This document shows, one piece after another, positions 1-64,000 of a stretch of DNA of 64,000 nt. The notes under the pieces are model-generated. The model saw only the letters and a program-made list of their open reading frames with translations, did not search any database and was not told the origin of the DNA. Source of the stretch: Bacteroidota bacterium (GTDB lineage: Bacteria; Bacteroidota; Bacteroidia; Cytophagales; Cyclobacteriaceae); assembly GCA_018267215.1 (NCBI GenBank), contig JAFDYX010000014.1, positions 23,261 to 87,260 of the forward strand, written 5' to 3'. A program made the position numbers and the translations under genes. The first letter of the stretch is position 1. Each line of letters opens with the position of its first letter.

Positions 1-306
1 TACCACCATCTGAATTTTGGTTGTTGTTCTCAACACGATTTTATCTTTGAAATTTGTTGAGTTGAGCGAACGATTGTAATTCTGTATGCAATCAAGAAAC
101 AAACTGTCAATTTTTGTCAGCTCTTGTTGGGTCAGATCAGACGGCTGATATTGTTGCTCATTAAAAACACGGTGAAACTGATCGCTGGTTGATAGGATGG
201 CTATACGCGAACTATCATAGTTCAGTTTTGTTTCTGTTTTATTCTTTTTATTAGTACAACTACTGATGACAGCAATGAGAAAAATAAAAAATAAAAACAG
301 CCGCAT
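1..306 (-). CDS. Partial lipoprotein, 3' end outside the window
   Basis: An open frame of 102 codons begins with ATG at 304-306 and runs off the left edge without a stop. Residues 1-16 are a hydrophobic signal segment that ends in the lipobox VISSC with Cys17, so the product is predicted to be a lipid-anchored envelope protein. The visible mature part (KKNKTETKLNYDSSRIAIL and onward) is polar and I do not recognise a family. It lies just upstream of nothing else on this strand except the metallophosphoesterase gene, which ends 25 bp away. Function unknown; the lipoprotein call is from sequence, the rest is open. Confidence 0.6.
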   Translation of the reverse strand, partial: MRLFLFFIFLIAVISSCTNKKNKTETKLNYDSSRIAILSTSDQFHRVFNEQQYQPSDLTQQELTKIDSLFLDCIQNYNRSLNSTNFKDKIVLRTTTKIQMVV

Positions 307-331
307 AAAAAATGTTTAAAAAAAATAGAAC

Positions 332-1579
332 TCAAACTTTCTTCAACTCAAAGATGGTAATTTCCGGTGGCATACCCACACGCCCCGGATAACCCAGATA
401 GCCATAACCCCGGTTGACATACAGATATTGATTGCCTTCTTGATAGAGCCCAGCCCACTGCTTGTACATATATTGACAAGGGCTCCATTTAATATATTCT
501 GTTTCTACACCGAACTGAAACCCGTGCGTATGGCCTGAGAGGGTGAGGTCAATATCCTGATAAGCAGGGCGAATGATGGCATCCCAACTGGTGGGGTCAT
601 GCGATAGTAATATTTTAGTGGATGCTTCCTCTGCTCCGCGATAGGCCTGATCCAGTTTCCCGTATTTAGAAAACCTGCCGGCTCCCCAATTTTCAATGCC
701 GATAATGGCCAGCGTATCTCCGTTTTGTTTGATGATCCTGTTTTCGTTCATCAGCAAATCGTAACCCAGCAAACGATGCGCCTCTACCAGATCAGAAAAA
801 TTTTTACGCTTTAGTTCTGCCGAAGCCCACTGGCGGTAATCGCCATAGTCGTGATTGCCGGTAACAGAAAATACTCCGAGGGGTGCTTTCACTTTATCAA
901 AAATGGAAATGTAATCGCGTACCTCCGATGACTCGTTGTTGACCAAGTCGCCCGTAAAAAAAATCAAGTCTGGCTTTTCGTCCATCAGCATTTTCACACC
1001 ACCCTTCACGGCTGTTTTGTTCCAAAAGCTTCCCGAATGGATGTCGGAAATCTGACCGATGCGGAGGCCGTCAAATGATGGCGGAAGATAAGGAAGTGGG
1101 ATGGTTATTTTCTTCAGCCGATAATCGTGCGCCCCGGTTAAAATGCCATACACCGACAACCCGATCGGCACGGCCGATGCTACCAGCGCAGCCTGCGACA
1201 AAAATTCGGAGCGTGTGATAGACTTGCCCGGCAATGACTCTTTAGATGAAAATATTTTTTGTGCCACCCACCGCGCACTGCGCTGCAGGTCGTCTGCCAG
1301 CAAAAAAAGCACAGCAAAAAGTTTAGAAAAATAAATAATGGCAGAGCCGGCAATGACATAGATGCGCAGGTAGTCTGTGCCTTTGTACGGATCGCTGAAT
1401 GCCCACCAAACCAAACCCGTTATGGCAATGAGGGTGGGCAGCCAGTATCCATATCTGAAAATTTGTTTCCACAGAGGCGCCCACTCTTTGCTTACGTTCA
1501 GCACTGCCTGAAACACGTAAATATCAATGAGCAGAAACAGGATGATAAAGAAAAACATTGTCATCATACGGGTTCTCAT
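332..1579 (-). CDS. Membrane-anchored metallophosphoesterase (YkuE/YaeI-like)
   Basis: A 415-residue protein. The first 150 residues hold about four hydrophobic membrane segments (near 6-28, 42-62, 72-95 and 128-147). The rest is a calcineurin-like metallophosphoesterase domain with the metal ligands in order: GQISDIHSG (Asp179, His181), FTGDLVNN (Asp211), VTGNHDYGD (Asn242, His243), LSHDPTSWD and SGHTHGFQ. Relatives include YaeI/YkuE phosphodiesterases, some of which act on lipid phosphates; the substrate here is unknown. I chose ATG at 1577-1579; a TTG five codons upstream at 1594 is the alternative. It follows the RND efflux gene by about 65 bp and may be read with it. Confidence 0.85.
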   Translation of the reverse strand: MRTRMMTMFFFIILFLLIDIYVFQAVLNVSKEWAPLWKQIFRYGYWLPTLIAITGLVWWAFSDPYKGTDYLRIYVIAGSAIIYFSKLFAVLFLLADDLQRSARWVAQKIFSSKESLPGKSITRSEFLSQAALVASAVPIGLSVYGILTGAHDYRLKKITIPLPYLPPSFDGLRIGQISDIHSGSFWNKTAVKGGVKMLMDEKPDLIFFTGDLVNNESSEVRDYISIFDKVKAPLGVFSVTGNHDYGDYRQWASAELKRKNFSDLVEAHRLLGYDLLMNENRIIKQNGDTLAIIGIENWGAGRFSKYGKLDQAYRGAEEASTKILLSHDPTSWDAIIRPAYQDIDLTLSGHTHGFQFGVETEYIKWSPCQYMYKQWAGLYQEGNQYLYVNRGYGYLGYPGRVGMPPEITIFELKKV

Positions 1580-1645
1580 CAGCGATTCATTCAATTATTA
1601 ACAGAAGATGACAGGCTTCATAGGAAGCCTGCCATCTTAAATCCA

Positions 1646-4600
1646 TTATGCCTGAGAGGGCGCAATATTTTCCATAGTGGTTATTTCAACTCCTCTCCAT
1701 TTTCTTACACGCTCTTTCAGCTTGGCTACCAACAAATACATAACCGGCACCAGGAACAGCGTGAGGAACGTACCGAAGATCAAGCCGAATATCATCGTCC
1801 ACGACAAAGGTCCCCAGAAGGCTACATTGTCTCCGCCAAAGTAAATGTGAGGGTTCAGTTCGCTAAACAGCGCGACAAAATCTATGTTAAAACCAATGGC
1901 CAATGGTATCAGCCCCAGTGTGGCGGCCATGGCAGTAAGTAGCACGGGTGTCATCCGGGTTTTGGTAGCTTCGGCAATGGCTTCGCGCAACTCTATACCT
2001 TGGCTGCGCAGCAGGTCGGTAAATTCTACCAACAAAATGCCGTTGCGCACTACTACGCCTGCCAACGCCATCACCCCAACACCCGACATTACAATGGATA
2101 TTTCCATTTTGAATAGCGAGAAGCCGATGAGCACACCAATGAAACTGAATAAAATTTCTGACAGGATGATAACCGGTTTACTGGTGGAGTTGAACTGGGT
2201 AACCAAAATCATAAAGATCAACCCAAACGCCAGCATGAACGCAACACCTAAAAAGTCAGAAGTTTCTTTCTGGTCTTCCTGCTCGCCCGTCATCTTGATC
2301 GTTACCCCATCTGGCGTGGGGAAGTCGCGCAGTTTCTTTTGTATTTCTGCCACCACATTGTTGGCGTTGTAGCCGCTCAGCAAATTAGAAGAAATGGTAA
2401 CCACCCGTTTCTGGTCAATCCTGCGAATGCCGGCATAGCTGTTGGAATACTCTGCCTTGGCCACGGCCGACATAGGCACTTGGCGCACTTGCCCACCCAT
2501 GCTCATGTCGCGGTAGGTAAGGGGCAAATTCATCAGCGTGTTGATGTCGTTGCGGTAGCGTTCGTTCATTTGCAGTGTAATGTCGTAATCGTCATTGGCA
2601 TCGCGAAATTTGGATACTTCCTTGCCGTTGATGGCGGTGTTGAGCGCCAAGCCAATTTGTGCGGTAGAGATACCTTCGCGGTTGGCTTTTTCACGGTCTA
2701 TCACAATGTCGATTTCAGGTTTGTTACTTTCAAAATCTGATTTTAATTCTTCGACTCCGGCTACTTGCAGCGAGGTGAGGTAGCGTTTTACTTTATCGGA
2801 AGTTTCTACCAGCACATCAAAATCATCGGCAGCCACTTCAATGTTGATGGGCTTGCCGGTGGGCGGCCCGTGCGCCTCTTGGTCAACGGATATTTCACAT
2901 CCTTTCACACCTTTTACTACTTCACGTATTTTATCGAGGTATTCGCGCGAAGATTGATTGTGGCGATCGGCAAATTTTACAAAAGCAACTGTTACCTTCC
3001 CTAAATGGGGCTGGGCGTTGTTGCCGGCAAACCGGTCTTCAGCGGCACCAATGGCCACGTTGGAGATAATAGATTTTACTATTGGGTTGTGCTGGCCTAC
3101 CACACCTACTACACGCTTTTCCACCGACCGCGTAACAGAGTCGGTAACACGTTGATCTGTGCCGATGGGCATGGTGATATAAGCATAGATGAAATTGGGT
3201 TCACCGTTAGGAAAAAACGTAACGCCCGGTTTGCGCACGGCAGTAAACACAATAGAAAAAATAAATAAGCCGATAACGCCCACAACAACCCAAATAGGCC
3301 TACGCTTTTTTAAGATGTAAACGATAATTTTTTTAAAACGCTCTTGCACACCCGGCCACAGGTCTGTTTGAAAATGCGAGATAACACGTACTAAATAGAA
3401 GTGGTAGAGTGAATATAGCAAGAACATAAACACCGTGAAGTTGCCCATGCCTGCCCACCCTACGATGTAGCTCATCAGCGCCAGCGCGCCCATCACAATA
3501 GCTGTTACTTTAAAGCCGCGTGTGAATTTGCTTTTGCTTTCATGATCATGGTCGTGCGCGGTCATGAAGTCGGCAGCGAAAACCGGGTTGATGATGTAGG
3601 CTACCAACAAGGAGGCGAGCAATACAACAATGAGTGTGATGGGTAAATACACCATGAACTTACCGATGACCCCCGGCCAAAAGGCAAGCGGCACAAACGG
3701 AGCCAGCACCACCAGCGTTCCTGATAACACCGGAAGGAAAACTTCACCGGCTGCTAATTTGGCTGCCTTGCGGATGGGCACTTTGCCGTTGTCAAAAACA
3801 CGATGGGTATTTTCAATCACCACGATGGCATCGTCCACCACAATGCCCAGTGCTAACAGAAATGAAAATAGCGTCATCATGTTAAAGGTGTAGCCCAAGG
3901 TGGGGAACATCAAAAACGCAATGAAGCTCGAAATAGGTACAGACATGGCTACGAAGAAGGCGTTGGTTGCGCCCATGAAGAACATCAGGATGAGCACAAC
4001 CAAAACAAAACCGATGATGATGGTATTGATCAGATCGTGCAGTGTGGTGCGCGTGTTTTCCGATTGGTCGCCTGTGATGGTTACGTCCGTGCCGGGAGGT
4101 AATATGTCGGCCTTAAAATGTTCCACCACTTCGTTGATCTGGTCGGAGGCGATGATGAGGTTTTCGCCACTGCGTTTTACTACGTTCAGGGTGATTACGT
4201 TTTTTCCATCGAGCCGCGCAAAACTTTCCTGCTCTTTGTGCGAGTCCACCACTTCGGCAATGTCTTTCAAATAAATTTTACCTCCTTTGGTTGAGCCGAC
4301 TACAATTTCTGCCAGTTGCTCGGCCGACTTAAATTCGCCATTTACGGTCAGCGACCGCTTCATGCCGCCCACCGAAAGTTGGCCACCGGGGATGATCACG
4401 TTTTCGCCTGCCACTGCCTGCGCTACATCATCTAAGCTTACACCTGCTCCGGCCAGCTTAAACATGTCAATATTGATTTGTATTTCGCGGGTCAGCGCGC
4501 CAATGATGTCCACACGTCTGATCTCGCGGATGCTCTCGATAGCATCTTGCATCTGGTCGGCATATTTTTTCAACGTCTGCAGATCGTAATCGCCCGAAAG

Positions 4601-5050
4601 GTTTACGTTCATAATAGGCTGCTCAGAAATATCAATCTCTCGAATGACCGGATCGTCTTTTAAATCGGTGGGCAGGTTAGGTTTGGCACGATCCACAGCA
4701 TCCTTCACATCCTGCTTGGCCTTGTCCACATCTACATTGGTTTGAAACTCGATGATGATGTTGGAGAAACTCTGCACCGAGTTGCTCTTAATTTTTCTGA
4801 CACCCGAAATAGACTTACATTCTTTTTCTATTTCTTTGGTGATCAGGTTTTCCATATCGGAAGGCGAAGCGCCCGGATAAATGGTAGCCACAAAAATTTG
4901 CGGAAACACCACCTCCGGAAAATTTTCCTTCGGCAAGCTGATGTACGTGAAAATACCGGCCAAACAGATAATTACTGTGGCCACGTAGATACTGATTTTA
5001 TTGTCTATGGCCCAACTGGTGGGCTTAAACTCTTTTTCGATGTCTTTCAT
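1646..5050 (-). CDS. RND efflux transporter permease (AcrB/CzcA family)
   Basis: A 1134-residue inner-membrane proton antiporter of the resistance-nodulation-division superfamily. Visible marks are the N-terminal membrane helix, porter motif YPGASPSDMENLI near 58-70, and the proton-relay Asp pair in GIVVDDAIVVIENTHR (Asp406, Asp407). It is longer than the usual 1020-1060 residues: between the two repeats (about 497-560) there is a His/Asp-rich stretch AHDHDHES followed by two extra hydrophobic helices, and a further hydrophobic insert lies near the C-terminus. It is the last gene of tetR-tolC-hlyD-RND. Substrate cannot be read from the sequence; drugs, solvents or cations are all possible. 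Confidence 0.93.
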   Translation of the reverse strand: MKDIEKEFKPTSWAIDNKISIYVATVIICLAGIFTYISLPKENFPEVVFPQIFVATIYPGASPSDMENLITKEIEKECKSISGVRKIKSNSVQSFSNIIIEFQTNVDVDKAKQDVKDAVDRAKPNLPTDLKDDPVIREIDISEQPIMNVNLSGDYDLQTLKKYADQMQDAIESIREIRRVDIIGALTREIQINIDMFKLAGAGVSLDDVAQAVAGENVIIPGGQLSVGGMKRSLTVNGEFKSAEQLAEIVVGSTKGGKIYLKDIAEVVDSHKEQESFARLDGKNVITLNVVKRSGENLIIASDQINEVVEHFKADILPPGTDVTITGDQSENTRTTLHDLINTIIIGFVLVVLILMFFMGATNAFFVAMSVPISSFIAFLMFPTLGYTFNMMTLFSFLLALGIVVDDAIVVIENTHRVFDNGKVPIRKAAKLAAGEVFLPVLSGTLVVLAPFVPLAFWPGVIGKFMVYLPITLIVVLLASLLVAYIINPVFAADFMTAHDHDHESKSKFTRGFKVTAIVMGALALMSYIVGWAGMGNFTVFMFLLYSLYHFYLVRVISHFQTDLWPGVQERFKKIIVYILKKRRPIWVVVGVIGLFIFSIVFTAVRKPGVTFFPNGEPNFIYAYITMPIGTDQRVTDSVTRSVEKRVVGVVGQHNPIVKSIISNVAIGAAEDRFAGNNAQPHLGKVTVAFVKFADRHNQSSREYLDKIREVVKGVKGCEISVDQEAHGPPTGKPINIEVAADDFDVLVETSDKVKRYLTSLQVAGVEELKSDFESNKPEIDIVIDREKANREGISTAQIGLALNTAINGKEVSKFRDANDDYDITLQMNERYRNDINTLMNLPLTYRDMSMGGQVRQVPMSAVAKAEYSNSYAGIRRIDQKRVVTISSNLLSGYNANNVVAEIQKKLRDFPTPDGVTIKMTGEQEDQKETSDFLGVAFMLAFGLIFMILVTQFNSTSKPVIILSEILFSFIGVLIGFSLFKMEISIVMSGVGVMALAGVVVRNGILLVEFTDLLRSQGIELREAIAEATKTRMTPVLLTAMAATLGLIPLAIGFNIDFVALFSELNPHIYFGGDNVAFWGPLSWTMIFGLIFGTFLTLFLVPVMYLLVAKLKERVRKWRGVEITTMENIAPSQA

Positions 5051-5060
5051 ATTCTTTAGT

Positions 5061-5109
5061 AATGAGTAGTGAGATTTAAGATTAGATTTGAGATTTGAGA
5101 TGCGAGAAG
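5061..5109. repeat. Degenerate heptamer array
   Basis: Seven consecutive 7-bp units can be laid out without a gap: AATGAGT, AGTGAGA, TTTAAGA, TTAGATT, TGAGATT, TGAGATG, CGAGAAG. They fill the 84-bp gap between the hlyD-like gene and the RND gene. The same 7-bp periodicity appears at several other gene boundaries of the window. No gene or hairpin terminator is seen here. Confidence 0.6.
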
Positions 5110-5134
5110 TTGTCTTATCTCATCTCTCGATATT

Positions 5135-6265
5135 TTAAATCTTTATCAATTCTCCATCATTCAATCCCTGATACCCAACGGTGATGATTTTGTCGCCTGT
5201 TTTCAATCCGGTTTTTATTTGGGCGAGGTTATCGTACACACCGTCCACATCTACTACTCTTTTGCGCACCACCAAATGGTCGCCATCGGGCTCGGCCACG
5301 TAAACTACTTTTTCGCCTTTAACATCTTGCACCAAATTAACGGGCACACAGAGTGCGTTTTTCTCTGTATAAAAAATGATTTTTAATGTGGAGGTCATGT
5401 TCGGGCGCAAGTCGGGAGAGGAGGGGAGCTTCACTTCAACCGGAAACGAGCGGGTAAGCGCATCAATATTGCGGCCTACAAAAGTAACAGGGGCTTTAAT
5501 TTCTTTATGGATGTCGGCCAAATAAACTACGGCTTTGTTTCCTTTATGAATATTGGCAATGAAGGACTCAGAAATTTTAGCGTACGCTTTCAAGTCGTTG
5601 GTATTCACCACTCTGAACACTGTCATGCCCGGAGCTACATTTTCGCCCACCTTAATGTTTACGGCATCCACCGTTCCGGTGATGGGTGCCTTGATTTTGG
5701 TTTGCTCGTTTTGTTCGCTTAGCGTGGCCAGCCTGCGCTCTAAGCTTTGTTTGTTGTTCTTGGCCTGCAGGTATTGAATCTCTGTTCCTATTTTTTGGTT
5801 CCACAAATTCTTCTGGCGCTCGTACACAGTGTTGGCCAGTTCTAACTGGGCTTTTATTTCGTCAATGCCGCGCACGATCAGCGAGTTATCTACCTGCGCC
5901 AGAATTTGCCCATGGCTAACAGCATCGCCCTCGCGTGCATAAACTTGCGTTACAATGCCGGCAGTTTTGGCGCTCATCTGAATGTTGTCGTTAGAAAGGA
6001 TGCTGCCCTGCGTTTGCACATAATGATCGAACGACTGCGGTGCCAACTCGGCCACACTTACTTCCTTCATTTTTCTTTTAATGGATGAAGGGTTTTCTTT
6101 CGCTATTTCTTTTTCCAGTTTTTCTATTTGCACGGCTAACTCACCCTGTTGTTTTTTCAGGGAAGCTAACTGAGAAGCTTTGTCTGCTGTCTTACTGCTG
6201 CAAGCAACCACCCACACGATGAGCGAGGCAGTAAAAATTTTTTGAATAGTAACAAATGATTTCAT
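5135..6265 (-). CDS. RND efflux periplasmic adaptor subunit (HlyD/MexA family)
   Basis: A 376-residue membrane fusion protein that links the inner-membrane pump to the TolC channel. The N-terminus is a lipoprotein signal with lipobox WVVAC at Cys22, followed by a coiled coil (about 30-62). The lipoyl half-motif regions AREGDAVSHGQILAQVD and KAPITGTVDAVNIKVGENV flank a helical hairpin (about 120-190), then beta-barrel and membrane-proximal domains. It sits between tolC (25 bp upstream) and the RND gene (84 bp downstream), which fits a tripartite efflux operon. The family call is firm; the substrate is unknown. Confidence 0.93.
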   Translation of the reverse strand: MKSFVTIQKIFTASLIVWVVACSSKTADKASQLASLKKQQGELAVQIEKLEKEIAKENPSSIKRKMKEVSVAELAPQSFDHYVQTQGSILSNDNIQMSAKTAGIVTQVYAREGDAVSHGQILAQVDNSLIVRGIDEIKAQLELANTVYERQKNLWNQKIGTEIQYLQAKNNKQSLERRLATLSEQNEQTKIKAPITGTVDAVNIKVGENVAPGMTVFRVVNTNDLKAYAKISESFIANIHKGNKAVVYLADIHKEIKAPVTFVGRNIDALTRSFPVEVKLPSSPDLRPNMTSTLKIIFYTEKNALCVPVNLVQDVKGEKVVYVAEPDGDHLVVRKRVVDVDGVYDNLAQIKTGLKTGDKIITVGYQGLNDGELIKI

Positions 6266-6290
6266 AGTATGTTTATTTCGGGGTTGTTCT

Positions 6291-7730
6291 CTATTTTGAA
6301 TACATCGGTAAAATTTTTCCGAATGCTTTGTCCAGGTCTGTCTTGGCTACCAGTGCCTCGTAAAGTGCATTGTAGTAGTTAAGCTGGGCTTCTTTTAGTG
6401 AGGACTCGGCATCTACTACTTCAATGTTAGAGCCTACTCCTTGCTGGTATTTTATTTTAGTCACCTTGGCTACTTTGTCGGCTAACCCCATATTTTTCTT
6501 TTGGTATTCCAGCGATTGTATATTGTTTTGAAATGAGGTGGTTGCTTGTTTGATTTCCAGATCAATGGAAGATTTCAACATCCTGAAACTATTATCCACC
6601 TTCTGAAGTTTTAATTTTTCTTGCTGCAATTGGTAATGGTGTTGCAAGCCGCTGAACAAGGGCACGTTCAGCGTAAATCCGTATGAACTGAATTGATATA
6701 ACTTGTTGGGGCCTGTGCCGAAGGGTGTTTCCTGAAACTGTTTGCTTTGGCTGAACAGGTTACTAAAACTGGTAGCTTGTTTGCTATACCCCAGTGTGGC
6801 ATTGGCGCTCAGCACCGGCAGAGCAGAAAAGTATTTGTTTTTGATATTGAGTTTCTGAAGTTTCTGATTTACTTCAAGTACCTGGTAGTCGGGTCTGCTC
6901 TTCATATCCCAGTCTTTCAGGTAATCATCTAATAATAAATGATCGATGTTTAAGTCAGCAATAGAGCCTGAAATCTCCAGCGGATCATCCATCGGATAGT
7001 TCATTTGAAATTTCAGTAGATCAATACTTAATTTTTGCAGTCTTTCAAACTTCGATTTTTCTGTTACCAAATTATTCAGCGAAACCTGCACCCGGTCAAC
7101 ATCAATGCTTTCAGCAAAACCGTTGGCGTTTAGGGCTGACGTATTTTTTAAGAGAGAATCAACCCGCGCAATATTTGTTTCAAATAAAGTAAGCCGCTCT
7201 CGGTTAATGAGCGAAGCATAAAAAGCTTTGATTACCTGCACAATAGTTTGCTCGCGAGTTTGGTTAGTAGATTTTATAGTCAATTCTTTGAACGCATTAG
7301 ATGCTTGCAGGCCAACAATATAGGAGCCGTTAAAAATCATTTGATTGGCAGAAACGGTACCCATTAAACTGTTGGTCAACTGAAAAAAGTTTTGACCGGC
7401 TACTACATCGTTGGGGCTTAATCCGGGTACGTTGAGCGATGGATTAAATTGCTGTGCCACTACATAGCGCGAAAAAAACCTGGGCAGTTTAACATTGTCG
7501 GTAGCGTTGGCGTTGGCATTAATCTGCGGCAAGCCTATGCCAACTGTTTCCCTCACTTTTGATTTAGCAATCTCCTGATCGATGATGGCATTTTGCATAT
7601 TCACCGAGTTTTTTATGGCATACTCAATGCACTGCTCTAACGTAAACGACTGGCCTTGCTGCGCACGGCTGCTTATCGCAGGCAACACCACAATCGCTGT
7701 GAGGCATAAGATTTTATAAAATTGTTTCAT
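6291..7730 (-). CDS. TolC family outer membrane channel
   Basis: A 479-residue outer-membrane efflux protein. It starts with a signal peptide (MKQFYKILCLTAIVVLPAIS then SRAQ) and the family-typical FTLEQCIEYAIKNS helix. Two long helical repeats follow, with alternating heptad regions (INRERLTLFETNIARVD, LKEAQLNYYNALYEALVAK), the usual duplicated TolC layout. Its start overlaps the 3' end of the upstream tetR gene by 17 bp, so the two are probably translationally coupled. It provides the exit duct for the HlyD/RND pair downstream. Confidence 0.92.
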   Translation of the reverse strand: MKQFYKILCLTAIVVLPAISSRAQQGQSFTLEQCIEYAIKNSVNMQNAIIDQEIAKSKVRETVGIGLPQINANANATDNVKLPRFFSRYVVAQQFNPSLNVPGLSPNDVVAGQNFFQLTNSLMGTVSANQMIFNGSYIVGLQASNAFKELTIKSTNQTREQTIVQVIKAFYASLINRERLTLFETNIARVDSLLKNTSALNANGFAESIDVDRVQVSLNNLVTEKSKFERLQKLSIDLLKFQMNYPMDDPLEISGSIADLNIDHLLLDDYLKDWDMKSRPDYQVLEVNQKLQKLNIKNKYFSALPVLSANATLGYSKQATSFSNLFSQSKQFQETPFGTGPNKLYQFSSYGFTLNVPLFSGLQHHYQLQQEKLKLQKVDNSFRMLKSSIDLEIKQATTSFQNNIQSLEYQKKNMGLADKVAKVTKIKYQQGVGSNIEVVDAESSLKEAQLNYYNALYEALVAKTDLDKAFGKILPMYSK

Positions 7731-8373
7731 GGGGAAGAGGGTTTGTTTTGGCCGAGTGGATATAATTTTCTTTGTATTTCAGATAAAGTTTTTTTCCTTT
7801 TTCGGTGGTCAGCCCGAATACGAAATGCTCAAACACTTGTACGTGTACTTCAGCCAAGTTGAACCGGGCAGGTGGAAATATTTTTTCGTCAAAGCACATT
7901 TCTATAATGCCCATACGGAGAGATGCAATGATGTGCGGATTCAAGTCTTCGCGGAAGTGCCCGTCTTTGATACCTTGCTTGAGGTTGCGCACTACCGAGT
8001 TGTAAATAAAATCTAACTTGTGCGTTTGCCAGATGGACCAAGCCTTGGGGTGGTACTTTTGTATGTCGAATAGCAACGGAGCGTTGATAGCGCCCAAACT
8101 CTCCCTCATACAGACCGAAAGTTTGTGTAGCTCATCAATCGCGTTTTCCGATGTTTTTACCATCTCATCATGCCGGGCTTTGTTAGCAGCCATATATTTT
8201 TTGGAAACCATCATTACTAACTCATCTTTATCAACAAAATATTGATAGAGCGTTTTCTTGGATACAGACAGGTGCCGGGCGATGTCGTCCATGGTAATGC
8301 TGCGTACACCATATTTCATGAAAAGCTTTTCCGAGCCTTCCAAAATTTTTTCTTTGATTTCGTGATCTTCCAT
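7714..8373 (-). CDS. TetR/AcrR family transcriptional regulator
   Basis: A 219-residue regulator. The N-terminal helix-turn-helix is clear at about 13-52 (SITMDDIARHLSVSKKTLYQ, then YFVDKDELV). The C-terminal ligand-binding part is all-helical and divergent, as usual for the family. It is the first gene of the efflux operon and overlaps tolC by 17 bp, so it most likely autoregulates the operon, derepressing on binding a pump substrate (inference). The 120-bp region upstream of the start is A/T-rich and contains AAACTTTGAAAATA and GGAAACTTT-like repeats, candidates for its operator. Confidence 0.92.
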   Translation of the reverse strand: MEDHEIKEKILEGSEKLFMKYGVRSITMDDIARHLSVSKKTLYQYFVDKDELVMMVSKKYMAANKARHDEMVKTSENAIDELHKLSVCMRESLGAINAPLLFDIQKYHPKAWSIWQTHKLDFIYNSVVRNLKQGIKDGHFREDLNPHIIASLRMGIIEMCFDEKIFPPARFNLAEVHVQVFEHFVFGLTTEKGKKLYLKYKENYIHSAKTNPLPHETIL

Positions 8374-8496
8374 AAGGGGCGCAAAACTGTGGAAACTTTT
8401 TATATTTTCAAAGTTTCCATAGTTTTCTTTGAACGGAATAGCGATCGTGGAGTTTTACTTTTTTTAATTTTATTTTTTTTTTAAAAATAGTTACAA

Positions 8497-8844
8497 TCAC
8501 TGGGGTTCATTCGGTTGCAGGGGCGAGCTATCACCCGGTGTGCGGTAGCACCATTTATCTTTCAACTTTTGTTTGAAGCGCGCGCGCTCTTCGGGTGTCA
8601 GGTTTTGCCACCGGCCACGCCAATGGCCACCCCAACGATGGTCGCGGCAGTGCCTTCGGCCACCAAAGCCGGAGAACAAGATTTTACTTAACACCAGCAA
8701 CCCCAACGCTTGCCAGAAGCTGACCAGCGGCCCGTTGAAAAGCGTGGGCACCAGCCAGTTCCACAACTGCATGGTAAGGAAGGTAAAGGCCGTAACGGCC
8801 AACACTCCCAACAAAATCATTTTTACAATCCATCCTTTTTTCAT
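8497..8844 (-). CDS. Small membrane protein with LTPEER-type tail, sigma-factor partner
   Basis: A 115-residue protein with two N-terminal hydrophobic segments (about 5-28 and 39-60), then a Gly/Arg/His-rich linker (GGRRHCRDHRWGGHWRGRW) and a tail NLTPEERARFKQKLKDKW. LTPEER-type helices occur in CpxP/CnrX-like metal or stress-sensing proteins and in small proteins that accompany ECF sigma factors in Bacteroidota. It lies 64 bp downstream of the ECF sigma gene and in the same direction, with a heptamer array between them. A role as membrane regulator of that sigma factor is a guess from position; no anti-sigma zinc motif (HxxxCxxC) is present. Confidence 0.7.
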   Translation of the reverse strand: MKKGWIVKMILLGVLAVTAFTFLTMQLWNWLVPTLFNGPLVSFWQALGLLVLSKILFSGFGGRRHCRDHRWGGHWRGRWQNLTPEERARFKQKLKDKWCYRTPGDSSPLQPNEPQ

Positions 8845-8875
8845 GTCTTTAAATTTTTTAGTCTATTGTCTATGG

Positions 8876-8924
8876 ACTCACTACTCACTACTCACTACTC
8901 ACTACTCATTACTCATTACTCAAT
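8876..8924. repeat. Heptamer tandem array (ACTCACT)n
   Basis: Seven head-to-tail 7-bp units: ACTCACT four times, ACTCATT twice, then ACTCAAT. It is the most regular of the heptamer arrays here. Its last two-and-a-bit units lie inside the sigma-factor gene and, read on the minus strand, encode that protein's final residues LSNE and its stop codon. Confidence 0.9.
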
Positions 8925-9475
8925 TCATCATAAACCTTTTGCAATCTTTTCCTCAGCGAAAGAATGGCATAGCGCTTGCGCGAAAGCAGGGTGTTGATTG
9001 AAATACCTGTCTCTTCCGCTATTTCGCGGAATCCTTTTTCTTCAATTTCATTCTGAATAAATACTTCGCGCTGCTCGCTGGGCAGTTCGTCCAGCGCATC
9101 GGTGATTTCATCCCACAAGGCTTCGCGCAATAATATAGACTCCGGGCTGTTGTCGAAGTCTGGCAAAATTTCGTGGAGCGTAAGCGGAGCTTCCTCTTCG
9201 TTATCGCTGAAAAGTTCAAAACCACTGTGCTTAGGCCGCGAAGCATTTTGCCGGTAACGGTCAATTATTTTGTTGCGCGCCACACTGTAAAGCCAGGATG
9301 TAGCCCGGTCTATGGATTCGATCGTTTCGAAGCCGGCCACAAACTGATAGAATACATCCTGCAGAATGTCTTCCGCTTCTTCCGCAGACGACACACGACT
9401 GCGGATAAAGCCAAACAGCTTGCCCTTCTCCTGACGGAATGTGTTTTCCTGCACTTGCAACATAGCCCAGTCCAT
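8909..9475 (-). CDS. RNA polymerase sigma factor, ECF subfamily
   Basis: A 188-residue sigma-70 family factor with region 2 (about 18-80; EEAEDILQDVFYQFV and WLYSVARNKIIDRYR) and region 4 (about 125-180; LDELPSEQREVFIQN and GISINTLLSRKRYAI). There is no region 1 or 3, which is diagnostic of extracytoplasmic-function sigma factors. The 3' end has grown into the heptamer array, which supplies the last residues. The gene is followed by a small two-helix membrane protein, perhaps its regulator. The start at 9475 (MDWAML) could also be the second Met at 9463. Confidence 0.92.
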   Translation of the reverse strand: MDWAMLQVQENTFRQEKGKLFGFIRSRVSSAEEAEDILQDVFYQFVAGFETIESIDRATSWLYSVARNKIIDRYRQNASRPKHSGFELFSDNEEEAPLTLHEILPDFDNSPESILLREALWDEITDALDELPSEQREVFIQNEIEEKGFREIAEETGISINTLLSRKRYAILSLRKRLQKVYDELSNE

Positions 9476-9641
9476 TGCTTTCGTCTGATTTGTTGTTAAA
9501 GACGAAGCTGCGTTCGGATTATTTTAAATTGAAACAAAAATTCTGTAAAGTTGAAAACTGATTGGGTATGGCCGGTTGTGCAGTCTGTCATTCTTTAGAA
9601 TGTAAGCGGGCGCATAACCTAAAAAGCAGAAAAGACAACTC

Positions 9642-10433
9642 ATGCCGGAAATTAAATACGATACCAGCAATTTACAATACTATAAAAACGGAAACGGAGC
9701 TAAAACGATTCTTCTTTTTCATGGATTTGGACAAGACCATCACGCTTTTGATACGTGGATAGAAAGAATGAAGGGTGAATACACACTGTACGGGTTCGAT
9801 CTTTTTTTTCACGGAGCAAGCGACTGGCACGGCAGCCGGCCGGTAGAGAAAGAAGATTGGAAAAATATATTGGAAATCTTTTTCCAGCAGGAGAGCATTC
9901 ACGAATTTGAAATGGCGGGCTTCAGCTTGGGAGGAAAATTTGTGTTGGCTACGCTGGAAGCTTTTCCGCAGCGAGTAAAAAAAATCTGGCTGCTGGCGCC
10001 CGATGGTATCAAAATCAACTTTTGGTATCGCCTGGCTACTTATCCTTTATTAACAAGGGCGTTGTTCCACAGTTTTATTTTTAGGCCTAAAATATTTTTT
10101 GCACTCATCCATTTTTTTGATCGGTTTGGTCTGGCATCAAAATATTTATTGCGGTTTGCGTTATCGCAAATGGATACGGAAGAGAAGAGAAAGCGGGTGT
10201 ACCATAGCTGGATATATTTCCGTCATCTGCGTTTTGATATGCGCGAAGTGGCTGCACACATCAATTCGCATCACATACCACTTACTGTGTGTGTTGGCAA
10301 ACACGATAAAGTAATTCCGGCAAAGGATATGCACCGGCTGTTAAAGTTTGTGCCTCACGGTAAATTTGAAGTGCCTGATACAGGGCATAATCAACTGATA
10401 GAAAAGGTCTTTCCATATTTCGATAGAAAATAG
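9642..10433 (+). CDS. Alpha/beta hydrolase fold protein
   Basis: A 263-residue single-domain alpha/beta hydrolase. The oxyanion region is LLFHGFGQD (His27), the nucleophile elbow is GFSLGGKF (Ser95), the acid is Asp222 in VGKHDKVIP and the base is His249 in PDTGHNQL, so the catalytic triad is complete. No signal peptide, so it should act in the cytoplasm. Family members include esterases, lipases and C-C hydrolases; the substrate is not readable. The gene is divergent from the sigma-factor gene across a 166-bp gap that must hold both promoters. Confidence 0.85.
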   Translation: MPEIKYDTSNLQYYKNGNGAKTILLFHGFGQDHHAFDTWIERMKGEYTLYGFDLFFHGASDWHGSRPVEKEDWKNILEIFFQQESIHEFEMAGFSLGGKFVLATLEAFPQRVKKIWLLAPDGIKINFWYRLATYPLLTRALFHSFIFRPKIFFALIHFFDRFGLASKYLLRFALSQMDTEEKRKRVYHSWIYFRHLRFDMREVAAHINSHHIPLTVCVGKHDKVIPAKDMHRLLKFVPHGKFEVPDTGHNQLIEKVFPYFDRK

Positions 10434-10473
10434 TGGTGTACATTCATATCCGTAAAAAATAAAACTAAAAAAT

Positions 10474-10812
10474 ATGTCGCGATCAGCACCCCGGATGGAA
10501 CAGCAAGCAGCTATTAAGGCTGGCCTGTTCCATGTCTTGCCTGTTACAGAAAATGGTATGACCTACCAAATGGTATCAGAACAGACAGACCATCCGCGCA
10601 TGTGTAAACATATTTTAGTCGCTACCGATATAACTGGGAAAGTAAAATGGAGAACCACCGTACATCAGGTTATTTATATTGAGGAGTTGGAGGGCGATGT
10701 GCAAGATGTGTTTGTGGTGGATCTGTACCTGAAAGAAGAATATGTGGCAGTAAAACTTGAATATCGCGAACCGTACTATTTTAGCAAAGAAACGGGCATC
10801 AAAAAGAAGTGA
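10474..10812 (+). CDS. Conserved hypothetical protein, 112 residues
   Basis: An intact 112-codon frame with ATG at 10474, 40 bp after the hydrolase gene and in the same direction. The product has no signal or membrane segment; the middle is beta-rich (ILVATDITGKVKWRTTVHQV, then YIEELEGDVQDVFVVDLYL). I do not recognise a family. It precedes purL by about 110 bp. Codon use looks like that of neighbouring genes, so I take it to be real; function unknown. Confidence 0.65.
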   Translation: MSRSAPRMEQQAAIKAGLFHVLPVTENGMTYQMVSEQTDHPRMCKHILVATDITGKVKWRTTVHQVIYIEELEGDVQDVFVVDLYLKEEYVAVKLEYREPYYFSKETGIKKK

Positions 10813-10925
10813 CGATAGGTAAACAAGCATGACAGGGTAAACAAGAAAGATTGAGCCACCTTTTTTGCAGGCAAAATGCCTGCAATGGAAAAAATCGTGT
10901 TAATTTTGGGCTTACTTTTTTACCC

Positions 10926-13900
10926 ATGATTGTTTTCTTCCGTGCTGACGCCAACCTTCTTTACGCGGTCAGCACCAACCGCACGCTTGAAACCACAGAC
11001 TACGAAAAATTGATATGGCTCTTCGGAGGGGCAAAGCCGATTTCCGACAAGGAAGTACACGGAATTTTTATTGGCCCACGCAAGGAAATGGTAACTCCGT
11101 GGAGTACCAATGCGGTAGAAATCACCCAAACGATGGGCATTGCCGGTATCAGCCGTCTCGAAGAATTTTTTGAAGTGAACGATGCCCAGGCTCCGCACGA
11201 TGCCATGCTGCAACGGGTGTATAAAAATCTGGATCAGGAAATTTTTACAATCCATCATCAGCCCGAGCCGATTGTGGAGATTGACGACATAGCCGCCTAC
11301 AACCGCCAGGAAGGACTGGCGCTGAGCGATGAGGAAATTGATTATTTAAAAGATGTAAGCTGGAAGCTGGGGCGCAAACTTACCGACAGCGAAGTGTTTG
11401 GCTTCTCGCAAGTGAACAGCGAACATTGCCGCCATAAAATTTTTAACGGCACATTTATTATAGACGGCAAAGAAAAAGAGGCTACGCTTTTTCAGTTGAT
11501 CAAAAAAACATCAAAGGAAAACCCCAACTATCTGGTGTCGGCATACAAAGATAATGTAGCTTTTGTTCAGGGCCCGCGGGCAGAGCAGTTTGCTCCCGCC
11601 CGCCACGACCAGCCGGAGTTTTTTGAAACGAAAGATTTTGATTCCGTCCTTTCATTGAAAGCAGAGACACATAATTTTCCCACTACGGTTGAACCGTTTA
11701 ACGGAGCCGCTACCGGCTCGGGCGGAGAGATACGCGATAGGCTGGCGGGAGGGAAGGGATCGCTTCCTTTGGCAGGCACAGCCGTGTATATGACATCTTA
11801 CCCCCGGCTGGAAAATGGAAGGCCTTGGGAAAAAATTCCTCCCGCAAGAAAATGGTTGTACCAATCGCCATTAGAAATTCTGATCAAAGCATCAGATGGA
11901 GCCAGCGACTTTGGCAATAAGTTTGGCCAGCCGCTCATCTGCGGCAGCTTGCTCACGTTCGAGCACTTTGAGGGAAATAAAAAACTGGCATTTGATAAAG
12001 TTATCATGCTGGCGGGCGGCATCGGTTTTGGCAAAGCGAACGACAGCCAAAAAGAGAAACTAAAGCCGGGCGATAAAATTGTATTGCTGGGTGGTGACAA
12101 TTACCGCATCGGTATGGGTGGTGGGGCTGTGTCGTCTGTGGCCACTGGTGAAATGAGCAACCGCATAGAACTCAACGCGGTGCAGCGTTCTAATCCTGAA
12201 ATGCAAAAGCGCGTGATGAACACCATCCGCGCGATGGTAGAAGCTGCCGAAAACCCGATCGTCTCCATCCACGACCACGGAGCCGGTGGGCACTTGAATT
12301 GCTTTTCTGAATTGCTCGAAGAAACAGGAGGGACTATCCACATAGACCAACTGCCCGTAGGCGACCCTACGCTGTCTGACAAAGAAATCATCAGCAACGA
12401 ATCGCAGGAGCGAATGGGGCTGGCCATCGCAGAAAAACATATTGACCTGCTGAAGAAAATTTCTGATCGCGAGCGAGCGCCCATGTACACAGTAGGCACG
12501 GCTACGGGCGATCATCAATTAATTTTTTCGGATGCGAAAGACGGGCTGAAGCCCATCAACCTGAAGGTGGAACACTTATTCGGCTCTTCGCCCAAAACAA
12601 TCATCAGCGATAAAACAGAACCAATTTCTTTCGCTCCCGTCAGTTATGATCCTGAAAACCTGCACGAATATTTGTTGTCGGTTTTGCAATTGGAAGCCGT
12701 GGCGTGTAAAGACTGGCTGACCAACAAAGTAGATCGCTGCGTAACCGGCAAAGTAGCCACGCAGCAAACGTGTGGCGAACTGCAATTGCCGCTGAACAAT
12801 GTGGGAGTGATGGCATTGGATTTTGTAAGCCACAAAGGGGTGGCTACTTCCATCGGTCATGCTCCGGCTGTTTCTTTGATAGACCCGGTTGCCGGAAGCA
12901 AGATGGCGATAGCAAAAGCGTTGACAAACATCGTGTTTGCTCCGCTTACACACGGATTGAAAGGTGTGTCGCTGAGCGCCAACTGGATGTGGCCTGCCAA
13001 AAATGAAGGAGAAAACGCACGGCTTTATGAAGCCGTGGAGGCCGTGAGCACTTTTGCCTGCGAACTCGGAATTAATATTCCCACCGGAAAAGATTCGCTC
13101 TCGATGGCGCAGAAATATCCCGATGGATCGGTGGTGCTCTCACCGGGCACGGTCATCATATCTGCTATTGCCGAGGTGGAAGATATCCGCAGAACGGTTT
13201 CGCCCGATCTGAAAAATGTTCCGGCTTCCAAAATTATTTACATTGATTTTTCAAAAGATGAAAAAAAACTGGGTGGTAGTAGTTTCGGGCAGATAGTGAA
13301 CGCGCTCGGAAACGATGTTCCTACCATCCAACAAAATACTTATTTCATCAAAGCCTTTGAGGCAGTGCAGCAACTGATCAAAAATGATTTGGTGCTGTCC
13401 GGCCACGATATTTCTGCGGGCGGATTGATCACCACACTTTTAGAGATGTGTTTCCCTACACTGAAAATGGGAATGGACTTGAAGCTGGAAAATCTTGGAA
13501 GCGATCTGATCAAAATTCTTTTTGCAGAAAACCCGGGTGTTGTTTTACAGATAAACAAAATTGAGCAAGTAGCTAAAATACTGGAAGAAGCTGGAATTAA
13601 ATTTGAAACAATCGGAGAAACTGTACAAGATTCAAGATTCAACATCAAAAACTTAAAATCTGGAACTTGGAATTTGGAATCCTTGCGCAGCAAGTGGTTT
13701 CACACTTCCTTTCTGTTAGATAAAGTTCAGCGGCCGAAAGGTCATGCCGAAAAACGGAGAGATAATATTTTCAAGCAACCATTGAAATATAAATTCCAAA
13801 ACAAGTTTGACGGCAAACTTTCTACTTATCATTTAGACCCCAAACGAAAAACAAAATCCGGAATAACGGCAGCCATCATCCGCGAGAAAGGAGTAAACAG

Positions 13901-14609
13901 CGACCGCGAGATGGCCTATGCGCTTTACCTGGCAGGCTTTGATGTGAAAGATGTGCACATGACCGATTTGGTAACAGGCCGCGAAGATTTGAGCGAAGTA
14001 AACCTGATTGTATTTGTAGGCGGTTTTAGCAACAGCGATGTGCTGGGCGCTGCCAAAGGATGGGCAGGCGCGTTTTTGTACAACCCGCGCGCCAAAGCAG
14101 CACTCGATAATTTTTACAAGCGAGATGATACGCTGAGCTTGGGCGTATGCAATGGTTGCCAACTGATGATGGAACTGGGTTTGCTTTATCCTGAATGGCA
14201 AGAAAAAATGCACCACAACGACTCGGGCAAATTTGAATGCCAGTTTTTGACTATTGATATTCCTCAAAATAATTCAGTGATGCTTTCCAGTCTGGCAGGT
14301 ACTCGTTTGGGGGTTTGGATGGCGCACGGGGAAGGTAAGTTTAAACTTTCGCCCGATTCGTCAGTCTATAGGGTTGCTGCAACCTACTCCTATGATGACT
14401 ACCCCGCAAACCCCAATGGCTCCGACCGATCGGTGGCTGCCTTGTATTCAAAAGATGGACGCCATCTGGCCATTATGCCACACATCGAGCGTTCGCTCTT
14501 CCCGTGGAACTGGCCTCATTATACCCGCGATAAAAAAGCTGATGAGGTGGGCCCTTGGATGGAAGCATTTGCTAATGCCAAACAGTGGATACAACAAAAA
14601 ACCAAGTAG
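10926..14609 (+). CDS. purL: Phosphoribosylformylglycinamidine synthase
   Basis: A 1227-residue large-type PurL (FGAM synthase), which makes FGAM from FGAR, ATP and glutamine in the fourth step of purine synthesis. It has an N-terminal PurS-like domain, a duplicated AIRS-like synthase core (NSEHCRHKIF, AETHNFPT, GDKIVLLGGDNYRIGMGGGA) and a C-terminal glutamine amidotransferase with the nucleophile Cys1075 in LGVCNGCQLM and the catalytic His region PHIERSLFPW. I start at ATG 10926 (MIVFFRADANLLYAV) because the 25 codons upstream do not resemble PurL. Residues about 901-919 are encoded by a heptamer array (see repeat at 13626). Confidence 0.96.
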   Translation: MIVFFRADANLLYAVSTNRTLETTDYEKLIWLFGGAKPISDKEVHGIFIGPRKEMVTPWSTNAVEITQTMGIAGISRLEEFFEVNDAQAPHDAMLQRVYKNLDQEIFTIHHQPEPIVEIDDIAAYNRQEGLALSDEEIDYLKDVSWKLGRKLTDSEVFGFSQVNSEHCRHKIFNGTFIIDGKEKEATLFQLIKKTSKENPNYLVSAYKDNVAFVQGPRAEQFAPARHDQPEFFETKDFDSVLSLKAETHNFPTTVEPFNGAATGSGGEIRDRLAGGKGSLPLAGTAVYMTSYPRLENGRPWEKIPPARKWLYQSPLEILIKASDGASDFGNKFGQPLICGSLLTFEHFEGNKKLAFDKVIMLAGGIGFGKANDSQKEKLKPGDKIVLLGGDNYRIGMGGGAVSSVATGEMSNRIELNAVQRSNPEMQKRVMNTIRAMVEAAENPIVSIHDHGAGGHLNCFSELLEETGGTIHIDQLPVGDPTLSDKEIISNESQERMGLAIAEKHIDLLKKISDRERAPMYTVGTATGDHQLIFSDAKDGLKPINLKVEHLFGSSPKTIISDKTEPISFAPVSYDPENLHEYLLSVLQLEAVACKDWLTNKVDRCVTGKVATQQTCGELQLPLNNVGVMALDFVSHKGVATSIGHAPAVSLIDPVAGSKMAIAKALTNIVFAPLTHGLKGVSLSANWMWPAKNEGENARLYEAVEAVSTFACELGINIPTGKDSLSMAQKYPDGSVVLSPGTVIISAIAEVEDIRRTVSPDLKNVPASKIIYIDFSKDEKKLGGSSFGQIVNALGNDVPTIQQNTYFIKAFEAVQQLIKNDLVLSGHDISAGGLITTLLEMCFPTLKMGMDLKLENLGSDLIKILFAENPGVVLQINKIEQVAKILEEAGIKFETIGETVQDSRFNIKNLKSGTWNLESLRSKWFHTSFLLDKVQRPKGHAEKRRDNIFKQPLKYKFQNKFDGKLSTYHLDPKRKTKSGITAAIIREKGVNSDREMAYALYLAGFDVKDVHMTDLVTGREDLSEVNLIVFVGGFSNSDVLGAAKGWAGAFLYNPRAKAALDNFYKRDDTLSLGVCNGCQLMMELGLLYPEWQEKMHHNDSGKFECQFLTIDIPQNNSVMLSSLAGTRLGVWMAHGEGKFKLSPDSSVYRVAATYSYDDYPANPNGSDRSVAALYSKDGRHLAIMPHIERSLFPWNWPHYTRDKKADEVGPWMEAFANAKQWIQQKTK
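13626..13681. repeat. Heptamer array inside purL
   Basis: Eight gapless 7-bp units lie within the purL reading frame: CAAGATT, CAAGATT, CAACATC, AAAAACT, TAAAATC, TGGAACT, TGGAATT, TGGAATC. They encode residues about 901-919 (QDSRFNIKNLKSGTWNLES), at the end of the synthase core before the amidotransferase. The composition matches the intergenic heptamer arrays of this window rather than the surrounding GC-richer coding sequence. The reading frame stays open. Confidence 0.75.
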
Positions 14610-14610
14610 T

Positions 14611-15825
14611 TTGAAATTCTTCTTCTTACTTTTTTTTAGCTTGATTTCCATGTCATCCATCGCGCAGGATTCTATTCGCAGCGTTGGTATTGACAGTTCG
14701 AAACTTCGCGACCTAAGCGACCTGTTCCGCAAAAAAAAGAAAGCAACAAAAAAGAAAGTAGAGGTAGCCGTAGCTCCCGATTTCACTTATTTGCCGGCTG
14801 CCGGCTACTCCATGCAAACAGGATTTGCCGGAGTGGTAACTGCCAATCTTTCATTCAGGCTTGCCAAGGGCAAAGATGCCAAACAATCAACCATTAATAC
14901 CAGTTTCACTTATTCGCAATACAACCAAACTATTTTACCGTTGATGGCCAACGTTTGGAGCAAAAACGGAAAATGGAACTACATCGTAGATTGGCGGTAT
15001 ATGAACTACCCATCGCCTACCTGGGGGCTGGCCGGCAGGAGAGACCCTAATGACAAGAGTGGTACCGGAGACGGCTATACTATCAATTTTAAATATTGGA
15101 AAATCCACCAGATGATATTGCGGGCGATCTCAAAAAATGTCTTTTTGGGAACCGGTTATTATTACGACAAATACACTGATATCAGCGAATTAGATTCTCA
15201 CGGCCAACCGGCTCCACCCGATACATACCTCAAAAAACAAGGACTTACCACCCGCGATGAAGTGGGCATTGGCATACCCTTTCGTTTTCTGCTCGACTCC
15301 AGACGGAACCAACTGAACCCCAATCAAGGATGGTATGTAAGCGTTACCTGGCGCGACAATTTAGTATCGCTGGGCAGCAAAAAAAATTGGCAATCGTTGG
15401 TGATTGATGTTCGTAAATATTTTCAGATCACTCGTTCAGGCAACACATTGGCTTTTTGGGCATACTCATGGCGCAGCGCAAAAGGCACTCCGTACCTGAT
15501 GCTGCCCAGCACCGGCTGGGATGATTTTTACAACACCGGACGCGGCTACATTCAAGGTCGGTTTAGAAGTAATTCCATGAACTATCTGGAGGGCGAGTAC
15601 CGTTTCCGTATATCGCGGAGCGGCTTGTTGGGTATGGTCATCTTTGCCAATGTGCAGTCGTATAAAGAGAATCTGATTTCAGGCAAGAATTTGTTTGCCC
15701 CGGCAGCTGGTACCGGCCTTCGCATCAAACTTAATAAAAACTCAGGCGCCAATCTCTGCATTGATTATGGAATTGGTCAGAATGGGTCGCAGGGATTTTT
15801 TGTGAACCTGGGCGAAGTGTTTTAA
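14611..15825 (+). CDS. Outer membrane protein, BamA/TamA (D15)-like barrel
   Basis: A 404-residue exported protein starting at TTG 14611, one base after the purL stop. The start is set by a good signal peptide (KFFFLLFFSLISMSSIAQ, cleavage before DS); frames further upstream read antisense-like purL sequence. A Lys-rich segment (RKKKKATKKKVEVA) follows, then a beta-barrel of alternating aromatic strands with motifs typical of Bacteroidota surface-antigen barrels (GIGIPFRFLLDSRRNQLNP, GRGYIQGRFRSNSMNYLEGE, EYRFRISRSGLLG). No POTRA domain is seen, so it is only the barrel type. Function unknown; an envelope role is likely. Confidence 0.8.
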   Translation: MKFFFLLFFSLISMSSIAQDSIRSVGIDSSKLRDLSDLFRKKKKATKKKVEVAVAPDFTYLPAAGYSMQTGFAGVVTANLSFRLAKGKDAKQSTINTSFTYSQYNQTILPLMANVWSKNGKWNYIVDWRYMNYPSPTWGLAGRRDPNDKSGTGDGYTINFKYWKIHQMILRAISKNVFLGTGYYYDKYTDISELDSHGQPAPPDTYLKKQGLTTRDEVGIGIPFRFLLDSRRNQLNPNQGWYVSVTWRDNLVSLGSKKNWQSLVIDVRKYFQITRSGNTLAFWAYSWRSAKGTPYLMLPSTGWDDFYNTGRGYIQGRFRSNSMNYLEGEYRFRISRSGLLGMVIFANVQSYKENLISGKNLFAPAAGTGLRIKLNKNSGANLCIDYGIGQNGSQGFFVNLGEVF

Positions 15826-15852
15826 ACTATCCTTAGGATAGTTTAAAATTTT
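15821..15852 (+). terminator. Rho-independent terminator
   Basis: A perfect 12-bp stem, TTTAAACTATCC with GGATAGTTTAAA, loop TTA, followed by ATTTTT. The left arm starts inside the last codon and stop codon of the outer-membrane protein gene, so the transcript from purL onwards should end here. Confidence 0.85.
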
Positions 15853-15990
15853 TCTTAAAAAAATAGGACAACTTCTATTTTTCATCGGTAGGTAGCTGCA
15901 AACACCGCATCATTTTTTGCAAAATCCCAAAAAAAGGGGAGAGGTTCTGCTTCACAACTTTCCATGTTTGTTGAATAAACAACAAACTCT

Positions 15991-16746
15991 ATGAAAAAAA
16001 TAAATTTCGTCATTGCTATTCTGTTGGCTGGGATGTTTTCGTGTTCAAAAAACAGTTCCAACAATCCTGCACCGGCTTTGCAAAATGCAAAAGTGGCCGT
16101 AGTAACCATTCAACCACCGGCTGCGCTAAATACTTATGCACAGAGCAACACGTATGCAGCAACAGTTGTCGGTTATGTTCAAGCCGCCAATGGAATAGCC
16201 ACATTTACATCTATGTTGGCCGTTCCGCCCGGAGGTACTAACTCAGCAAAAATACAGGCATCCAATGCACGGGTGGCGGCCACGGCTTCTACTACACAAA
16301 CGTGGGTTTATACAAATACTCAAACTGGTGAATCCGCAGGGTATCAGGTTACCGATGAAGGAACTTCTTACTTATGGGAGTATTTCTACAGGGCGTCATC
16401 CACGGCAAATTGGCTTAAAGCTATTAATGCCACAGAAGCGAAAGACGGCAGTACCGGAGACCTGAAGGCGTATGATTACCAAGGTACTAATCCAAGTTTT
16501 GTTACCGCAGAATATAACTGGGTTAAAACAGCCAATCTATACACTTTTACCTATACGGATAATTCGGGTGGTGACTATTTTGTTATTACCATGAACAATG
16601 ATACGTCAGGTACCATTAGTGGTTACAATGGTGTTGGCACAAATGCTGTGCTTAGTTATAAATACACATGGGGTGCAGATGGACGCGGCACCTGGACAAT
16701 TTATGGCTCGGATGGCATAACCGTCAGCAGCAACGGAACGTGGTAG
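15991..16746 (+). CDS. Lipoprotein of unknown function
   Basis: A 251-residue protein with a type II signal: hydrophobic stretch 4-14 and lipobox AGMFSC at Cys18, followed by an Asn/Ser-rich linker (SKNSSNNPAP). The mature region is Thr/Ala/Tyr-rich and beta-like, with repeated YTFTYTDNSGGDYF and YNGVGTNAVLSYKYTWG stretches, and ends in a Gly-rich segment. I do not recognise a family. It stands alone between two terminators' worth of sequence, upstream of a small barrel gene. The 165-bp region before it contains the terminator at 15821 and presumably its promoter. Confidence 0.7.
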   Translation: MKKINFVIAILLAGMFSCSKNSSNNPAPALQNAKVAVVTIQPPAALNTYAQSNTYAATVVGYVQAANGIATFTSMLAVPPGGTNSAKIQASNARVAATASTTQTWVYTNTQTGESAGYQVTDEGTSYLWEYFYRASSTANWLKAINATEAKDGSTGDLKAYDYQGTNPSFVTAEYNWVKTANLYTFTYTDNSGGDYFVITMNNDTSGTISGYNGVGTNAVLSYKYTWGADGRGTWTIYGSDGITVSSNGTW

Positions 16747-16762
16747 AAATCACGAAAACACC

Positions 16763-16770
16763 TATATTTG
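16763..16770 (+). promoter_or_regulatory. Candidate -7 element (TATATTTG)
   Basis: TATATTTG matches the Bacteroidota -7 consensus TAnnTTTG and lies 35 bp before the start codon of the barrel protein at 16805. No TTG -33 element at the usual spacing is evident, so this is only a partial match. Confidence 0.4.
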
Positions 16771-16804
16771 TTACATTAATTTCTATAACTAAACACAAAC
16801 TATT

Positions 16805-17341
16805 ATGAAATTGAATCAGAAAATTACTGTCGTGATGTTCGCATTTGCCGCGCTGGTTATGTTTACCGCTGGTAGCGCTTTCGCCCAGAAAGGCGAGTTC
16901 TCGGGTGGCCTTGAATTAGGTCTGCCGATGGGCAATTTTGGTGATGCAGCTAATATTGGCATTGGTGCTTCCGCAAGGTACGAAGCTCCTATTCAGGACA
17001 AACTGAATTGGACAGGTAACCTTGGATACTTGCATTTTGGTTCGAAGGGTTCAGGCTCAGGTGTTTCAGCATCGTATGGTATGATACCCATTCAAGGTGG
17101 TATCAAGTATTATTTTGACAAAAGCAACAGCGGGTTTTATGCCGGTGCCAATTTAGGATTTACCATTTTGTCCGCTTCCGTATCTGTTAATGGTTACTCA
17201 GCTTCAAGTTCTTCAACTTACTTTTCATTTGCCCCCGGTGCCGGTTATCGGATAAACAACTTGGATTTTGGAGCATTATTCCAGATCGTATCTGATGCAA
17301 ATTATTTTAACATTCGCGCTGCTTACGTGTTTGGTAAATAA
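16805..17341 (+). CDS. Outer membrane beta-barrel protein (OmpW/OmpA-like, porin family)
   Basis: A 178-residue exported protein. The signal peptide is clear (hydrophobic 10-24, cleavage after GSAFA at about 27). The mature chain is a small eight-strand-type barrel: alternating strands such as GGLELGLPMGNFG, GFYAGANLGFTIL and STYFSFAPGAGYRI, ending in the aromatic-containing AAYVFGK. Members of this class are common, abundant Bacteroidota surface proteins with no fixed function. The gene has its own promoter candidate and a strong terminator, so it is likely monocistronic. Confidence 0.8.
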   Translation: MKLNQKITVVMFAFAALVMFTAGSAFAQKGEFSGGLELGLPMGNFGDAANIGIGASARYEAPIQDKLNWTGNLGYLHFGSKGSGSGVSASYGMIPIQGGIKYYFDKSNSGFYAGANLGFTILSASVSVNGYSASSSSTYFSFAPGAGYRINNLDFGALFQIVSDANYFNIRAAYVFGK

Positions 17342-17361
17342 TATAATTAGATCTCATCAAA

Positions 17362-17394
17362 AGAGGCTGCCCCAAAAAGGCGGCCTCTTTTTTT
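17362..17394 (+). terminator. Rho-independent terminator
   Basis: A 10-bp stem AGAGGCTGCC with GGCGGCCTCT (one T:G wobble), loop CCAAAAA, then seven T residues. It closes the barrel gene at 16805-17341. The T run abuts the stop of the convergent yebC gene, so it may act on both strands only in the plus direction efficiently. Confidence 0.9.
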
Positions 17395-18100
17395 AGGCCA
17401 GATTATGATACACGCTCTGCACATCATCATCTTCTTCAATAGCTTCTATGCACTTCAGCACTTCGTCTTGCTCGGCCTCGCTCAGTTCTTTGGTGGTGGT
17501 GGGTACGTATTGTAGTGAAGAACTTTTGGCATCTAATTTTTTCGATTCCAGATATTTTTGAAAGTGGCCAAACTCGGTAAACTTGGTGTAAACGGTAGTC
17601 TCTTCTTCCTCCTGCTGGATGTCTTCCGCGCCTGCGTCAATCAAATCCAGTTCTATTTCTTCCAGATTTAATTTGGAAGGTTCAAACTTAAAAACACCTT
17701 TTCGCTCGAACATAAATGCTACCGAGCCGGAGTTGCCCATGTTGCCTCCGTTTTTAGAAAAATGAAGACGTATGTTGGCCACCGTTCGGGTGGGGTTGTC
17801 GGTGGCACACTCTACCACCACCGGTACGCCATGTGGGGCATAGCCTTCGTAGATAACTTCCTGAAAATCTTTTTCTTCTTTGGATGAAGCCCTCTTAATA
17901 GCCGACTCCACGCGGTCTTTGGGCATATTCACCCCCTTGGCATTCTGAATGGCCATCCGCAGTTTCGGGTTGTTGTCGGGGTTGGGGCCGCCCTGCTTCA
18001 CGGCAATGGCAATGTCTTTCCCGATGCGCGTAAATGCCTTCGCCATTTTATCGAAGCGCGCAAACATCTTGTGTTTCCTTTTTTCAAAAATACGTCCCAT
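17393..18100 (-). CDS. YebC/PmpR family DNA-binding regulator
   Basis: A 235-residue protein of the YebC (TACO1) family. The conserved core is present: IGKDIAIAVKQGGPNPDNNP at about 27-46, NMPKDRVESAIKRAS, the EVIYEGYAPHGVPVVVEC strand, and RLHFSKNGGNMGNSGSVAFM. Family members bind DNA or, in recent work, assist translation through ribosomes stalled at proline stretches. The N-terminus (MGRIFEKRKHKMFARFDKMA) is the Bacteroidota variant of the usual MAGHSKW. It is convergent with the barrel gene. The family call is firm; the exact role is not. Confidence 0.92.
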   Translation of the reverse strand: MGRIFEKRKHKMFARFDKMAKAFTRIGKDIAIAVKQGGPNPDNNPKLRMAIQNAKGVNMPKDRVESAIKRASSKEEKDFQEVIYEGYAPHGVPVVVECATDNPTRTVANIRLHFSKNGGNMGNSGSVAFMFERKGVFKFEPSKLNLEEIELDLIDAGAEDIQQEEEETTVYTKFTEFGHFQKYLESKKLDAKSSSLQYVPTTTKELSEAEQDEVLKCIEAIEEDDDVQSVYHNLA

Positions 18101-18139
18101 GTGTGTTGAGGTGTTAAGCGCGGTAAAAATAATAGGAAT

Positions 18140-18188
18140 AGTCGATAGTGCATAGTCCGCAGTTGATAGACCACAGTCTATCGCCTAT
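18140..18188. repeat. Degenerate heptamer array
   Basis: Seven gapless 7-bp units: AGTCGAT, AGTGCAT, AGTCCGC, AGTTGAT, AGACCAC, AGTCTAT, CGCCTAT. It fills the gap upstream of yebC and before the small Lys-rich gene. No hairpin terminator or gene overlaps it. Confidence 0.65.
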
Positions 18189-18242
18189 TGATTATCGGCT
18201 CGGGACTTTCTATTTTTGGCTTACAACTAAACACCAATCGCT

Positions 18243-18350
18243 ATGTCAAAAGGAATGGACAAAAAGAAAGAAACGAAAAAGCAACCGAAAAAATCGTTAA
18301 AAGAAAAGCGCGAAGAAAAGCGCGCCAAGCGCGATCAACGCAACGGCTGA
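18243..18350 (+). CDS. Small Lys-rich protein, 35 residues (MSKGMDKKKE type)
   Basis: A 35-codon gene: it begins MSKGMDKKKETKKQPKKSLK, continues EKREEKRAKRDQRNG and stops at TGA 18348-18350. The MSKGMD start followed by a Lys/Glu-rich helix matches a small conserved hypothetical family that I have seen in many Bacteria. It is bounded upstream by a heptamer array and downstream by a perfect hairpin terminator 18 bp after the stop, so it is a self-contained transcription unit. Its strongly basic composition suggests nucleic-acid or ribosome contact, but no function is known to me. A longer frame from 18188 in another phase is a shadow. Confidence 0.7.
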   Translation: MSKGMDKKKETKKQPKKSLKEKREEKRAKRDQRNG

Positions 18351-18368
18351 TACTTTCATTCGTTGGTT

Positions 18369-18400
18369 AAGCACTCCTTGATGCAAGGAGTGCTTTATTT
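18369..18400 (+). terminator. Rho-independent terminator
   Basis: A perfect 12-bp stem AAGCACTCCTTG with CAAGGAGTGCTT, loop ATG, followed by TATTTTT. It ends the transcript of the small Lys-rich gene. Confidence 0.9.
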
Positions 18401-18428
18401 TTCATTCAACTGAAAAGCAGTATGTGTA

Positions 18429-19304
18429 TTAGATTTTTTTCCTCCCCATCGGAAAGGACGCCCCAATTTCATACGTCCATTGCAAGGAATAGAAATGGTG
18501 CACGGCCGTACCTAAATGCTCGTGCCCCAGTTTCGTGTTGGTATAGTTGGCAAAGGCTCCCTGAAAGTCGCTTTGCACAAAAAAATATTTCAGAAAGGAA
18601 GCCCTCACTCCACCACTGATGGCGCCCACCCAGCCATGGTAGTGAAAGTAGCCGGGGTCGCTGTCGCCCAGAATAGTATCAATGGTATAAGAAATCAAAG
18701 GGCCGGCACCGGCTTTCATAATAGCAGACACCTGAACTTTCTGGCGTGTTAAAATCGGCTGCCGTTTTACGACATTAAACAACAAATAATTATTTCCGTT
18801 GGTGTGTTGGATGTGAACGGTGTCAGGGTTGAGCGGCCCTACTTTGTCTATGGGTGTGCCGTGTATTTGTCCTTGCATGTGTATCATCTGCCAATCGGTA
18901 ACAACATATTTTAAATGATTCCAGGCCACTTCAAAACCCAGGCCGTATTTATTGTTGAGGGCATAGCCCAGCGTCAGGTCATATTGAGGGATGCTCAGCC
19001 GGTTTATTTCCCACCATCGCCACATATCGGGTTTGTCGTGTGCTTTGGCATCAAATAACATAAAGTCGTAACTGTTGGCCGGGTTGGCATCGTGCCGGTA
19101 GATATGGATATTGCTTTTGCTATACCAGTCGCGGTTATAGCCCCACGAAAAATAAAACTGACCACGACTTGTTGTTGATGGAATGGTGGGAGTTTGAGCA
19201 GAGGAGCTTCCGTTAATGACTATCACGAGCGGAAGCAGTGCGATGAACTTTAGCAAAATAAAAAAGATATTAAAATGACTTACCCAAAAAATAATCGGGC
19301 GCAA
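18429..19304 (-). CDS. Exported protein, probable outer membrane barrel
   Basis: A 291-residue protein with a long hydrophobic N-terminus (about 14-33) and a likely signal cleavage after GSSSAQ near residue 37. The mature part is rich in aromatic residues and alternating strands (GQFYFSWGYNRDWYSKSNIH, DLTLGYALNNKYGLGFEVAW, KAGAGPLISYTIDTILG), as in Bacteroidota outer-membrane proteins annotated hypothetical. There is no recognisable catalytic motif. The start may lie further in than MRPIIFW. It stands alone, with 60 bp of A/T-rich sequence before rnhA. Function unknown. Confidence 0.7.
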   Translation of the reverse strand: MRPIIFWVSHFNIFFILLKFIALLPLVIVINGSSSAQTPTIPSTTSRGQFYFSWGYNRDWYSKSNIHIYRHDANPANSYDFMLFDAKAHDKPDMWRWWEINRLSIPQYDLTLGYALNNKYGLGFEVAWNHLKYVVTDWQMIHMQGQIHGTPIDKVGPLNPDTVHIQHTNGNNYLLFNVVKRQPILTRQKVQVSAIMKAGAGPLISYTIDTILGDSDPGYFHYHGWVGAISGGVRASFLKYFFVQSDFQGAFANYTNTKLGHEHLGTAVHHFYSLQWTYEIGASFPMGRKKI

Positions 19305-19363
19305 ACCTATTAAAAATATTAATACGTTTTTGATGGCATAAATAAATATTCAGTCAACCCTGT

Positions 19364-19822
19364 TTACGGCTTCTGCGAAAGCTCGTACTCCCGATCAATC
19401 AACAACACAGCGCCTTGGGCGGCCATCACGGCCAGTTCATCGCACCGCTCATTTTCGGGATGGCCTGCATGGCCTTTGATCCACACAAATTTGGGATTGT
19501 ATTGGCGGTGAAGTGGAATATATTTTTTCCAAAGATCTACGTTGGCCTTGTCTTTAAAATTTTTCTTTTCCCAATTCCATAGCCATCCTTTTTCGACAGC
19601 TTCTACTACATACTTAGAGTCGGAGTAGATGGTGATAGATATGCCTGTTTTCTTGATAGCCTCCAGTCCGCGGATGACAGCCAGTAATTCCATGCGGTTG
19701 TTGGTCGTTAGCCGAAAACCTTCCGACAATTCTTTTTCTGCTTTGTTGTATTTCAGTATGGTACCGTAGCCACCCGGCCCGGGATTTCCCTGTGCAGCAC
19801 CATCGGTATAAATTTTAATCAT
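19364..19822 (-). CDS. rnhA: Ribonuclease HI
   Basis: A 152-residue RNase HI, which cuts the RNA strand of RNA:DNA hybrids. All four carboxylates of the active site are visible: Asp7 in IYTDGAAQGNPGPGGYG, Glu45 in NNRMELLAVI, Asp68 in IYSDSKYVVE and Asp128 in RCDELAV; His121 in GHAGHPEN is the flexible-loop histidine. The basic handle (WLWNWEKKNFK) is present. Length is normal. The start overlaps the stop of the marC-like gene by 4 bp (ATGA type). Confidence 0.95.
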   Translation of the reverse strand: MIKIYTDGAAQGNPGPGGYGTILKYNKAEKELSEGFRLTTNNRMELLAVIRGLEAIKKTGISITIYSDSKYVVEAVEKGWLWNWEKKNFKDKANVDLWKKYIPLHRQYNPKFVWIKGHAGHPENERCDELAVMAAQGAVLLIDREYELSQKP

Positions 19823-20391
19823 GAAGCAGGGAAAACGTTGCCCTTAAAAATTTTCACGGCAATGGCCAGCAGGATAACACCAAAAACCCTGCGCAGGATA
19901 GCAAAGCCCGAGTTGCCCAGCACCCGCTCAAGCCACGGAGAGGCACGCAGCACAATATAAACGAAGACAAGATTCAACAAAATACCGATCAGCACGTTGA
20001 TTTCTTCATATACCGCGCGCAGCGACAAAATGGTAGAGAGCGTACCGGCTCCCGCAATCAGAGGGAAAGCGAGCGGCACGACCGACCCTGCTCCCTTGGC
20101 ATCGGGGTCGTCTTTAATTAATGTGATGCCCAAAATCATTTCCATGGCTACAATAAAAATAACGATGGCACCGGCAGCGGCAAACGAGGCTACATCTAAT
20201 CCAAATAATTGTAAAATAGATTGGCCGAGATACAAAAAACCAACCATCAGCAAGGCGGCAATGATGGTGGCTTTCTCGGTATGGATTCTGCCATCCCGTT
20301 TTTTGATCAGGATGATGAACGGCACCGAGCCGATGATGTCTATTACAGAAAATAAAATTAACGTAACAGAAAATATTTCTTTGAAATCCAT
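19819..20391 (-). CDS. MarC family integral membrane protein
   Basis: A 190-residue protein with about six hydrophobic helices, matching MarC/UPF0056. Typical stretches are IDIIGSVPFIILI near 18-30, the AAGAIVIFIVAMEMILG helix and the PLAFPLIAGAGTLSTIL motif. The family was once linked to antibiotic resistance in E. coli but no transport activity is proven. It is co-directional and 4-bp-overlapping with rnhA downstream. Confidence 0.9.
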   Translation of the reverse strand: MDFKEIFSVTLILFSVIDIIGSVPFIILIKKRDGRIHTEKATIIAALLMVGFLYLGQSILQLFGLDVASFAAAGAIVIFIVAMEMILGITLIKDDPDAKGAGSVVPLAFPLIAGAGTLSTILSLRAVYEEINVLIGILLNLVFVYIVLRASPWLERVLGNSGFAILRRVFGVILLAIAVKIFKGNVFPAS

Positions 20392-20440
20392 AGAAGGCTT
20401 ATGTTAAGATAAATGGGTTATGAAATTGACAACTCGTGGG

Positions 20441-21100
20441 TTAGTTGGCCGGAGGTTCTGTATCGAGCAGGCGATAGACCGGAGCCATTCCTTTGTTGTC
20501 TTTCATGGATGTCTTCAGGTCTTTGATGTAGCCATCTCGCACGTCATACACCCAACCGTGTATCCAAGGGCCGCCATTTCTGGCCCACGAGTTTTGAATG
20601 ATGGATGTTTGGCTCAGGTTGCGCACTTGCTCGATTACATTATATTCGGAGAATGCATTTTCGCGCGCTTCGGGGTCTTCAATTTTATCGAGCTTGTCGC
20701 GGTAGATCATATACACATCTTTAATATGGCGTATCCAGTTGTCTATAATGCCGTATTGCAGGTTGCTCAGCGCAGCCCGTAAGCCACCGCAGCCGTAATG
20801 ACCACAGACGATAACGTGTTTTACTTTTAAAATATTCACGGCATAGTCCAGCACGCTGAGCATGTTCATGTCCGTGTGGATAACCATGTTGGAGATGTTG
20901 CGGTGAACAAATATTTCGCCCGGCAGGCCGCCCACAATTTCCGTGGCAGGCACGCGGCTGTCTGAGCAGCCTATCCAAAGAAACTCGGGAGTTTGCAAGG
21001 CCGACAAGCGGGAAAAGAAAGTGGGGTCTTCGTGGTTTCTTTTGGCAACCCATTCCTTATTTTGCGCTAACAGGTTTTGGTAGGAGGGTAGGTCTTTCAT
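20441..21100 (-). CDS. can: Beta-class carbonic anhydrase
   Basis: A 219-residue cytoplasmic carbonic anhydrase, interconverting CO2 and bicarbonate. The zinc ligands and dyad are all visible: Cys45, Asp47 and Arg49 in WIGCSDSRVPA, then His101 and Cys104 in CGHYGCGG. The type II-like motifs GEIFVHRNISNMV and GWVYDVRDGYIKDL also fit. Length matches the E. coli Can enzyme (220). Bicarbonate is needed for carbamoyl phosphate and fatty-acid synthesis. The gene seems monocistronic. Confidence 0.95.
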   Translation of the reverse strand: MKDLPSYQNLLAQNKEWVAKRNHEDPTFFSRLSALQTPEFLWIGCSDSRVPATEIVGGLPGEIFVHRNISNMVIHTDMNMLSVLDYAVNILKVKHVIVCGHYGCGGLRAALSNLQYGIIDNWIRHIKDVYMIYRDKLDKIEDPEARENAFSEYNVIEQVRNLSQTSIIQNSWARNGGPWIHGWVYDVRDGYIKDLKTSMKDNKGMAPVYRLLDTEPPAN

Positions 21101-21163
21101 ATTAGTGCGAGTAAGGTTGAATGTATATTCAAAAATACATCAAATAAACCGAACCGATAATTG

Positions 21164-21586
21164 CTAAGAATGACCGGTCAAATAACCGATGGCCATGGCG
21201 TAACCCTCCAGCCCAAAGCCGGTGATCAGCCCTTTGCACTTGGCGGTGATCAGGCTCTTGTGCCGAAACTCTTCGCGTGCATAAACGTTGCTGATGTGCA
21301 CCTCTACCACAGGCGTGGTGATGGCACCGATGGCATCGTGGAGCGCCACGGAGGTATGGGTGTAGGCTCCGGCATTGAGGATGATGCCATCAAATGAAAA
21401 GCCCACTTCGTGCAGTTTGTTGATCAGCTCGCCTTCTACATTCGATTGATAATAGTGTAAATCAACGGAAGGAAAACGAAGTTGCAGTTTTTTAAAATAA
21501 ACTTCAAAACTTTCGGTGCCATAAACCCCCGGCTCGCGTTGGCCAAGCAAGTTCAGGTTAGGGCCGTTGAGGATCAGTATTTTCAT
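21164..21586 (-). CDS. aroQ: 3-dehydroquinate dehydratase, type II
   Basis: A 140-residue type II dehydroquinase of the shikimate pathway. The start I use is MKILILNGPNLNLLGQREPG, the family N-terminus, with the catalytic loop Arg and Tyr in GQREPGVYG. The histidine motifs NAGAYTHTSVALHDAI and EVHISNVYAREEFRHKS follow. An upstream Met at 21595 would add three residues. It is divergent from xerD across about 100 bp. Confidence 0.95.
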   Translation of the reverse strand: MKILILNGPNLNLLGQREPGVYGTESFEVYFKKLQLRFPSVDLHYYQSNVEGELINKLHEVGFSFDGIILNAGAYTHTSVALHDAIGAITTPVVEVHISNVYAREEFRHKSLITAKCKGLITGFGLEGYAMAIGYLTGHS

Positions 21587-21685
21587 GGGATTCAAAAACC
21601 CAAAGTTATCTTTGCGCGAACAATTTAATCAACAAATGCGAACTTTAAATTATAAACGCACAACTTTAAACCTCAATTTTTAAAA

Positions 21686-22585
21686 TTGAATTGGCAAACA
21701 TACATCAAGCAATTTGGTCAGTACCTGAAACTGGAGCGGTCGCTCTCGCAAAATTCCATTGATGCCTACCTTCGCGATGCGGAAAAGCTGGCTCAGTACA
21801 ACGAACTATCGGGCTTACAGAAAAGTCCGCTTAAAATATCAACCAAAGAATTAGAAAAATTTATTGAATACATCAGCGAGTTGGGCATGAGCGCCTACTC
21901 GCAGGCACGCATTATTTCGGGTATCAAAGCGTTTTATAAATTTTTAAATGAGGAAGATCTGCTCGACACCAATCCGGCTGCTTTGCTGGAGGCACCCAAG
22001 CTGGGGCGTAAGTTGCCCGACACGCTTGCGTACACTGACATCGTGATGCTGCTCGAGGCCATAGACCTGTCTTCGCCTGAAGGTGGCCGCAACCGCGCGA
22101 TGTTGGAAGTGTTGTACAGCTCGGGGCTGCGGGTGAGTGAGCTGGTGAACTTAAAACTTTCGAACGTCTATTTTGATATCGGTTTTCTGCGTGTGATAGG
22201 AAAAGGAAACAAAGAACGGCTGGTGCCCGTGGGGCGCGATGCCATGAAGTTTTTAAAAACCTACATCGAGCAAATACGGGTGCATATACCTACGCAAAAG
22301 AATTTTGAGAATTACGTTTTTTTAAACCGGTTAGGCAAAAACCTTTCGCGGGTGATGGTATTTTTGGTCATCAAAAATCTGGCACAAAAAACAGGCTTAA
22401 AAAAAACAATCAGTCCTCACACCTTCCGTCATTCATTTGCCACTCATCTGATAGAAGGAGGAGCAGACCTGCGGGCGGTGCAGGATATGCTGGGGCACGA
22501 GTCCATTACCACCACCGAAATTTATACACACTTAGACCGCGACTACCTGCGGCAAGTGGTGCAGGAGTTTCATCCGAGAGCATAA
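21686..22585 (+). CDS. xerD: Tyrosine recombinase XerD
   Basis: A 299-residue site-specific recombinase that resolves chromosome dimers at dif with a XerC partner. The N-terminal SAM-like domain (1-105) precedes the catalytic domain with all six active residues: Arg149 (SSGLRVSEL), Lys173 (GKGNKERLVP), His245 and Arg248 (SPHTFRHSFATH), His271 (MLGHESITTT) and Tyr280 (IYTHLD). The start is TTG at 21686; no ATG fits the family N-terminus. Its chromosomal housekeeping context and length argue against a phage integrase. No dif site or attachment site was identified nearby. Confidence 0.93.
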   Translation: MNWQTYIKQFGQYLKLERSLSQNSIDAYLRDAEKLAQYNELSGLQKSPLKISTKELEKFIEYISELGMSAYSQARIISGIKAFYKFLNEEDLLDTNPAALLEAPKLGRKLPDTLAYTDIVMLLEAIDLSSPEGGRNRAMLEVLYSSGLRVSELVNLKLSNVYFDIGFLRVIGKGNKERLVPVGRDAMKFLKTYIEQIRVHIPTQKNFENYVFLNRLGKNLSRVMVFLVIKNLAQKTGLKKTISPHTFRHSFATHLIEGGADLRAVQDMLGHESITTTEIYTHLDRDYLRQVVQEFHPRA

Positions 22586-22626
22586 ATTGGCCAAACTGTT
22601 TCACTTGTTTTAGTTACCTTTATGGC

Positions 22627-23142
22627 ATGAAATTACCTTTTGCTTCTTTCTTATTCTTTGCTTTGGCAGGCTTCGGCCAAGAGATAAAAATTGAGTACGA
22701 TAAAAAACACGACTTCTCGCAATACAAAACATTTTCTTATGGCGAAAGCCAGGTAAGCATTCCATCTGACAGGAAAGAGTTGAGCAAGGCGGAAGTAGAA
22801 CGTTGGATACATAGAGGCATAACCCGCGAACTGGAATACAAAGGACTGAAAAAAATGGATTCGTTGGCCGACCTGACGGTGTCGTATGTGCTAATCAGCG
22901 AGCAGCGCTATAATGTGGAGCAGTTAGGCCCGGCCGGTGTGGCACCCAACTCCAGCGACCGCACTTGGGCAAGAAACTATGACGAAAATACATTGGTGAT
23001 AGACCTGAACGACCGCAAGAATAATTTGGTTTGGCGTATCAACGCGGTAGATGATGTGATGGGCAAAGAAGCAGAACGCACCGTTGACTTTATCATCGTA
23101 AAAGGTTTTAAAAAATTCGGCAAAGCACCCAAGAAAAAATAA
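22627..23142 (+). CDS. DUF4136 domain-containing exported protein
   Basis: A 171-residue protein with a short signal-like N-terminus (KLPFASFLFFALAGFGQ). The rest resembles DUF4136: YDKKHDFSQYKTFSYGES near 20-37, then VDRWIHRG-like helix EVERWIHRGITRELEYKGL, a strand set (DLTVSYVLISEQ), and the C-terminal LVIDLNDRKNNLVWRINAVD. DUF4136 proteins are small periplasmic or lipoprotein envelope components of unknown function in Bacteroidota and Proteobacteria. It is convergent with the 3'-5' exonuclease gene, one base apart from its stop. Confidence 0.85.
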   Translation: MKLPFASFLFFALAGFGQEIKIEYDKKHDFSQYKTFSYGESQVSIPSDRKELSKAEVERWIHRGITRELEYKGLKKMDSLADLTVSYVLISEQRYNVEQLGPAGVAPNSSDRTWARNYDENTLVIDLNDRKNNLVWRINAVDDVMGKEAERTVDFIIVKGFKKFGKAPKKK

Positions 23143-23143
23143 A

Positions 23144-23734
23144 CTACCTGCCCGATTTCAGTTTGTTGTAAATCTCCAAGCACACCCAGGCATCCGTAGC
23201 CGCATAGCTGATTTGTTTGTCGTTCAGTAGAGATGTTTCCCAGTTGCTGGTTTGGGCAGATTTAGAAATGCGGAAGCCCAACAGCAAGCCTGTGAGCTTT
23301 TTTACGCCTTCTTCCTGTAACCCTTTCTTTCGGGCTAACTCCGCTAATTCAATAATACCTTGAGGTTCGAAACGGTTTAAGCGCTGCAGGGCTTTGATGT
23401 CATCGCGCAAAGCAATGCCCGCTTTCTGTTGGCGGTCGTTTTCAAGGAAGCGGATGATTTCAGAAGTTAACCCGGTTTTGTTTAGCCTGATCAGAAAAAC
23501 TTTACCGGGAACCGCCACTTGCATCAGGGCTACTTTATTTTGATGCCCGCGAACGAAGACGGGCTTCGTCTCGGTATCAAACCCAACCACTGGCTGCGAT
23601 TCGATCTCTTCAAATGCCGGAGCTACCAGTTTTAATTGATCTACCAAACACACTTCGCCTGCAAAAGCACTCAACGGAAGTTGGTTTACTTCTTCATGTG
23701 TGATTGTGGTTTTGATGGGTACGACTGACATCAA
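23144..23734 (-). CDS. 3'-5' exonuclease, RNase D-like (DnaQ/DEDD superfamily)
   Basis: A 196-residue single-domain exonuclease. The DEDD motifs are visible: Exo I VVGFDTETKPVF near 45-56, Exo II LRDDIKALQRL, and Exo III SYAATDAWVCLEIYNKL near the C-terminus with the Tyr of the DEDDy subclass. It lacks the HRDC domains of full-length RNase D, like other Bacteroidota homologues. The role is probably RNA 3' trimming or DNA repair. Its start overlaps the saccharopine-dehydrogenase-like gene by 4 bp. Confidence 0.88.
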   Translation of the reverse strand: MMSVVPIKTTITHEEVNQLPLSAFAGEVCLVDQLKLVAPAFEEIESQPVVGFDTETKPVFVRGHQNKVALMQVAVPGKVFLIRLNKTGLTSEIIRFLENDRQQKAGIALRDDIKALQRLNRFEPQGIIELAELARKKGLQEEGVKKLTGLLLGFRISKSAQTSNWETSLLNDKQISYAATDAWVCLEIYNKLKSGR

Positions 23735-24855
23735 TATTCTTTCTTCTTATAAATTACATTTCGCTCGGCCAGATACCTGACTACATGGTTGAAATCATCT
23801 TCTTTTTCACCCACATATTCAGGCGGGCAAATTCCTTTGCGGCTGAACTGGTGGCTGATGACTAAGTGGGCAACAGCCGTACAAGTGTAGCCTGTACTGC
23901 GTGCCATGGACATAACACCCGATGAGTCGGTGCGGTCTAACAAATTGTATTCGTATCCTTTGGCTTTTCCGTTTTCAGTGCCTTCGATGCGGATGCGCAT
24001 CACGGTATATTCTTTTTCGCCCGGTTTCAGTTTCCATTTCGGAAAGAGCAACTTGGCGGTAACATCAATCGGCCGAACTTTCATTCCGCTTACGTTTACT
24101 TCTTCTTTTGAGAAGAACCCCGACTCGCGCAGCAGGCGCAGGTATTCTATACAGCCCGGGTAGCGCAAAGTTTTTTCAATCATGTGGGGGATGTTGGGCA
24201 TGGTTTGTATCAGCGAACGCAAGCCGTCTGAGTTCCACGATTCCAACGTGCCCACTTCATCAAAATGAATCAACTCCGGGTCGGAAAGCGCTTCCTTCAC
24301 TACCAGCGCGTGGTTTTGCACATAGCGTGCCGGGCGTACATATTCTTCGATGACATCAATGGGGGAGAAGACTGCCTTATATTCGTAGGGCCACTCGCGC
24401 ACAACAGGCAAGCCGCCCACCAAACACTCGTACCGCTCAATCTTCATGCGCTGGTTGTGGTAGCCCAAAATAATATTGCCCATGCCGGGCGCTACTCCGC
24501 AGTCGGTTACAATTGTAACATTATTTTTTTTGGCAAGGTCATCCAGCAGAAACGGATCTTCAGGGAAGAATGAAATGTCAACCATATTTTTGCCGGCCTC
24601 AATCACGGCCTGCGCATTCTTCAAGCCCATAAAACCGGGCACGGCTCCGATCACCAGGTCAAAAGGCTGAAGGATGGATTTCAGCTTTTCAAGATCGGAG
24701 AGGTCGGCCACGATGCCGGAGATGGACAATGCCTTCAATGGTTTTAAAGATTCTTCATTGATGTCGGCAGCCGTTACATCAAAATTTGTGGCTAAATCTT
24801 TGGCCATGGCGCTGCCTACCAGTCCTGCGCCTAAAACGATTATCTTCTTTTTCAT
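23731..24855 (-). CDS. Saccharopine dehydrogenase family oxidoreductase
   Basis: A 374-residue NAD(P)-dependent enzyme starting at MKKKIIVLGAGLVGSAMAKD, the Rossmann GxGxxG motif at about 8-13. The C-terminal half has the saccharopine-reductase fold motifs TDCGVAPGMGNIILG and GYTCTAVAHLVIS. The nearest families by eye are lysine 6-dehydrogenase and saccharopine dehydrogenase (NAD, L-lysine forming). The true substrate is uncertain. The annotated longer frame begins 12 codons upstream, but the Rossmann motif should start near the N-terminus. It is divergent from a thioesterase-fold gene with only 22 bp between starts. Confidence 0.85.
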   Translation of the reverse strand: MKKKIIVLGAGLVGSAMAKDLATNFDVTAADINEESLKPLKALSISGIVADLSDLEKLKSILQPFDLVIGAVPGFMGLKNAQAVIEAGKNMVDISFFPEDPFLLDDLAKKNNVTIVTDCGVAPGMGNIILGYHNQRMKIERYECLVGGLPVVREWPYEYKAVFSPIDVIEEYVRPARYVQNHALVVKEALSDPELIHFDEVGTLESWNSDGLRSLIQTMPNIPHMIEKTLRYPGCIEYLRLLRESGFFSKEEVNVSGMKVRPIDVTAKLLFPKWKLKPGEKEYTVMRIRIEGTENGKAKGYEYNLLDRTDSSGVMSMARSTGYTCTAVAHLVISHQFSRKGICPPEYVGEKEDDFNHVVRYLAERNVIYKKKEY

Positions 24856-24877
24856 AATTTCGAAAAAAACTTCATGT

Positions 24878-25384
24878 ATGAACCCCGCCAAGTTAATTGA
24901 AAAAGCAAAACATTCATCTTTTTATCGATGGGTTTTAAACAAAGCACTGAACCGGATGATCCCCTTCAATGCTCCTCACAGTTTTGAAGTTACCGCCATC
25001 ACAGACAACTCCATCACCACCCGCCTGCCCTACAAAACAAAAAACCTAAACCATGTGCGCGGGCTACATGCCTGTGCGCTGGCTACGTTGAGCGAGTTTA
25101 CCACCGGCTTTTTACTGATCAGCAGATTGGGAATGGGTAGCCATCGCATCATCTTACAAAAATTACAGATGGATTACCATTATCAGGGCAAGATGGATGC
25201 AACCGCACATTTTTCTATGGAAGAAGAATGGCTGATGCGCGAGATTGTGGAGCCACTAAAAACGCAGGATAGCGTGCTCGTACCTTGCGAGGTGAAGATA
25301 CACGACAAACAAGGCAACCACCTCACCACGGCCATAGTGTATTGGCAACTGAAAGATTGGAAGAAGGTAAAAACCAAAACTTGA
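24878..25384 (+). CDS. DUF4442 hotdog-fold protein
   Basis: A 168-residue single-domain protein. The hotdog hallmark is the long helix after NHVRGLHACALATLSEFTTG at about 60-79, followed by strand-rich sequence (HRIILQKLQMDYHYQG, DATAHFSM). It matches DUF4442, a thioesterase-like family whose substrate is unknown. I chose ATG 24878; upstream in-frame sequence is antisense to the divergent dehydrogenase. The promoters of both genes must overlap in the 22-bp gap or lie in the coding ends. Confidence 0.82.
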   Translation: MNPAKLIEKAKHSSFYRWVLNKALNRMIPFNAPHSFEVTAITDNSITTRLPYKTKNLNHVRGLHACALATLSEFTTGFLLISRLGMGSHRIILQKLQMDYHYQGKMDATAHFSMEEEWLMREIVEPLKTQDSVLVPCEVKIHDKQGNHLTTAIVYWQLKDWKKVKTKT

Positions 25385-25434
25385 CAAGTCGGTTAGTTTG
25401 TTTTAGCTTGGTAACCAAACAACGTTCATTTGTT

Positions 25435-25908
25435 ATGCGTAAAATTGATCAACTGTTGGCCGAGTATGGCGAGAGCCATCAAAACAAAACAAACAAAACA
25501 ATTCACTGGATTTGTGTGCCGCTGATTTTTTTCAGCGTGGTGGGCATGATTGCCTCCATCCCTTCGGGTGTGCTTCATGCTGTGTATAGCAGCCCGCTGG
25601 CCAACTGGGCGGTGGTGGCATTGGCGCTGGTGCTGATCTATTACATTTCGTTATCTATACCGCTGGCCGTGGGCATGGCCGCGTTTTCTTTTGTATGTCT
25701 CTTTGTAGCCCGTTGGGTATCGCATCTGGGTGTTGCTCCGCTTTGGCTGGTGTGCCTTATTGTTTTTGCTTTGGCTTGGGTAGGTCAGTTTTATGGGCAC
25801 AATGTAGAAGGCAAGAAGCCATCATTTTTTAAAGATCTTCAGTTTTTACTGATCGGCCCTGCCTGGCTGATGCATTTTATTTATAAACGATTGGGAATAA
25901 GCTACTGA
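25435..25908 (+). CDS. Mpo1-like / DUF962 membrane protein
   Basis: A 157-residue membrane protein of the DUF962 (YGL010w/Mpo1) family. Marks are YGESHQNKTNKTIHWICVPL (11-30) with the conserved HxxxxN...H, four hydrophobic helices, and GQFYGHNVEGKKP near 117-129. The yeast member Mpo1 is an iron-dependent dioxygenase that alpha-oxidises 2-hydroxy fatty acids, and the conserved His residues would be its ligands. The bacterial role is unproven. ATG at 25435 is the only reasonable start. The stop is directly followed by the start of the acetyltransferase gene. Confidence 0.85.
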   Translation: MRKIDQLLAEYGESHQNKTNKTIHWICVPLIFFSVVGMIASIPSGVLHAVYSSPLANWAVVALALVLIYYISLSIPLAVGMAAFSFVCLFVARWVSHLGVAPLWLVCLIVFALAWVGQFYGHNVEGKKPSFFKDLQFLLIGPAWLMHFIYKRLGISY

Positions 25909-26844
25909 TTGAAGAATTATTTTTTAACAGACGGATCTGCCGATCCCTTCCATCCTGTTTTCGAGCGGTTTCTTTTTAATGAGGCTCGTCACTTGCGTAC
26001 TCAGTCGCATGAAGGATGGCATACATTCTCTTGGGTGCACACCGAACAACAGCAAGTAGTGGCGCAAGTTCATTTTCATATCGAACATGGGCTGGCAGCA
26101 AGTCCGCACCGTGCGCCATTTGGCTCGGTAGAATTTGCCGATTCGCTGGCACCCGAAATGCTTCTCCGTTTCTTATGGGAAGTGGAAAAAAAACTGAAAG
26201 AAAAAGGAGTGAAGAAAGTTGTGATAAGGGATACTCCTCAACTGTATCGCCCACAGGCTTCTGCCTTGCTGACGGTGCTGCTGGGTGATATGGGGTTTGC
26301 CGTGAAACGCAATGAAATTTGTGCTTCTATTGTCATAGATGCCTCTCCGTGGGAGAACAAAATTTCGAAAGACGAAGCGTATCATTTGAGGAGGGCGCAA
26401 CGCGAAAGACTTATTTTTCGCCAGCTGGAGTTGACGCAGTGGGCGAGTGTTTATCAGTTTATTGACCAGTGCCGGGCAGAACGGGGCATGACACTGAGTT
26501 TGTCGGCCCAGCAGCTGGGCAACACCATTCAGGCATGCCCACACGATTTTTTATTTTTTGAAGTTTGCCAAGCGGAAGAACGCATAGCAGCCGCTATAGC
26601 TGTGCGCGTCAATCCGCGCATCATGTATAATTTTTATTATGGGCACAGCCGTGCTTCTCAGCCGCTCAGCCCGATAGTGTTTTTATTGCATCAGCAATAT
26701 GCTTATGGCCAAGAGAAAGGATATCAACTGCTGGATTTGGGAACATCGTCATTAGAAAATAAAACCAACTTCAGTTTATTGAATTTTAAAACACAGGTGG
26801 GAGGGAATCTATCCATGAAACTGACTTTCGAAAAATCACTCTGA
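25909..26844 (+). CDS. GNAT/FemAB-like acyltransferase
   Basis: A 311-residue protein beginning at TTG 25909, directly after the upstream stop. The C-terminal half fits the acetyltransferase (BioF2-like/FemAB) fold: AAIAVRVNPRIMYNFYYGHS, then HQQYAYGQEKGYQLLDLGTS and the Asn-Phe stretch KTNFSLLNFKTQVGG. Members transfer acyl or aminoacyl groups onto sugars or peptides. It is followed by a glycosyltransferase 2 bp downstream. Together they suggest a small glycan-modifying unit, but the substrate is unknown. Confidence 0.75.
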   Translation: MKNYFLTDGSADPFHPVFERFLFNEARHLRTQSHEGWHTFSWVHTEQQQVVAQVHFHIEHGLAASPHRAPFGSVEFADSLAPEMLLRFLWEVEKKLKEKGVKKVVIRDTPQLYRPQASALLTVLLGDMGFAVKRNEICASIVIDASPWENKISKDEAYHLRRAQRERLIFRQLELTQWASVYQFIDQCRAERGMTLSLSAQQLGNTIQACPHDFLFFEVCQAEERIAAAIAVRVNPRIMYNFYYGHSRASQPLSPIVFLLHQQYAYGQEKGYQLLDLGTSSLENKTNFSLLNFKTQVGGNLSMKLTFEKSL

Positions 26845-26845
26845 C

Positions 26846-27799
26846 ATGGATCCGCTCGTATCAGTCGTTTGCCTTTGCTACAACCATGCTGAGTTTGTAG
26901 CCCAAGCCATCCGCTCGGTGTTGCAACAGACTTACCCCAACATTCAGTTAATAGTAGTGGACGATTGCAGTACAGATAGCAGCGTTAATGTAATTCAACA
27001 ACTGGTTATAGAAAATCCATCCATCTATTTTATTGCTTTACCTAAGAATAATGGAAACTGCCGCGCCTTTAATATGGCATTAGAGCGAGTAAGAGGCGAG
27101 TTTATCATTGATCTGGCTGCCGATGATGTGATGTTGCCCGATCGCGTTGCCCGGCAGGTCAGTTATTTTCAATCGGCCGATGAGTCAGTAGGTGTGGTCT
27201 TCTCCAATGCCGATTACATAGATGCCTACGGAAATATTTTACGAAACCATACGGCACACTTGATTTCAAAAAGACTGATTGACCATGTTCCGCTAGGGTG
27301 GATATTCCCTGATGTGCTGAGGCGGTATTTTATTTGCAGTCCCACCATGATGATCAAAAAAAAAGTATTGGACAAGCTGAAGGGCTATGATGAAACGCTG
27401 GCCTACGAAGATTTTGATTTTTGGGTGCGGGCTTCGCGCCATTTCCAATTTGTTTACCAAGACGAAACGCTGACACACGTCAGGCGCAATGTCAAGTCCA
27501 TGTCATCAGGCTGGTATGAACCGGGCGACCGCCAGTTACATTCCACCTATCTTATTTGTAAAAAGGCAGTATCGCTTTGCCGGAGTGCCGAAGACAAGCA
27601 AGCATTAATTCATCGGATACGCTACGAGTATAAGCAGTCTGTGTTTTCCGGAAACAGACAGGAAGCAAGATTGTTCGCCCAACTTGAAAAGGAACTGACG
27701 AGCCATCAAGTACAATTTTATTTTTACAGATTTCTTTCTTGGTTGCCGCTGCCGTGGCCTTGGATAAGGAAGCAATACTATCGGTGGCGTTACGCTTAA
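26846..27799 (+). CDS. Family 2 glycosyltransferase
   Basis: A 317-residue GT-A fold glycosyltransferase. The GT2 start VSVVCLCYNHAEFVAQAIRS, the nucleotide-binding VDDCSTDSS near 40-48 and the DxD-equivalent DLAADDVMLPDR near 92-103 are present, with the acceptor region ETLAYEDFDFWVRASRH. No membrane anchor is evident except a hydrophobic C-terminal stretch (FYRFLSWLPLPWPWIRK), so it is likely peripheral. The sugar donor is unknown. Its stop overlaps the stop of the convergent oxygenase gene by 4 bp. Confidence 0.9.
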   Translation: MDPLVSVVCLCYNHAEFVAQAIRSVLQQTYPNIQLIVVDDCSTDSSVNVIQQLVIENPSIYFIALPKNNGNCRAFNMALERVRGEFIIDLAADDVMLPDRVARQVSYFQSADESVGVVFSNADYIDAYGNILRNHTAHLISKRLIDHVPLGWIFPDVLRRYFICSPTMMIKKKVLDKLKGYDETLAYEDFDFWVRASRHFQFVYQDETLTHVRRNVKSMSSGWYEPGDRQLHSTYLICKKAVSLCRSAEDKQALIHRIRYEYKQSVFSGNRQEARLFAQLEKELTSHQVQFYFYRFLSWLPLPWPWIRKQYYRWRYA

Positions 27800-28605
27800 T
27801 TTTTTTTCCAAAGGCGCAACTCAATGGAGATTCGCGTTAGGTTATCGTTGAGGTTTACGGCCCCTCCGTGGATCAGATAAGGAGAGAAAACAAGTACCTC
27901 GTTGGCAACCGGATCAGGGCGAACGATTTGAAATTCTCCGTGAATCTCAGACACCGCTGGCACATTAAATTTAGTGTTGTTGATGAGCGCTCCATTTTCA
28001 GTGCGTTCAATTTTATCTTCAGGCCAGTAGTGGCTGCCGGGAATGAGCGGCAACGATGACAGAGCATTGCTGCCGGCTACCGGTATGTATAAGTTGATGC
28101 AGTTAGCGTAGTCTTCCAGCCACACATCGCGGTGCAGCGGGTTGTTGTCGTGAGAATGCGGGCGCACTACGCGGAAATGAAAAACCGATTGCCCGTCAAA
28201 AGGATTGAGAGCTATCAGCGAGATGCCACAAATGTCCGAAACCCGTTCTTCAATCCGGCTGATGCCGAGCGGAAATTTTTTGGCAGACAATAATTTTGTT
28301 TGCTCAACAGCAGCCAGATGTTGTGCTTGTGTGGTGATCAGCGTATGATATTGGTCAAGCTTAAAATGATCGGGAACAAGCAAGCCGGCTTGCCGCCAGC
28401 AGTCTGTAACCAGTGCCGTTGTCTCTGATTGAAAAGTAGTAAATGTTTCTGTGTCGAATAGCGGTGCGATGGTATAACCTTTGGCGCTCCACCGGGTAGA
28501 AACGGTTAGATCTGATGCCCGATGAAGCAAGACGTCCGGTTGCCCGAATTTTTTTTCTCCTTCCGGAAAATAATGAATGGGCTGGTTGTTTAATTCGTAT
28601 TTCAC
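27796..28605 (-). CDS. Phytanoyl-CoA dioxygenase-like 2-oxoglutarate/Fe(II) oxygenase
   Basis: A 269-residue protein with the double-stranded beta-helix iron triad: His and Asp in NPLHRDVWLED, a distal His in SPYLIHGGAVN and a downstream Arg in TRISIELRLW that would bind 2-oxoglutarate. SNALSSLPLIPGSHYW fits the PhyH-type core. The substrate is unknown. It is convergent with the glycosyltransferase gene and 4-bp-overlapping with the rsgA start on the same strand. Confidence 0.72.
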   Translation of the reverse strand: MKYELNNQPIHYFPEGEKKFGQPDVLLHRASDLTVSTRWSAKGYTIAPLFDTETFTTFQSETTALVTDCWRQAGLLVPDHFKLDQYHTLITTQAQHLAAVEQTKLLSAKKFPLGISRIEERVSDICGISLIALNPFDGQSVFHFRVVRPHSHDNNPLHRDVWLEDYANCINLYIPVAGSNALSSLPLIPGSHYWPEDKIERTENGALINNTKFNVPAVSEIHGEFQIVRPDPVANEVLVFSPYLIHGGAVNLNDNLTRISIELRLWKKN

Positions 28606-29516
28606 TTTCTGTTGTCGCTTCCGGTGGTCATGTTGATTAAATTCTCATACCGGCTGAACCAAATCGCTCCTTCTTCTACGGCTTTGATAATGGCACAGCC
28701 CGGCTCGTGCAGGTGAAGGCATTTTGATCCGAATTTACAAAGAAGTCTCCGCTCTCGCATCTCAGGAAAATAATCTGATATTTCTTGCGCGCTCATGTCC
28801 ACCAGTCCCCATTCTTTTACTCCGGGCGTATCAATGACGGCTGTGTTATCGTCTATCCAAAACATTTCGGCAAAGGTGGTGGTGTGTGTACCTTTTTCGG
28901 TGGCGGCTGATATCTGTTGGGTAGATTGGCGGATGGAATCTGAAATTTGGTTGAGCAAGGTTGATTTGCCCACACCCGAGTGGCCTGCCACCAGCGATAT
29001 TTTGTTGCTTAAAATATTTTTGATTTCGTTCAGGCCATTGCCCTGTAAGGCAGAAAGGATATAAACGGAAATGCCTACGGCTTCATATTTTTTTTTCCAT
29101 TCGTGAAGCATGGCCATCTGATCGTCAGTTAATAAATCTTGTTTATTGAAAATGAGCACTTGCGGAATCCGAAAAGCTTCTGCCGAAACCAAAAAACGGT
29201 CAATAAACCCGAGCGAGGTGCGCGGCTGCTGAACCGTGGCCACCAGCACGGCCTGATCAATGTTGGCAGCTAAAATATTGGAATGCCCCGTTTTTTTTAC
29301 CGACTGGCGCAGGATATGATTTTTGCGCGGAAGGATTTCGGTGATGACGTTGCTGCCTTCGTCCATTTCAATGGCCACATAATCGCCCACGGCCACCGGG
29401 TTGGTTTCTTTGATGCCCTCCAACCTGATTTTTCCGCGCAGACGGCATTCATACGTTTCTCCTTGGCAGCGTACCACGTACCAGGAGCCGGTTGATTTGG
29501 TCACTACACCCTTCAT
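28602..29516 (-). CDS. rsgA: Ribosome small-subunit-dependent GTPase A
   Basis: A 304-residue circularly permuted GTPase that checks late 30S maturation. The OB-fold starts at MKGVVTKSTGSWYVVRC, my chosen start. The permuted order is G4 (FNKQDLLT), G1 (AGHSGVGKSTLLNQI), G2 region (TTTF) and G3 (IDTPGVKEWGL). The zinc knuckle CKFGSKCLHLHEPGC is at the C-terminus. The ATG overlaps the waaA stop as ATGA. An in-frame ATG at 29537 is the longer alternative and would overlap waaA more. Confidence 0.95.
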   Translation of the reverse strand: MKGVVTKSTGSWYVVRCQGETYECRLRGKIRLEGIKETNPVAVGDYVAIEMDEGSNVITEILPRKNHILRQSVKKTGHSNILAANIDQAVLVATVQQPRTSLGFIDRFLVSAEAFRIPQVLIFNKQDLLTDDQMAMLHEWKKKYEAVGISVYILSALQGNGLNEIKNILSNKISLVAGHSGVGKSTLLNQISDSIRQSTQQISAATEKGTHTTTFAEMFWIDDNTAVIDTPGVKEWGLVDMSAQEISDYFPEMRERRLLCKFGSKCLHLHEPGCAIIKAVEEGAIWFSRYENLINMTTGSDNRK

Positions 29517-30763
29517 TCTTTTAAAATTGAATGGCAATACTTCATGATTTTTTCTGTGGCGCCCAAGTTTTCTTGCACATACGATTTGGTTACTTCACAG
29601 GCAAGCAGAAAACTTTCGGGTCGCGAAATCATCAGTTCGTATTTCATTTTCAGGTCGGCATAGCCGTTCACTTCAAAAGCGCCTCCGCGCATAATCAGGT
29701 CTGTGGCTTCCTGGTATTTGTGATAGCTCTTGTCGCCAAAGAAAACAGGAATGCCATAACAGGCTGCCTCTAAAATGTTGTGCAGCCCTTTGCCGAAGGC
29801 CCCACCCACAAAGGCAAACTCGCCATAGCGATAGAGTTGGGCAAGCATGCCGATGTTATCAATAATCAGCACGGAGTAGCTTTCGATGTTTTCTTTTTGC
29901 TCGGAGAAACGGCAAGTTTTTACCTGAAGCGATTTTTCAATATCTAAAAGGAATGACTCGGTTATTTCGTGCGGGGCAATGATGAATTTTAATAGCCCAT
30001 CATTCTCATTGATAAAAGGAGCAAGGGCCTCCATATCTTCAGGCCAGCAACTGCCGACAACAAATGTTTTTTGATTGTCTTTAAACTGCTTGACTAATGC
30101 TACTTCTTTTCCGGATCGGATGATTTCATTGACGCGGTCGAACCGGGTATCTCCGGCAACTTCTACTTGGGTGATGCCAATAGAGGAAAGTAATTTTTTG
30201 GTTTCTGAATTTTGTGTAAAAAAGTAATCGAAATTTTTTAGCAACTGGCGGAACAGGCCTCCATACTTCTTAAAAAAAATCTGGTTAGGCCGCATGATGC
30301 ACGAGGTGGAGATAATTTTTACCCTTGCTTTTTTAAGAGCCTCAGTATAGTGAAACCAAAATTCGTATTTGATGAATATGGCCAGCACCGGTTGTGTGAT
30401 GGCTACAAATTCCTTAGCCTGCCGGGGTGTATCCCACGGCAAATAGAAAATGAAATCAGCTTGCGAATAATTTTTTCTCACTTCGAATCCCGAGGGAGAA
30501 AAAAAAGTAAGGAGGATTTTTATTGGTGGGTATTCCCGCTTAATGGATTCGATAATCGGGCGCCCTTGTTCAAACTCTCCCAACGAGGCACAATGTACCC
30601 ACACCACTTTTTCATTTTTGTGGGATTTAAAAGATGATTTTATCTTCTTAAAAATAGACCGCCTGCCGGTTACAAACAGTCGCGCTTTTTCATTAAAGGG
30701 AACGGCCACAATAAACAGAAGGCGCAGCAGATTGATAAAAACAGTATAGATAGCGCGTTGCAT
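29513..30763 (-). CDS. waaA: 3-deoxy-D-manno-octulosonic acid transferase
   Basis: A 416-residue Kdo transferase (GT30). Its features are a membrane-anchoring N-terminus (YTVFINLLRLLFIVAVPFN), the family motif WVHCASLGEFEQGRPII with the catalytic Glu, and C-terminal FAFVGGAFGKGLHNILEAAC plus GIPVFFGDKSYHKYQEA. It adds Kdo to lipid A precursor at the cytoplasmic face of the inner membrane and needs the CMP-Kdo made from the product of the kdsA operon at 48-51 kb. It is translationally coupled to rsgA. Confidence 0.93.
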   Translation of the reverse strand: MQRAIYTVFINLLRLLFIVAVPFNEKARLFVTGRRSIFKKIKSSFKSHKNEKVVWVHCASLGEFEQGRPIIESIKREYPPIKILLTFFSPSGFEVRKNYSQADFIFYLPWDTPRQAKEFVAITQPVLAIFIKYEFWFHYTEALKKARVKIISTSCIMRPNQIFFKKYGGLFRQLLKNFDYFFTQNSETKKLLSSIGITQVEVAGDTRFDRVNEIIRSGKEVALVKQFKDNQKTFVVGSCWPEDMEALAPFINENDGLLKFIIAPHEITESFLLDIEKSLQVKTCRFSEQKENIESYSVLIIDNIGMLAQLYRYGEFAFVGGAFGKGLHNILEAACYGIPVFFGDKSYHKYQEATDLIMRGGAFEVNGYADLKMKYELMISRPESFLLACEVTKSYVQENLGATEKIMKYCHSILKE

Positions 30764-30872
30764 GTGTTACAAAAATACCAAAAGCTGCGAAGCTATCGGC
30801 TCGATAGGTGTGATGTCTTTTAAAATTATTATTTTAGCAAGTTGAAAAATCAAAAAAATAAATATACCAGCT

Positions 30873-31916
30873 ATGAAATTAAGTAAAAGTATCTTCTTTA
30901 CGGCCTGTTTGCTGACAGTAGCGCCTATGGTTTGGAGCCAAAATGCCAGCGACTTATCTCAATTTCTCAACTCCAGCAAACAAGATGCATCAAGCCTTAT
31001 TTCCGGCTATACTGCTCCGATAATAAAAGCTTTTTCTTACGGCATGACCAACGGCTGGTACCATACGGCTAAAACTCACAAAAAGCTGGGTGTTGATTTC
31101 GGTGTAACAGTTAGTGCCGTTTTTGTGCCCACGTCTGATAATTATTTTACACCCAATAACTCATCTACATTAACTTTTGCCAACAACACGCATCCAAGTT
31201 TGCAAATGGCGCCTACTATTATGGGGCCTAAAGATCAAACAACTTATTCGGCTACCTACACACCACAGGGCTCATCCACACCGATAACCGTTGGATTTAA
31301 CGGACCTGAAGGCCTTGATATGAAGGGCAATTTAGGTGTGTCGGCCATCCCTGTGCCGATGGCACAGTTGGGAATTGGGCTCATAAAAAATACGGATCTC
31401 AAATTGAGGATGGTGCCCACTATTAATAATGGAGGGAATTCGATCAGTATGTTTGGCGTTGGCTTGATGCACGACATCAAACAATACCTGCCGGGGGTGA
31501 AGGAACTTCCGTTCGACTTGTCTGTTATTGCAGGCTATAATTCACTGAAGGGAGCTTCGAGTCTGGCCAGCAGCAGCACATCGCCCACCAGCACGGATGG
31601 AAAAATAAGTTATACGTTTAACTCGTGGGTGGGTCAAGTGCTTATCTCGAAGAAGTTAGCGATACTTACACTCTATGCCGGTGTCGGCTATGGCTCGGTA
31701 TCTACGAAGGTAAATATCACAGGCACTTACACAATTAGTCCTACAACAGGTGGAAATTTTAACATCACTGACCCGCTGGCATACACCCTGAACAACACAG
31801 GTGCAAAGTTGACCGGAGGTATGCGGATAAAACTCGGGCCGATTTATTTCAATGGCGACTACACGGTACAAAAGTACAGTGCCTTTACTTTTGGCTTAGG
31901 GGCATCCATCCGCTAA
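30873..31916 (+). CDS. DUF6588-type exported protein
   Basis: A 347-residue protein with a signal peptide (KSIFFTACLLTVAPMVWSQ). The mature part has the Bacteroidota pattern of a long LPPxMAPTI-like barrel protein: NGWYHTAKTHKKLGVDFGVT, SAIPVPMAQLGIGLIKNTDL, IKQYLPGVKELPFDLSVIAG and a C-terminal strand FNGDYTVQKYSAFTFGLG. I recall this layout as DUF6588, an outer-membrane-like family of unknown function. Divergent from waaA over about 110 bp, which holds both promoters. Confidence 0.8.
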   Translation: MKLSKSIFFTACLLTVAPMVWSQNASDLSQFLNSSKQDASSLISGYTAPIIKAFSYGMTNGWYHTAKTHKKLGVDFGVTVSAVFVPTSDNYFTPNNSSTLTFANNTHPSLQMAPTIMGPKDQTTYSATYTPQGSSTPITVGFNGPEGLDMKGNLGVSAIPVPMAQLGIGLIKNTDLKLRMVPTINNGGNSISMFGVGLMHDIKQYLPGVKELPFDLSVIAGYNSLKGASSLASSSTSPTSTDGKISYTFNSWVGQVLISKKLAILTLYAGVGYGSVSTKVNITGTYTISPTTGGNFNITDPLAYTLNNTGAKLTGGMRIKLGPIYFNGDYTVQKYSAFTFGLGASIR

Positions 31917-31928
31917 TCTCTGCTGAAA

Positions 31929-32702
31929 TTATTTTCCGGTATAGTGAGGCTTTCGTTTTTCTACGAAAGCCTTCATGCCTTCTTTCTGGTCTGCCGAGGC
32001 GAAGGTGAGGTAGAAATTTTTACGCTCAAAGGCCAACCCTTCGTCCAGTTGGGTTTCAAATGAACGGTTGATTGCTTCTTTTGCCAACTGTACTGCAATG
32101 GGCGACATCTGTGCTATTTCTTTGGCCAATGTCAGCGCCTCTTGCAGATATACTTCTACAGGCACTACTTTGCACACCAGCCCATAGAAGAGCGCTTCTT
32201 GGGCTGACAGAAACCTGCCTGTCAGAATCAGTTCCATCGCTTTGGCTTTGCCCACGGCTTTGGTGAGCCGCTGCGTACCGCCTGCACCGGGGATGGTGCC
32301 TATCTTGATTTCGGGTTGACCAAACTTGGCTGTTTCCGAAGCAATGATAGTATCGCACATCATACTGAGTTCGCAGCCGCCACCCAACGCAAAGCCACTG
32401 ACGGCCGCCACGATAGGCTTTTTCGTTTTGCGGATCATATCCCATGTGCTGAACTGATCTACCATCAGCATATCTATGGCGCTTTGGTCGGCCATCTGCT
32501 TAATGTCGGCTCCGGCAGCAAAAGCCTGCTCATTGCCGGTAAGCACAATAGCCCTTACCTGCTCATTTTTATCTAATGCCTGAAGCGCTTCAAGCAGCTC
32601 GACCATCAGTTGCCGGTTCAGTGCGTTCAGTTCTTTCGGGCGGTTGAGTTCCACTAAGGCTACGAAAGGTTCTTTTTGTTCTGTAACTTTAATAAATTCC
32701 AT
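31929..32702 (-). CDS. Enoyl-CoA hydratase/isomerase family protein
   Basis: A 257-residue crotonase-fold enzyme starting at MEFIKVTEQKEPFVALVELN, the family N-terminus; the frame could extend 30 codons upstream but those read as non-coding. The oxyanion motif AFAAGADIKQMA and the FALGGGCELSMMCD helix are present, and PEIKIGTIPGAGGTQRL carries the catalytic Glu of the hydratase subgroup. The substrate is probably a short-chain enoyl-CoA (fatty acid or butanoate metabolism). Convergent with DUF6588 over 12 bp. Confidence 0.92.
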   Translation of the reverse strand: MEFIKVTEQKEPFVALVELNRPKELNALNRQLMVELLEALQALDKNEQVRAIVLTGNEQAFAAGADIKQMADQSAIDMLMVDQFSTWDMIRKTKKPIVAAVSGFALGGGCELSMMCDTIIASETAKFGQPEIKIGTIPGAGGTQRLTKAVGKAKAMELILTGRFLSAQEALFYGLVCKVVPVEVYLQEALTLAKEIAQMSPIAVQLAKEAINRSFETQLDEGLAFERKNFYLTFASADQKEGMKAFVEKRKPHYTGK

Positions 32703-32864
32703 AGATTGATGTGTTTGTACAAAGCTAATGGAATGATAGTAATTGTGGATAAAAAGAAACCCCTTCATTGCGGAAGGGGAATCTTTAACCAAGGCATGTG
32801 TGCATAAAGCACGTTCGTTAATGAATAGAAGATTGGTATAGTAACCCCTTAATTTACCCGATTG

Positions 32865-33320
32865 ATGAAAATATTATTTGTGTGCTTGGGCAATATCTGT
32901 CGGTCTCCGCTGGCAGAGGCTATTTTTAATTCGAAAATTAACCAGCATGGACTGGCCGCTTCCTTCTACGCAGACTCCTGTGCCACCGGCAGCTACAACA
33001 TTGGCGATTCGCCCGACCCGCGCACCATCCGCACGGCCTTTAAAAATAAAGTGCCCATTGAGCACACGGCACGGCAGATAACACGAAATGATCTTCATGA
33101 GTTTGATTTGATCCTCGCGATGGATGATCACAACCAACGCGATATTCTACGTTTGTGCGAACCGCACCAGTCGGCAAAAATAAAATTGCTGCGCAGCTAC
33201 GATCCGCAAGGAGAAGGCGAAGTGCCCGATCCTTATTATGGCCAAGAGAAAGATTTTGATGAGGTGTTTGCGATGTTAGATCGAACAATCGAAAAGATGG
33301 TCAAAGATTTAACAGCTTAA
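32865..33320 (+). CDS. Low molecular weight protein-tyrosine phosphatase
   Basis: A 151-residue LMW-PTP. The catalytic P-loop FVCLGNICRSPLAEA gives Cys7 and Arg13, and the general-acid Asp lies in VPDPYYG near the C-terminus, so the enzyme should be active. I use ATG 32865, 1 bp into an alternative TTG at 32862. Such enzymes counter tyrosine kinases in capsule synthesis or stress signalling, but no kinase gene is in this window. It ends 3 bp from the convergent esterase gene. Confidence 0.92.
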   Translation: MKILFVCLGNICRSPLAEAIFNSKINQHGLAASFYADSCATGSYNIGDSPDPRTIRTAFKNKVPIEHTARQITRNDLHEFDLILAMDDHNQRDILRLCEPHQSAKIKLLRSYDPQGEGEVPDPYYGQEKDFDEVFAMLDRTIEKMVKDLTA

Positions 33321-33323
33321 TAT

Positions 33324-34241
33324 TTATTTTTTCAGCCACCCGTTGGCATCCATCCAGTTTTTCAAACGATCCATCCATACGTCAGGTGTAGTGGGGTTGT
33401 GCATACCAAAGCCATGCCCACCTTTTTGATAGATGTGCAACTCAGCTTCTACATGGTTTTTGATCAAAGCTTCATAAAAGAAAATACTGTTGGAGGGCTT
33501 CACCGCTTCGTCATCGCTGGCGTGCACCATAAAACTGGGTGGAGTGTTTGAGGAAACATGCAGTTCATTCGAAAAAAAATCTATTTTTTCCTGCGTGGGC
33601 TGCCTGCCGATCAATTGCTCGCGCGAACCGGGGTTGGTGATTGATTCCTGAAAACTGATGACAGGGTAAATCAACACCATAAAATCAGGGCGCAGGTTTA
33701 GGTTGCCCGGGTTTTCGATAAATGATTTTTCAAAATGAGTTCCGGCAGTAGAAGCCAGATGGCCTCCGGCCGAAAACCCCATAATACCTATTTGGTGCGG
33801 GTTGAGATGCCATTCAGCAGCATGCTCTCTCACCAATTTGATAGCTTGCTGGGCATCTTGCAGAGGTGCAGTTTCTTTGTTGACTTGAGCGGCATCATTG
33901 GGCAGGCGATACTTCAGCACAAAGGCGGCCACACCCATCTCGTTCAATTTTGCTGCCACCGCGGTGCCTTCGTGCGCAAAGGCATTGACGGCATAACCTC
34001 CGCCCGGGCAAATGATGATTGCCGTGCCGGTTGCTTTTTCCTTTGCGGGAAAGAAGGACGTCAGGGTTGGCTGGGTGATGTGACTGATGATCTTAATGCC
34101 TGCATGATCGGTTTCTTGCTCTTTATTTGCCGAGGGTTTGCTGTTGGGGATTTCGCTCGCATATAATTTGATAACCGATTGCGACATAGAACTAATACTT
34201 AGGAAAACAAAAAACAGGGTAAATAATTTTTGATAGCGCAT
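33324..34241 (-). CDS. Exported alpha/beta hydrolase, acetyl-esterase type
   Basis: A 305-residue protein with a signal peptide (RYQKLFTLFFVFLSISSMS). The esterase signature IICPGGGYAVNAFAHEG and the nucleophile elbow GFSAGGHLAST are clear. The acid region VHASDDEAV and the base region GGHGFGMH complete the triad. By eye it is like BD-FAE or axe-type xylan and acetyl esterases found in Bacteroidota polysaccharide use. No polysaccharide locus is adjacent, so the substrate is open. Confidence 0.85.
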   Translation of the reverse strand: MRYQKLFTLFFVFLSISSMSQSVIKLYASEIPNSKPSANKEQETDHAGIKIISHITQPTLTSFFPAKEKATGTAIIICPGGGYAVNAFAHEGTAVAAKLNEMGVAAFVLKYRLPNDAAQVNKETAPLQDAQQAIKLVREHAAEWHLNPHQIGIMGFSAGGHLASTAGTHFEKSFIENPGNLNLRPDFMVLIYPVISFQESITNPGSREQLIGRQPTQEKIDFFSNELHVSSNTPPSFMVHASDDEAVKPSNSIFFYEALIKNHVEAELHIYQKGGHGFGMHNPTTPDVWMDRLKNWMDANGWLKK

Positions 34242-34271
34242 GGTGAATTAAAAATTAAAAAAACTCAAATT

Positions 34272-35501
34272 TTATTTCAAACGATGCAACCGCGCCAACA
34301 ACGGAGGATGCGAGTAATGAAAAAAAACGTAAGCCGGGTGTGGGTATAACTCACTAAGCGTATCTACCGAAAGTTTTTTCAACGCTTGGGCCAACGCCTG
34401 TCCATCATATTTTTCTTTGGCATAGTGGTCGGCTTCAAACTCATTGCGCCTGCTGTAGAGGTTCATCAATAAACCGGTAATACCTGAGACAGGGCTGAAC
34501 AAAATAGTGAAGGCAATCAGGTTGAGGTGAATGGCCCATTGGCTTCCGCCCAAAGCTACGGAAACCGTTTCGTTCGACACAACCAGCGACAGAACCCAAA
34601 GCGTAAAAAAGATTTGAATGACAGACAGCACGTAACTAAACACAACATGCTTTTTCTTGTAATGGCCCACCTCGTGCGCTAAAACAGCCACCAACTCTGG
34701 CGTGCTGTGTTTTTCTATTAACGTATCGTACAGCACGATCTTTTTCTTTCTGCCGATACCCGAAAAAAAAGCGTTGGCTTTGTTAGACCGCTTAGAGCCA
34801 TCTATCACAAAAATGTGATCGAGCGGAAAATTTACTTTGTGGGCAAAAGATTCAATAGCCGTTTTTAATTCGCCCTCCGGAAGTGGTGTGAGCTTATTGA
34901 ATAAGGGCAACACCCAAGAAGTGTAAAATATGTTTACCAATAGAATGAAAAGCGAAGCGGCTACGCCAAACCAAATCCAAAAATTACTACCCAATTTGTC
35001 AATCAATAACAGCAAAAGGGAAAGCAACACGCCACCTACGACTGCCCCGAGCAAATACCCCTTCAACTTATCCAGCACAAAAGTCTTGCCTGTTGTTTTG
35101 TTGAACCCATATTTTTCTTCGATGACGAAAACAGAATACCATTGAAACGGAATCGTCATCCAATCAGACACAATAGCCAGCAGGCCAAAGAACAATAATG
35201 CCAACGGTATTCCCGACAAGCCAAGAAGACTAAGTTGTCGGTCGAGCCAGCCAAAGCCGCCTAAAAAGAGTACTGCTAACAGCAACACTAAACTAAATGT
35301 AGAAGTGATCAACGAAAAAAATGTACGCTCACGATGGTAGGCCAACGATTTAGCATATTTCTCTTTGTCATAGAAACCGGCTACCTCATCGGAGAGGTTG
35401 TTGCGCTGATGCCGGAGGTTGATGAATTCGAGGAGTGATTCCAATACAAAAGAACCTGCCGCGATACCGACAATCAAGTATAATATTGTTTGCGATGTCA
35501 T
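34272..35501 (-). CDS. M48 family metallopeptidase (Ste24/CAAX protease type)
   Basis: A 409-residue membrane zinc protease. The zinc motif LVAVLAHEVGHYKKKH gives HExxH near residues 270-280, and the third ligand Glu lies in RRNEFEADHYAKEK. There are several hydrophobic helices in the Ste24 pattern. I start at MTSQTILYLIVGIAAG (35501); the 23 codons upstream do not fit. The -7-like element TAAATTTG lies about 16 bp upstream. Bacterial members degrade or clip membrane proteins. Confidence 0.92.
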   Translation of the reverse strand: MTSQTILYLIVGIAAGSFVLESLLEFINLRHQRNNLSDEVAGFYDKEKYAKSLAYHRERTFFSLITSTFSLVLLLAVLFLGGFGWLDRQLSLLGLSGIPLALLFFGLLAIVSDWMTIPFQWYSVFVIEEKYGFNKTTGKTFVLDKLKGYLLGAVVGGVLLSLLLLLIDKLGSNFWIWFGVAASLFILLVNIFYTSWVLPLFNKLTPLPEGELKTAIESFAHKVNFPLDHIFVIDGSKRSNKANAFFSGIGRKKKIVLYDTLIEKHSTPELVAVLAHEVGHYKKKHVVFSYVLSVIQIFFTLWVLSLVVSNETVSVALGGSQWAIHLNLIAFTILFSPVSGITGLLMNLYSRRNEFEADHYAKEKYDGQALAQALKKLSVDTLSELYPHPAYVFFHYSHPPLLARLHRLK

Positions 35502-35516
35502 AATTAAAATTAGCTG

Positions 35517-35524
35517 CAAATTTA
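35517..35524 (-). promoter_or_regulatory. Candidate -7 element (TAAATTTG)
   Basis: Read on the minus strand, TAAATTTG matches the Bacteroidota -7 consensus TAnnTTTG, 16 bp before the M48 start. No TTG -33 element is evident at normal spacing. Confidence 0.35.
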
Positions 35525-35576
35525 GAGTATTGATTTGAAGAAAGAATTTATATTGCAGTAACATAACCACGACACT

Positions 35577-36878
35577 ATGAAAAAGATACTACCCCTTATT
35601 CTGATGCTCACTTCATGTTTGGCTTGGGCACAGAAAGACAAGCAACAAGAACTCATCAAATCAAAAGTAAGTGCCATCGAAAAAAAGGTAATCGCCTGGA
35701 GGCGCGACTTCCATGAGCATCCTGAGTTGGGCAACCATGAAGTGCGCACGGCCGATATTGTAGCCAAGCATCTTCAATCGCTAGGTATAGAAGTAAAAAC
35801 AGGTGTAGCTAAGACCGGTGTGGTGGGATTGTTAAAAGGCGGGCTGCCGGGGCCGGTAGTGGCGCTGCGGGCAGATATGGATGGGCTTCCGGTTTACGAA
35901 AAAAATGACCTGCCTTTTGCCTCTAAAGTAGAAACAGAATACAACGGACAGAAAACTGGCGTGATGCATGCCTGCGGCCACGATACCCACGTAGCCATGC
36001 TGATGGGGGCTGCCGAAATATTAGCTTCGATGAAAAAGGAACTGAAGGGCTCTGTAAAATTTATTTTCCAACCCGCTGAAGAGGGTGCTCCGGCAGGCGA
36101 AGAAGGCGGGGCAGAACTGATGGTGAAAGAAGGTGTGCTGGACAACCCCAAAGTAGATGTTGTCTTTGGCTTGCACATCATTGCAGGAAGCGCGGTGGGC
36201 ACCATTACGTATCGGCCGGGAGGGGAGATGGCAGGCGTGAATGACATGAAGATCACCGTAACAGGCAAGCCATCGCACGGGGCATCTCCCTGGCAGTCGG
36301 TGGACCCGATTGTTACCTCAGCCCAAATCATCACCAATCTCCAGACCATCGTCAGCCGTAATGTAAACATCACCGAAAACCCGGCCGTGGTTACGATCGG
36401 TTCTATCCATGGGGGCAACCGCTCTAATATCATTTCCGAAAAAGTAGAGATGCTCGGCACTTTGCGCACCTTCAGCGCAGAAGACGAAAAGCTGGTCATC
36501 AAGCGGATCAACGACATTGCCACAAAAACAGCCGAAGCAGCCGGTGCCACAGCAGTAGTTCAGATTCCTTATTCTTCGCATTACCCGGTAACTTTTAATA
36601 ACATAGCGCTGACACAAAAAATGCTTCCGTCCTTGCAAAAGTCGGCCGGTGCCAACAATGTGATAGTGGTGCCACCTGCTACCGGCAGCGAAGATTTTTC
36701 ATTCTTTGCAGAGAAAGTGCCCGGTTTGTTTTTGTTTTTGGGTGGTATGCCCAAGGGCACCGATCCTAAAAAGGCGCCCTCTCATCACACACCCGGTTTT
36801 ATGATAGACGAAAGTGCCATGAACTTGGGTGTGCTGACAATTTGTAATTTGGTGGTGGATTATGCTAACTTAAAGTAA
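35577..36878 (+). CDS. M20 family metallopeptidase / amidohydrolase, exported
   Basis: A 433-residue zinc hydrolase with a signal peptide (KKILPLILMLTSCLAWAQ). The M20 amidohydrolase motifs are EHPELGNHEVRTADIV, RADMDGLPVYEK, MHACGHDTHVAMLMGAA (metal Cys/His), and PAEEGAPAGEEGGAELMV; the dimerisation domain follows. It is like IAA-amino acid hydrolase / N-acyl-amino acid amidohydrolases. With a Cys in the LTSC segment (Cys14) lipid anchoring is possible. It is convergent with argH, 32 bp apart. Confidence 0.9.
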   Translation: MKKILPLILMLTSCLAWAQKDKQQELIKSKVSAIEKKVIAWRRDFHEHPELGNHEVRTADIVAKHLQSLGIEVKTGVAKTGVVGLLKGGLPGPVVALRADMDGLPVYEKNDLPFASKVETEYNGQKTGVMHACGHDTHVAMLMGAAEILASMKKELKGSVKFIFQPAEEGAPAGEEGGAELMVKEGVLDNPKVDVVFGLHIIAGSAVGTITYRPGGEMAGVNDMKITVTGKPSHGASPWQSVDPIVTSAQIITNLQTIVSRNVNITENPAVVTIGSIHGGNRSNIISEKVEMLGTLRTFSAEDEKLVIKRINDIATKTAEAAGATAVVQIPYSSHYPVTFNNIALTQKMLPSLQKSAGANNVIVVPPATGSEDFSFFAEKVPGLFLFLGGMPKGTDPKKAPSHHTPGFMIDESAMNLGVLTICNLVVDYANLK

Positions 36879-36910
36879 TACAAGAACCTTTCTATGGTGG
36901 CCGTTACTTT

Positions 36911-38248
36911 TTAGTCGCGGCTCACCAATTTTTCTTCTGCCTTCGCAACTATGCCAAATCCGAAAGAGGAAATATTTTTTTGAAAGACAGATTGTATTTC
37001 GGGCAGGCATAAATTGCCGATGCTGCCTTCGTGTGTGTGATTGATTTTTGTGGAGTAGCTAAACTTTCCGGCTTCAATGTCTTGCCCTATTTTTTTGTAG
37101 GCATCGCGGAAGGGCATCCCGGCAAGCACGAGTTTGTTTACTTCCTCTACACTGAAAAGGAATTTATATTTTTCATCTTCCAAAATTTTGTCTTTTATCT
37201 GGATAGAAGAAATCATAAGTGCGGTCATGTTAAGACAGTCAGTTAAGGTCTGGAAGGCCGGAAAAATTTTTTCTTTCAGTAACTGAAAATCGCGATGGTA
37301 GCCTGAGGGAAGGTTGGTTGTCAATAGCGCTACATCGTTGGGCAAAGCTTGCAGTTCATTGCACTTGGCACGTATCAACTCAAACACATCCGGGTTTTTT
37401 TTGTGAGGCATGATGCTGCTGCCGGTAGTTAGCTCATCAGGAAAGGAGATGAACCCAAAATTTTGATTCATAAAAAGACAAGCATCCATTGCCAGTTTAG
37501 ATAAAGTAGAAGCAACGTTTGACAGCGCTTGGGCTACAATTTTTTCTGTCTTACCGCGCCCCATCTGTGCATAGACTACATTGTAGTTCAGGTCATCAAA
37601 GCCCAGCAGTTCTGTTGTCATTTTCCGGTCGAGTGGAAAAGACGAGCCATAACCTGCGCCAGAGCCCAACGGATTTTTGTTGACCACATGATAGGCCGCC
37701 TGCAACGTAATCAAATCATCGCTTAAACTTTCAGCATAAGCGCTCAACCACAACCCAAACGAAGAGGGCATGGCCAACTGCAAATGGGTGTAGCCCGGCA
37801 GCAATTTTTGTTTATATTTTTCACTTTGATCAATCAGTAAATCAAAAAGATTTTTAATGGATGTGGTGAGTTGCCGTATTTCATGGCGAAGGAAAAGTTT
37901 AATATCTACCAGCACCTGATCGTTGCGGCTGCGGCCACTGTGGATTTTTTTGCCCACATCGCCTAATTTTTTTGTTAACAATAATTCAATCTGTGAGTGT
38001 ATATCTTCCACTCCCTCCTCAATTAAAAAATTTCCATTTTGAATTTCTCGATAGATATTTTTTAATTCTTTTTTGAGGATGTTTAATTCATCTTTCGTCA
38101 ATAATCCGATGGATGCCAGCATTTGAATGTGCGCCAACGACCCCAGCACATCGAAAGGAGCGAGGTAGAGATCCATCTCGCGGTCTTTGCCCGAAGTAAA
38201 ATCAGTAACTGATTTCAGGGAGTCTTTATCTTTTTGCCAAAGTTTCAT
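36911..38248 (-). CDS. argH: Argininosuccinate lyase
   Basis: A 445-residue fumarase/aspartase superfamily enzyme, the last arginine step, splitting argininosuccinate into arginine and fumarate. The signature GSSIMPHKKNPDVFELIR with the catalytic Ser loop is present, and GRSRNDQVLVDIKLFL plus YTHLQLAMP carry other conserved residues. It is the last gene of the operon and follows an element with a four-helix-bundle gene and heptamer arrays (38251-38754). Confidence 0.96.
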   Translation of the reverse strand: MKLWQKDKDSLKSVTDFTSGKDREMDLYLAPFDVLGSLAHIQMLASIGLLTKDELNILKKELKNIYREIQNGNFLIEEGVEDIHSQIELLLTKKLGDVGKKIHSGRSRNDQVLVDIKLFLRHEIRQLTTSIKNLFDLLIDQSEKYKQKLLPGYTHLQLAMPSSFGLWLSAYAESLSDDLITLQAAYHVVNKNPLGSGAGYGSSFPLDRKMTTELLGFDDLNYNVVYAQMGRGKTEKIVAQALSNVASTLSKLAMDACLFMNQNFGFISFPDELTTGSSIMPHKKNPDVFELIRAKCNELQALPNDVALLTTNLPSGYHRDFQLLKEKIFPAFQTLTDCLNMTALMISSIQIKDKILEDEKYKFLFSVEEVNKLVLAGMPFRDAYKKIGQDIEAGKFSYSTKINHTHEGSIGNLCLPEIQSVFQKNISSFGFGIVAKAEEKLVSRD

Positions 38249-38250
38249 GG

Positions 38251-38306
38251 TACAAGTTACAAGTTACAGGTTACAAGTTACAGGTTACAAGTTACAGGTT
38301 GCAAGT
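38251..38306. repeat. Heptamer array, left arm of inverted pair
   Basis: Eight gapless 7-bp units: TACAAGT, TACAAGT, TACAGGT, TACAAGT, TACAGGT, TACAAGT, TACAGGT, TGCAAGT. It separates the argH start from the four-helix-bundle gene. Its units shifted by one base (ACAAGTT, ACAGGTT) are the exact reverse complements of units in the right array at 38706-38754. Confidence 0.9.
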
Positions 38307-38683
38307 TATTGATCTTCATTCCAATGTTCATCTGCCCATTGAATGAATTTGTTTATTTTTTTGCTAAGTGAAATATATTCTTCAACCAAGTTCTTGAAAT
38401 CTTCTATATGTTTTGTTGATCCAGTTTCTAAAATAAATTCAAGGTGAATGATAGTTTCATCGCACTCAGCGTGACTGTAAACAAGATACTTTATGAAATC
38501 AGCTTTGTATCTTTTTCTTCCATACCCTTCAACGATCAACGAAGTTATGGCTTTAGAAGAACGCCTCAATTGACTCCCTTCTTCATACGTTTCGAATTTT
38601 GGGAGGGTCAGAGAAGCTGCATGAGCAGCAATCGCCAGTTTCTTTGAAACGACATATATTTCCAGATCACGATAACTCTTCAA
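38306..38683 (-). CDS. Four-helix-bundle protein, 23S rRNA intervening-sequence family
   Basis: A 125-residue all-helical protein. It starts SYRDLEIYVVSKKLAIAAH, the family N-terminus, and continues SQLRRSSKAITSLIVEGYGR, then KADFIKYLVYSHAECDETII, and ends in an amphipathic Ile/Leu helix. This is the S23 / intervening-sequence protein family (DUF-style four-helix bundle), found in 23S rRNA insertions and in intergenic places of Bacteroidota. No biochemical function is established. Its stop codon is made of the first bases of the left heptamer array. It is co-oriented with the arginine operon, between argE and argH. Confidence 0.92.
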   Translation of the reverse strand: MKSYRDLEIYVVSKKLAIAAHAASLTLPKFETYEEGSQLRRSSKAITSLIVEGYGRKRYKADFIKYLVYSHAECDETIIHLEFILETGSTKHIEDFKNLVEEYISLSKKINKFIQWADEHWNEDQ

Positions 38684-38705
38684 TTCTATTTTTTAGATTT
38701 TATAA

Positions 38706-38754
38706 AACTTGTAACTGCCAATCTGTAACCTATAACCTGAAACCTGTAACGTTT
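38706..38754. repeat. Heptamer array, right arm of inverted pair
   Basis: Seven gapless 7-bp units: AACTTGT, AACTGCC, AATCTGT, AACCTAT, AACCTGA, AACCTGT, AACGTTT. AACTTGT and AACCTGT are the reverse complements of ACAAGTT and ACAGGTT in the left array at 38251-38306, so the two arrays face each other around the four-helix-bundle gene. Confidence 0.85.
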
Positions 38755-38757
38755 AAC

Positions 38758-39819
38758 TTATTGCGAAAGATTCTCTATCAACTTAATATATCCATTAATC
38801 CCGTTGTTGATCTCTTCGAGGTAAATGAACTCATCTGCGCTGTGCGACCGGGCTGAGTCGCCCGGACCCAGTTTGATGGAAGGCACCGGAATCAAAGCCT
38901 GATCGGAAGTAGTGGGCGAGCCATACATTTCGATGCCGAGCTTCTCGGCTACACGTATCAACACATGGCCGGTATCAATTCCCTTGGGTTTCAGTCGCAG
39001 CGAGCGGGGCGTTACTGTGCACGATACATTTTTTCTTACAACCTCCAACACCTCTTCCAGCGTGTAGGCATCGGTTACCCGGCAGTCCACAGTAAACGTA
39101 CACTCGGGCGGAACCTGATTGTGCGCTTGCCCGGCCTGAATGACCGTAACAGACATTTTTACTTTGCCTAAGGTTGGCGATATTTTGGGAAACTGAAAGG
39201 TGCGAAACCATTCGATATCTTTTAATGAAGAATAAATAGCGTTCACACCCTCTTCGCGTGCCGCATGACCGGCTTTGCCGTGCACAATACAGTCCAACAC
39301 CATCAACCCTTTTTCTGCGATAGCCATTTTCATCAACGTGGGCTCGCCTACGATGGCAAAATCTATCGGAGGTAATTCTTTCCACACCAGTTCAATTCCG
39401 TTTGTTCCTGAAATTTCTTCTTCTGCCGACCCAACAAAGACTAAGTTGTATTTCAGGTTTTGTTCGTGGTAGAAGTAGAGGAATGTCATGATCAGCGACA
39501 CCAACGGCCCGCCTGCATCGTTGCTTCCAAGGCCATAGAGTTTGTAGTCAATCACCTCCGGCTGAAAAGGATTGCGTGTGTATGCGGGATTGGGTTTAAC
39601 CGTGTCGTGGTGCGAGTTGAGCAGGATGGTAGGCTTGGCCTTATCAAAATTTTTGTTCTTGGCCCACACGTTATTTCCCTTGCGGAAGCTTTCTACATCG
39701 TAATGTCGAAAAAAATTTTCGAGCAGGGCTGCCGTTTTGCCTTCGTCTTTGCTGTAAGATGGAATACTGATCAGTTGTTGCAACAAATCTGCCGCCAGCG
39801 GGTACAGGTGTTCGTTCAT
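38758..39819 (-). CDS. argE: M20 family N-acyl-ornithine (or N-acyl-lysine) deacylase
   Basis: A 353-residue zinc deacylase of the ArgE/LysK type. Metal motifs are LNSHHDTVKPN, LYGLGSNDAGG and VGSAEEEISGTNG (catalytic Glu and ligand Glu); the dimerisation domain lies at about 170-280. In this operon it would free the acyl group from N-acyl-citrulline or N-acyl-ornithine. In Bacteroidota with the acylornithine carbamoyltransferase route, the substrate is N-acylcitrulline. It overlaps the argB stop by one base (TGATG). Confidence 0.88.
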   Translation of the reverse strand: MNEHLYPLAADLLQQLISIPSYSKDEGKTAALLENFFRHYDVESFRKGNNVWAKNKNFDKAKPTILLNSHHDTVKPNPAYTRNPFQPEVIDYKLYGLGSNDAGGPLVSLIMTFLYFYHEQNLKYNLVFVGSAEEEISGTNGIELVWKELPPIDFAIVGEPTLMKMAIAEKGLMVLDCIVHGKAGHAAREEGVNAIYSSLKDIEWFRTFQFPKISPTLGKVKMSVTVIQAGQAHNQVPPECTFTVDCRVTDAYTLEEVLEVVRKNVSCTVTPRSLRLKPKGIDTGHVLIRVAEKLGIEMYGSPTTSDQALIPVPSIKLGPGDSARSHSADEFIYLEEINNGINGYIKLIENLSQ

Positions 39820-40607
39820 CAGGCGGTGATTAAAGTACCCTTTGTTTCGTAACCCAGATTGGCAATGAGGTGTGTGTGTTCACCAATCAATACTTCTTTT
39901 ACACCCGACCGGATGGCCATCAATGCGTTTTCCAATTTCGGAAGGATGCCGTCATGAAACGACCCGCTCTTCAGCAGTTGCTGATAGAGTTCGCCATTCA
40001 AATGGCGGATCACCGATGTTTCATCATTTACATCTTGCAGCACACCTTCTTTCTCAAAACAGAAAATCAGACGGATGTCGAAATGTTTGCTTAACGCGAT
40101 AGCCAGCACCGAAGCGATGGTGTCAGCATTGGTGTTCAGTATGTCGCCATCGGCATGGGTAAGCGGGGCAAAGACAGGCACTACATTTTGTTTCAACAGA
40201 AAATACAAGAATGAGGAGTTGACACTTTCGGGCGTGATGTCGCCCACAAAACCATAATTGATTTTACCCACCGGCCGCTTGACGGCTTTGATCAAGTTTC
40301 CGTCTGCGCCCGTAACACCGATGGCATTGCAATGAAGGGTTTGCAGATGGGCTGTGATTTGTTTGTTGAGTAAGCCACCATACACCATCGTAACGAGGTC
40401 GCGCGTTGCCAAGTCAGTAATTCTCCGACCATCAATATACTTTGATTCGATACCCAGCCGATCACCGATTTTGGTGGCAATCTTTCCGCCTCCGTGGATT
40501 AAAATTTTTGGCGACTGGATAGAAGCAAAATCTTTCAGGAAATGATTCAATGATTTCTCGTCATCCAATACATTCCCTCCTATTTTTATGATGTACAATT
40601 TGTTCAT
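39819..40607 (-). CDS. argB: N-acyl-glutamate kinase
   Basis: A 262-residue amino-acid kinase family enzyme, phosphorylating the gamma-carboxylate of N-acyl-glutamate. The N-terminal IIKIGGNVLDD (Lys8), the LIHGGGKIATKIGDRLG loop, NTNADTIASVLAIAL and the C-terminal EVLIGEHTHLIANLGYETKG are the conserved elements. Length is normal. It lies between argF' and argE, with two heptamer arrays in the 164-bp gap upstream. Confidence 0.95.
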   Translation of the reverse strand: MNKLYIIKIGGNVLDDEKSLNHFLKDFASIQSPKILIHGGGKIATKIGDRLGIESKYIDGRRITDLATRDLVTMVYGGLLNKQITAHLQTLHCNAIGVTGADGNLIKAVKRPVGKINYGFVGDITPESVNSSFLYFLLKQNVVPVFAPLTHADGDILNTNADTIASVLAIALSKHFDIRLIFCFEKEGVLQDVNDETSVIRHLNGELYQQLLKSGSFHDGILPKLENALMAIRSGVKEVLIGEHTHLIANLGYETKGTLITA

Positions 40608-40624
40608 AGTCTTTTTTTAGTCTT

Positions 40625-40673
40625 GAGTTATAAGTTTTAAGTTATGAGTTGTAAGTTATAAGTTGTGGGTACT
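40625..40673. repeat. Degenerate heptamer array
   Basis: Seven gapless 7-bp units: GAGTTAT, AAGTTTT, AAGTTAT, GAGTTGT, AAGTTAT, AAGTTGT, GGGTACT. It fills the left part of the 164-bp argF'-argB gap; no gene lies between it and the next array at 40712. Confidence 0.75.
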
Positions 40674-40711
40674 GTGTGCGAGCCTTTCACACAATACCAC
40701 CTTCACTTCTG

Positions 40712-40768
<57 letters not shown>

Positions 40769-40771
40769 CCT

Positions 40772-41722
40772 TCAGCTTTTCAAAATTTCGCTCAACACTA
40801 CTTGGGCGGCCCACACACGGTTAGCTGCTTGCTGTGTTACCAAGCTGCCGGGGCTGTCGAGCACCTCATCACTCAGTTCTACATTTCGCCTCACGGGCAG
40901 GCAGTGCATTACCTTTGCCCGGTTGGTGGCCTCTAATTTTTTATGAGTGAGCATCCATTTCGGGTCGTTGCAATAAATGCGACCATAGTCGGTGTAGGTG
41001 CTCCAGTTTTTTACATAAACAATATCTGCATTTTTCAAGGCCTCATCCTGATTGTGTGTGATGGTGGCTCCTTGCGTAAAACGGCTGTCTAATTCATAGT
41101 CTTCGGGATGTGCAATGACAAACTCGGCTTGTCCCCATTTGTTTACCCATTCGGCAAAACTGTTGGCCACACATTGCGGCAATGCTTTAACATGGGGCGC
41201 CCACGTCAATACAATTTTTGGTTTTCTTTTTTCCTGAAATGTTTCTGTTATCGTGATGAGGTCAGTTAAACTCTGCAACGGGTGCACGGTGGCGCTCTCT
41301 AAACTTACTACCGGAATACCGCTGTATTTTACAAACTGATTGATGTACAGTTCATGGTAATCTTCTTCTTTATTTTTTAGAGAAGGGAACGTGCGGATGC
41401 CGAGCACATCAAAATATTTGCCGAGGATGGGGGCGGCCTCTTTCACGTGCTCTACGGTAGTGCCGCTCATGATGGCTTCTTCTTCAAACTCCAGCGCCCA
41501 ACCGTCTTGCCCCACATTAAATACAATTGCTTCCATCCCCAGATTTTGGGCTGCAATTTGTGTGCTCAGCCGCGTGCGCATGCTGGGGTTAAGAAAGAGC
41601 AAGCCCATTCTTTTTCCCTTTCCTAACGTATGATCTTTTAATGGATTGACTTTATAGGCCAATGCTTTCTCGATCAGAGAATGAATAGAGGACGCATCGT
41701 GTACGGATAAAAATTTCTTCAT
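40772..41722 (-). CDS. argF': N-acyl-ornithine (probably N-succinylornithine) carbamoyltransferase
   Basis: A 316-residue carbamoyltransferase of the special acyl-ornithine type. The carbamoyl phosphate loop SMRTR is at 47-51, HPLQSLTDLITI and HCLPVRRNVELSD mark the second-substrate side; the ornithine-binding DxxxSMG loop of normal OTCase is absent. In published work Xanthomonas AOTCase has Glu92 and Bacteroides SOTCase has Pro90 at the specificity site; mutating Glu92 to Pro, Ser, Val or Ala turned it into a SOTCase. By my alignment the equivalent residue here is Val90 (GTTVEHVKEAAP), so I infer succinyl preference. One-base overlap with argD. Confidence 0.93.
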   Translation of the reverse strand: MKKFLSVHDASSIHSLIEKALAYKVNPLKDHTLGKGKRMGLLFLNPSMRTRLSTQIAAQNLGMEAIVFNVGQDGWALEFEEEAIMSGTTVEHVKEAAPILGKYFDVLGIRTFPSLKNKEEDYHELYINQFVKYSGIPVVSLESATVHPLQSLTDLITITETFQEKRKPKIVLTWAPHVKALPQCVANSFAEWVNKWGQAEFVIAHPEDYELDSRFTQGATITHNQDEALKNADIVYVKNWSTYTDYGRIYCNDPKWMLTHKKLEATNRAKVMHCLPVRRNVELSDEVLDSPGSLVTQQAANRVWAAQVVLSEILKS

Positions 41723-42840
41723 CAGAGTGCTTGGGTAAGAGAATGTAAAAATAACAAGGCTTCTTCTTTCGACAGCGCGAGCGAAGGCAAAAGTCGCACT
41801 ACATTGGGCTTGGCTTCTCCGGTAAAGATATGGTGCTGAAACAATAAGTCGTTGCGCAAATTAATGTGCGTCTCCGGCAAATCGAAACCGATCATCAGCC
41901 CCTGGCCGCGCACATTTTTGAATAAGGAAAATTTCTTCAGGCCATCGCTTAACAAATGTCCGATGGTGTGGGCGTTAGCCATCAGGTTTTCAGTTTCAAT
42001 CACTTCCAGCACAGCCAAGGCTGCCGCACACGCCAGATAGTTGCCGCCAAACGTGGTGCCGAGCATACCGCTCCACGGTTTTATTTCGGGTGCAATCAGT
42101 ACGCCACCTACCGGAAATCCGTTGCCCATTCCTTTGGCGATGGTAATCAGATCGGGACGGATGCCGGAAAATTGATGCGCGAAAAATTTTCCCGTGCGCC
42201 CGTAGCCCGACTGCACTTCATCAAGTATCAACAGGGCGCCCGCCTCCTTGCATTTTTTTGAGAGGAGTTGGAAGAATGAGTCTGTTACCATCTGAATTCC
42301 ACCCACACCCTGAATGCCCTCGATGATTATCGCAGCTACGTCTTGGTTGATTGCGCTGATAAATGAGGCCTCGTCATTTAATGGAAGAAAAACAATGTCG
42401 TGGCCGGCATTGAATGGAGCTACAATCTTGGGATTGTCGGTGGAAGCCACGGCTCCCGATGTTCTGCCGTGAAATGCTTTTTTAAAGGCGATGATTTTTT
42501 TCTTCCCCGTTACAAACGAGGCAAGCTTCAGCGCATTTTCGTTTGCCTCTGCTCCCGAATTGCAAAGAAATAAACTGTAATCAGGATACCCCGACACCGC
42601 GCCCAATTTTTCGGCCAGTTTCTCTTGCAGCGAATTTTTAACGCTGTTAGAATAAAAAGAAATACGATCTAACTGATTTTTTAAAGCAGCCACCCAGTGC
42701 GGATGGTTATGCCCGATTGAAATGACGGCATGGCCGCCATACAAATCCAAATATTTTTTCCCGTCATCAGTCCATAGCCACGAACCTTGTGCTTTAACTG
42801 GCTCAATCGGGAAGAGGGGATAGACATCGAATAGTTTCAC
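41722..42840 (-). CDS. argD: N-acyl-ornithine aminotransferase
   Basis: A 372-residue class-III PLP aminotransferase. Visible motifs are the PLP-Asp region LLILDEVQSGYGRTGKFFAH, the Lys motif TIAKGMGNGFPVGG, and FKKAFHGRTSGAVA. It converts N-acyl-glutamate semialdehyde to N-acyl-ornithine. Its position between proC and argF' fits. Length is short-normal for the ArgD/AstC group. The start MKLFDVYPLFPIEPVKAQGS is typical. Confidence 0.95.
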   Translation of the reverse strand: MKLFDVYPLFPIEPVKAQGSWLWTDDGKKYLDLYGGHAVISIGHNHPHWVAALKNQLDRISFYSNSVKNSLQEKLAEKLGAVSGYPDYSLFLCNSGAEANENALKLASFVTGKKKIIAFKKAFHGRTSGAVASTDNPKIVAPFNAGHDIVFLPLNDEASFISAINQDVAAIIIEGIQGVGGIQMVTDSFFQLLSKKCKEAGALLILDEVQSGYGRTGKFFAHQFSGIRPDLITIAKGMGNGFPVGGVLIAPEIKPWSGMLGTTFGGNYLACAAALAVLEVIETENLMANAHTIGHLLSDGLKKFSLFKNVRGQGLMIGFDLPETHINLRNDLLFQHHIFTGEAKPNVVRLLPSLALSKEEALLFLHSLTQAL

Positions 42841-42855
42841 GCTGGTATTTATGTT

Positions 42856-42890
42856 ATGAGTTTGAAGTTTTGAGTTTAAAGTTTTGAGTT
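42856..42890. repeat. Heptamer array, left arm of inverted pair
   Basis: Five gapless 7-bp units: ATGAGTT, TGAAGTT, TTGAGTT, TAAAGTT, TTGAGTT. It begins just upstream of the argD start and reaches the stop codon of the four-helix-bundle gene. ATGAGTT is the reverse complement of AACTCAT in the right array at 43272-43320. Confidence 0.85.
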
Positions 42891-43242
42891 AGTCTCTTAC
42901 TTTCTTAATCAGAGAAATAAGCATACCTCTGATTTCACCTATTTCGTTTGTGAACGATTCAAATAATGCATTATCTAGCAAGTCCAGTTCATGAGAAAAA
43001 AGAACTAAATATTCTACCTCATTAGCTGACCCTAATGATATCTGAAGGAACTTGGCAAAATCCTTATTTGAAAATTTTCCGCTTCCTTCAGCAATATTTG
43101 TTGGAATAGAAATGGATGCTCTCCTCAATTGACTTGTAATATTGAATTGTTCTTCCTTAGGAAACCCCTTGGATACTTTATAAATCTCTATCGCAAGAGA
43201 GTGGGCTTTTTGCCAGACCTTTAAATCTTTATAATTCTGCAT
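42889..43242 (-). CDS. Four-helix-bundle protein, 23S rRNA intervening-sequence family
   Basis: A 117-residue helical protein of the same family as the gene at 38306. The start I use is MQNYKDLKVWQKAHSLAIEI, the family N-terminus. The conserved core FNITSQLRRASISIPTNIAE and GSGKFSNKDFAKFLQISLGS and the end GMLISLIKKVRD are clear, closer to the family consensus than the first copy. An upstream ATG at 43272 adds 10 residues. It is co-oriented with the operon between argD and proC and bracketed by inverted heptamer arrays. Confidence 0.93.
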   Translation of the reverse strand: MQNYKDLKVWQKAHSLAIEIYKVSKGFPKEEQFNITSQLRRASISIPTNIAEGSGKFSNKDFAKFLQISLGSANEVEYLVLFSHELDLLDNALFESFTNEIGEIRGMLISLIKKVRD

Positions 43243-43271
43243 AACACGATCTACCCCGACCCTTAAACCCA

Positions 43272-43320
43272 TAACTTATAACTTCGAACTCATAACTTAC
43301 CACTTCAAACTTATAACTCA
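43272..43320. repeat. Heptamer array, right arm of inverted pair
   Basis: Seven gapless 7-bp units: AACTTAT, AACTTCG, AACTCAT, AACTTAC, CACTTCA, AACTTAT, AACTCAT. It ends on the proC stop codon (43318-43320), which is read from the last unit on the minus strand. Reverse complement of AACTCAT is ATGAGTT, present in the left array. Confidence 0.85.
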
Positions 43321-44115
43321 TGTCCTTATTTTATTAATCTTTTCAAACGAAGCAATAATTCCTTTGATCAAGGCGGAGCTTAGTCCCTGATGTTCCATTT
43401 CGTTGAGGCCGGCAATGGTGCAGCCTTCGGGTGTTGTTACTTTGTCTATCTCTATTTCGGGGTGCGATTCGCTGGCGAGCAGGAGCGAGGCCGCACCTTT
43501 GGCTGTCTGTGCGGCCATCAGTTGTGCTTCATCGGCATCAAAGCCCATCTGTATTCCGCCCTGTGTTGCTGCCCGCACGTACCGCATAAAGAAGGCCACA
43601 CCGCTGGCTGCTAAAACAGTGGCTGCTTTCATCAGCCGTTCTTCGATGATGAGGGTTTGCCCCAGCCCGTTAAAAAGTTTTTGTACTTCTGGCAAATGCT
43701 TTTCATCACCGACTTTGGCACAAAGGCATGTCATAGACTGGCCGATGGCAATAGCCGTGTTGGGCATGGCGCGCACTACACTTACCTTCTTTTTTGCATG
43801 AGATGCTATCTCTTCGGTAGATACACCCGTGATGGTAGAAATCAGCAAATGCTTGTCGCTGAGCGATGCAGCAGCCTCGGTAAGCACTCCAGGCAGTTGC
43901 TTGGGCTGCACGCAAAGAATAACGGTACGACATTTTTTGATCGCCTCATCATTGTTGACAGTCAGTTGAAAACCTTCTTTCTTGAGGTGTTCAATCTTAG
44001 AAAGATTTCTGCGTGTAATAATGATGGCCGATGGCTTTGCCAATTTTGATTTGGCCAGCCCTTGGGCGATGGCCGTGCCAAGGTTTCCGCCACCTATGAT
44101 TGCAATGTTTGCCAT
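43318..44115 (-). CDS. proC: Pyrroline-5-carboxylate reductase
   Basis: A 265-residue NADPH-dependent reductase forming proline from pyrroline-5-carboxylate. The Rossmann GGGNLGTAIAQGLAK, the conserved VVRAMPNTAIAIGQSMT and the dimer motif VTTPEGCTIAGLNEMEHQG are present. Its placement inside an arginine operon recalls the Bacteroides order GNAT-argG-argC-argD-proC. It might recycle glutamate semialdehyde or, more speculatively, work with acyl intermediates. Confidence 0.93.
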   Translation of the reverse strand: MANIAIIGGGNLGTAIAQGLAKSKLAKPSAIIITRRNLSKIEHLKKEGFQLTVNNDEAIKKCRTVILCVQPKQLPGVLTEAAASLSDKHLLISTITGVSTEEIASHAKKKVSVVRAMPNTAIAIGQSMTCLCAKVGDEKHLPEVQKLFNGLGQTLIIEERLMKAATVLAASGVAFFMRYVRAATQGGIQMGFDADEAQLMAAQTAKGAASLLLASESHPEIEIDKVTTPEGCTIAGLNEMEHQGLSSALIKGIIASFEKINKIRT

Positions 44116-44116
44116 A

Positions 44117-45097
44117 TCAGTAGCGTATAGATTTTAACTGAAGTCCGTCAGTTTCCAGGAAGCCAAACATCAAATTCATGTTTTGAATAGCCTGCCCGCT
44201 GGCGCCTTTCAGTAGGTTGTCGGTAGCAGAGTGAACGATGAGTTTGTTCTCTATTTTTTCCAGATGGATAAGACATTTGTTGGTATTCACTACTTGCTTC
44301 AAATCAATCATTGTTTTAGAAATGTGAGTGAACGGATGCGTTTCATAAAAACGTTGATAGAGTGAGGTGATCTCATCCAAACTCTTTTCGCAGCTCAGCA
44401 CAGACGACACAAAAATTCCACGGGCAAAGTCTCCGCGCCACGGCACAAAGTTGATGGCTTCCTTGTAGGAAGGCTGAAGGCCGCTGATCGTTTTTCTGAT
44501 TTCGCCCAGATGCTGGTGGGTGAGGGTTTTATAGGCCGAAACATTGTTGACGCGCCAGGTGAAGTGCGAAGTCTCCTGCAATTTTTGCCCGGCTCCGGTT
44601 GATCCGGTAATGCCCGTGGCATGCACTTCGGTTAGCAGTTTTGCGTGGGCGAGGGGCAGTAGCCCCAGCTGAATGGTGGTGGCAAAACAGCCCGGGTTGG
44701 CAACGTTGGCGGCCGATTTAATTTTGTCGCGCTGTAATTCCGGCAGGCCGTAAACAAACTCTCTGTTGTCGGCTTTGTCGCCCAGCCGGAAGTCGTTGCC
44801 CAAATCAATGATGCGTACCGATGCAGGTATTTTATTTTCGGCCAGCCATTTTTTGCTTTCTCCGTGGCTGAGGCACATAAAGAGAACATCGGCATCGGCT
44901 GAATGATTTTCAGAAAATTTCTGATCGGTATCTCCGATCAAATCAGTATGGGTTTCGTAAATGTATTTGCCTGCCTGACTTCTGCTTTGCGCAAAAAGCA
45001 ATTCGGCATGCGGATGCCCCAGTAGCAGGCGAATGGTTTCTCCGCCCGTATATCCGGCCGCCCCGATGATGCCCGCTTTGATTTTTGTTTTATTCAT
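44117..45097 (-). CDS. argC: N-acyl-gamma-glutamyl-phosphate reductase
   Basis: A 326-residue reductase of the second argininergic step. The NADP motif IIGAAGYTGGETIRLL, the nucleophile Cys in NPGCFATTIQLGLLPL and GITGSTGAGQKLQE are clear. I start at MNKTKIKAGIIGAAGY; the longer frame (45133) adds 12 codons that do not fit. It ends 2 bp before proC starts. Confidence 0.94.
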   Translation of the reverse strand: MNKTKIKAGIIGAAGYTGGETIRLLLGHPHAELLFAQSRSQAGKYIYETHTDLIGDTDQKFSENHSADADVLFMCLSHGESKKWLAENKIPASVRIIDLGNDFRLGDKADNREFVYGLPELQRDKIKSAANVANPGCFATTIQLGLLPLAHAKLLTEVHATGITGSTGAGQKLQETSHFTWRVNNVSAYKTLTHQHLGEIRKTISGLQPSYKEAINFVPWRGDFARGIFVSSVLSCEKSLDEITSLYQRFYETHPFTHISKTMIDLKQVVNTNKCLIHLEKIENKLIVHSATDNLLKGASGQAIQNMNLMFGFLETDGLQLKSIRY

Positions 45098-45136
45098 AAA
45101 TAATGAGTTAAAAGTTAAAGCGATAAGCCGCACTTT

Positions 45137-46339
45137 TTACTTCGTGCTGTCAGCTTCAGACTTCACTTGATGATAAATTGCAATTTGGTTTCCGAATATT
45201 TTTGTAAAGCCTTTTACGTCATCGCCCGTCCAACCGAGATTCATTTCACCATACTTGCCGAATTTGGCCGACATCAGATCATAATCAGATTCGATGCCGT
45301 TGATTTGAAACCGATGAGGGAAAAGGGTAATGGAAACTTTGCCCGATACATGCTGCTGCGAGTCGGTCAGAAACGCTTCGATATTGCGCATCACCGGGTC
45401 GAGGTACTGCCCTTCGTGCAGCCAGTTGCCGTAAAACTGGGCAAGCTGATCTTTCCAGCTCAACTGCCATTTGGTGAGTACATGTTTTTCAAGTGCGTGG
45501 TGCGCTTTAATAATTACCACCGGTGCGGCTGCTTCAAAGCCCACTCGTCCCTTAATGCCAATGATGGTGTCGCCTACGTGTATGTCGCGCCCGATACCAT
45601 ACGGAGCTGCTATATGTTGTAAGTACTGAATAGCTTCGGTAGGGTGTGCAAATATTTTTTCATTAACAGCCACCAACTCGCCCCGCGCAAATGTAAGTGT
45701 TACGTTTTCGCTGCCGGTTTTAGTTATTTGTGTAGGCCAAGCCTCTTCGGGAAGCATACCCAATGAGTTGAGTGTTTCTTTTCCACCTACCGAGGTGCCC
45801 CAAATTCCTTTATTGATAGAGTAGCGCGCTTTTTCTGCACTAAATTCTATGCCGTGCTGCTTCAGGTAGGCCACTTCTTCTTCGCGGCTTAATTTTTTAT
45901 CGCGAATGGGTGTAACGATCTTCAGCCCGGGTGCCAAAATTTGTATGATCATATCAAAACGCACCTGGTCATTGCCTGCACCGGTGCTGCCGTGTGCCAC
46001 CGCATCGGCTTTTAGTTCGTTGGCATAATTGGCGGTGGCCAGCGCCTGGCTCATGCGCTCAGCACTGACGCTGAGCGGATAGGTAGCATTTTTCAATACG
46101 TTGCCATAGACCAGAAAACGGATTACTGTATCGTAGTAGGTTTTTGTTTCGTCTATGGTTTTATGCGAGGTTACGCCAAGCTGATGAGCGCGGCTTTCAA
46201 TGGCCTTCACTTCTGCCTGATCGAAGCCACCCGTATTGACGGTAAGTGTGTGCACTTCATACCCTAAGTCTTTGGCTAAATGAATGGCGCAATACGAAGT
46301 GTCGAGGCCGCCACTGAAGGCGAGTACAATTTTTTTCAT
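45137..46339 (-). CDS. argG: Argininosuccinate synthase
   Basis: A 400-residue ATP-dependent ligase joining citrulline and aspartate. The P-loop-like LAFSGGLDTSYCAIHL (Ser10-Gly-Gly-Leu-Asp) and AHGSTGAGNDQVRFD are the synthase motifs, and the C-terminus is typical. It is of the Bacteroidota/type-2-like subgroup. It stands 42 bp after the GNAT gene and before argC. Confidence 0.95.
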   Translation of the reverse strand: MKKIVLAFSGGLDTSYCAIHLAKDLGYEVHTLTVNTGGFDQAEVKAIESRAHQLGVTSHKTIDETKTYYDTVIRFLVYGNVLKNATYPLSVSAERMSQALATANYANELKADAVAHGSTGAGNDQVRFDMIIQILAPGLKIVTPIRDKKLSREEEVAYLKQHGIEFSAEKARYSINKGIWGTSVGGKETLNSLGMLPEEAWPTQITKTGSENVTLTFARGELVAVNEKIFAHPTEAIQYLQHIAAPYGIGRDIHVGDTIIGIKGRVGFEAAAPVVIIKAHHALEKHVLTKWQLSWKDQLAQFYGNWLHEGQYLDPVMRNIEAFLTDSQQHVSGKVSITLFPHRFQINGIESDYDLMSAKFGKYGEMNLGWTGDDVKGFTKIFGNQIAIYHQVKSEADSTK

Positions 46340-46381
46340 TGAATTGATATTAGGATCTTGTTTATGTTGATATAAGATGGG

Positions 46382-47113
46382 CTACCAAAAGAGCCCGAAC
46401 AACGAAGGTTTCTTCTCTTCGCCCGGCTCATTTTTCTTTCGCCAGCCTTTGAGCAAAACAAATTGTTTGAATTTCACCCACCGCTCAAACACGCGGTTGT
46501 CGCCCCGCAAGCTTCTGCCCCAAAAGTTTTCGGGTTTAGCTTCGTGGGCTTTTTTCTCGGCTGCTTCCCGGGCTTTTTCTACGGGGTCGTACAACATGGC
46601 GGTGCACATACAGTTTTTGCGTTCCTTGCTTACGAGTATCTCATAGTTTACACAGCTTTGGCATCCTTTCCAGAAGTTGTCGTCAGAGGTAAGCTGCGAA
46701 TAAGTTACCGGCTCGTAGCCCAAGTCGGAGTTGATCTTCATGACCGCCAGGCCGGTGGTGAGGCCAAAAATTTTGGCATCAGGATATTTTTTGCGCGAAA
46801 GCGCGAAGACTTTCTGCTTAATCAGTGTGGCTACACCCGTTTTTCTAAAGGCAGGGGAAACAATGAGGCCGCTGTTGGCTACAAACTTTTCGTGCTCCCA
46901 CGATTCGATGTAGCAAAAACCTACCCACTCGTTCGATTGTGTAAGAGCTATCACCGCCTTGCCTTCACTCATCTTTTCTTTGATGTAGTCGGGCGAGCGT
47001 TTGGCAATGCCCGTGCCGCGAGCCTTGGCAGACTCCGCCATTTCGTTGGTAATGATTTCAGCAAAATACGCATCGGCTTCGGTTGCCTCGCGTACGATTA
47101 TTGAGTTGTCCAC
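46382..47113 (-). CDS. GNAT acyltransferase, candidate N-acyl-glutamate synthase
   Basis: A 243-residue protein with an N-terminal GNAT fold (1-145) and the acyl-CoA loop FRKTGVATLIKQ at 89-100. An unusual C-terminal part holds four cysteines, Cys151, Cys154, Cys168 and Cys170 (C-x2-C-x13-C-x-C), then a Lys/Glu helix. It starts GTG at 47113. It is the first gene of the arginine operon, upstream of argG, as in Bacteroides, where a similar gene fills the missing argA role (established by genome context, not to my knowledge by enzyme data). I infer it acylates glutamate, perhaps with succinyl-CoA. The Cys cluster could bind zinc or a cluster. Confidence 0.8.
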   Translation of the reverse strand: MDNSIIVREATEADAYFAEIITNEMAESAKARGTGIAKRSPDYIKEKMSEGKAVIALTQSNEWVGFCYIESWEHEKFVANSGLIVSPAFRKTGVATLIKQKVFALSRKKYPDAKIFGLTTGLAVMKINSDLGYEPVTYSQLTSDDNFWKGCQSCVNYEILVSKERKNCMCTAMLYDPVEKAREAAEKKAHEAKPENFWGRSLRGDNRVFERWVKFKQFVLLKGWRKKNEPGEEKKPSLFGLFW

Positions 47114-47189
47114 TTTGTTAATAAAAAAATTGTCAGTTGAAAATTAATAAACGCAAAAGCCAAAGCGCCTGGCACCTTGCTTTTTCTAA

Positions 47190-47335
47190 ATAATTTAGAG
47201 GGTGTTATCAGATGCGGATGCCCCGATGGGGTCGCCTGCTAACATGAAAAACTGACAAGTGAAACTTCATTGCCCGGAGGCAAAAGGTAAAACCGCCATT
47301 GAGGCATTGGTTTTGAAGGGTAGTGAATTCTTTTT
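47190..47335. other. Candidate structured RNA or element remnant in a 380-bp gene-free gap
   Basis: The gap 47114-47493 has no convincing gene. Its middle is GC-richer and folds locally: CCCCGATGGGG at 47221-47231; TTGCC-CGGA-GGCAA at 47270-47283; and a compound hairpin AAAACC-GCC, loop ATTGA, GGC-ATT-GGTTTT at 47289-47314. No tRNA, known riboswitch or attC core was recognised. A 74-codon minus frame (47239-47463) overlaps but is not protein-like. Strand cannot be assigned. Confidence 0.4.
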
Positions 47336-47426
47336 CCAATTCGCGTTAGTGGTTGGTTAGAAAGAAGGCATTCAGAATGTGTTTTGTTTTTCGCAAAATT
47401 AAACGAGAAAATTTTAAATAAGTCAA

Positions 47427-47434
47427 TACCTTTG
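47427..47434 (+). promoter_or_regulatory. Candidate -7 element (TACCTTTG)
   Basis: TACCTTTG matches TAnnTTTG and lies 59 bp before the start of the antitoxin-like gene at 47494. No TTG -33 element at normal spacing is evident. Confidence 0.4.
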
Positions 47435-47493
47435 TAAAAGTTTTTATTAAATATGCCTTGCAAACGTTTGGATTGGAATAAAGAGACTAACCT

Positions 47494-47709
47494 ATGGACA
47501 CACTTTTAATTCAAGTAAATAGCGATGTGGCATATAGGCTTTTGCAGGATTTGGAAAACCTAAACGTAATCAAAGTTCTAAGAAAGGAGAAGGCTACAGG
47601 CCGAAAGCTTTCTAAGAAGTATGCCGGAATGTTGCCCAAAGCAGTGGCAGAGGAATTACAAAATTATGTAGAAAAAAGCAGAGAAGAGTGGAGTCGGAGA
47701 GATTTTTGA
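47494..47709 (+). CDS. Antitoxin-like small protein
   Basis: A 71-residue protein upstream of and overlapping (22 bp) a PIN-domain gene. It starts MDTLLIQVNSDVAYRLLQDL, ribbon-helix-helix-like in its first strand and helices, then a linker (RKEKATGRKLSKKYAGMLPK) and a C-terminal helix likely to bind the toxin. The typical small, basic, overlap-coupled layout of type II antitoxins supports the call; no exact family is recognised. Confidence 0.8.
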   Translation: MDTLLIQVNSDVAYRLLQDLENLNVIKVLRKEKATGRKLSKKYAGMLPKAVAEELQNYVEKSREEWSRRDF

Positions 47710-48080
47710 TTGATTCAAATTCGGTGATTGATTATCTCGGAAACAAATTGCCATCCAAGGGTGTCGTATTTATGAACGGAGTTATAGATGCAGTTCCAAA
47801 CATATCAGTAATAACGAAGATTGAAGTGCTTGGCTTTAGCGCAAATAAAAAACACACTCAATTATTAGAAGATTTTATAGCCGACTCAAACATCATTCTA
47901 TTGACTGACCCCATTATTAATAAATGCATTGAACTACGTAAAACTTACAAAAAAATAAAGTTGCCTGATGCAATAATTGCAGCCACTGCTTTAGTCAATC
48001 AATGGAAGCTTATTTCAAGGAATGTTGAAGACTTTAAAGCCCTAAGCGAATTGGAAATAGTCAATCCACATTCTTTGTGA
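47688..48080 (+). CDS. PIN domain ribonuclease toxin (VapC-like)
   Basis: A 130-residue PIN domain starting at GTG 47688 within the 3' end of the antitoxin gene. The acidic site is seen as Asp9 (FLIDSNSVIDYL), Glu46 (SVITKIEVLGF), Asp94 (KLPDAIIAAT) and Asp115 (RNVEDFKAL). PIN toxins cleave tRNA or rRNA. The pair sits between the arginine and Kdo operons. Whether it is an active toxin is untested. Confidence 0.9.
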   Translation: MESERFLIDSNSVIDYLGNKLPSKGVVFMNGVIDAVPNISVITKIEVLGFSANKKHTQLLEDFIADSNIILLTDPIINKCIELRKTYKKIKLPDAIIAATALVNQWKLISRNVEDFKALSELEIVNPHSL

Positions 48081-48086
48081 TTATCG

Positions 48087-48094
48087 TAGATTTG
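48087..48094 (+). promoter_or_regulatory. Candidate -7 element (TAGATTTG)
   Basis: TAGATTTG matches TAnnTTTG and lies 39 bp before the kdsA start at 48134. No TTG -33 element at usual spacing was found. Confidence 0.45.
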
Positions 48095-48133
48095 TAAATA
48101 AATTAAATTGAAAGAGAAGAAAAGCTAAAATTT

Positions 48134-48985
48134 ATGAGTAAAAAAATAGTTCGCGTTGGCAACATCGAATGTGGCGCTGACGATCTTTTTGTGATCTCAG
48201 GCCCGTGTGTGATCGAAGACGAAAAAATCATGATGACGACAGCCGAAAAACTAAAAGAAGTTTCGGAAAGAATGAACATCAAGATCATTTATAAGTCTTC
48301 CTTCCAAAAAGATAACCGCAGCAGCCTAAAGTACTACAATGGTCCAGGCCTAGACAAGGGCGTGAAGATTCTGGCAAAAATAAAAGAGCAATTTGGATTC
48401 TCCCTGCTCACCGACATACACTATCCCGAGCAGGCCGTTGCGGCAGCTGAGGTGGTAGATGTGCTGCAAATTCCGGCTTACCTCTGTATGCAAACGGCAT
48501 TGATGGTGGCCGCAGCCAAAACAGGCCGGGTTATCAACATCAAGCACGGACAGTTTCTCGCCCCCGACAACATGAAGCATCCTGTTACCAAATGTACCGA
48601 AGCCGGCAACGATCAAATCATCCTGACCGAAAGAGGCTATACGTTTGGCTATAATGATTTAATAGTTGACCCGCGCAGTTTTTATCACCTAGGCAAACTG
48701 GGTTACCCCGTAGTGTTCGACATTACCCACTCCATTCGGAAATATGGTATTCCCAGCGCTGACGCCAAGGGCGGTGCACGCGAATTTTTACCCGTACTTT
48801 CACGCGCAGGAGTTGCCTCAGGTGTAGATGGTGTATTTATCGAGACCCACCCCGACCCGGAAAAAGCATTGTGCGATGCAGCCAGCCAGCTTTGCGTGTA
48901 CGACCTCGAAGAGTTTTTGAAACCCCTCATCGAACTACATACCATCGAAGTAAAGTATCGTCAACAAGATGTTGTATTAAAATAA
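48134..48985 (+). CDS. kdsA: 3-deoxy-8-phosphooctulonate synthase
   Basis: A 283-residue aldolase-type synthase condensing PEP with arabinose-5-phosphate to Kdo-8-phosphate. The core motifs are LFVISGPCVIEDEKIM, YKSSFQKDNRSSLKYYNGPG, ADAKGGAREFLPVLSRAGVA and FIETHPDPEKALCDAASQL. It heads an operon with the transaldolase/CBS gene 41 bp downstream and a KdsC-like HAD after that. The plus-strand promoter candidate is at 48087. Confidence 0.96.
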   Translation: MSKKIVRVGNIECGADDLFVISGPCVIEDEKIMMTTAEKLKEVSERMNIKIIYKSSFQKDNRSSLKYYNGPGLDKGVKILAKIKEQFGFSLLTDIHYPEQAVAAAEVVDVLQIPAYLCMQTALMVAAAKTGRVINIKHGQFLAPDNMKHPVTKCTEAGNDQIILTERGYTFGYNDLIVDPRSFYHLGKLGYPVVFDITHSIRKYGIPSADAKGGAREFLPVLSRAGVASGVDGVFIETHPDPEKALCDAASQLCVYDLEEFLKPLIELHTIEVKYRQQDVVLK

Positions 48986-48991
48986 GTATCT

Positions 48992-49026
48992 AAAAATCGT
49001 AAATCTAAAATCTGAAAATTTAAAGT
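48992..49026. repeat. Degenerate heptamer array in the kdsA-transaldolase gap
   Basis: Five gapless 7-bp units: AAAAATC, GTAAATC, TAAAATC, TGAAAAT, TTAAAGT. It occupies nearly the whole gap between the kdsA stop and the ATG at 49027, so it would form the leader of the next gene. Confidence 0.6.
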
Positions 49027-50040
49027 ATGGAATTATACCTCGACTCAGCCGACCTGAAAGAAATTGAAGACGCTTTTCAATTAGGCTTCCTTACCGGATT
49101 AACCACGACACCCACATTCATGCACCGCGGTGGTGTAACCGACATTGATGGACTGATTGTGAAACTTTCTAAGATCGTTCCGGTGCTTCAAATTGAAGCT
49201 CTGGGCGATACAGCCCAAGATGTGCTGAAAGAAGCTAAGCGCCAATTGAACTTGGGACTGGATCCTCAAAAAACAGTTTTCAAAATCCCTGTTTCGTTGG
49301 AAGGTGTAAAGGCGTGCAACCTGTTGCGCAAAGAAGGATTACTCGTGAACGTACATTTAATTTACACATTACAGCAAGCCTACATGGCCATGCAGGCCGG
49401 AGCCTCTTACGTTTGCCCGTTGGTAGGCCGCTTGCAAGATCAAGGACATGATGCACTTGACTTGGTGCATCAATGTGTATTTGCCGTAGATCACTATGGC
49501 TACGATACCAAAGTGATGTTTTCTTCTGTGCGCAATGCCGAGCACGTGCGCAACGCCATTAATATAGGCGTACACACTATTACCGTGCCTTGGAAGATCA
49601 TGAAATCCCTCACCGAAAATAATTTTACTGCGCTGGGTACGCAACAATTTATCGAACACACCCGCCTGATGACGGTGAAGGTGAAAGATGCCATCAACAA
49701 AGTAAATCCGGTTGTTGAGGCGAGCACATCGCTGTCTGATGCCATTGTGAAAATGACAGAGTATGGTTTTGGTGCCATTACCGTAACGAATGGAAGCGGC
49801 CAGGTGGTGGGCGTATTTACCGATGGCGACCTGAGAAGAAAAATCCAACAAGATGGCCGCAATGTATTGAGCCAAAAGATGGGCGACTTCAAATACAATG
49901 CTCCCATTTCCATAGATGCCAACTCACTATTGACAGAGGCAGCTGATATTTTCAAAAAATCTAAGGTAGATACCATTCTTGTAACAGAGAATGGCAAGCC
50001 TGCCGGCATGTTGGATATTCAGGATCTGGAAGTCGATTGA
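49027..50040 (+). CDS. Transaldolase/fructose-6-phosphate-aldolase domain fused to a KdsD-like CBS pair
   Basis: A 337-residue fusion. Residues 1-220 match MipB/Fsa-type transaldolases: start MELYLDSADLKEIE (Asp6), Schiff-base Lys86 (FKIPVS), Arg135 (PLVGRLQDQG) and the Ser166-Ser167 region. Two catalytic positions depart from E. coli FSA: Glu57 in place of Gln59, as in transaldolases, and Thr29 in place of Asn28. Residues 227-337 are two CBS motifs closest to those of KdsD (GVFTDGDLRR; GMLDIQDL). It lies between kdsA and a KdsC-like gene. The substrate is unknown; I infer a role in arabinose-5-phosphate supply or its control. Confidence 0.85.
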   Translation: MELYLDSADLKEIEDAFQLGFLTGLTTTPTFMHRGGVTDIDGLIVKLSKIVPVLQIEALGDTAQDVLKEAKRQLNLGLDPQKTVFKIPVSLEGVKACNLLRKEGLLVNVHLIYTLQQAYMAMQAGASYVCPLVGRLQDQGHDALDLVHQCVFAVDHYGYDTKVMFSSVRNAEHVRNAINIGVHTITVPWKIMKSLTENNFTALGTQQFIEHTRLMTVKVKDAINKVNPVVEASTSLSDAIVKMTEYGFGAITVTNGSGQVVGVFTDGDLRRKIQQDGRNVLSQKMGDFKYNAPISIDANSLLTEAADIFKKSKVDTILVTENGKPAGMLDIQDLEVD

Positions 50041-50066
50041 GTTTGAATAATCCCGATACCATTTTT

Positions 50067-50747
50067 ATGGAACTGGGCGGCACATTCTGCCGCCCTTTTG
50101 CTGATCTTAAAAATAGGCTCCCTTCCATCAAGGCCTATATTTTTGATTGGGACGGTGTATTTAATGATGGAGTAAAATCAAGCCAAGGCGGAAGTTTGTT
50201 TAGCGAAGTAGATGCCATGGGCACTAATATGCTACGCTTTGGTCACTGGCTCAGCCACGGGCAGCTTCCCCGGGTTGCCATTATTACGGGAGAAGAAAAT
50301 CCGGCCGCACAGCATCTGGCACAACGCGAAAAATTTGATGCCATCTATTCCAAATGCTCCAACAAGCTCATTGCCTTCGATCATTTTTTGAAAACCTATG
50401 CACTGCATGAAGAGGAGGTAGCTTTTGTTTTTGATGATGTACTTGATCTGGCTGTGGCCGATCGCTGTGGTCTACGTTGCATGGTAAAACACCACGCTTC
50501 TCCTATGCTGCAACAGTATGTTATGCTGGAAAATCAGGCTGAGTATATTTCTTCCGGCCATGCTCACGGAGTGCGCGAAATTTGTGAGTTGATTTTGTCA
50601 GCAAATAAAAAGTATGATGAGGCAGTCAGCTTAAGGAGTGCATTTGCTCCGGCTTACCAAAACTACTTACAGGAAAGACAACGAACCAATGTAAAAAATT
50701 TTGTTTTGAAAGAGGGGAAGATAGAGGAGCATGGAAAAACTGATTAA
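50067..50747 (+). CDS. kdsC: HAD family phosphatase, KdsC-like
   Basis: A 226-residue haloacid dehalogenase protein; the ATG at 50067 is my choice, a TTG at 50037 overlapping the upstream stop is the alternative. Motif I is FDWDGVFNDG (Asp27, Asp29), motif II AIITGEEN (Thr74), motif III SNKLIAF (Lys100), and motif IV VFDDVLDLAV (Asp123, Asp124) has Phe in place of the usual Gly. It is longer than standard KdsC (about 160-190), with a C-terminal helix. Between a transaldolase/CBS gene and dedA, it is probably the Kdo-8-phosphate phosphatase. Confidence 0.8.
   Translation: MELGGTFCRPFADLKNRLPSIKAYIFDWDGVFNDGVKSSQGGSLFSEVDAMGTNMLRFGHWLSHGQLPRVAIITGEENPAAQHLAQREKFDAIYSKCSNKLIAFDHFLKTYALHEEEVAFVFDDVLDLAVADRCGLRCMVKHHASPMLQQYVMLENQAEYISSGHAHGVREICELILSANKKYDEAVSLRSAFAPAYQNYLQERQRTNVKNFVLKEGKIEEHGKTD
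50075..50099 (+). terminator. Intrinsic-terminator-like hairpin inside the start of kdsC
   Basis: A perfect 8-bp stem GGGCGGCA with TGCCGCCC, loop CATTC, then TTTT. It lies a few codons into the HAD gene, in the coding strand direction. It could attenuate the operon between the transaldolase/CBS gene and kdsC, or be accidental. Confidence 0.45.
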
Positions 50748-51303
50748 TGAGTTTGGCTATCTGGCGTTGATGGTCGGTACTTTCTTTGAAGGTGAGACCG
50801 CCATTCTGACGGCATCGTCTTTGATACACCGCGGTATTTTTGCTTTTCCTTGGACTGTGTTGGCTGCTTTTTCCGGCTCCTTCATCAGCGACTGGGCTTA
50901 TTATCTGATCGGCCGACTGAACGGCCAGGTGTTTATTGCCAAGCGACCTAAGCTGATGGAAAGGGTAACGCCCGTCACTAATTTTTTTCATCATCATAAA
51001 TTTCAAATACTTTTCAGCTACCGTTTTCTGTACGGTTTCCGGATCATCATCCCGTTGGTGATTGGCATGAGCGGGCTTCGGCCAACCAGCTATCTTTTTT
51101 ATTCTATAGTTACGGGCTTGCTGTGGGCTACGGTAGTCAGCACATTGGGATATTGGGCGGGGCGATTGCTCAATGTTGATTTGCAAACATTTGAGAAAAA
51201 TTTTTTACTCATCATGTTAGGGTTCGCCCTGTTTGGGTTGCTGATCGGGTACATCGTTAAGAAAGTGGCTGCCAAAAGCATGGGCTCAGAGCCTCAGAAA
51301 TAA
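50731..51303 (+). CDS. DedA family membrane protein
   Basis: A 190-residue integral membrane protein of the DedA (SNARE-associated Golgi) family. Motifs: FGYLALMVGTFFEGETAILT, then AAFSGSFISDWAYYLIGR and the FSYRFLYGFRIIIPLVIGMS motif with the two Arg residues, and the C-terminal helices. DedA proteins are proposed lipid or undecaprenyl-phosphate flippases. It starts within the last codons of the HAD gene (17-bp overlap), so it belongs to the Kdo operon. Its stop overlaps the stop of the convergent DUF2279 gene by 10 bp. Confidence 0.9.
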   Translation: MEKLINEFGYLALMVGTFFEGETAILTASSLIHRGIFAFPWTVLAAFSGSFISDWAYYLIGRLNGQVFIAKRPKLMERVTPVTNFFHHHKFQILFSYRFLYGFRIIIPLVIGMSGLRPTSYLFYSIVTGLLWATVVSTLGYWAGRLLNVDLQTFEKNFLLIMLGFALFGLLIGYIVKKVAAKSMGSEPQK

Positions 51304-52115
51304 ATGGGGTGAAAAAAAAATCCCCGGTCATTCCATTCTATAGCCGGTGCAGGAAATTTTAGAAGCACAAAAGGCCGGAACAAATAACTGAAGACTTTGT
51401 TTTTCTTCATCAACTCGGCAGCAACAACATCTGCCGACAAAATAAATCTTTTCGTACGCGCAACCGAGGTGTAATCAAAAGTTTTACCGGTGACATCTTG
51501 CCAGACATTGTCATGCCCGCCTAACATTCCCTCAGCACCATAGCCAATAGATAAAGCCAGCCAATCAGGAAAAAATGTAGTACTAAAAATTTTGTTGACA
51601 CTTACAGATACCCAATAGGTTTGGCCATTATAATCCTTTAGTGCTTGCTGAGCAAATGTATTACCCAGCAAATCTGGCCGCAGCCAATGAAAGGCAGTAG
51701 TGTGAAAAGAAAATTTTGGTAATGTGCTCGCTACGGCACGATAGGAGATATGCGAGTAACAGTACAAACTACCTAATCCATTGGCCAGCAGATCGGCAGG
51801 AGAGGCTCCGTAATTTTGAGAAAAGCCATCGAGTATTTCGATGGGCAACAGCAACAGAAAACCAGAAAATGAAATCCATTTTTTTCTCTGAATAGGATTT
51901 AGATGATGAGAATTTCCTAATACTTGATAGAAATACAAACCTAGATGAAATGAAGCAAAAAAATGCCCCAGCTTGTCAAGATATTGCCACTCTAATAAGT
52001 CATCAAAAAAATGAAACGCTGTAAAGCTTCCGTACCAGGCTGTTGACAGCCAGATCATTGAAACTACATACAAGCCTAAAAATAGAAACAGCAAACTTTT
52101 TTTTGAAGTTGTCAT
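51294..52115 (-). CDS. DUF2279 domain-containing membrane protein
   Basis: A 273-residue protein starting with a membrane segment (KKSLLFLFLGLYVVSMIWLS). The family pattern is AWYGSFTAFHFFDDLLEWQYLDKLGH, then EILDGFSQNYGASPADLLANGLGS. I recognise DUF2279 (YfiM-like) of unknown function, probably in the envelope. It overlaps the stop of the plus-strand dedA gene by 10 bp and the permease stop by 4 bp. Confidence 0.82.
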   Translation of the reverse strand: MTTSKKSLLFLFLGLYVVSMIWLSTAWYGSFTAFHFFDDLLEWQYLDKLGHFFASFHLGLYFYQVLGNSHHLNPIQRKKWISFSGFLLLLPIEILDGFSQNYGASPADLLANGLGSLYCYSHISYRAVASTLPKFSFHTTAFHWLRPDLLGNTFAQQALKDYNGQTYWVSVSVNKIFSTTFFPDWLALSIGYGAEGMLGGHDNVWQDVTGKTFDYTSVARTKRFILSADVVAAELMKKNKVFSYLFRPFVLLKFPAPAIEWNDRGFFFHPIYF

Positions 52116-53536
52116 CCGCTCTGGTCAGCATTTTTTTTCTTGAAGTAAAAATAAAACGGTATGCCGAGCAGGGTTAATGCCAGCCCAAACAAAGAGTTGA
52201 TGAGAGGTGTGTTTCCATCTATGTAGTTTTTTATATCGTTGAAAAGTGTCATGACAAGGAAGATACAAGCAGAAAAAATAAATAGAAGAGGCGCAAACGG
52301 ATAGCCCCATGTTTTGTAGGGACGAGGTACATCAGGCCACTTTTTGCGCAGCACCATGACGCCCGCAGCACCCAGTGCATAAAAAAGCCAACTGACAAAT
52401 ACCAGCGTATCGGTAAGCATATCAAACGATCCGCTCAAGATTAGCAATGTTGTCCATACTGCGTGCAGCAACAAGGCGTTTCCCGGAGTTTTAAAAGTAG
52501 GATGGATTTTTCCGATGGAAGCGAAGAAACGGTTTTCGCGAGCCATGGCAAACGTAACGCGCGCTGTGGCCAAAATATTTCCGTTCGTACACCCGAAGGT
52601 GGAGAGGATTACCATCAATGCAATTAGCGCACCGGCTCCAAACCCAAACGCATGGCTGGCCGCATCTGAACCTACAAAGGATGAGTGGGCTATAGCATCA
52701 ATGGGCATGACATAGATATAGGCCAAACTCATCAATATGTATATGCCGATAGTGATTAAAAGGCCTATGGAAATGCCCAACGGCAAGGTGCGCTGCGGAT
52801 TTTTTATTTCTCCGGCCACGAAGGTGATATTATTCCATCCATCATAACCCCAAAATGCACCCGAAGTGGCAGCCACGATAGCAAAAGCCAGAGGCCAGCC
52901 TGAGTAGGGAGAGGGATGATTGAAGTGGGCGAAAGATCCTTTTCCGAAAACAAAAATGCCTACTACCAGAAAAATAATGGCAGCAACTTTTAAAAATGAA
53001 AAAAGTATTTGTACCCGGTCGCCCATTTGAGTGCTGCGGTAGTTAACGAATGTCAGCGCCCAAACGAGAATGATCGTCAATCCTTTCACGCCAATATTTT
53101 CCAACGGGTAAATCGTGCCGATTCCGGGAAAGTACAGATGAACGATATGCTCTGCTTCTTTGGGCAGGCGGGGAAGATGAATAAAATACTCGGCATAGAT
53201 TGAGAAGACATAGGCAATAGAGGCAACACCTGCTGTGTTAAAAACTGCAAATGCAGACCACCCGTATAAAAAGGCAATGAAGTCGCCATACATGTGCTGA
53301 AAGAAAATATACTGGCCGCCTGTTTCGGGTATCATGGCGGCAGCTTCTGAATTGGTGACAGCGCCCAGAAATGAAATTCCACCGGCCAATATCCACACGC
53401 TCACCAGTAGCCAGGCCGACCCCAATTGAGAGGCCATCAACGCAGGCTTCATGAAGATGGCAGAGCCGATGATACCACCCACCACCAGCGAGATGGTAGA
53501 TCGCAGTCCGAGCGTACGGGCTAAAGATTCTTTCAT
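52112..53536 (-). CDS. APC family amino acid permease
   Basis: A 474-residue transporter with about twelve hydrophobic helices. Motifs TISLVVGGIIGSAIFMKPAL near 13-32, SFLGAVTNSEAAAMIPETGG, and GAFWGYDGWNNITFVAGEIK fit the LAT/amino-acid exchanger group of the APC superfamily. The substrate is probably a neutral or large amino acid. It is followed, with a 4-bp overlap, by DUF2279. Upstream 193 bp to RhuM are gene-free and A/T-rich, holding its promoter; nothing else is recognised there. Confidence 0.92.
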   Translation of the reverse strand: MKESLARTLGLRSTISLVVGGIIGSAIFMKPALMASQLGSAWLLVSVWILAGGISFLGAVTNSEAAAMIPETGGQYIFFQHMYGDFIAFLYGWSAFAVFNTAGVASIAYVFSIYAEYFIHLPRLPKEAEHIVHLYFPGIGTIYPLENIGVKGLTIILVWALTFVNYRSTQMGDRVQILFSFLKVAAIIFLVVGIFVFGKGSFAHFNHPSPYSGWPLAFAIVAATSGAFWGYDGWNNITFVAGEIKNPQRTLPLGISIGLLITIGIYILMSLAYIYVMPIDAIAHSSFVGSDAASHAFGFGAGALIALMVILSTFGCTNGNILATARVTFAMARENRFFASIGKIHPTFKTPGNALLLHAVWTTLLILSGSFDMLTDTLVFVSWLFYALGAAGVMVLRKKWPDVPRPYKTWGYPFAPLLFIFSACIFLVMTLFNDIKNYIDGNTPLINSLFGLALTLLGIPFYFYFKKKNADQSG

Positions 53537-53729
53537 GAGGCAGGAGAAAGATAAAAAAGTTTAGGAGTCCTGCCAAGTTTCATGTGATGAAGGTATAAGA
53601 GCTGTGTTCAACTAATTAGTGCAACTTTTGTTTTTTTGTCTTACATGTTAACTTGGACTATTCACAATTTCCATATAAGAAACACAGTTAAAAAAAGTAT
53701 GGAACAGATATGAGTCTATAGGTATTGGT

Positions 53730-54755
53730 TTAGTTTTTCTTTTTTGTTTTCTGTTCTATGGCTTTCAAACTTTCTAAATAATTTTTTTCTACTTCGCTCA
53801 ATGTTTTAGTCTGATATTTTTTATATTCAGTTGTAGCTTTTTCTATGGCTTTGTTGTGGCTTACTGTTCCTGCTCCTTGCAATAATTTTTCTCCGCTCAT
53901 TATTAATATACGGTCTAAATGTATCGCCCAGTCTTTCATTGTCATTGCTTCTTCACGTTCAGCTTGTCGCTCGGCAAAATCCAAATAACCCGAGACTATT
54001 TGCCCTAAGGCTCGTAATTCTTTTTCGTCCAGATAATTCTTTGCCACCACTACATCTTTCAAATGCGGACGATTTCCTGTAAAGGTCATCAATCCCATAA
54101 ATTCTTTTTCGGCATCGGCACGATTAAAAATTATTTCGGCTGCTGTTTGTCCATGAATGGCATAATGAATTTTGTTTTGTACTTTTTTAAAAAACTCAAT
54201 GGATATATTGACTTGGGGATCATAGTCTATACTGGTGGCATAAATATCTAACACCTGACGATAAAATACTTTTTCTGATGCGCGAATGTCGCGTATGCGT
54301 TGCAAGAGTTCTTTCCAATAGCCACCACCACCTAAATTTCTCAGGCGCTCATCATCTATCGTAAAACCTTTGCGTATGTATTCGTTGATGCGTTTGGTTG
54401 CCCATTGACGAAATTGTGTACCACGCACTGATTTTACACGATAGCCAACCGATATAATGACATCGAGATTGTATAGCTTTAAATTACTTTGCTGTGTTTT
54501 GCCTGCAATAGCACCATGCTGAGTGGTTATTCGGAAATTCCGAACAACCTCTTTTTCGTTTAATTCTCCCTCTTCAAAAATGTGTTTAATGTGTTCGCTG
54601 ATGGTTGATTTTGCTTTATCAAACAACAAACTCATTTGTTCTTGTGTAAGCCAAACGGTGTCGTCTTCAATACGTACATCCACTGAAATATTTGCGTCAT
54701 CAGTTTTAAAGATGATAAACTCTGATGATTTGTTGTGTGTTTTGTTTTTTGCCAT
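53730..54755 (-). CDS. rhuM: Virulence RhuM family protein
   Basis: A 341-residue protein. The N-terminal winged-helix-like RhuM domain shows DVRIEDDTVWLTQEQMSLLF, then KSTISEHIKHIFEEGELNE and YNLDVIISVGYRVKSVRGTQ, which are its hallmarks. The middle has ATKRINEYIRKGFTIDDERL. RhuM proteins occur in pathogenicity islands and as accessory genes next to restriction or toxin systems; their molecular function is not settled. It stands alone here; no restriction genes are next to it. Confidence 0.9.
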   Translation of the reverse strand: MAKNKTHNKSSEFIIFKTDDANISVDVRIEDDTVWLTQEQMSLLFDKAKSTISEHIKHIFEEGELNEKEVVRNFRITTQHGAIAGKTQQSNLKLYNLDVIISVGYRVKSVRGTQFRQWATKRINEYIRKGFTIDDERLRNLGGGGYWKELLQRIRDIRASEKVFYRQVLDIYATSIDYDPQVNISIEFFKKVQNKIHYAIHGQTAAEIIFNRADAEKEFMGLMTFTGNRPHLKDVVVAKNYLDEKELRALGQIVSGYLDFAERQAEREEAMTMKDWAIHLDRILIMSGEKLLQGAGTVSHNKAIEKATTEYKKYQTKTLSEVEKNYLESLKAIEQKTKKKN

Positions 54756-54803
54756 TGCAAATTATTTGAAGAGAGCACTAGGCTTTCTTACAACCACGAT
54801 AGG

Positions 54804-55493
54804 CTATTTCGTATTGATGTAGTTTAGAAATTCGCGTTTGATGTTTTCTTCTTTAAACTTGCCTGAAAAATATGCTGTGCCGGTTTTGCTGTTGGTGTCA
54901 ACCACTCCGCGCGAGGCTACGCACAAGTGGTTGGCGTCCATCACCACGGCTACATCGGGCGTGTTGAGCACACGCTCCAACTCTTTGCCGATTTGCACGG
55001 TAAGCCTTTCTTGCACTTGCGGCCGCTTGGCAAAATATTGAACAAAGCGGTTGATCTTACTCAAGCCGATCACTTTGCCGGATGAAAAGTAAGCTACATG
55101 GGCTTTGCCAAAAATAGGTACAAAATGATGCTCGCAGTGCGAATAGAATGTGATGTCTTTTTCTACTAACATCTGATCGTAACCGTACTTGTTTTCGAAT
55201 AACCGTGCATTGGGCCGGTTGGCAGGGTTTAGCCCGCTGAAAGCCTCCTGCACGAACATTTTGGCAACTCTTCGCGGAGTGCCCTTTAGACTGTCATCGG
55301 CTAAATCCAAGCCCAGCGTAAGCATGATCTCGCGAAAATGTTTTTCAATCCGTTCTATTTTTTCTTCGTCAGAAAGAACAAAAGCATCTTGGCGCAAGGG
55401 CGTATCGTACGATGACACCGGATGCTCTTCATCCAGATCCAATGCCGATGGCTTAATGGGCTGGATATTCAACGCAATTTCTTTCCGTCTCAT
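54804..55493 (-). CDS. folE: GTP cyclohydrolase I
   Basis: A 229-residue GTP cyclohydrolase I, producing dihydroneopterin triphosphate. The zinc site SHCEHHFVPIFGKAHVAY and HLCVASRGVVDTNSKTGTAY are present, with the homodecamer core PTRVAKMF-like GTPRRVAKMFVQEAFSG. It has an N-terminal extension of about 50 residues of Bacteroidota type. The start lies inside the queD gene (41-bp overlap, different frame). It feeds folate or queuosine/pterin synthesis, fitting its neighbour. Confidence 0.95.
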   Translation of the reverse strand: MRRKEIALNIQPIKPSALDLDEEHPVSSYDTPLRQDAFVLSDEEKIERIEKHFREIMLTLGLDLADDSLKGTPRRVAKMFVQEAFSGLNPANRPNARLFENKYGYDQMLVEKDITFYSHCEHHFVPIFGKAHVAYFSSGKVIGLSKINRFVQYFAKRPQVQERLTVQIGKELERVLNTPDVAVVMDANHLCVASRGVVDTNSKTGTAYFSGKFKEENIKREFLNYINTK

Positions 55494-55863
55494 ATAATTT
55501 AATTTTTAGTTCATACTTACTGTCAATGTGCTGCCGCAATATGCGCCAGATGACGATGGCAATGTTTTCGGCAGTCGGGTTCAGATTTTTGAAATAGACC
55601 GTATCGAGGTTCAGATTTTTGTGATCAAATTCTTTGATGACATGCTGGCGTACCAAATCGCTAAGTTTTTTCATATCGAAAAGATAGCCAGTGTCGGGGT
55701 CGGGGTCTCCTACGAGGCTTACTTCCAATTCATAGTTATGACCGTGGAAGTGAGGGTTGTTACACTTGCCAAACACCTCATTATTTTTCTCATCGCTCCA
55801 AGCCGGATTAAAAAGCCGGTGGGCGGCATTAAAATGTTCTTTTCGGGTTACTTTAACTTTCAC
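55453..55863 (-). CDS. queD: 6-carboxy-5,6,7,8-tetrahydropterin synthase
   Basis: A 136-residue 6-pyruvoyltetrahydropterin-synthase-like enzyme of queuosine synthesis. The zinc histidines are in HFNAAHRLFN and NNPHFHGHNYELEV (HxH), the catalytic Cys is in VFGKCNNP, and the ending YETERNCVEYP is typical. It uses the product of FolE, the gene that overlaps its 3' end by 41 bp. Confidence 0.95.
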   Translation of the reverse strand: MKVKVTRKEHFNAAHRLFNPAWSDEKNNEVFGKCNNPHFHGHNYELEVSLVGDPDPDTGYLFDMKKLSDLVRQHVIKEFDHKNLNLDTVYFKNLNPTAENIAIVIWRILRQHIDSKYELKIKLYETERNCVEYPAH

Positions 55864-55934
55864 AGGAAACTATAAAACATGAAATTACTTAAAAAGTTCG
55901 ATCGCTGTTGCAGAGATGAACAAAACGCCTGAGT

Positions 55935-55968
55935 AAAAAAAAGACCTCGCTCAGTTTTGAGCAAGGCC
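55935..55968 (-). terminator. Rho-independent terminator
   Basis: On the minus strand: GGCCTTGCTCA pairing with TGAGCGAGGTC (two G:T wobbles), loop AAAC, then eight T residues. It closes the bacilliredoxin gene (stop at 55993). Confidence 0.85.
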
Positions 55969-55992
55969 AGAGTTTTTTCTATTTTTCGTAGA

Positions 55993-56409
55993 TTAACAAT
56001 ACTCGTCAAACACTTCCAGCAAATGTTCGCCTATCATCTGGGCGTTGCGTCCTTCAATATGATGACGCTCGATGAAGTGCACCAGTTCCCCATTTTTGAA
56101 CAGGGCAATGGAAGGAGATGATGGCGGATAGGGCAATGTATATTCGCGTGCTTTTGCTACAGCTTCCATGTCCACTCCGGCAAAAACGGTAGTAAGTTTG
56201 GCGGGTTTTTTGGCGGTATGTTGCAGTGCCCATTTAATGCCGGGCCGTGCTGCGCCCGCGGCACAGCCGCATACAGAGTTAATCACCAACAGGTTGGTGC
56301 CTTGCTGGCTTTTTAATTCGCCATCTACATCTGCGGCTGTCTTCAGTTCTTTAAACCCGGCAGCGGTGAGTTCGCTTCTCATCGGGGCTACAAATTGTTC
56401 GGGATACAT
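55993..56409 (-). CDS. Bacilliredoxin, BrxA/BrxB (YphP/YqiW) family
   Basis: A 138-residue thiol protein of the bacilliredoxin family. The signature INSVCGCAAGAARPG holds the CGC motif, preceded by the MRSELTAAGFKELKT helix and followed by the thioredoxin-like strand TTVFAGVDMEAVAKAREYTL. In Bacillus these remove bacillithiol from proteins; Bacteroidota make bacillithiol or related thiols in some lines. It ends at a strong terminator. Confidence 0.92.
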   Translation of the reverse strand: MYPEQFVAPMRSELTAAGFKELKTAADVDGELKSQQGTNLLVINSVCGCAAGAARPGIKWALQHTAKKPAKLTTVFAGVDMEAVAKAREYTLPYPPSSPSIALFKNGELVHFIERHHIEGRNAQMIGEHLLEVFDEYC

Positions 56410-56515
56410 ACTTGTTATTTAGGATTTATGATTTTTTGATTTTAAAATTTTGATTCATTTCGTCTATCAACAATTGGTCTTCTTCAAAAGTTTCAGTCTG
56501 CTTTGGAATTTTGTG

Positions 56516-56863
56516 TTACATAAATCCCAATTCTAATTTGGCCGCTTCGCTCATCATATCTTGCGAGTAGGGAGGGTCAAATGTCATTTCTACCTTCACT
56601 TCGTTGATGCCTTCTATGTCTTTTAGTTTTTGTTCTACTTCTCCGGGTATCACACCGGCAGCCGGGCATGAGGGTGAAGTCAATGTCATCAACACAAAAA
56701 CATTGTTGATGGGATATACATTGATTTCATAAATCAACCCCAGTTCGTAAATATCTACAGGAATTTCGGGGTCGTAAACGGTTTTTAGTGCGGCTACTAC
56801 CTTATCGCGCAAGTTGTCTATTTCCTGTGTTTGTGTTTCTGTCGGGTTCATTGCTTCGTTCAT
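56516..56863 (-). CDS. DUF59 / MIP18-type iron-sulfur assembly protein (SufT-like)
   Basis: A 115-residue protein with DPEIPVDIYELGLIYEI near 32-48 and the conserved Cys in TLTSPSCPAAG. This is the DUF59/MIP18 (PaaD/SufT) family helping Fe-S cluster maturation. It is the last gene of the SUF operon, overlapping sufE by 4 bp (ATGA). Confidence 0.92.
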   Translation of the reverse strand: MNEAMNPTETQTQEIDNLRDKVVAALKTVYDPEIPVDIYELGLIYEINVYPINNVFVLMTLTSPSCPAAGVIPGEVEQKLKDIEGINEVKVEMTFDPPYSQDMMSEAAKLELGFM

Positions 56864-57294
56864 GATTTTTCTGCCAACTGGGTTTTAAAAGCCAACGCAT
56901 ACAATTTCATTTGTTTAATCATGGCGGCAAATCCGTTGGATCGCTGCGTGCCGATAAACCGATCCATGTTTATTTTTCCCATGAAATGTAAATCCGAATT
57001 TAAAATATCTTCCGGCTTTTGCCCGGAATAGATGCGTACCAGCAAACTCACCAACCCCTTGGTGATGGCCGTATTGCTGTCGGCTTCAAAGTAAACAAAG
57101 CCGTTATTATATTTTGCGGTCAGCCATACTTTAGACTGGCAGCCCTTCACAATATTGTTTTCAGTTTTGCCTTCTTCCGGTATGGCTGGCAATTTTTGTC
57201 CCAGTTCCATTAGGTAAACCAACATCATTTCGGTGTCGCCATCGAGCAACGAAAATTCGTTGATGATTTCGTCTTGTACTTGGGTGATTGTCAT
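56860..57294 (-). CDS. sufE: Cysteine desulfuration protein SufE
   Basis: A 144-residue sulfur acceptor. The persulfide-carrying cysteine is Cys52 in NIVKGCQSKVWLTA, the classic SufE/YgdK motif. It stimulates SufS and passes sulfur to SufB. Its start overlaps the end of the small coiled-coil gene by 4 bp. Confidence 0.95.
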   Translation of the reverse strand: MTITQVQDEIINEFSLLDGDTEMMLVYLMELGQKLPAIPEEGKTENNIVKGCQSKVWLTAKYNNGFVYFEADSNTAITKGLVSLLVRIYSGQKPEDILNSDLHFMGKINMDRFIGTQRSNGFAAMIKQMKLYALAFKTQLAEKS

Positions 57295-57551
57295 TTAAAA
57301 ACTTCTTTCTCCAACTTAGAAACACGTTCGTGTAAGTGAGCAATATTTTCTACCTCATTAGCTAATTTCAAAAATACTCGTGTATTTCCCTCAGAAACTA
57401 AATTGAGTTTTACTATTTCGGTCTCCACTCTTCCTAAGCGTGCATCTACGCTTGATAATTTTTGATTAGTTTCTTTTTGCCTCACAACAAATTCATCAAC
57501 CTTGATTAGCAACTCAGTAATTATTTCAACTAAACGTTTTTCATTTTCCAT
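57291..57551 (-). CDS. Small coiled-coil protein inside the SUF operon
   Basis: An 86-residue protein, almost all heptad-like: ELLIKVDEFVVRQKETNQKL, then VDARLGRVETEIVKLN and HLHERVSKLEKEVFK. It overlaps sufS by 11 bp upstream and sufE by 4 bp downstream, so it is tightly coupled within the operon. I recognise no family beyond coiled coil. A role as SUF adaptor is only an inference from position. It could also be a passenger gene. Confidence 0.8.
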   Translation of the reverse strand: MENEKRLVEIITELLIKVDEFVVRQKETNQKLSSVDARLGRVETEIVKLNLVSEGNTRVFLKLANEVENIAHLHERVSKLEKEVFK

Positions 57552-58785
57552 AAGATAACTGAGTTAGTTTTCGTAAACATTTTACCAAGTTATCAATTTC
57601 TTCTTTCGTATTATAAACAGAAAACGAAGCGCGCACAGTGCCTTCAATACCAAACCTGTCCATCAAAGGCTGCGTACAGTGGTGGCCTGTGCGCACGGCA
57701 ATACCTTGCGCATCGAGCAACTGTCCCACATCAAAAGGGTGGATACCCTCTATGTTAAATGATTGAACTGCTACTTTCTCTTTAGCCGTACCGATCAATT
57801 TTACGGACGGAATAGTAGCCAGATTTTCGGCTGCATATTCAAGCAATTCCGATTCGTGAGCTGCTATATTTTCTTTGCCCAGCGAATCTATAAACTGTAC
57901 TGCTTCATGCAGGGCAATGACATCGGCAATGTTGGGCGTACCGGCTTCAAATTTATAGGGCAGTTCGTTGAACGTGGTGCGAGCAAAAGTTACGTCACTG
58001 ATCATTTCTCCTCCGCCCATGTAGGGAGGCATCTCATCTAGAATTTCTTTTTTGCCATACAAAATGCCCGCTCCCGTAGGGCCATACATTTTATGAGAGG
58101 AGATGCAATAAAAATCGCAGTCCAGGTCTTGCACATCTATTTCAATATGAGCTGCAGCCTGCGCCCCGTCAATCAAGACAATAGCCCCGGCCTGATGCGC
58201 GAGCCGGATGATTTCTTTAACCGGATTGATAGTACCCAAACTGTTAGAAGCATGATTGACCGAAACTATTTTTGTTTTGGTACTGAGCAGTTTCCGGTAG
58301 GCATCCAAATCCAATTCACCGGAATCAAAAACAGGGATGACATGGATTGTTGCCTTTTTTTCTTGGGCTATCAATTGCCAAGGCACAATGTTGGAGTGGT
58401 GCTCTAATGCAGAGAGGATAATTTCATCTCCTTCTTTTAAAAAAGCACGGCCGTACGAAGAGGCCACCAGATTAATGCTTTCTGTTACCCCACGTGTAAA
58501 AATTATTTCGGCAGTTGCACGGGCGTTGATAAAGTGCTGCATGGCGAGGCGCGTTTCTTCAAAAGCCCGTGTGGCGCGCTCGGCCAAGGTGTGGATGCCC
58601 CGGTGTATGTTGGCGTTGTCGTGCTGGTAGTAATGGGTCAACGCTTCAATAACCTGCTTAGGTTTTTGATTGGTGGCAGCGTTGTCGAAGTAAATTAATG
58701 GTTTGCCGTTTACCTGCTGATGTAATACAGGAAATTGTAATCTGATTTTTTTTATATCCAACAAAGAGGAGGTCAACGTACTCAT
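57541..58785 (-). CDS. sufS: Cysteine desulfurase SufS
   Basis: A 414-residue class-II PLP cysteine desulfurase. The PLP Lys is in CISSHKMYGPTGAGIL, and the sulfur-carrying Cys is in RTGHHCTQPLMDRFG near the C-terminus; PLP contacts IDGAQAAAHIEIDVQDL. It supplies sulfur to SufE and SufB. Starts one base before the sufD stop. Confidence 0.96.
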   Translation of the reverse strand: MSTLTSSLLDIKKIRLQFPVLHQQVNGKPLIYFDNAATNQKPKQVIEALTHYYQHDNANIHRGIHTLAERATRAFEETRLAMQHFINARATAEIIFTRGVTESINLVASSYGRAFLKEGDEIILSALEHHSNIVPWQLIAQEKKATIHVIPVFDSGELDLDAYRKLLSTKTKIVSVNHASNSLGTINPVKEIIRLAHQAGAIVLIDGAQAAAHIEIDVQDLDCDFYCISSHKMYGPTGAGILYGKKEILDEMPPYMGGGEMISDVTFARTTFNELPYKFEAGTPNIADVIALHEAVQFIDSLGKENIAAHESELLEYAAENLATIPSVKLIGTAKEKVAVQSFNIEGIHPFDVGQLLDAQGIAVRTGHHCTQPLMDRFGIEGTVRASFSVYNTKEEIDNLVKCLRKLTQLSYGK

Positions 58786-58786
58786 A

Positions 58787-60097
58787 TCAAAAATCTTTAT
58801 GTAACCTATCGGAGATCAGCGCATCTAAATATTTTTTCAATGACTCATTTTTAATGGGTGCTAATGTTTCGGCTGCAAACGCATAGAGCAACATGGCTTT
58901 GGCAGTTGCCTCCGGAATGCCCCGCGACCGTAAATAAAATAAAGCCTCTTCGTCTAATTGTCCGGTCGTGCATCCGTGCGAGCATTTCACATCATCAGCC
59001 CAAATTTCAAGTTGGGGCTTGGTGTTAACGGTGGCCGTATCGGTTAATAAAATATTTCGGTTAGACTGAAAGGCATTGGTTTTTTGTGCCTGCGGGCGTA
59101 CATATATTTTGCCGTTGAAAATGGCTTTCGAGTTGTTATCCATCACACCCTTGTATAACTCGTTGCTGAATGAGCGCGGCTTGCGGTGATCTACCACTGT
59201 ATGGTTGTCGGCTAAGGTGTCTCCGCTCAGCAGGTAAAGACCGTAGAAATGCGATTCGCAATTTTCGCCATCTATGGCGATGTTAAAATTATTTCTGATC
59301 ATTTTTCCGTTCAGCGTTAGGGTGAACGTGTTGAGCTGGCTGCTGTCGGCTTGATAGATAGCGGATGTGGCAACCTGGTACAGATTGCCTTCGTCTTGCT
59401 GGATTTTTATGTAGTTGAGCGAAGCGTTGCTGCCAACGACAATCTCTTCGCCAAACGTATGGAAAATATTTTCTTTGCCGATAGAACCTGATTTTTCTAT
59501 CAAACTAAGTTCGCTGCCGGCTTCTGCAATGACCAGTGCTTTGGTGTGGGCAACTACCTGAGAAACCGAAGCATCGTGAACGTGAAGGATGAAGATGGGC
59601 TTCTCTATTTTTTTATTTTCTTCTACACGAACAAAAACACCTTCTTGCCAGCAAGCGGAGTTAAGCGATGCATAAGCATCATTTTCGATGTTGATGTACT
59701 TGTCCCAATGTTTTTCTATAGTCTGCTTTTCTGATTGCCAGGCGTCAGAAAGGGTTTTGATGGTTAATCCGGTTTCGGGCTGGTGGATGTTGGAATGTTC
59801 AGGCGAAAATTTCCCGTTGATCAGTACGATTACATAAGCATCCAATCCATCAATCAAAAATGATTGGATGGAGTTGATTGGGCTGTCAACTGTTTTTACA
59901 GGCCACGTAAATTTTTTCTCTAAAGCTGTCGCGATGGGGGTGAAGCGGTACTCTTCGTTTTTTTTATCGGGCAAACCAAATTGTTGAAAATACTGAAGCG
60001 CCTGCTGCCGTTTTTCAGGAGCTACATTTAATTTACTTGAAGAGAACGCAGAGGTTATCTCTTTCACAAAATCTTTTTCAGTAGCAGTGCCTTCCAT
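58787..60097 (-). CDS. sufD: Fe-S scaffold subunit SufD
   Basis: A 436-residue beta-helix protein of the SufBCD scaffold. The C-terminal SufD/B core is NKLQLEI-like TVNTKPQLEIWADDVKCSHG followed by TTGQLDEEALFYLRSRGI, and the middle includes the long beta-helix. It partners SufB and SufC, the ATPase. In operon position after sufC. Confidence 0.95.
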   Translation of the reverse strand: MEGTATEKDFVKEITSAFSSSKLNVAPEKRQQALQYFQQFGLPDKKNEEYRFTPIATALEKKFTWPVKTVDSPINSIQSFLIDGLDAYVIVLINGKFSPEHSNIHQPETGLTIKTLSDAWQSEKQTIEKHWDKYINIENDAYASLNSACWQEGVFVRVEENKKIEKPIFILHVHDASVSQVVAHTKALVIAEAGSELSLIEKSGSIGKENIFHTFGEEIVVGSNASLNYIKIQQDEGNLYQVATSAIYQADSSQLNTFTLTLNGKMIRNNFNIAIDGENCESHFYGLYLLSGDTLADNHTVVDHRKPRSFSNELYKGVMDNNSKAIFNGKIYVRPQAQKTNAFQSNRNILLTDTATVNTKPQLEIWADDVKCSHGCTTGQLDEEALFYLRSRGIPEATAKAMLLYAFAAETLAPIKNESLKKYLDALISDRLHKDF

Positions 60098-60123
60098 TTT
60101 ATAAATATCAAATCAGTAAATGT

Positions 60124-60879
60124 CTAATTGACCAACTCTTCATTTTTAATCCAATCGTATCCTTTGGCCTCCAGTTCTTTGGCCAGCTCTTTGCCACCCG
60201 ATTTTACGATGCGGCCTTTGTAGAGCACGTGCACAAAATCGGGCACAATGTAATCGAGCAGGCGTTGGTAATGGGTAACCACAATGGTAGCATTGTTTTT
60301 GGTGCGAAGTTTATTTACCCCGTTGGCAACAATGCGCAGGGCATCAATGTCTAAGCCCGAGTCGGTTTCATCCAGTATGGCGAGGCGGGGTTGCAGCATG
60401 GCCATCTGAAAAATTTCGTTGCGCTTTTTTTCTCCGCCCGAGAAGCCTTCGTTCAGCGACCGGCTCAACAGCGACTGCTCAATTTCCACCAGTTTCATTT
60501 TTTCTTTCATCAACTGAAGGAATGAAACAGCATCGAGGGCAGACTCTCCACGGTATTCGCGCACTTTGTTCAGGGCGGTTTTCATAAAGTTTACTGTACT
60601 CACTCCTGGTATTTCTACCGGATATTGAAAGGCAAGAAAAATTCCTTCCCCGGCCCGCTCATTGGGCTCAAGTTCCAGCAGATTTTTGTCTAAAAAAGTA
60701 ACTTCGCCATCTGTTACTTCATAGTCTTCGCGGCCAGCTAAAACTGATGCCAGCGTACTTTTGCCCGATCCGTTCGGCCCCATGATGGCGTGCACTTCTC
60801 CGGCATTTACTTGCAATTCGATGCCATTCAGGATTTCTTTTTCACCGATGCGGGCTTTTAAGTTTTTTATTTGTAGCAT
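60124..60879 (-). CDS. sufC: Fe-S assembly ATPase SufC
   Basis: A 251-residue ABC ATPase. Walker A GPNGSGKSTLASVL near 35-48, the SufC-type signature SGGEKKRNEIFQMAML, Walker B LAILDETDSGLDIDAL, and the His loop VVTHYQRLLDYI are visible. It drives the SufBCD complex. Its start is close to a decayed four-helix-bundle gene and heptamer arrays that separate it from sufB. Confidence 0.96.
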   Translation of the reverse strand: MLQIKNLKARIGEKEILNGIELQVNAGEVHAIMGPNGSGKSTLASVLAGREDYEVTDGEVTFLDKNLLELEPNERAGEGIFLAFQYPVEIPGVSTVNFMKTALNKVREYRGESALDAVSFLQLMKEKMKLVEIEQSLLSRSLNEGFSGGEKKRNEIFQMAMLQPRLAILDETDSGLDIDALRIVANGVNKLRTKNNATIVVTHYQRLLDYIVPDFVHVLYKGRIVKSGGKELAKELEAKGYDWIKNEELVN

Positions 60880-60883
60880 GATG

Positions 60884-60918
60884 GATTACAGATTACATAT
60901 TTCAAATTACAGATTTTG
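60884..60918. repeat. Heptamer array, left arm of a degraded inverted pair
   Basis: Five gapless 7-bp units: GATTACA, GATTACA, TATTTCA, AATTACA, GATTTTG. It overlaps the 3' end of the pseudogene at 60907-61130. CAGATTT inside it (60910-60916) is the exact reverse complement of AAATCTG in the right array. Confidence 0.8.
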
Positions 60919-61130
60919 GTTTCCATAAAAACTCACAGGTTTGTTAACATATTTCTGATCTTTTATATCAGAACTATTCAAATAAATAATGAACTCGGCT
61001 ATTTGTTTGGAAGTTTTCATAGCTTCTTTTCGTAAAATTTCTAACTCTTCTTTATTTCATGAACAGGGAGAGCAAACACTCTTGCCTTTTGCCAAATTTC
61101 TAAATCTTCCAATTCTTTTATCATAGCCAT
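60907..61130 (-). pseudogene. Decayed four-helix-bundle (23S rRNA intervening-sequence family) gene
   Basis: On the minus strand an ATG at 61128-61130 starts MAMIKELEDLEIWQKARVFA, the family N-terminus, and stops after 29 codons. A +1-shifted frame then reads KEELEILRKEAMKTSKQIAE followed by FIIYLNSSDIKDQKYVNKPV and ends at TAA 60907-60909, like the family C-terminus. About 50-60 central residues, including the SQLRRA core, are absent. So an internal deletion plus a frameshift has destroyed the gene. It lies between sufC and sufB in operon sense and has heptamer arrays on both sides. Confidence 0.8.
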
Positions 61131-61158
61131 AAATTTGAAATCTGAAACTTTAAATTTT
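61131..61158. repeat. Heptamer array, right arm of a degraded inverted pair
   Basis: Four gapless 7-bp units: AAATTTG, AAATCTG, AAACTTT, AAATTTT, reaching the sufB stop at 61160. AAATCTG is the reverse complement of CAGATTT in the left array. Confidence 0.75.
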
Positions 61159-61159
61159 T

Positions 61160-62605
61160 TTATCCGACACTTCCTTCCAAAGTCAACGCCAGAAGTTTTT
61201 GTGCTTCTACCGCAAACTCCATCGGTAATTGGTTCAATACTTCTTTGGCATAACCGTTTACAATCAGTGCTACGGCCGCTTCTTCATCAATGCCGCGCTG
61301 CAGACAGTAAAAAATCTGATCTTCACCTATTTTAGAAGTGGTGGCTTCGTGTTCAACCTTAGCTGTATTATTTTCTACGTCAATGTAAGGAAACGTATGG
61401 GCTCCGCACTGGTCGCCCATCAGCAGCGAATCACATTGCGAAAAATTGCGGGCGTTGGTGGCACGCTTCATCACCTTTACCTGGCCGCGATAACTATTTT
61501 GCGATTTGCCTGCCGAGATACCTTTAGACACAATGCGCGAGCGTGTGTTTTTCCCGATATGGATCATCTTCGTGCCGGTGTCGGCTTGCTGAAAATGATT
61601 GGTAACGGCTACTGAATAAAATTCACCCTGCGAGTAGTCGCCTTTTAAAATACAAGAAGGATATTTCCAGGTAATGGCCGAGCCGGTTTCCACTTGCGTC
61701 CACGAAATTTTTGCGTGGTCTCCGGCACACAGTCCACGCTTGGTAACGAAGTTATAAATCCCGCCCTTACCGTCTTTGTCGCCCGGATACCAGTTTTGTA
61801 CGGTGCTATATTTTATTTCAGCGCTCTTCATGGCAAACAGTTCCACCACGGCAGCATGCAGTTGGTTTTCATCGCGCATGGGCGCAGTGCACCCTTCGAG
61901 GTAGCTGACATAAGCGCCTTCATCGGCAATAATCAGAGTCCGCTCAAACTGCCCGGTGTTGGCTGCATTGATGCGGAAGTAAGTTGACAACTCCATGGGG
62001 CAGCGCACGCCCGGGGGGATGTAACAGAACGAGCCATCGCTGAAGACAGCCGAGTTAAGTGCGGCAAAATAGTTGTCGTTTGCGGGCACTACACTTCCCA
62101 AATATTTTTTTACCAACTCCGGGTGCTCGCGCACAGCTTCGCTGAACGAACAAAAAATAATGCCGAGTTCTTTTAATTTTTCTTTGAAGGTGGTGGCCAC
62201 CGATACGCTGTCTATCACCGCATCTACGGCTACGCCCGTCAGCCGCTTTTGCTCGGTCAGAGAGATGCCCAGCTTTTCAAAAGTTTTGATTAGTTCGGGG
62301 TCAACTTCATTCAGGTTTTTAGGTTTTGCCTTTTGCTTGGGAGCCGAGTAATAAATAATATCCTGGTAGTTGATGGGCGGATAGGTAACATTGGGCCATT
62401 TCGGTTCTGTCATTTTCTGCCATTGCCGGTAGGCTTTCAGCCGCCACTCCAGCATCCATTCGGGCTCTTGTTTTTTGGCTGATATAAAACGGATTATTTC
62501 TTCGCTGAGGCCCTTGGGAGCTTCATCGGCTTCGAGGTTTACAGTCCAGCCGTGCTCATATTCTTTAGAGGTAAATTCCTCTAAAATTTGCGTGTCTTTG
62601 CCCAT
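61160..62605 (-). CDS. sufB: Fe-S scaffold subunit SufB
   Basis: A 481-residue SufB. The long beta-helix and the C-terminal [20 protein letters not shown] motif plus [20 protein letters not shown] are diagnostic. It holds the nascent cluster. It is the first gene of the operon; the promoter candidate is at 62635. The start [20 protein letters not shown] is typical. Confidence 0.96.
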
Positions 62606-62634
62606 TTGGATAGCCTATTTAGACTAATTTTAAA

Positions 62635-62642
62635 CAAAGATA
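62635..62642 (-). promoter_or_regulatory. Candidate -7 element (TATCTTTG) of the SUF operon
   Basis: Read on the minus strand, TATCTTTG matches TAnnTTTG, 30 bp upstream of the sufB ATG. No TTG -33 element at the usual spacing was found. No iron-regulator site was recognised. Confidence 0.45.
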
Positions 62643-62729
62643 TAACAAAATACGGGGGTGAGAGTTCATCAAATGGAAATTATTTGAGTGGCTTGAATAC
62701 GAATAATTTCAAGCGATTAAGACTGTGGT

Positions 62730-63065
62730 TTAAGAGGGTAGGTTTTTTTTGACGAGGTAAGCCTTATGTTTTTGTATTTCAGTTAGTAGTTCTTGAAACG
62801 GAGGCAGGAAAGAGATCAACTCATCCAGCTTGCTGGAAAAACAATCAAACACTACGATGGATATCGAAAATTTATCAAGATTTTGTTGGTACTGAATGTT
62901 CTTATCGATTGTCAAAAGTATGTCGAAATTATTTTCAGCACATAAAGCCATCAGCTTGCCATTCTTAATTCCTCCCCACTTCATTTCCCTCACGGTAAAC
63001 ACTTCATGATTTACCAAATGTCTTTTCAAATGTTTGGTTACACATTCATCAAGCAAAATTTTCAT
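62730..63065 (-). CDS. DUF5615 PIN-like toxin
   Basis: A 111-residue PIN-like protein starting at MKILLDECVTKHLKRHL, with the first Asp (Asp6) in LLDECVT. KNGKLMALCAENNFDILLTI near 45-64 and an ending of Lys/Asn helix fit DUF5615, the partner of DUF433 proteins. Its start lies 17 bp inside the DUF433 gene. Predicted toxin RNase, not tested. A longer start at 63089 is possible. Confidence 0.9.
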   Translation of the reverse strand: MKILLDECVTKHLKRHLVNHEVFTVREMKWGGIKNGKLMALCAENNFDILLTIDKNIQYQQNLDKFSISIVVFDCFSSKLDELISFLPPFQELLTEIQKHKAYLVKKNLPS

Positions 63066-63282
63066 GGAGTATATTGGAAGATGATTCAATTAACTTTTGT
63101 GACATTTCCAGCAACTTAAGAACCTGCTCGCGTTGAACGCCCTCAAAGTCATCCAAAAAATAGTCAATACTTTCTCCGGCTTCCAAATAATCAAAAAGGT
63201 TTTTGATGGGAACCCGCGTGCCATTAAAAACAGGCGTGCCGCCTAATATCTCCGGATCGATATTAATGATTTTGCTATCCAT
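63049..63282 (-). CDS. DUF433 antitoxin-like protein
   Basis: A 77-residue DUF433 protein: IINIDPEILGGTPVFNGTRV, then PIKNLFDYLEAGESIDYFLD and FEGVQREQVLKLLEMSQKLI. DUF433 is a winged-helix-like antitoxin family that pairs with PIN/DUF5615 proteins. The overlap with the downstream gene fits a type II toxin-antitoxin pair. Confidence 0.92.
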   Translation of the reverse strand: MDSKIINIDPEILGGTPVFNGTRVPIKNLFDYLEAGESIDYFLDDFEGVQREQVLKLLEMSQKLIESSSNILHENFA

Positions 63283-63312
63283 GTATAAGTTTTTCTTAAA
63301 GTTAGCCTTTTG

Positions 63313-63780
63313 CTATTTCTCAGTCAACTTCAAACTCCTGTCCAAACTTTCTTCCAACGAAATGATGGTATCTGTTCTCTCGATTCCTTCCACCTGCTGC
63401 ATTTTATCGTAAAGCACTTCTTTGAGATGGTTGGTATCGCGGCAGTGGATGCGCACAAACATAGAATAGTTGCCCGTGGTGTAATGGATGCTGGTAACTT
63501 CGGCTATGTTTTTTAGCTTGGTCAGCACTTTTTCGTACAGCGCACTCTTCTCTAAATAAATGCCGATAAACGCAGAGATGTCGTAACCCAGTTTAGCGTA
63601 GTTGATGCGGAGGGTGGTTTTGCCGATTACGCCTGCTTCTTCCATTTTGTTCATGCGTACATGCACCGTGCCGGGCGATACGTTTACTTTTCGGGCTACT
63701 TCTGTATAAGGCCGCTTGGCGTCTTCAATTAACAGCTCTAGGATTTTCAGGTCTGTATTATCAAATTCGTAATTATTCAT
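63313..63780 (-). CDS. Lrp/AsnC family transcriptional regulator
   Basis: A 155-residue regulator. N-terminal winged helix LKILELLIEDAKRPYTEVAR, KVNVSPGTVHVRMNKMEEAG (helix-turn-helix about 22-48), then the RAM ligand domain (ISAFIGIYLEKSALYEKV, VTSIHYTTGNYSMFVRIHCR). Targets probably include amino-acid genes and itself. The upstream 60 bp is A/T-rich with a dyad-like ATAATGTTGAATATTAT at 63786-63802, a candidate autoregulatory site. Confidence 0.94.
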   Translation of the reverse strand: MNNYEFDNTDLKILELLIEDAKRPYTEVARKVNVSPGTVHVRMNKMEEAGVIGKTTLRINYAKLGYDISAFIGIYLEKSALYEKVLTKLKNIAEVTSIHYTTGNYSMFVRIHCRDTNHLKEVLYDKMQQVEGIERTDTIISLEESLDRSLKLTEK

Positions 63781-63810
63781 GTAAAATAATGTTGAATATT
63801 ATGTTTTATT

Positions 63811-63818
63811 CAAAAATA
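63811..63818 (-). promoter_or_regulatory. Candidate -7 element of the Lrp gene (TATTTTTG)
   Basis: Read on the minus strand, TATTTTTG matches TAnnTTTG, 31 bp upstream of the Lrp/AsnC start codon. The surrounding 63781-63850 is strongly A/T-rich. Confidence 0.4.
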
Positions 63819-63943
63819 GATAAATAAATTAAATATAATATATTTTTTGCATTGTTTTATTGAATTATACGCAACATTGGTATTCCTTTGCTAAAGAATT
63901 TACAATGAAGGCAGCGAAAAAAGCCCTTTAGTGTTCTTTAAAA

Positions 63944-64000
63944 TGTAGGGTGTTGAAACTGGCAGACATGCCCTCCTGTCTCGAGGGTGAGGATCACAGG
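63944..64000 (+). tRNA. 5' part of a class II tRNA-like gene, cut by the window end
   Basis: TGTAGGG at 63944-63950 could be the 5' acceptor strand, followed by a D-arm-like block TTGAAACTGGCAGACATG (with the G18-G19-like GG) as in tRNA-Leu. An anticodon stem CCCTC/GAGGG then encloses a 7-base loop CTGTCTC, reading GTC at positions 34-36. The start of a long variable arm follows. GTC with this class II body is unexpected (GTC is tRNA-Asp, a class I body), and U37 is unusual. The 3' half is outside the window. Confidence 0.45.

Follow-up and report, generated by a model that had tools for sequence, protein, structure and literature searches.

This locus raises the question of how a bacterium supplies D-arabinose 5-phosphate (A5P) to the synthesis of Kdo, a widespread sugar of Gram-negative lipopolysaccharide (LPS) for which A5P supply is an early step, when the place of kdsD in the Kdo cluster is taken by a gene of different make. 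In the window (that is, the whole stretch of 64,000 nucleotides of a Bacteroidota genome that was analysed), a gene for a transaldolase/FSA-type barrel joined to a CBS pair lies between kdsA and a kdsC-like gene. We hold with moderate confidence that this TAL-CBS protein makes A5P for KdsA, having displaced KdsD, probably through class-I aldolase chemistry and with feedback through the CBS pair. The features concerned are as follows, in positions of the window.

About 30134–30628, minus strand: match to waaA/kdtA (Kdo transferase), PF04413, E 1.6e-44 (G000:C5:53394-53888)
46382–47113, minus strand: GNAT-like gene flanking the cluster (Pfam)
47688–48080, plus strand: PIN-domain ORF immediately 5' of kdsA (Pfam PF01850)
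48134–48985, plus strand: kdsA (Kdo-8-phosphate synthase), KDO8P_synth 337.1 bits, above the equivalog cut-off of 314
49027–50040, plus strand: TAL-CBS fusion gene, 337 aa, ATG start, proposed A5P-forming replacement of KdsD
49027–49674, plus strand: transaldolase/FSA-type barrel, residues 1–216 (Pfam TAL_FSA, AF2, Foldseek)
49282–49284, plus strand: codon of the Schiff-base Lys86
49681–49845, plus strand: first CBS motif, residues 219–273, with GVFTDGDLRR (Pfam CBS)
49879–50028, plus strand: second CBS motif, residues ~285–334, approximate limits (Pfam CBS, AF2 secondary structure)
50037–50747, plus strand: kdsC-like HAD phosphatase, best KdsC match E 6.1e-21, below the cut-off
50731–51303, plus strand: VTT/DedA-family membrane gene flanking the cluster (Pfam)

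The arrangement that the earlier note had described, with kdsA before the fusion and a kdsC-like gene after it, was borne out by profile matches of these neighbours: kdsA lies 41 bp upstream, and the kdsC-like gene has a TTG start that overlaps the fusion stop, with an in-frame ATG at 50067. The waaA match suggests that Kdo is in use in the window's genome (3.38 Mb in 35 contigs, 96.5% complete), which also has a kdsB (206.4 bits, above the cut-off); given the presence of kdsA, kdsB and waaA, the Kdo pathway looks complete apart from a recognisable KdsD. Homologous loci were drawn from GTDB species genomes as the best 80 of 491 candidates, a set in which plain transaldolases may be included, and all 80 encode full-length fusions with 75–93% identity to that of the window. 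By blastp against the proteins of the window and of a second fusion genome (G091), kdsA was found near 64 of these 80 and a kdsC-like gene near 64, with kdnA in 41, kdnB in 41 and kdsB in 23, counts that include several loci cut by contig ends. In the retrieved flank of 16 of the 80, some ending at contig ends, kdsA was unseen, and in one genome (G190) the fusion and kdsA lie on different contigs.

The composition that had been read from the sequence, a KdsD-like CBS pair on a transaldolase/FSA domain, holds up against Pfam, NCBIfam and PDB. The Pfam model TAL_FSA (PF00923) matches residues 3–204 (E 1e-33; 117.4 bits against a cut-off of 27) and two stretches match CBS (E 7.8e-17), with no Pfam match to a SIS domain within the protein. 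In NCBIfam, fsa_talC_mipB (TIGR00875) scores the transaldolase part at 152.9 bits, below its cut-off of 245.95, and the barrel stays under every FSA/TAL equivalog cut-off displayed; the kpsF/GutQ model (TIGR00393) matches at positions 153–266 (that is, the CBS half only), with 68.5 bits against a cut-off of 203.7. Among PDB sequences, the CBS part matches 4o9k best (E 1.6e-13), an entry that bears the label arabinose 5-phosphate isomerase. Scored with a profile built on KdsD CBS pairs of the phylum, ten fusions reach 54–68 bits, and two other CBS proteins of the genome 43 and 26. An AF2 model of the fusion (60-sequence alignment; mean pLDDT 88.3, pTM 0.64) has the transaldolases 3s0c and 3r8r as its top Foldseek matches (probability 1.00, TM-score to target 0.90). 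Compared with KdsD/KpsF/GutQ (TIGR00393), the fusion has the same KdsD-type CBS pair with FTDGDLRR and probably stands in the pathway place of KdsD, but lacks the SIS domain and has an unrelated catalytic domain. Judged from these profiles and from the active-site residues, the family belongs to the transaldolase superfamily as a diverged line that carries a CBS pair of the KdsD type, and it fails both the transaldolase and the KdsD equivalog tests. Chance or mis-assembly was ruled out as its origin: there are 86 intact proteins including that of the window, and since the 85 further full-length homologues contain no internal stop, the fusion is no assembly artefact.

The earlier note had held that absence of kdsD from the rest of the genome would favour its replacement, and in support of this view no recognisable KdsD turned up when the window's genome was searched with the kpsF and SIS models. 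The kpsF model matched three places, all with the CBS half only (CBS-only match, E 6.9e-19), and the SIS matches were GlmS (two SIS domains of one protein, by eye), GmhA, a GmhA-like protein, MurQ and Pgi/PMI. The GmhA-like protein (L003), which at 107.3 bits stays under the gmhA cut-off of 209.45, is absent from the kpsF-model matches and could in principle be a SIS-only isomerase.

Gene order points to the place that kdsD has left. Among 11 kdsD loci read from other genomes of the phylum, six (L127, L128, L131, L133, L134 and L138; L131 and L133 named by eye) have the order recQ–kdsD–manC, in which manC is a mannose-1-phosphate guanylyltransferase-like gene. In the window's genome recQ adjoins manC, with 259 bp from recQ to the first in-frame Met of manC, and tblastn of ten KdsD proteins against this gap gave no kdsD remnant (one chance-level match, E 0.67). 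Given these neighbours and the lack of a remnant between them, kdsD is gone from its ancestral-looking place. Another fusion genome (G440) has a degenerate kdsD at the ancestral site (partial kpsF match, E 1.3e-56), which has lost much of the CBS part and the HPGG motif, the histidine of which we take to be catalytic. Its identity to the kdsD of L127 is 52.6%, against 77.0% for that of Chryseolinea; the corresponding values for G440 and Chryseolinea are 84.1 versus 85.5% for recQ and 68.8 versus 68.0% for manC. This decay is what relaxed selection on KdsD alongside TAL-CBS would look like. The kdsD at 4695–5603 of L138, in a fusion genome, has a frame that is still open and has lost conserved motifs; it is possibly a snapshot of gene replacement.

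The two enzymes came out separate when 395 genomes of the phylum were searched, with at most five candidates scored in each. Full-length fusion homologues (61–100% identity) occur in six genomes from four families (G000, which is that of the window, G146, G190, G091, G292 and G385), and the next-best genome gave a barrel-only match (E 1.6e-42). KdsD was found in 283 of the 395, comprising 277 above the kpsF cut-off and six at E 9.6e-52 to 2.0e-44; the best match in the other 112 was E 1.6e-19 or weaker, and all six fusion genomes are among these (that is, the fusion in 0/283 KdsD-bearing genomes and KdsD in 0/6 fusion genomes of this set). Fisher's test of 6/112 KdsD-negative against 0/283 KdsD-positive genomes gives p = 4.7e-4, for genomes that are not independent (G000 and G146 belong to one genus, G091 and G292 to one family). 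The search for kdsA covered 118 genomes (the 112 and the six of intermediate score) and placed it above the cut-off in 11 of the 112, namely the six fusion genomes and G023, G200, G272, G303 and G358; on the assumption that all 283 KdsD genomes have kdsA, 6/11 against 0/283 gives p = 5.4e-10, with the same non-independence. In the five other fusion genomes of this set, the best kpsF matches (E 1.6e-19 to 8.5e-16, positions unlisted) are at the level of the CBS-only match in the window's genome, and 18 of 22 SIS places were assigned (all but L166, L167, L171 and L173): ten to GlmS by frame length only (612–692 aa), five through NCBIfam and three to MurQ by eye. The six genomes of intermediate kpsF score (G230, G238, G347, G351, G279 and G378) are kdsA-positive, and their matches may be single-domain A5P isomerases or fragments.

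The separation is less strict in a second collection of 50 genomes chosen from the best 80 of the 491 candidates, one of which (L059) is apparently the MAG behind G146. KdsD is absent from 44 of these fusion genomes (best E 8.3e-20 or weaker), although single absences are weak evidence because many fusion genomes are incomplete MAGs. A normal KdsD elsewhere, which the earlier note had named as counting against its proposal, is lacking from the window's genome, yet intact-looking KdsD proteins score above the cut-off in five of the 50 (G409, G411, which is Chryseolinea serpens, G417, G419 and G420). The fusion and KdsD can therefore coexist, and these five genomes, which may be intermediates, are the main counter-evidence to strict replacement. 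Conversely, neither KdsD nor the fusion was detected in five of the 11 kdsA-positive, KdsD-negative genomes, in assemblies of 40–350 contigs (completeness: G023 100%, G200 100%, G272 96%, G303 91%, G358 66%). Contig gaps or a third source of A5P are possible explanations, the latter in G023 and G200 because these are rated 100% complete and yet neither enzyme was detected.

Both groups of genomes (that is, those with both enzymes and those with neither) lend something to a reading that we consider improbable, in which the fusion yields some other aldose phosphate or a side product, KdsA makes a Kdo variant or obtains A5P otherwise, and the loss of KdsD is coupled to the fusion through another reaction. 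The kdn genes bear on this reading from both sides. Named through PDB 5k8b (8-amino-3,8-dideoxy-manno-octulosonate transaminase, E 3.4e-129) and 5k8c (Kdo 8-oxidase, E 2e-121), respectively, kdnA and kdnB are present in L043, in L046 and, among the best 80 loci of the 491, in 41. This points to amino-Kdo LPS as a common trait of these environmental bacteria and, as a different product would have it, to frequent modification of the pathway product. However, the labels of these relatives (Kdo 8-oxidase and 8-amino-Kdo transaminase) imply that Kdo, and hence A5P, is still needed; moreover, inspection by eye of the ORFs listed next to the window's cluster shows neither gene, and the kdsA of the window passes its equivalog cut-off. 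Replacement of kdsD, as first proposed from the locus alone, is strongly supported by the absence of the gene from the genome, the empty site, the exclusion in 395 genomes and the decayed kdsD beside one fusion, and from these genome comparisons we regard a non-orthologous replacement of KdsD by TAL-CBS as very probable. Some environmental bacteria seem to have swapped KdsD for an unrelated transaldolase-like enzyme with the same type of regulatory tail.

What the barrel may do was addressed by aligning 86 fusions (that of the window, five from the 395-genome search and the best 80 of the 491) with 26 plain transaldolases of the phylum (the 24 best-scoring from the 395-genome search, one from L132 and one from the window's genome). 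Asp6, Thr26, Glu57, Lys86, Asn108, Arg135, Ser167 and Arg169 are invariant in all 86 fusions, and their equivalents are the same in all 26 plain transaldolases. Also invariant in 86/86 are Thr28, His110, Cys130, Leu132, Phe165 and Ser166, where the 26 plain proteins have Asn, Thr, Ser, Phe, Ala/Val/Ser and Ala; Escherichia coli TalB agrees with the plain proteins except for Gly at 165. Lys86 and Asp6 align with Lys85 and Asp6 of FSA and with Lys132 and Asp17 of TalB, and the canonical donor-pocket and water-site residues (TalB N35, T156, S176 and F178) are replaced in the fusions by T28, H110, C130 and L132. In TalB, Asn35 and Ser176 presumably bind the C1-hydroxyl of dihydroxyacetone. No standalone barrel with a fusion-type active site was found among the 24 best-scoring plain transaldolases and the two others.

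For FSA, the excerpt available of PMC13259622 describes a donor-derived intermediate contacted by Asp6 and Asn28, donor dihydroxyacetone stabilised by Asn28 and Ala129, a catalytic water held by Gln59–Thr109–Tyr131 and phosphate attracted by Arg134 and Lys168. By comparison with these residues, the fusion has retained its lysine, its Asp and its phosphate site, with changes in the donor pocket (T28, C130) and in the water site (H110, L132). Two departures from E. coli FSA had been claimed for the window's protein, of which Glu57 stands (it aligns with TalB Glu96 and FSA Gln59) and Thr29 does not, the residue at FSA Asn28 being Thr28. Relative to the short transaldolase/FSA family (PF00923; Bacillus subtilis 3r8r, Thermoplasma acidophilum 3s0c and E. 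coli FsaA), the fusion has in common the barrel fold, the Schiff-base lysine, Asp6, Glu57 of transaldolase type and Asn108 (Gln59 and Leu107 in FSA), and Arg135 and Arg169 in the phosphate site (Lys168 in FSA for the latter); it differs in six active-site positions, in its scores below the equivalog cut-offs, in its CBS pair and in its location in a Kdo cluster.

The same residues bear on a further reading, to which we give very little credence: that the fusion senses or regulates without any turnover of its own, or is an ordinary transaldolase that happens to sit in this cluster, A5P then coming from an unrecognised isomerase such as L003. CBS pairs are regulatory, L003 is a SIS protein with no assigned role and the homology of the fusion to transaldolases is clear; however, L003 is missing from the kpsF-model matches, a separate canonical transaldolase with a normal active site is encoded on another contig of the window's genome (TIGR00875, 278.6 bits, above the cut-off of 245.95), and the catalytic residues are kept in 86/86 fusions. 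The pure sugar-phosphate sensor that the earlier note had entertained is unlikely because of this invariance. An ordinary transaldolase misplaced in the operon was rejected as first choice, given the canonical enzyme elsewhere in the genome and the six active-site differences.

If TAL-CBS has indeed replaced KdsD, aldolase-type chemistry is the likely means, and the residues make aldol chemistry plausible. As A5P is F6P minus C1, a barrel that keeps the lysine and the phosphate site and has a changed donor pocket would be suited to handling A5P: the pocket would no longer fit the C1-hydroxymethyl, C1 of A5P would sit on Lys86 at the spacing of C2 in F6P, and the Schiff base would form with the C1 aldehyde in place of the C2 ketone of F6P. 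The carbon could come from glycolaldehyde and D-glyceraldehyde 3-phosphate (G3P) by aldol addition or, as would make better sense for flux, from ribose 5-phosphate (R5P) by a retro-aldol/aldol sequence via enzyme-bound glycolaldehyde. Most cells contain little free glycolaldehyde, which speaks against simple aldol addition and makes the R5P route at least as likely as net condensation. CBS feedback would be exerted by a product of the Kdo pathway, which the pair probably senses; 4o9k, we assume, holds CMP-Kdo.

Relatives with the same fold provide precedents for this chemistry. In the excerpts available, FSA is reported to form A5P from glycolaldehyde and G3P (PMC6298115), and FsaA to yield A5P only, whereas TalB F178Y yields A5P and R5P (PMC9947464). 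The transaldolase fold is therefore capable of forming A5P, and in one relative A5P and R5P are connected via glycolaldehyde and G3P. The use of E. coli FsaA and TalB F178Y as A5P aldolases is a laboratory one (PMC6298115 and PMC9947464, as excerpted), whereas the fusion would be a natural Kdo-pathway enzyme that differs in its active site and carries a CBS pair. For the scheme in full we see about an even chance: that a natural Kdo pathway draws its A5P from a transaldolase-fold class-I aldolase acting through a Lys86 glycolaldehyde imine, that this enzyme (perhaps an R5P 2-epimerase) has a KdsD-type product-sensing CBS pair, and that it spread among several families as kdsD was lost.

The main rival to the aldolase is an isomerase of ribulose 5-phosphate (Ru5P), in which Glu57 and His110 would serve as acid/base on an enediol in the manner of triosephosphate isomerase, Lys86 would have an electrostatic or spectator role and no C–C bond would be cleaved. 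Ru5P is abundant and is the substrate of KdsD itself. Glu57 and His110 are invariant in the 86 fusions, including the best 80 of the 491, and sit at two of the three positions that hold the catalytic water in FSA (Gln59 and Thr109; excerpt of PMC13259622). Against an isomerase stands the retention of Asp6, Asn108 and Schiff-base Lys86 in the same 86 proteins, and the four-carbon spacing between Lys86 and the phosphate would suit a C1-imine of A5P or R5P better than a C2-imine of Ru5P. We know of no transaldolase-fold sugar isomerase, and on balance consider this reading unlikely.

The impression that no enzyme of this composition had been described was upheld in open-licence PMC full text, in which no description of a TAL-CBS fusion in Kdo synthesis was found. 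If the A5P-forming role is true, a non-homologous A5P enzyme would correct the reading of many genomes (at least 80 loci; 50 distinct genomes) and would clearly exemplify the replacement of an enzyme with retention of its type of regulatory domain. An A5P aldolase from nature would have practical value as well: in the excerpt available of PMC9947464, the authors conclude that FsaA binds glycolaldehyde too weakly to sustain carbon flux and name the search for an alternative Ara5P aldolase as an option.

Around the cluster, GNAT-like relatives lie near the fusion in eight and VTT/DedA relatives in six of the best 80 loci of the 491, all among the closest homologues (L047–L054), and a PIN-like ORF adjoins kdsA at 9399–9782 of the G091 locus (L043; by eye). 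Across the same 80 loci, identity to the proteins of the window is 39–72% for the kdsC-like protein, 75–93% for the fusion and 80–97% for KdsA.
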